Origin: Candidatus Coatesiibacteriota bacterium
GTDB taxonomy: Bacteria; RBG-13-66-14; B26-G2; JAUVZD01
NCBI GenBank assembly: GCA_030602715.1
Contig: JAUVZD010000017.1
Span: 1 to 15,173 of the forward strand
Length of the DNA: 15,173 bases
Direction: 5' to 3'
This document shows, piece after piece, positions 1 to 15,173 of this stretch. Every line of letters begins with the position of its first letter. Position 1 is the first letter of the stretch. The position numbers and the translations under genes are program-made. The notes below the pieces were generated by a model. It saw nothing but the letters and a program-made list of their open reading frames with translations. It ran no database searches and was not told the DNA's origin.

Positions 1-120
1 CCCCTTCTTGGATAACACATAAGTCATCGCAGATGTCAATGTGGTCTTGCCATGATCAACATGACCTATCGTTCCCACATTCACATGGGGCTTGGTGCGC
101 TCATACTTCTTCTTGGACAT
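1..120 (-). CDS. tuf: Elongation factor Tu, N-terminal 40 codons (cut by window edge)
   Basis: EF-Tu is the GTPase that delivers aminoacyl-tRNA to the ribosome in the cytoplasm. The reverse complement starts ATG TCC AAG AAG and encodes [19 protein letters not shown] followed by [13 protein letters not shown]. This is the nearly invariant EF-Tu N-terminus with the G1 P-loop GHVDHGKT (residues 19-26). The start at 120 is fixed by this homology and by an AAAGGAGAG ribosome site just upstream. The rest of the gene lies left of the window. A tRNA-Thr gene sits upstream on the same strand, as in the common bacterial tRNA-tufB arrangement, so the two may be co-transcribed. Certain as EF-Tu; only the copy (tufA or tufB type) is unknown. 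Confidence 0.97.
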
Positions 121-202
121 CACTCTCTCCTTTGAGAAACAAAATAATTGTCATCACCAGAATTGAGTCCTAAGAATTTAATGATAAAATAGACAAACTC
201 CA

Positions 203-275
203 CCATAGGGAGGTCCCACATTTCAAAATTTGAAACCTCGTCTCTGGAGAAATGACAGAATTTTTATCCCTATGG
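203..275 (-). repeat. Inverted repeat and nested palindromes in the tRNA-Thr/tuf spacer
   Basis: The 9-base arms CCATAGGGA (203-211) and TCCCTATGG (267-275) are perfect inverse complements. Inside them lie GAGG (210-213) against CCTC (236-239), and the palindrome TTTCAAA-A-TTTGAAA (221-235). The outer and inner stems share bases 210-211, so they are partly alternative. In the minus-strand transcript the outer arm begins in the encoded CCA tail of tRNA-Thr. Function is inferred only: a processing site or a leader structure for tuf. Confidence 0.55.
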
Positions 276-348
276 AGCCCACGACCAGAGTTGAACTGGT
301 GACCTACTGCTTACCATGCAGTTGCTCTACCAACTGAGCTACGTGGGC
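273..348 (-). tRNA. tRNA-Thr (anticodon GGT), CCA tail encoded
   Basis: The reverse complement folds as a standard cloverleaf. The acceptor stem is GCCCACG/CGTGGGC. The D arm is GCTC-AGTTGGTA-GAGC. The anticodon stem ACTGC/GCAGT closes the 7-base loop ATGGTAA, giving anticodon GGT (threonine codons ACC and ACU). The T arm is ACCAG-TTCAACT-CTGGT. The discriminator base is T (276), and CCA is encoded at 275-273. The mature RNA is 76 nt with CCA. It lies 152 bases upstream of the tuf start on the same strand, matching the frequent tRNA-Thr/tuf linkage. Confidence 0.97.
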
Positions 349-377
349 TTCCTTTTAATTCTCGCTTATTTTTGTAC

Positions 378-1169
378 CTATTTTAGATCCATATCTGGCT
401 CATAGTCAGGCGTATAAGTAAACAAGGTAGCCTTATATATCCCTAGCTTGTATGTGAAATCTTCAGTTCCTACCAATTCTTTTATATTGGGTAATTCCTT
501 TTCAAGTAAGTCCTTCATGTCTTCCGGAAGCAACGGCCAGAGATGTTCATACATATCGGTCAAAAGAAAGAATTCCTCTTTATCGCTAAATGCTTGTTTA
601 CGCCAAGGCTCTGCCTCCTTCCAAATTTTAAATCCAGCAACGTCATCACCAACGCTGATTTCTGATAACGCTTTTTCGTAAATCAGTTCGTTATTAGAAT
701 ACGCGAATGTGTATCCTTCGCTGAATTTCTTTTTGAAGGATTCGTATTCCGCGACCATCTCGTTTACTTTATCTTCCTTCCCTTCCCAATTATCGATTAT
801 TATAAAGTGGAGATCGTCTTCGAACCCTGGGGTAACTGGTTGCTTCTTTTCTTCACGCGGGTAACCTTCCCATAAGAAGTAGATGTTGTAGTCTTTGTCA
901 AATGGAAACCAATAAAACCCTGTGGCATCGTTTTCTTTTATATAATTGATAGCTTGTTTTATAATTTGAAGGTCGTGTTCGTATTGCTTAGGTATAATTT
1001 TCTTTATTTCTTCTGCTGTAGCTTTATCTAACGTATCTGGGGGTGTGGTTCTTATTGGGGGTTCCGACTCACCGGGGTCGTTACCCTGGGGAAAAGCTGT
1101 TCCGACGCAGTAATTCATGGTAAAAATCGCAATAATAGTGATGGTTAATCTCAGTTTATTTACAAGCAT
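378..1169 (-). CDS. Secreted protein of unknown function, 263 aa
   Basis: I recognise no family. From the ATG at 1169 the product begins MLVNKLRLTITIIAIF, a basic N-terminus followed by a hydrophobic core, then a small-residue region VGTAF at about residues 22-26 that could be a signal-peptidase site. A cysteine at residue 21 lacks a good lipobox. A Pro/Thr-rich linker (residues about 30-45) leads to an acidic, helix-rich body with many Trp and aromatic residues (GFYWFPF, LWEGY, DMYEHLWPLLPEDM). Upstream in-frame starts at 1196 (ATG) and 1211 (TTG) also exist. I chose 1169 because it gives the cleanest signal peptide and begins 7 bases after the preceding gene's stop, but its ribosome site is weak (GAGGG only 3 bases away). 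It probably forms an operon with the membrane protein upstream. Clearly more AT-rich than addAB. Confidence 0.72.
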   Translation of the reverse strand: MLVNKLRLTITIIAIFTMNYCVGTAFPQGNDPGESEPPIRTTPPDTLDKATAEEIKKIIPKQYEHDLQIIKQAINYIKENDATGFYWFPFDKDYNIYFLWEGYPREEKKQPVTPGFEDDLHFIIIDNWEGKEDKVNEMVAEYESFKKKFSEGYTFAYSNNELIYEKALSEISVGDDVAGFKIWKEAEPWRKQAFSDKEEFFLLTDMYEHLWPLLPEDMKDLLEKELPNIKELVGTEDFTYKLGIYKATLFTYTPDYEPDMDLK

Positions 1170-1176
1170 AAACCCT

Positions 1177-1665
1177 CTAACTCCCGTTTTTAACATGAAC
1201 CCGTTTATCAAAAGGTTTCGGCCTATCGCCCGACCATTCGACCTCGTACCGCATCAGGACGTTGAAACGTACAATGTCGTTCGGTAACGCAATACCGGTA
1301 CGTTCATACATTTCTTTATTAATGTGTACCTCACGTATTGAATCCAGACGGATTATTTCCTCGCGGTAAGTTTTATTTTTACTTTGAGGTGTGAGCATTA
1401 TAAACAAATTCGTTAAGGGCTCGTCTATCTTAGGGGCTACGGCAATTTTCGAATCTATTTCAAGTATGTATTCAGTTTTTCCTTGTTCTTCGACTTTATT
1501 AATTTCGACTGAAATCCGAGGTTCCAGCGGTTTTGCTAACTGCTCGCTAAAGTATCTATCCGCTTTTAGCCCTACGATTCCGAGATATATCACAAATCCG
1601 AGTTGCACAAGACCAAGTAGTACTTGTAAGAACATTAAATTAGTTTTACAGTCCGTGCGGGCCAT
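1177..1665 (-). CDS. Small membrane-anchored protein of unknown function, 162 aa
   Basis: No family recognised. Residues about 10-32 (LMFLQVLLGLVQLGFVIYLGIVG) form one hydrophobic segment, followed by a charged stretch and a soluble domain of about 120 residues predicted to be beta-rich. In it, alternating hydrophobic/polar runs (ISVEINKVEE, YILEIDSKIAVAP, FIMLTPQ, VRFNVLMRYEVEW) suggest a sandwich fold. The start at 1665 is supported by a purine-rich AGGGGGGAT ribosome site. The next gene starts 7 bases after its stop, so the two are likely co-expressed from the promoter at 1841-1869. Together they look like a membrane-anchored partner plus an exported partner, but nothing in the sequence states the role. 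Confidence 0.72.
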   Translation of the reverse strand: MARTDCKTNLMFLQVLLGLVQLGFVIYLGIVGLKADRYFSEQLAKPLEPRISVEINKVEEQGKTEYILEIDSKIAVAPKIDEPLTNLFIMLTPQSKNKTYREEIIRLDSIREVHINKEMYERTGIALPNDIVRFNVLMRYEVEWSGDRPKPFDKRVHVKNGS

Positions 1666-1695
1666 AAAAATCCCCCCTGGTTTAATAATTGTACT

Positions 1696-1851
1696 TTACC
1701 GCCAATTACGCAACGGGTCGTCAAGCCATTTAACGGTTTCAGTGAAAATATAACCAGCATGGATTTTGGATGTCCGTACAATGAATAGGTAATCACCTTT
1801 TGCACTCCCAAAACCGCTGTCTATCCCAAGACAGACACCTCTTTTAACATA
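1696..1851 (-). pseudogene. C-terminal remnant of a broken gene, possibly phage terminase/RNase H-fold
   Basis: An open frame of 51 codons without any ATG, GTG or TTG start runs from the stop codon at 1852-1854 to a stop at 1696-1698. Its translation includes GVCLGIDSGFGSAKGDYLF near the start and ends KWLDDPLRNWR. The GIDSGFGS-K string followed by alternating hydrophobic residues resembles the first strand and turn of an RNase H-like nuclease domain, such as that of phage or archaeal terminase large subunits. This is recognition by eye and weak. Lacking a start and truncated on both sides, it reads as debris of an inserted element. Alternatively it is simply a 5' leader that happens to be open, since a promoter lies at its upstream edge. 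Confidence 0.33.
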
Positions 1852-1869
1852 TTACCCCAATCCTGTCAA
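1841..1869 (-). promoter_or_regulatory. Sigma70-like promoter for the 1665-378 gene pair
   Basis: On the minus strand a perfect -35 TTGACA (1869-1864) is followed, after a 17-base spacer, by the -10-like TAAAAG (1846-1841; four of six bases match). Transcription would start near 1834, giving a leader of about 170 bases before the ATG at 1665. A 6-bp stem-loop (1817-1834) would lie at the very 5' end of that RNA. It sits 55 bases beyond the addA stop, so it separates the accessory pair from the addBA unit. Confidence 0.5.
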
Positions 1870-1923
1870 GCCATTTTTTGCTTTTTTGCTACCATTCGGT
1901 TTTAATGCTCGGGGTAACCGACC

Positions 1924-4900
1924 TCACTCAACACGTATATACTCCCCAACGCGGGCGAGCCATATGCCAATCTCCTTTACCTCCCGACCCGTTGCCCGGC
2001 CCACCGCCTTCCCATAATTGCTCATCTGATCTTTATATCCCTGGGCGATCTCCTCCCCTTTCCTCCCCCTCAGCTTGTCGGTCTTGTAATCAACCAGCAC
2101 CAAACCGCCATCCTCCTCCAGCACCAGGTCTATACTCCCCTCCATCAATAAAGCCTTCCCTTCCTCCTCAATTTTCACGGAGAAGGGCAGTTCCTTGAAG
2201 ATTCGCTTGCAGGCGAGCACCCTCTCGGCGAAGGGACTTCTCAAGAACTTCTCCGCCATCCCGGTAAGCTCCTGGGCTTTATCCGGGGGAAGGTCCAAAT
2301 CCCTCACCACCTCCTCCGCCACCACCTCCAACCCCTCACTGTCGGCAAAGTCCACCCGCTCCATCAACCGATGGAAGGCGGTGCCAAAGGCCAGAGCCTT
2401 CTCCACCTGGGGACGGAGCCCCGGCTCATCCCCCTCACCCGCCTTCTCCTCGCCGTCCTCAGTCCTCTCCCGACCGTCCCTCACCACCCTCTTCTCACTT
2501 GGCCAGCGCAAAGGATACATCTCAAGCTCCTCACGGGCAAAAAGCTCCCTTCGCCTCTCCAGCCACCTCTCTCTTCGGGCATATTCCTGGTCCCCTAGAG
2601 AGGGAGATAAAGCGACCAGCTCATCAATCCTTGTCCGCTCCTCCTCCTCGGCAATCTCCAGCAAGGAAGCATCAATCACCCGATAATCTTCCCCCTGCAA
2701 GCGGTCTTCAAACTCCTTAGGAAGGTCTCCGAAGAGGGAGTGATACCTGCTGTAGGACCTTTTGCGGGGGATGAAACAGCCCAGAACCAGATAATCCTTG
2801 GCACGGGTGCAAGCCACATAGAGCAGGCGCAGGCGCTCTGCGAGGTCCCTCTCCTGCTCCCTCATCTTAGCTTGCTGGAAGCCCCGGGTGCGGAGACTAC
2901 CAGCTTTAAGATGGATACTTCCCCCCTCCCACTCGGAGATGAAGGTTACATCCACTGTGGGGCTGGTATAGGTCCCCCCCAAATCCAAAAGGAAGACCAC
3001 CGGAAACTCCAACCCCTTAGCCTTGTGGATGGAGAGCAGTTGCACATAGTCTCCCCCGCTCTCCAAAAGCGACGATTCCTCCTCCCGCCACTCCCTTACC
3101 GTCCCCAGATAACGGCAGAAGGAGGAGAGGGTCTCCCCGCCCATCTCATCAAAACTACGGCCTAGCTGCACCACCTTGTTGAGATTAGCCACCCTCCGCT
3201 CGCCATTAGGCAAAAGGTAGTAAAACTCCCGCACCCTGGTTTGCTCATACAGACGCTCTACCAGCCCTCCGATGGAGAGTTCGGTCCTCTGTTGATGCAG
3301 GTCTCGCAGAACCCCAAGAGCCCCAGCCACAGCCCCCTCACCAAGGTCGTCCGCCAGGTAGTCCAGATGGTTGTGCTGGTGCTTAAAGAGCAGAAGCTCC
3401 TCATCGGCGAGACCGAAGAAGGGGGATTTTAGCGCTCCATATACCGAAACAGCATCCTGGGGGTTATCCAGCGCAGTGAGCAAGTTGACTGTCCAGGACA
3501 CCTCGGTTCGCTCAAAGAACTCCTTGCCCCCCTCGGTGAGGTAGGGGATCTCCTGTGCCAGAAGCGCCCGCTCATAGTATTGACACCGTCCGTATTTTGG
3601 AAGGAGCAGGGCGATATCCCGATATTCCACCCTCCTATCATTTCCCCTCTCCCAAATAGGCCAGCCTTCCTCAACCATCCGCTTGATGAGAGCCGCCACC
3701 GCCTTCGCCTCCAGTTCGCTAAGGTTTTCAACTGTCTCTGGCCACTCCCTCTGCCCCCACATGCCCACCCGGGGGCAGAGCATATGGACTCCAAGCCCCA
3801 TCCCCTTGGGCTGGTCTATGTCATGGTGGGGGAGCGCCTTGATGTGAGAGTATGGGGAGAAATATGGTTCATTTTTCACATCCTTCGGGCGGTGGCGCTC
3901 AAAGACCTCATTGAAAGTGCGGTTGACCCAGGAGATTATCCCCACCTGGGAGCGGAAATTCTGAGAAAGGTTTATCGCCTCTCGTCCTTCTCCCACCACC
4001 TTCTCCTCCGCCCGCCTGTAGGTGGCGATATCCGCCCGCCGGAAGCGATAGATGGACTGCATGGGGTCGCCGACGATGAAGAGCTTCCCTCTGGCAAGTT
4101 CCACCTCCCGCCAGTTATCGGCTCTTGCGCCGTCCTCGCCAAGAAAGAAGACTATCTCCACCTGCAGAGGGTCGGTGTCCTGAAACTCATCAACCAGTAT
4201 ATGGCTGAACTGCTCCTGAAAATCCGCCCGCACCCCTTTGTTCTCCCTGAGCATCTTGCAGGTCTTCAAGAGCAGGTCGGAAAAATCCACCAGCCCCTTA
4301 TCGTCTTTAATTTTTTGATAATAGGGAACGAAGCCAGGATTATCGGAGTCTCTGTGGTGGGTCAACCACTCAATCATCTCCTCTGTCAATCCGCCCCAAT
4401 AGTATTCCTGAATTTGGTTCTCCACCTCTTTGATGAACTCTTTTATCCGATTTCTAATATTTTTGGGGTCATCATCCCAATTCTTTTTTGAGCCGGCACG
4501 TCCCGGTTTCTCAAACCCTACTATGTCACCATATCCAAACTCCTCCCTCTCTTCCTCCGCCAACGAGCAAATTGAATATAGATACTCAAGTGTCCCCATC
4601 GCCTTAGTATAAAGCAAATCACTGCTATCCGAACACTTTGCTTTCAAGTACCCTGCAAACTCCTCGCCCTGTCTTTCAATTCCCTCCCAGAAGACCTGCG
4701 GTGGTTCAAATTTCTCCCTCTGAGCGTCCAGCAGGTCAACATGCTCCAGAAGCTTTATAGCCACCGATTTGATATCCTTAAGTTTCACCTCCAACCGCAG
4801 CATTCGGCGCAGAACCTCCGCTCCCTGCGACATCTGCCGACCCAACCAATCGTCCCAGGCCTGGTCACGGAGCAGGTTGGACTCCAACTGGTCCATGGGG

Positions 4901-5298
4901 CGGAAGGCGGGGTCCAGTTCCGCTTCCACCGGTCGTTCCCGCAGGAGGGAGGAGCAGAAGGAGTGTATGGTGGAGATGTGCGCCCTCTCCAACTTGCTGT
5001 AAGCATCCTCCAGCCGTTGAGCCATGGGGCTGTCCTTCCCCCGCCGGCGCTCCTCCTCCCGTGCCTTCTCCAGCTCATCCCGCAGGCGCAGTGCAAGCTC
5101 CGCCGCCGCCCTCTCGGTGAAGGTGATGGCTACAACCTTCTCCAGGTCGGCTCTCCCCTCACGGATGAGGGACATCAACTTGTCTATCAACAGGGTGGTC
5201 TTGCCGGTGCCGGCTCCGGCTCGCACCGCAAGGGAAAGGTCGTGGGTTTTGCGGATGAACTCCCGCTCCTTCTCATCTACGGGGACATACTCTGCCAC
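1924..5298 (-). CDS. addA: AddA-type helicase-nuclease subunit (UvrD-like helicase + PD-(D/E)XK nuclease)
   Basis: AddA is the 3'-5' helicase and nuclease subunit of the AddAB complex, which unwinds and resects double-strand DNA ends for RecA-dependent repair. The 1124 residues fit the family. Visible helicase motifs: Walker A AGAGTGKTT (27-35, Lys33); motif II LVDEFQDTDPLQ (near 370), with the DEFQD box of UvrD-like enzymes; motif III GDPMQSIYRFRRAD (near 410); motif V LSIHKAKGLEFPVVFL (near 755); motif VI LLYVACTRAKDY (near 828). The C-terminus is a RecB-type nuclease: FGTAFHRLMER (near 970), then GSIDLVLEE and LVLVDYKTDK (1053-1071), with the catalytic Asp and Asp-x-Lys signature. The start is a GTG immediately after the addB TAG, with the site GGAGGTGGAG provided by the last codons of addB, so translation is coupled. 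All motifs are intact and no frameshift was seen. Confidence 0.96.
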   Translation of the reverse strand: MAEYVPVDEKEREFIRKTHDLSLAVRAGAGTGKTTLLIDKLMSLIREGRADLEKVVAITFTERAAAELALRLRDELEKAREEERRRGKDSPMAQRLEDAYSKLERAHISTIHSFCSSLLRERPVEAELDPAFRPMDQLESNLLRDQAWDDWLGRQMSQGAEVLRRMLRLEVKLKDIKSVAIKLLEHVDLLDAQREKFEPPQVFWEGIERQGEEFAGYLKAKCSDSSDLLYTKAMGTLEYLYSICSLAEEEREEFGYGDIVGFEKPGRAGSKKNWDDDPKNIRNRIKEFIKEVENQIQEYYWGGLTEEMIEWLTHHRDSDNPGFVPYYQKIKDDKGLVDFSDLLLKTCKMLRENKGVRADFQEQFSHILVDEFQDTDPLQVEIVFFLGEDGARADNWREVELARGKLFIVGDPMQSIYRFRRADIATYRRAEEKVVGEGREAINLSQNFRSQVGIISWVNRTFNEVFERHRPKDVKNEPYFSPYSHIKALPHHDIDQPKGMGLGVHMLCPRVGMWGQREWPETVENLSELEAKAVAALIKRMVEEGWPIWERGNDRRVEYRDIALLLPKYGRCQYYERALLAQEIPYLTEGGKEFFERTEVSWTVNLLTALDNPQDAVSVYGALKSPFFGLADEELLLFKHQHNHLDYLADDLGEGAVAGALGVLRDLHQQRTELSIGGLVERLYEQTRVREFYYLLPNGERRVANLNKVVQLGRSFDEMGGETLSSFCRYLGTVREWREEESSLLESGGDYVQLLSIHKAKGLEFPVVFLLDLGGTYTSPTVDVTFISEWEGGSIHLKAGSLRTRGFQQAKMREQERDLAERLRLLYVACTRAKDYLVLGCFIPRKRSYSRYHSLFGDLPKEFEDRLQGEDYRVIDASLLEIAEEEERTRIDELVALSPSLGDQEYARRERWLERRRELFAREELEMYPLRWPSEKRVVRDGRERTEDGEEKAGEGDEPGLRPQVEKALAFGTAFHRLMERVDFADSEGLEVVAEEVVRDLDLPPDKAQELTGMAEKFLRSPFAERVLACKRIFKELPFSVKIEEEGKALLMEGSIDLVLEEDGGLVLVDYKTDKLRGRKGEEIAQGYKDQMSNYGKAVGRATGREVKEIGIWLARVGEYIRVE

Positions 5299-8200
5299 CT
5301 ACTCCACCTCCCTCATGCGAGCAAAGCCAACTACACCGGGATCGTCCCTCTTGCGTTCAATACTTCGCCGATACTCCCCGGGGCAGATGGAGGAGAAATT
5401 GCAGTAACTGCAATAGCTATAAGCGGAAAAATCAGGCCAGGGGAAGAAGATTCCCTCCTCCATCCCTTGGATGATGCCGGCGACGGTTTTGCATAGTATT
5501 TCCCGATTTTCCAGCACCGTGCGCCCCTCCATCACCTCCTCGCCGTCCTTTGGAATTTTTCTTCGGCGATTGACATAAAGAAACCGACTCTGACCTTTTT
5601 CCAAAGGCATATCCAGCAATTTACCGGCGGCGATTACATACAGAGGGAGCTGAAGTTTAAGACCGCCTTTTACAATAAATTCCCCCTTCTTAATACCCAC
5701 TTTCTTACCGGACTTATAGTCGGTAACCTGAAAGCCCTGGTCCTCACCCGAAAGTTCATCCAGCCGGTCTATGCGTCCCCGCAGATAGACCGTTCGTCCC
5801 TCGCCGATATCAAGCTCCACCCGCTCCTCACCCTCCTCGTCTCCTCCGAAGGACAACTCCACCCTCACCGGGATAAACCCCCGCTCCCTCTCCTGGGAGC
5901 ACTCCCGCGCCAGGAAGGCAATCAAATCCTCCCTGATGAACTCCGTCTCCAGCTCCCAGACCAGTGGGTAGCCGGTAAGCCCCAGCCCCTCCACCTCGGC
6001 GAAGTGAGCCTGTGCTACCTCCAGCATCTTCTGGCGATAGAGCCCCATCTCCGCCGTGCTCATTGGCAGTCTGCTCTCCTCCATCATCCAGGCCATGAAC
6101 TTCTCCAGTATGCGATGATAGAGCTTTCCCAAATCCAAGGCGGAGATCTCAACCGGTCTTTCGGGCTCAGGGACGGGTTTTAGCTCCATAACCCGGGCAA
6201 GATAATACTTATAGGGACAGGTGGCATAATCCTCCAGACGAGATGGGGAGTAGGGTCCCTGCGGGGGACCGAGCATCTCCCTCAGCGCTTCTTTCGCCTG
6301 CGGGTCAAGGATGACCGCATCGTATCTGCCGAATGTATTCCTCCTGCGCTCCCCCTCCGAAGTCAGAGCCGGGACAAGGTAACCGAAGCGGTCCTCTCCC
6401 CTGCGCAGGAGATAGGCAAAGTGTGCCTCGTTGCGGTCCTCAAGATAAGCGAGGATGTTGGAGGTATCGTATTCCCCCTCGTCCAGGGCTTCCTCCTGTG
6501 CGTCCAGCAGGCGAGCCATGAGGGGTGTGCGGTTAACCACCGGTAATTTCTCCAGTTCATCATAGAAGACCAGCTCCCCGCTTAGAGCCTGTCCCGCCGC
6601 CAAAAGGAAATAGGAGGGCACCCGGGCTCGGTCTCCGCCCACCCCCAGTCGGGGATAGGTGAGGACGAGCCTCTCGCCAGCTCCCTCCACCGCAATGCGG
6701 AAGAGAAGTCTCTCCTCCTCAACCCTCCGCCCCTTCAGGGGCAGTTCCCCTCCCCTGCCGGTTTCTGCAAGATAGCGGTTGATTGCAGACCTCTCGCCAT
6801 CCATCAGTATGGGGTCTTTTCCGGGTCGGGCGGGGAAGAGCCCTTCAACCATGCCGGGAACGAAGACCACCTTGAAGCGAGCGCCTCTGGCGGACATCAG
6901 GTTGAGAATATTGACCCCACAACGCTGGAAATGACCGATGGGGTTTCTGTATTCGGAGAGGATCTCCGAGACAATAGCCTTGAAGCGGGGAAAATCCACC
7001 CGAGGGGAAATTTCTTCCAACTTGCAAAGATTACTGATATATGAAAGTATATCCTCTAGCTTTATTGAAGCGCTGTGGTCATCCTCCAGAAACTCCCTGG
7101 CAAGGTCATTAAAAGTCTCAACCAGTTTTCCCCAGCTTTTATCGTCAGGAACCTCGGCTATCCTGGGCAGGAATTTGCCCAAAAAACGGCGCATAAGCGA
7201 AATCTGAGCCACCACCTCCTCGTCCACCGCCAGCTCATCCTCCTCCTCCCTCTTGCGCCTCAGACCAGCTTGATAGCGCTCCTCCAACCCCTGCAATCGT
7301 TCTTTCCAGTCATCCATCCCCTCCACCACCAATGCCTCCCCGGCGAAGGTCGCCCACAGACTGGTATTGGGAGCTTCCTTCTTGAAATGTTTCTTCGGCA
7401 GGGGAGCGAAGGTGATAAAATCCATCACCTGTTGCCGGGTAAGCCCCTCCCCCCAGGCGGAGAGCAGAAGCTGGAGGCTTCGCCCCAGACGGGTGTCGGC
7501 AAAGATCTCACCGCCGGCAAGGTGATAGGGGATGTCCACCCGCTCAAAGACCCGACGGAGTATGCGGGGATAGTCTGAGCCCCGCACCAGCACCGCCATC
7601 TCGTAGAAGGGGACATCCGCATCGGCAAAGGCGAGCATTTTGCGGGCTATCTCCTCGGCTTCTGCCTGAGCATTGGGGCAGGAGAGGATGGAGAGGGTGG
7701 GGTCTTCTGCGCTGACCTCTCCTGCCGGTATCCTGCCATCGTAAAACAAGTAACCGCGCAGACGGGAGAGGTGGTCCTGCGGGCGGTCTTCATCTTCGGC
7801 AACGATGGTGCGCTCACAGCCCAGCTCCTCGCAGAAGGAGACCATAGGCTGGCAGTATTTAAAGGGCGGGGTTTCATCGTAGAACAGAAGGAAGGTCAGG
7901 GAGATATGCCGGGAGAGCGCCGAGAACAGCTGATACTGGATGAAGTTGAGGTCGTAGAGGTTATAGACGATGAGCTGTTCGCATCCACCGAAGACTGCGG
8001 AGAAACTTCCCGCTCCCCTGATAGCGTAACCGAATATGCCGGCGGAGTCCATATAACCTAGCTCCTCAAAACGACGCCGGTATGCTTCATACAACCCGGC
8101 AAGCGAATTAAGCTTCCTCTCTGAAGCGGGACGCAGTTCTCCGGATAGCTCCCGGACGAGGGGGGCAAGCTTGTCTATCCCCCCCTCTCGCAGGTCGGTA

Positions 8201-8589
8201 AATGTGCCCAGAAGGGAGCGGTGCAGACCCTCCTTCTCCTTGATGTTGGAGAAGTAGCCCGCCTTCTTCTGTGCCACCTCTGCGGCGAGCAACTCCGCTC
8301 CCCCGTAAGGTGCCGACGAGCCTCCCTTCTTTCGGCGAATCGGCTCCGACAGTGCGGAGGCCAGGTCTATTATCAGCGGAAAGTTGAGGTTGATGTGCGC
8401 CCCCATCTCCTTCCCCAGCTTCCTTCGTAGATAGGTGCGCAGAACATTGGAGCCGACCAGAATGACCGCAGGCGAGAGGGGGTCATCCCCCTTAACCTCA
8501 CCTATAAGCTCACCCAGCTTCCCCTCCAGGGACACCAGGGAGAGCCCGGTAATCAGCCGGTGTCGGTGATTTTTTGATGATTTGCTCAT
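5299..8589 (-). CDS. addB: AddB-type helicase-nuclease subunit with Fe-S nuclease domain
   Basis: AddB is the partner of AddA: an inactive-helicase scaffold that scans for recombination hotspots and carries a second nuclease. The 1096-residue product has a RecC/AddB-like body with the conserved block FVPGMVEGLFPARPGKDP (mid-protein) and a C-terminal PD-(D/E)XK domain with VTDYKSGKK (near 955). Four cysteines fit the AddB iron-sulfur staple: one in ATCPYKYYL (near 788) and three in CSYCNFSSICPG (near 1057-1066, spaced C-x2-C-x5-C). The N-terminal region (VILVGSNVLRTYLRRKLG) shows no Walker A GKS/T. Firmicute AddB keeps that motif and proteobacterial AddB loses it, so ATP binding here is doubtful. 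The ATG at 8589 has the site AAGGA 9 bases upstream. It abuts addA directly downstream. Confidence 0.92.
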   Translation of the reverse strand: MSKSSKNHRHRLITGLSLVSLEGKLGELIGEVKGDDPLSPAVILVGSNVLRTYLRRKLGKEMGAHINLNFPLIIDLASALSEPIRRKKGGSSAPYGGAELLAAEVAQKKAGYFSNIKEKEGLHRSLLGTFTDLREGGIDKLAPLVRELSGELRPASERKLNSLAGLYEAYRRRFEELGYMDSAGIFGYAIRGAGSFSAVFGGCEQLIVYNLYDLNFIQYQLFSALSRHISLTFLLFYDETPPFKYCQPMVSFCEELGCERTIVAEDEDRPQDHLSRLRGYLFYDGRIPAGEVSAEDPTLSILSCPNAQAEAEEIARKMLAFADADVPFYEMAVLVRGSDYPRILRRVFERVDIPYHLAGGEIFADTRLGRSLQLLLSAWGEGLTRQQVMDFITFAPLPKKHFKKEAPNTSLWATFAGEALVVEGMDDWKERLQGLEERYQAGLRRKREEEDELAVDEEVVAQISLMRRFLGKFLPRIAEVPDDKSWGKLVETFNDLAREFLEDDHSASIKLEDILSYISNLCKLEEISPRVDFPRFKAIVSEILSEYRNPIGHFQRCGVNILNLMSARGARFKVVFVPGMVEGLFPARPGKDPILMDGERSAINRYLAETGRGGELPLKGRRVEEERLLFRIAVEGAGERLVLTYPRLGVGGDRARVPSYFLLAAGQALSGELVFYDELEKLPVVNRTPLMARLLDAQEEALDEGEYDTSNILAYLEDRNEAHFAYLLRRGEDRFGYLVPALTSEGERRRNTFGRYDAVILDPQAKEALREMLGPPQGPYSPSRLEDYATCPYKYYLARVMELKPVPEPERPVEISALDLGKLYHRILEKFMAWMMEESRLPMSTAEMGLYRQKMLEVAQAHFAEVEGLGLTGYPLVWELETEFIREDLIAFLARECSQERERGFIPVRVELSFGGDEEGEERVELDIGEGRTVYLRGRIDRLDELSGEDQGFQVTDYKSGKKVGIKKGEFIVKGGLKLQLPLYVIAAGKLLDMPLEKGQSRFLYVNRRRKIPKDGEEVMEGRTVLENREILCKTVAGIIQGMEEGIFFPWPDFSAYSYCSYCNFSSICPGEYRRSIERKRDDPGVVGFARMREVE

Positions 8590-8610
8590 ATCTCTCTATC
8601 CTTCAATAAA

Positions 8611-8633
8611 GGGGGGACATTCACTGTCCCCCC
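8611..8633 (-). terminator. GC-rich hairpin between the propeller gene and addB (terminator or attenuator)
   Basis: GGGGGGACA (8611-8619) and TGTCCCCCC (8625-8633) form a perfect 9-bp stem with a 5-base loop. On the minus strand the 3' arm is followed by TTTATTG, a short imperfect U-run. It lies 37 bases after the stop of the secreted propeller gene and 21 bases before the addB start. It can terminate the upstream transcript, and if addBA depends on read-through it would attenuate it. The weak U-run makes full termination uncertain; a REP-like palindrome is the alternative. Confidence 0.6.
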
Positions 8634-8670
8634 GCATCTCTCTCAAGTTAAAACAGCAAGACTCCCCTTT

Positions 8671-10581
8671 TTATCTGGAAAGGGCCATGGTGCGCTCCAG
8701 GGTCTCGCCTATGGCGGTGAGGCGGAGTAGATAGACCCCGCTTGCCAGCTCCTCGCCGGTGAGGATGAGCGTGTGATTGCCCGCAGTATAGAAGCCTTGG
8801 GCTACCACCGCCACCTGCCGTCCGCCGAGGTCATAGAGTTCCAGGGTAATATCCCCGTCGGCGGGAAGGTTGAAGCCGATGGTCGTCTTCTCGCTCCAGG
8901 GATTGGGGTAGTTTTGAGCCAGAGCGAACTGTTGACCGCTGGGCGCAACATAGACACCACTCGCCCTTCCCAGGGTCTCGGTGCCGGAGGATCTGTTCAC
9001 CAGCACCGTCCAAATATAGCTCTTCCCCTCCACCACACCGGCATCCAGATAGCTGAAAGGGGAGTTACCGACAATGGGATGGTCGTTGACCTTGGTGGAG
9101 ATGCTAAATGAAGAACCACCTGAGGAAAGGTCGTTCTTTGTGAGTGCCTCCTTGCGGAAGATGTCAAAGCTGACCGTTGAGGTGGAGCCGCTATATTCCC
9201 AACTTATCAACATACCCTCGTCGGTTGCGGTGAGGGATACCCGTTGCTCAAAGATGCCCACAAACTCCGGCTTTCCGTCGTAGCAGATGAGGCACTCCGG
9301 CTGGGAGGTCTGGTCCTGGAAGCAGAAAACCACATCACCGATGCCGTCGTCATCTACATCCCCTATCGGTTCAACATCGTAGATGCGCTCGTTGTAGATG
9401 GGGCTCTCCGCCAATACTGTGCCGCTGTCCCCGCTGATGAACTTGACCACCTTGCCGTTCAGCGCTCCGGCGACCACATCGCAATATCCATCGTCGTCAA
9501 TGTCATCTATTGCCTGCACATTCCAGCAGTCCGAGCCCACCGAAGCGGACCACAGCTGGGTGCCGTCGGCGCCGGAGTAACAGAGAGCGTTGGAGGTCCA
9601 ACTGCCGAAGATAGCCTCCATCTTGCCGTCGCCGTCCACATCCGGCAGGGCAGCCACCTCTATCAAGTTGAAGCCGAAGGTCTCCGCCCAGATCTCCGAG
9701 CCGTCGCCTCCGGAGACGGCGTGGATGGAGCCGCTGGAATAACCGGTGAAGCAGGCGACGAAGATGTCGCTCACTCCGTCATCGTCCAGGTCGCCGGCGG
9801 TGCAAAGCGACCAGCCGTCGTTTGTCAATACATACGACCACAGGGGAGTGGTTACCGTGCCGGTGGAGGCTCCGTCTATGCAGTAAAGAGTATGGTCATA
9901 ATAGTTGCCCCCGCTGATGCAGACCACCTCCGGGATGCCGTCGCTGGTGATGTCCTCAATGTAATCAATATCCATTACCGCATCGTCGGGGCGGAAGATC
10001 CAGATGTAATCGCCGCCGCTCACGCCCCCGTCCAGGCAAGCGGCTATGCCCGAGCTTCCGCTCCAGCCTCCACAGGCGGCAAGAATCTCATTGTCTCCAT
10101 CATAGTTGATGTCCGGCATCACCGCCACGGAATAGACCCAGCCCCCACCAAGACCTCCCTGATAGCAGGACCACTGCCAGATGGTCTCCCCGTCAATACC
10201 GCTCTTGAGGATGACACAGCGCCCGGGGGGGTCATAGCCTCCCGGGGTGCCCATGACCACCTCACAGTAGCCGTCGTCGTCAACATCCGGGGCAACGGCG
10301 AGGGGCTTCACCCCCCAGATGCCCTTGCAGTCATCGTAATCCTTGGTCCATATGTCCGAGCCGTCAACGCCGGAGACGCAATAGAGCACATCGCCGAAGT
10401 CGGAGTAATAGCCGGCGAAGACCACATCGTCTATTCCCTCGTCGTCCAGGTCGGGAATGGGGCGGGCGGTGTATATGCCCCCGTCGTCGTTATACATCCA
10501 GATGACATCATCGGCGAGGGGGGCTAAGGGGAGGGAGAGGAGGAGGAAAAGTAGAATTAAATTTAACCTTTTGAAAGACAT
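8671..10581 (-). CDS. Secreted FG-GAP/beta-propeller protein with C-terminal sorting-like domain
   Basis: Residues 1-23 form a signal peptide (basic MSFKRLN, then a leucine-rich core), so the 636-aa product is exported. Residues about 24-435 hold eight calcium-loop repeats of the type PDxDDDGxxDVV (LDDEGIDD, VDDDGYCE, INYDGDNE, ITSDGIPE, LDDDGVSD, VDGDGKME, IDDDGYCD, VDDDGIGD), most followed by SGxDGxxIW. This is an FG-GAP/VCBS-like beta-propeller. Residues about 440-545 look like a fibronectin type III domain. Residues about 550-636 begin LAQNYPNPW and continue with LYDLGGRQV and LASGVYLLRL, the FlgD-like/Por-type C-terminal domain common in FCB and WOR-3-type bacteria, where related tails direct type IX secretion or surface attachment. 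The ATG at 10581 is chosen over an upstream TTG because GGAGG lies 7 bases before it and the signal peptide starts cleanly. Ligand unknown. Confidence 0.88.
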   Translation of the reverse strand: MSFKRLNLILLFLLLSLPLAPLADDVIWMYNDDGGIYTARPIPDLDDEGIDDVVFAGYYSDFGDVLYCVSGVDGSDIWTKDYDDCKGIWGVKPLAVAPDVDDDGYCEVVMGTPGGYDPPGRCVILKSGIDGETIWQWSCYQGGLGGGWVYSVAVMPDINYDGDNEILAACGGWSGSSGIAACLDGGVSGGDYIWIFRPDDAVMDIDYIEDITSDGIPEVVCISGGNYYDHTLYCIDGASTGTVTTPLWSYVLTNDGWSLCTAGDLDDDGVSDIFVACFTGYSSGSIHAVSGGDGSEIWAETFGFNLIEVAALPDVDGDGKMEAIFGSWTSNALCYSGADGTQLWSASVGSDCWNVQAIDDIDDDGYCDVVAGALNGKVVKFISGDSGTVLAESPIYNERIYDVEPIGDVDDDGIGDVVFCFQDQTSQPECLICYDGKPEFVGIFEQRVSLTATDEGMLISWEYSGSTSTVSFDIFRKEALTKNDLSSGGSSFSISTKVNDHPIVGNSPFSYLDAGVVEGKSYIWTVLVNRSSGTETLGRASGVYVAPSGQQFALAQNYPNPWSEKTTIGFNLPADGDITLELYDLGGRQVAVVAQGFYTAGNHTLILTGEELASGVYLLRLTAIGETLERTMALSR

Positions 10582-10621
10582 AGCATACCTCCAAAAGGAC
10601 AAAAAATTCTCTAAAAAAATT

Positions 10622-10649
10622 TTTGTAACAAGGAAATCAGATACTTCAA
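10622..10649 (-). promoter_or_regulatory. Possible promoter for the propeller gene
   Basis: On the minus strand TTGAAG (10649-10644), a 16-base spacer and TACAAA (10627-10622) match the -35 and -10 consensus at four of six bases each, in the 94-base gap before the propeller gene. The region is AT-rich, so chance matches are likely. Read-through from the operon upstream is the alternative. Confidence 0.3.
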
Positions 10650-10675
10650 AAGGTTTATCTAGGGTTTGATATTAC

Positions 10676-11293
10676 TTATTCCCTTGTCACTGTGATGACC
10701 TGCGATGACCACTGAGCATCAGGCCATCCACCAAGAATATCGGCTTCGCTTAACCACCCTTTCGGATTGGCAACAGCCATTATCTCAAATTGTTTGCCCA
10801 CATCAATGTCCCCCGCCCTTCCCAGATATACTTGCGTCATCCAGGTCCCACCGTTACTCACAGTTACACTCGGTTGCACCAAATATGCAGATGTATCCAC
10901 TGGACGTACAATCACCCATACTTCCGCATCTAGGTCAGTGACTGTTCCTTTGACATACGGTCGCCAGGGCACTATGGAGCCATCTTGAGGTGATTTAATT
11001 TGCATCTTCATGCTGGGTTCCGGTGTAGGTATTGATGTAACTTCCTTGGGCGATTCCATTACTTGTTCTGCGACAATATTAAAAATTGTATCTGTCTTCT
11101 CCTCTATTTTATGCTTAAGGTCTTCCTCTAGCCTTGCAGTTTCTATTCCAATCATTCCTGTGGCCACTATGTATCCAAACCCCCCGACAATTATCAAAAT
11201 CCGACGCCAAATAACCCTAGTAGGAGGAAAGAAATTTGCTAACGCTAGAAGTACTGCGCTGATTGCTTGCATTACTGTTAATAATATTCTCAT
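10676..11293 (-). CDS. Membrane protein, third gene of the shared-domain array, 205 aa
   Basis: Two hydrophobic segments (about 4-23 and 27-50) are followed by a short charged helix (ETARLEEDLKHKIEEK), a Pro/Thr linker (82-95) and the array's C-terminal domain (about 96-205). That domain contains SIVPWRPYVKGTV, EVWVIVRPVDTSAY, DVGKQFEIMAVANP and WPDAQWSSQVITVTRE. It is beta-rich and probably Ig-like; I cannot name the family with confidence. The ATG at 11293 overlaps the preceding gene's TGA as ATGA. It has AGGGG upstream and aligns with the MRSL start of its paralogue, so it is preferred over the ATG at 11299. It appears to be a shortened tandem copy of the gene just upstream: same domain and linker, but one membrane segment fewer and a shorter coiled region. 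No enzymatic motif seen. Confidence 0.75.
   Translation of the reverse strand: MRILLTVMQAISAVLLALANFFPPTRVIWRRILIIVGGFGYIVATGMIGIETARLEEDLKHKIEEKTDTIFNIVAEQVMESPKEVTSIPTPEPSMKMQIKSPQDGSIVPWRPYVKGTVTDLDAEVWVIVRPVDTSAYLVQPSVTVSNGGTWMTQVYLGRAGDIDVGKQFEIMAVANPKGWLSEADILGGWPDAQWSSQVITVTRE
10701..11075 (-). repeat. Tandem direct repeat, copy B (encodes linker plus shared domain)
   Basis: This stretch aligns without gaps to 11321-11695 at a constant offset of 620 bases. By hand count about 45 of 375 positions differ, so identity is about 88%. Both copies lie in the same reading frame within adjacent genes, indicating a fairly recent tandem duplication. Confidence 0.85.
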
Positions 11294-12063
11294 TTCCATC
11301 CCCTGGTTACCTCAACAACCTGCGATGACCATTGAGCTGCAGGCCAACCGCCAAGAATATCGGCTTCACTGAATACATCACTCGGATTGCCAACAGCCAT
11401 TATCTCAAATTGTTTACCCACATCAATGTCCCCCGCTCTTCCCAGATACACTTGTGTTATCCAGGTTCCATCATTACTAACAGTTGCACTAGGTTGCACC
11501 CAATATGCAGATGTGTCCACTGGACGTACAATCACCCATACTTCAGCATCTGGGTCGGCGACTGTTCCTCTTACATACGGTCGCCAGGGCACTATGGAGC
11601 CACCCTGAGGCGATTTAATTTGCATCTTTATGCTGGGTTCTGATGTAGGTATTGGTGTAACTTCCTTGGGGGCTTCCATCACCTGTTCTGCGACATCTTG
11701 GAAAACTTTTTTTCGCAAATCATCTACTATCTCGTTAGTAACTTCTAACTCCTCTTTAGTAACTTTTAATTCCTCTTTCATCACCACCGATTGCTGATTA
11801 AGCTCTTCCAAGCCTTTTTTAGTCTCCCATTCATTCATCGCTGAGGTCACTATAAATCCACCCACTACGACGGTTATTAGAATCCAAAGGAAAATGGTCC
11901 CCACGCGTCTCCTAACCCCAATTTCAATTATCACCTCAGCAACAATAAATACAACAGCCGCGATAGCTATTAAAACCCATCGGAAAATAGTTCCCAGAGG
12001 AATGAAAGTCGCGATTGCCAGAATAACTACGCATATCGCTCGTACAAAAATTAATGATCTCAT
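11290..12063 (-). CDS. Membrane protein with coiled coil, second gene of the shared-domain array, 257 aa
   Basis: Three hydrophobic segments (about 3-23, 24-48 and 55-78) lead into a likely coiled coil (about 80-125, with KEELKVTKEELEVTNE heptads), a Pro/Thr linker (131-144) and the array's beta-rich domain (about 145-257; SIVPWRPYVRGTV, EVWVIVRPVDTSAYWVQP, VGKQFEIMAVGNP, WPAAQWSSQ). The second and third membrane segments are an internal repeat with a 31-residue offset (GTIFRWVLI/GTIFLWILI, then FIV). I chose the ATG at 12063 because GGGGGAG lies 6 bases upstream and the paralogue starts the same way; ATGs at 12066 and 12078 are alternatives. The TGA overlaps the next ATG, so the genes are translationally coupled. 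No family recognised. Fold and topology are read by eye; a membrane-anchored sensor or adhesin-like role is a guess. Confidence 0.76.
   Translation of the reverse strand: MRSLIFVRAICVVILAIATFIPLGTIFRWVLIAIAAVVFIVAEVIIEIGVRRRVGTIFLWILITVVVGGFIVTSAMNEWETKKGLEELNQQSVVMKEELKVTKEELEVTNEIVDDLRKKVFQDVAEQVMEAPKEVTPIPTSEPSIKMQIKSPQGGSIVPWRPYVRGTVADPDAEVWVIVRPVDTSAYWVQPSATVSNDGTWITQVYLGRAGDIDVGKQFEIMAVGNPSDVFSEADILGGWPAAQWSSQVVEVTRGWK
11321..11695 (-). repeat. Tandem direct repeat, copy A
   Basis: Partner of 10701-11075, about 88% identical with no indels. The duplicated unit covers the linker and the shared beta-rich domain. The 5' parts encoding the membrane segments are much less alike, so either the duplication was partial or the membrane parts have diverged faster or been rebuilt. 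Confidence 0.85.
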
Positions 12064-12113
12064 CATTTTCTCCCCCATCTTACCTTCATTTTTTATCTCT
12101 CATTTTACCTCCT
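12063..12113 (-). promoter_or_regulatory. Chain of two minicistrons bridging the first and second array genes
   Basis: The last codons of the first array gene contain AGGAGG (12113-12108). One base after its TAA (12107-12105) begins the frame ATG AGA GAT AAA AAA TGA (12103-12086). Its TGA overlaps the ATG of a second frame encoding MKVRWGRK (12089-12063). The TGA of that frame overlaps the tandem ATG ATG that starts the 257-aa gene. Each join is ATGA or TGATG, the classic geometry for re-initiation. The peptides are 5 and 8 residues and probably matter only as ribosome relays. It may be chance in a purine-rich spacer. Confidence 0.35.
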
Positions 12114-12551
12114 CGTTACCTCAACAATCTGTGACTGCCATTGAGCATCGGGCCAATAATCTAACACCATTCCTTCAGACAACTTCTCGTCCGGATTCGC
12201 CACCGCCATAATCTCAAATAGCTTGCCACTATCTTTATCAGGTCCGCTCCCAAAAAAAGCGCATACTTTCCATGTTCCATCTTCTTTAGGTTTTAATCTC
12301 GGCTGTACCCAATAATCGGATACTTCCATCGGGTGCACAATAACCCAGACTTCTACATCTGGGTCCGCTACCGTTCCTTCTACATAATGTCGGTAGTCAA
12401 CTAAATTTCCATCCTTCGGTTCTTTAATAAGGATCTCGTCCTTTTGTTCCTCAAGCTCTTTGGTCGTTTCCTGATCATTACTCGTTTGCCCACACACAAT
12501 CGACACGGTTCCCACGAGGAGAACCAATAAAACTGCTATTTTCCGCAACAT
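12105..12551 (-). CDS. Secreted protein, first gene of the shared-domain array, 148 aa
   Basis: The N-terminus MLRKIAVLLVLLVGTVSIVCG is a signal peptide. Cleavage could fall after residue 21; the Cys at residue 20 has only a poor lipobox (SIVC), so a lipoprotein is possible but not supported. A short charged helix (TTKELEEQKDE) precedes the array's beta-rich domain (about 40-148). Conserved stretches are YVEGTVADPDVEVWVIVHP, YWVQP, DGTW, GKLFEIMAVANP, LSE and WPDAQWQSQIVEVTR. This copy is clearly diverged from the other two at DNA level but not at these motifs. The start at 12551 is chosen over longer frames because a perfect AAAGGAGG site stands 5 bases upstream and the signal peptide begins there. 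It is the first gene after an extended -10 promoter. Unlike its paralogues it has no extra membrane segments, so the same domain is made in free and anchored forms. Confidence 0.8.
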   Translation of the reverse strand: MLRKIAVLLVLLVGTVSIVCGQTSNDQETTKELEEQKDEILIKEPKDGNLVDYRHYVEGTVADPDVEVWVIVHPMEVSDYWVQPRLKPKEDGTWKVCAFFGSGPDKDSGKLFEIMAVANPDEKLSEGMVLDYWPDAQWQSQIVEVTRR

Positions 12552-12621
12552 TTTTGCCTCCTTTAATAGAAGTTCAAAAAAATATCTCCAAGAGTGAGCA
12601 CCTCTAATTAACCACATATAA

Positions 12622-12630
12622 ATTATAACA
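12622..12630 (-). promoter_or_regulatory. Extended -10 promoter of the shared-domain operon
   Basis: The minus strand reads TGT followed by the perfect hexamer TATAAT (12627-12622), an extended -10 element (TGn-TATAAT). No good -35 stands 17 bases upstream, as is usual when TGn is present. Transcription would start near 12615, with a leader of about 64 bases before the ATG at 12551. It is divergent from the rtcB promoter. Confidence 0.55.
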
Positions 12631-12685
12631 CATTTATTTTGCAAGTAGTAAAAAAATCGCAAGGTTCAAATCCCCCCAATACCCC

Positions 12686-12714
12686 TTGCACTCCAGCCAA
12701 TAAAACAATATAAT
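12686..12714 (+). promoter_or_regulatory. Sigma70-like promoter of rtcB
   Basis: TTGCAC (12686-12691; five of six consensus bases), a 17-base spacer and a perfect TATAAT (12709-12714) lie directly before rtcB. Transcription would start near 12721, leaving a leader of only about 13 bases that contains the AAAGGAG ribosome site. This argues for constitutive expression through a housekeeping sigma factor. It shows no -24/-12 element of the sigma54 type that drives E. coli rtcBA. Confidence 0.72.
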
Positions 12715-12733
12715 ATCCCCAAAGGAGAACGCT

Positions 12734-14191
12734 ATGGCAATAGATTGGAAAGGAAACTTCAAGCGCCTGGATGATTTCCGCTGGATGATACCCCAAGACG
12801 CCTGGGAGGGGATGCGGGTGCCGGGCATCATCTATGCGGGGGAAAAATCCCTGGACATCATCCGCACCGACAGAACCCCGGCACAGATAATCGGGGTGGC
12901 GCACCTGCCGGGTATCGTCAAAGCCTCCCTGGCCATGCCCGACATCCACTGGGGCTACGGCTTCCCCATAGGCGGTGTGGCCGCGTTTGATGTAAATGAA
13001 GGCGTTATCTCCCCTGGAGGCGTTGGCTACGACATCAACTGCGGTGTTCGGTTGCTGCGGACTAATCTTGAGACAGATGAGGTCAAGCCCAAACTCCGCG
13101 AGCTGCTACAGGCTATCTACTCCGCGGTTCCTGCAGGCGTGGGCAAGAAGGGCAGGATTCGTATCTCTCGTAACGAGTTGGAGAAGGTGCTGGTGCAGGG
13201 CGCGCGCTGGGCGGTAAATAAAGGATACGGCTGGAACGAGGATCTGGCTCATACCGAGGAGGAAGGAAGTCTTGACGGAGCTAACCCCTCGGCAGTATCT
13301 GACCGAGCCTACGAACGCGGCCTTCCTCAGATCGGCACCCTGGGGGCAGGTAACCACTTTTTGGAGATTCAGCGTGTGGATGAGATCTACGATACTAAGG
13401 CCGCAGAGATCATGGGACTGCGCAAGGGGCAGATAGTAGTGATGATCCATACCGGTTCGCGTGGGTTCGGCTACCAGGTGTGCGACGACGCGGTAAAGAA
13501 GCTGGGCCACACTGTTGCGAAGTATCATCTCTCCATACCTGATCGGCAGCTTGCCTGCGCGCCGATCTCGTCACCTGAAGGCAAAGCCTACTTCGGTGCT
13601 ATGGCCGGGGCGGCAAACTACGCCTGGGCCAACCGCCAGGCGATTATGCACTGGGTCAGAGAGGCATTCGAGCAAGCCTTTGGCATGGGCGCGGAAAAAC
13701 TGGGTCTTCAACTGGTTTACGACGTGGCCCATAACATCGCCAAGTTCGAGGAGTACGAAATCGACGGTAAACGCCGCAGGCTCTGTGTGCATCGTAAGGG
13801 AGCAACTCGTGCGTTCGGGCCTGGACATCCAGACATACCCTCCGACTACCGCGATATAGGCCAGCCGGTCATCATCCCAGGTGACATGGGCACCGCATCC
13901 TACGTGCTTGTCGGCACCGAGAAGGCGATGCAGGAGAGCTTCGGCTCAACCTGTCACGGCGCAGGTCGTGTATGGTCACGCTCCAGGGCGCTGCGGGAAG
14001 TTCGCGGCTACGAGGTCAAATCCCGTCTGGAACGTGAAGGAATCCTGGTTCTATCGGTCAGCACCAAGACCCTTGCAGAGGAGACCCCCGAGGCATACAA
14101 GGACGTAGACGAAGTGGTGGAAGTGACCCATAACGCAGGTATCTCTGCAAAGGTCGCGCGGATGCGTCCCCTGGGGGTCATCAAAGGTTGA
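12734..14191 (+). CDS. rtcB: RNA-splicing/repair ligase RtcB
   Basis: RtcB joins RNA 3'-phosphate or 2',3'-cyclic phosphate ends to 5'-OH ends, using GTP and Mn2+, through a histidine-GMP intermediate in the cytoplasm. The 485 residues match the family's length. Active-site residues, by motif: Asp100 and Cys103 (GYDINCGVR), His208 (GAGNHFLE), His239 (IHTGSRG), His333 (VYDVAHNIAK) and the guanylylated His408 (STCHGAGR). Other conserved blocks are AMPDIHWGYGFPIGG, VHRKGATRAFGPG and PGDMGTASYVL. All are intact. The start is fixed by AAAGGAG six bases upstream. No archease or RtcA gene is in view. The stop overlaps the start of uvrC, suggesting one mRNA. In bacteria the role is repair of cleaved RNAs; the actual substrate here is unknown. 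Confidence 0.97.
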   Translation: MAIDWKGNFKRLDDFRWMIPQDAWEGMRVPGIIYAGEKSLDIIRTDRTPAQIIGVAHLPGIVKASLAMPDIHWGYGFPIGGVAAFDVNEGVISPGGVGYDINCGVRLLRTNLETDEVKPKLRELLQAIYSAVPAGVGKKGRIRISRNELEKVLVQGARWAVNKGYGWNEDLAHTEEEGSLDGANPSAVSDRAYERGLPQIGTLGAGNHFLEIQRVDEIYDTKAAEIMGLRKGQIVVMIHTGSRGFGYQVCDDAVKKLGHTVAKYHLSIPDRQLACAPISSPEGKAYFGAMAGAANYAWANRQAIMHWVREAFEQAFGMGAEKLGLQLVYDVAHNIAKFEEYEIDGKRRRLCVHRKGATRAFGPGHPDIPSDYRDIGQPVIIPGDMGTASYVLVGTEKAMQESFGSTCHGAGRVWSRSRALREVRGYEVKSRLEREGILVLSVSTKTLAEETPEAYKDVDEVVEVTHNAGISAKVARMRPLGVIKG

Positions 14192-15173
14192 TCGATCCAG
14201 CTGTTCGCGAAGCGATAAAGCAAGCTCCTCACAAACCCGGCGTTTACGTTTTCAAAGACACCAAGCATCGAGTCCTCTACGTTGGTAAGGCGGCTGATCT
14301 ACGCAATCGTTTGGGCTCCTACCTTTCTCCTTCAGCACAACCGGCAGCCGCATTCATGCCTAAGGCGGCACTTCTTGATGTTACCCTCACCTCGACCGAA
14401 GCGGAAGCTTTAATTTACGAAGAGCAGCTCATCAAACTCTCCAAGCCGCGCTACAACACCCGCTACCGTGACGACAAGCGCTACTCCTATCTCAAGGTCA
14501 CCGTCAAGGAAGCGTTCCCGCGCATCTTTGTTACGCGCAACGAGCGCCGTGACGGCAGCCTTCTGTTCGGTCCCTACTCCTCGGTCAAGAATCTGCGAAA
14601 AACTCTCGATGCGGTGAAGCGCATCTTCAAGATACGCACCTGTCACTACGATCTTCCCCAAGACCATCCCGAACGCCCCTGTCTTTTGTTTCAGCTCAAG
14701 CTCTGCTCGGCACCTTGCAGAGAGGGATTCAGCAAAGATGAATACACCGCCCAACTAAAAGGGTTGATAGATTTTCTTATGGGCCGCTCGGAAAAGCTTG
14801 AGGAGGAGACTGAAAGACGGATGTGGGTAGCCTCCAACAGCCAGAACTACGAGGTGGCAGCGTTCCTGCGCGATCAGTTACTTGCCATCCGCGAAGTCAA
14901 ATACCACGCCAAGGAAGCGTCTCTAGACCCCACGCCGCGCGACTTCATCGTTGTAGCCAGACATGCCTCACGCGCCGCAGCCGTGCTTCTCAAGCTCAGG
15001 GAAAGACGAATGTACGCATCAGAAACCTTCATGCTTACTGTACCCCCTCACACCAGTGATGCCGATCTTATCCACACCGTGCTTCGCTTCATCTACACCC
15101 ACACCTATGACGTGCCTGATGAGATCGTCCTGCCCTTGCTTCCCGAAGACCCTGAGGTATTCATTGACTGGTT
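14188..15173 (+). CDS. uvrC: Excinuclease ABC subunit C, first 328 codons (cut by window edge)
   Basis: UvrC makes the 3' and 5' incisions around lesions marked by UvrAB in nucleotide excision repair. The frame stays open to the window end. Residues 14-100 form the GIY-YIG nuclease: PGVY (17-20), YVGKA (31-35), Arg39 and the catalytic-type Glu78 in EALIYEEQLIK. Next come KPRYNTRYRDDKRYSYLKV, FGPYSS, the cysteine-containing RPCLLFQLKLCSAPC (155-170) and a UVR-like helix pair around 195-232 (YEVAAFLRDQLLAI), which binds UvrB. The RNase H-like 5' nuclease and helix-hairpin-helix domains would lie beyond the edge. The only plausible start is the TTG at 14188, which overlaps the rtcB stop as TTGA, with GGGGG 10 bases upstream inside rtcB. 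The weak start suggests low, coupled expression. A shorter UvrC-like or Cho-type protein is unlikely, as the UVR region is present. Confidence 0.9.
   Translation, partial: MIDPAVREAIKQAPHKPGVYVFKDTKHRVLYVGKAADLRNRLGSYLSPSAQPAAAFMPKAALLDVTLTSTEAEALIYEEQLIKLSKPRYNTRYRDDKRYSYLKVTVKEAFPRIFVTRNERRDGSLLFGPYSSVKNLRKTLDAVKRIFKIRTCHYDLPQDHPERPCLLFQLKLCSAPCREGFSKDEYTAQLKGLIDFLMGRSEKLEEETERRMWVASNSQNYEVAAFLRDQLLAIREVKYHAKEASLDPTPRDFIVVARHASRAAAVLLKLRERRMYASETFMLTVPPHTSDADLIHTVLRFIYTHTYDVPDEIVLPLLPEDPEVFIDW

Follow-up and report, generated by a model that had tools for sequence, protein, structure and literature searches.

A rare gene array carries one domain in predicted soluble and membrane-tethered forms in a Candidatus Coatesiibacteriota bacterium

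The main finding of this study is that three consecutive genes in a Candidatus Coatesiibacteriota bacterium end in the same domain, once behind a signal peptide and twice behind transmembrane (TM) segments, and that a pair of the same layout recurs in a distant lineage. Our preferred reading, held tentatively and at a little under even confidence, is that of a rare, probably transferred two-gene module presenting an exported Ig-like binding or scaffold domain in soluble and tethered forms. The earlier note had called this array the best candidate in this DNA for an undescribed system; it has the look of a small envelope module, not of a demonstrated new system. The domain family, itself uncharacterized, belongs to a familiar kind, that of exported Ig-like domains, and a literature search found no account of such a domain or array. 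Two things make the array of interest: no Pfam, NCBIfam or PHROG model matches this family of exported domains, whose soluble-plus-tethered pair occurs in two distant lineages, and duplication of a TM segment and of a heptad has diversified an anchor in a particularly clean way. Should the forms work together, they would constitute a small envelope assembly in uncultivated bacteria that is open to testing.

Layout of the array and the shared domain

The window, i.e. the whole stretch of DNA that was analyzed (15,173 nt), is the entire contig C7 of a 2.3-Mb genome. The array consists of three consecutive minus-strand ORFs spanning 10676-12551, where the earlier note had placed them, in the order g1, g2, g3 on that strand. 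Its features are as follows.

12105..12551, minus strand: g1 (148 aa), signal peptide MLRKIAVLLVLLVGTVSIVCG followed by Q, short charged stalk and exported domain; no lipobox
11290..12078, minus strand: g2 (262 aa), three TM segments, coiled coil, Pro-rich linker and domain
10676..11299, minus strand: g3 (207 aa), two TM segments, short stalk, Pro-rich linker and domain
12108..12437, minus strand: domain copy in g1
11293..11628, minus strand: domain copy in g2
10679..11011, minus strand: domain copy in g3
11803..11994, minus strand: internal duplication in g2, TM2 unit TIFRWVLIAIAAVVFIVAEVIIE and TM3 unit TIFLWILITVVVGGFIVTSAMNE (the bounds are those of the segments compared)
11731..11778, minus strand: 21-nt tandem repeat (one heptad) in the g2 coiled coil
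10678..11597, minus strand: tandem gene duplication, 10678-10977 (g3) versus 11298-11597 (g2)

Spacing is operon-like, with a gap of 26 nt between g1 and g2 and a g3 start that overlaps the g2 stop by 10 nt, and a strong Shine-Dalgarno sequence (aaaggagg) lies upstream of the g1 ATG. That the three genes end in one domain, as had been claimed, is real: the domain is about 110 residues long, the copies in g2 and g3 are 85% identical and those in g1 and g2 55%, and 39 columns are invariant when the three copies are aligned with two from an Omnitrophica genome. One detail of the earlier description, the motif YWVQP, does not extend to g3, which reads YLVQP. Identities of 53-85% across 110 residues, E-values near 1e-60 in profile searches and the purifying selection seen between g2 and g3 (below) exclude a chance resemblance. 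No copy beyond g1, g2 and g3 was detected by searching the whole genome, and the array domain contains no catalytic motif.

Anchors, duplications and topology

Hydropathy analysis gives one N-terminal hydrophobic segment in g1 (the signal peptide), three in g2 and two in g3. In g1 there is a possible signal peptidase I site between VCG and Q, and no match to the lipobox [LVI][ASTVI][GAS]C in the first 35 residues, which speaks against a lipoprotein. These counts agree with the earlier claim that the N-terminal context differs in each gene; the anchors of g2 and g3 are nevertheless homologous rather than independent, because g3 also carries a short heptad-like stalk and both share the Pro-rich linker VMExPKEVxxIPTxEP.

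How the two anchors came to differ can be read from their segments. The first segments, TM1, of g2 and g3 match each other. Both TM2 and TM3 of g2 have their best score with TM2 of g3 and with TM2 of the Omnitrophica tethered protein, and the likeness between TM2 and TM3 was equaled in none of 5000 protein shuffles and in one of 5000 DNA shuffles. The three-helix anchor is therefore most simply derived from a two-helix anchor by internal duplication. The two genes are themselves tandem duplicates under purifying selection: the duplicated stretch covers 300 nt at 86% identity, with dN 0.09, dS 0.42 and dN/dS of about 0.21.

As to topology, the loops of g2 contain two basic residues at the N terminus, one in loop 1 and three in loop 2, a distribution that favors N-in/C-out and hence an outward-facing domain. 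The positive-inside rule is ambiguous for the two-TM forms, g3 and its Omnitrophica counterpart; we infer that these also display the domain outward, since relatives with a signal peptide only are exported. Because the number of helices is odd in g2 and even in g3, the duplication must have flipped either the N terminus or the membrane side of the domain.

Relatives and origin of the array

The closest parallel is in Omnitrophica RBG_13_46_9 (MHFD01000046.1), where a signal-peptide gene, O1, is directly followed by a gene for two TM segments and a coil, O2, so that in both this genome and the window a signal-peptide gene directly precedes a TM-plus-coil gene and both end in the domain. O1, with the sequence MLRKIALSVV, is like g1, and the anchors of O2 and g3 can be aligned over their length (score 137 versus a mean of 31 for windowed shuffles, none of 2000 as high). 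The domains are about 60% identical. Unlike the array, the Omnitrophica pair has two genes rather than three, lacks the TM duplication and has other neighbors. A tree of the domain leaves g1 plus O1 versus g2 plus g3 plus O2 unsplit, and the case for common descent of the pair is therefore made by gene order, the signal peptide and the homology of the anchors. A search with the anchor by itself in 136 genomes returned no convincing relative outside the source genome.

A third carrier is a secreted NIDO-like protein in genome G277 (PF06119, a subthreshold match of 21.7 bits against a Pfam cut-off of 25). It resembles the array proteins in being secreted and in ending in the domain, which is about 53% identical, and differs in being encoded by a single gene without membrane anchor. 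The domain is thus exported in g1, O1 and this protein. It is rare, being present in 1 of 14 genomes of its own phylum, 1 of 285 Omnitrophota and 2 of 386 genomes in a broad sample, the genome of discovery being counted each time. Only two arrays are known, that in the window and that in Omnitrophica. Multi-copy arrays with alternate anchors therefore do recur beyond the source genome, in another phylum, and a restriction to one strain, which the earlier note had considered fatal to its proposal, is contradicted by the Omnitrophica pair. The interpretation offered in that note is borne out in part, above all because the soluble-plus-tethered layout recurs.

Composition sets the array apart from its surroundings. 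Its GC content is 0.444 versus 0.54 in the rest of the window, and its tetranucleotide profile correlates with that of the genome at r 0.34 (median 0.80), a value as low being found in 7 of 170 genome windows. Together with the rare distribution, this composition makes it likely that the array was acquired horizontally. A contaminating contig was ruled out as the source, with the backbone of the contig correlating with the genome at r 0.89; since the backbone fits the genome, the deviation is confined to the array and two ORFs at 378-1665. Synteny gives no readable empty site, as the RtcB neighbors in relatives are without AddAB and without the array.

These data also bear on a plain paralog expansion, in which the exported Ig-like proteins would be redundant and do no joint work, with anchors that came to differ by tandem duplication and drift. 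We consider this unlikely on balance, though worth serious attention: g2 and g3 arose by tandem duplication, simple internal duplications account for the difference in the g2 anchor, and other genomes carry two copies or one, but two distant lineages have kept a soluble-plus-tethered pair in the same order and selection on the domain is purifying.

Fold and nearest families

The array proteins score below the cut-off of every Pfam and NCBIfam model, PHROGs yielded weak coil or TM matches only, and a sequence search of the PDB returned nothing credible. The nearest model is Glucodextran_B (PF09136), at 14.6 bits for g3, 15.2 for g2, 21.0 for O1 (E 3e-4) and 13.6 for O2, against a cut-off of 27. 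It aligns over the first ~60 residues, with a pattern SPxDG...V.G.V in common; in contrast, the array domain has a C-terminal half of its own (FEIMAVANP...WPxAQW) and no enzyme attached. Two AlphaFold2 models, built from six sequences, have six strands at modest confidence (pLDDT 57 and 65); we took an Ig-like or Fn3-like fold to be a two-sheet all-beta sandwich of about seven strands. Foldseek found no significant match to the models (none with E <= 0.001, the best being 0.036). Their VIA-align neighbors are mostly Ig-, Fn3- or filamin-like, with Z up to 7.4, which according to the tool possibly reflects just a common arrangement, and include glucodextranase 1ug9 (Z 5.9, rmsd 2.6, 67 residues aligned, 24% identity). 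An Ig-like beta-sandwich is our best guess from these models.

A possible remote relative, which we refer to as the TDKWYIHP module, is found in G277, on a signal-peptide protein whose gene lies 2 kb from the NIDO-like gene and whose pattern reads YKVLVYVHTDKWYIHP...EDGNWTI.

L026:2748-3797 (G277): TM-plus-coil gene, followed after 4 nt by a signal-peptide gene with the TDKWYIHP domain

Like the array domain, this module has a G-V start, an aromatic W-V-x-P and a DG-W; in the module, however, the loop before DG-W is longer and the C-terminal half differs, and identity is ~20%. Kinship is suggestive only, with a pairwise BLAST E of 3e-4, an hhalign probability of 18% and an HMM E of 0.017, above 2000 decoys. 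Pfam does not match the module. It is found on a mannanase-CBM protein (L034), where it forms the end of a chain that also has a mannanase galactose-binding domain, on a GH17-like protein (L036; E 0.003 in a decoy-laden set), so labeled from a subthreshold Pfam match, and on a GH16-like protein (L038; E 7.6e-5 in the same set), so labeled by inspection only, Pfam giving no match. The earlier statement that the domain is attached to varied multidomain proteins is weakly borne out by the secreted NIDO-like carrier and by these possible remote carriers.

Such carriers, together with a glucodextranase module as best Pfam lead, would suit a CBM-like accessory module of Ig type that binds glycans of the cell surface or the environment, as such modules do in secreted glycoside hydrolases. 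We regard this as improbable, for the link to the TDKWYIHP family is weak by both hhalign and HMM and there is no hydrolase near the array in the window.

A model for the array

Returning to the preferred reading, a two-gene module with soluble and tethered forms, the first gene would provide a soluble domain, probably an Ig-like beta-sandwich, exported by the Sec pathway. The second would tether the same domain to the cytoplasmic membrane via TM helices, a coiled-coil stalk and a Pro-rich linker, presumably facing outward. The domain would most likely bind an envelope or extracellular ligand, either glycan or protein, or serve as a scaffold, and the two forms may act in one compartment and possibly cooperate. 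In the source genome, the tethered gene would have been duplicated, and the anchor of one copy lengthened by duplication of TM2 and of one heptad. A stronger version, in which the soluble and tethered forms co-assemble in an undescribed envelope complex and the TM and heptad duplications tune its reach or geometry, seems to us doubtful.

A self/non-self set was among the functions proposed earlier. A defense or self/non-self role, in which the tethered forms would be receptors and the soluble form their partner, finds no support apart from the one candidate gene given below, and we consider it very unlikely. PADLOC produced no credible match to the array proteins (the best, DpdC, had an E of 0.024 and fell on the g2 coiled coil), and these proteins have no effector domain. 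Plasmid and phage searches with the whole of g2 and with the domain gave no matches or chance ones, and viral contigs searched with g2, A2 and A3 gave none. A phage RNA polymerase match (30% identity, E 0.1) was dismissed as chance, and viral-contig matches of the TDKWYIHP protein were read as unrelated phage proteins. No defense gene lies near the copy in the window, whose AddAB and RtcB neighbors are of housekeeping type. Variable anchors and rarity would suit mobile conflict genes, and one defense candidate, the sole one nearby, is encoded ~3.2 kb downstream of the Omnitrophica pair.

L024:2130-3353, minus strand (Omnitrophica RBG_13_46_9): PADLOC candidate family PDC-S54, E 9e-61

Beyond it lies an HTH_3 gene. 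Least plausible of all is an envelope sensor whose tethered forms signal across the membrane on ligand binding, with the soluble form as modulator: TM helices, a coiled coil and an outward domain are a common sensor layout, but no form has a cytoplasmic output domain and there is no signaling gene nearby.

Neighboring genes in the window

The neighbors (AddAB, RtcB and a type IX secretion system (T9SS) FG-GAP protein) offer no functional lead.

8671-10602: protein with FG-GAP repeats and a C-terminal sorting domain for type IX secretion (TIGR04183, E 7e-8)
12734-14191: RtcB-type RNA ligase gene
378-1665: two overlapping low-GC (0.39-0.41) ORFs beside tRNA-Thr

The sorting domain indicates that the host probably has a T9SS. 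A second RtcB copy, 61% identical, lies at C5:44044-45489; most relatives in the phylum have one. Neither ORF at 378-1665 matches a Pfam family. One has a signal-like segment and the other a TM segment, and the tetranucleotide profile of the window's first 1876 nt correlates with that of the genome at an r of only 0.09.
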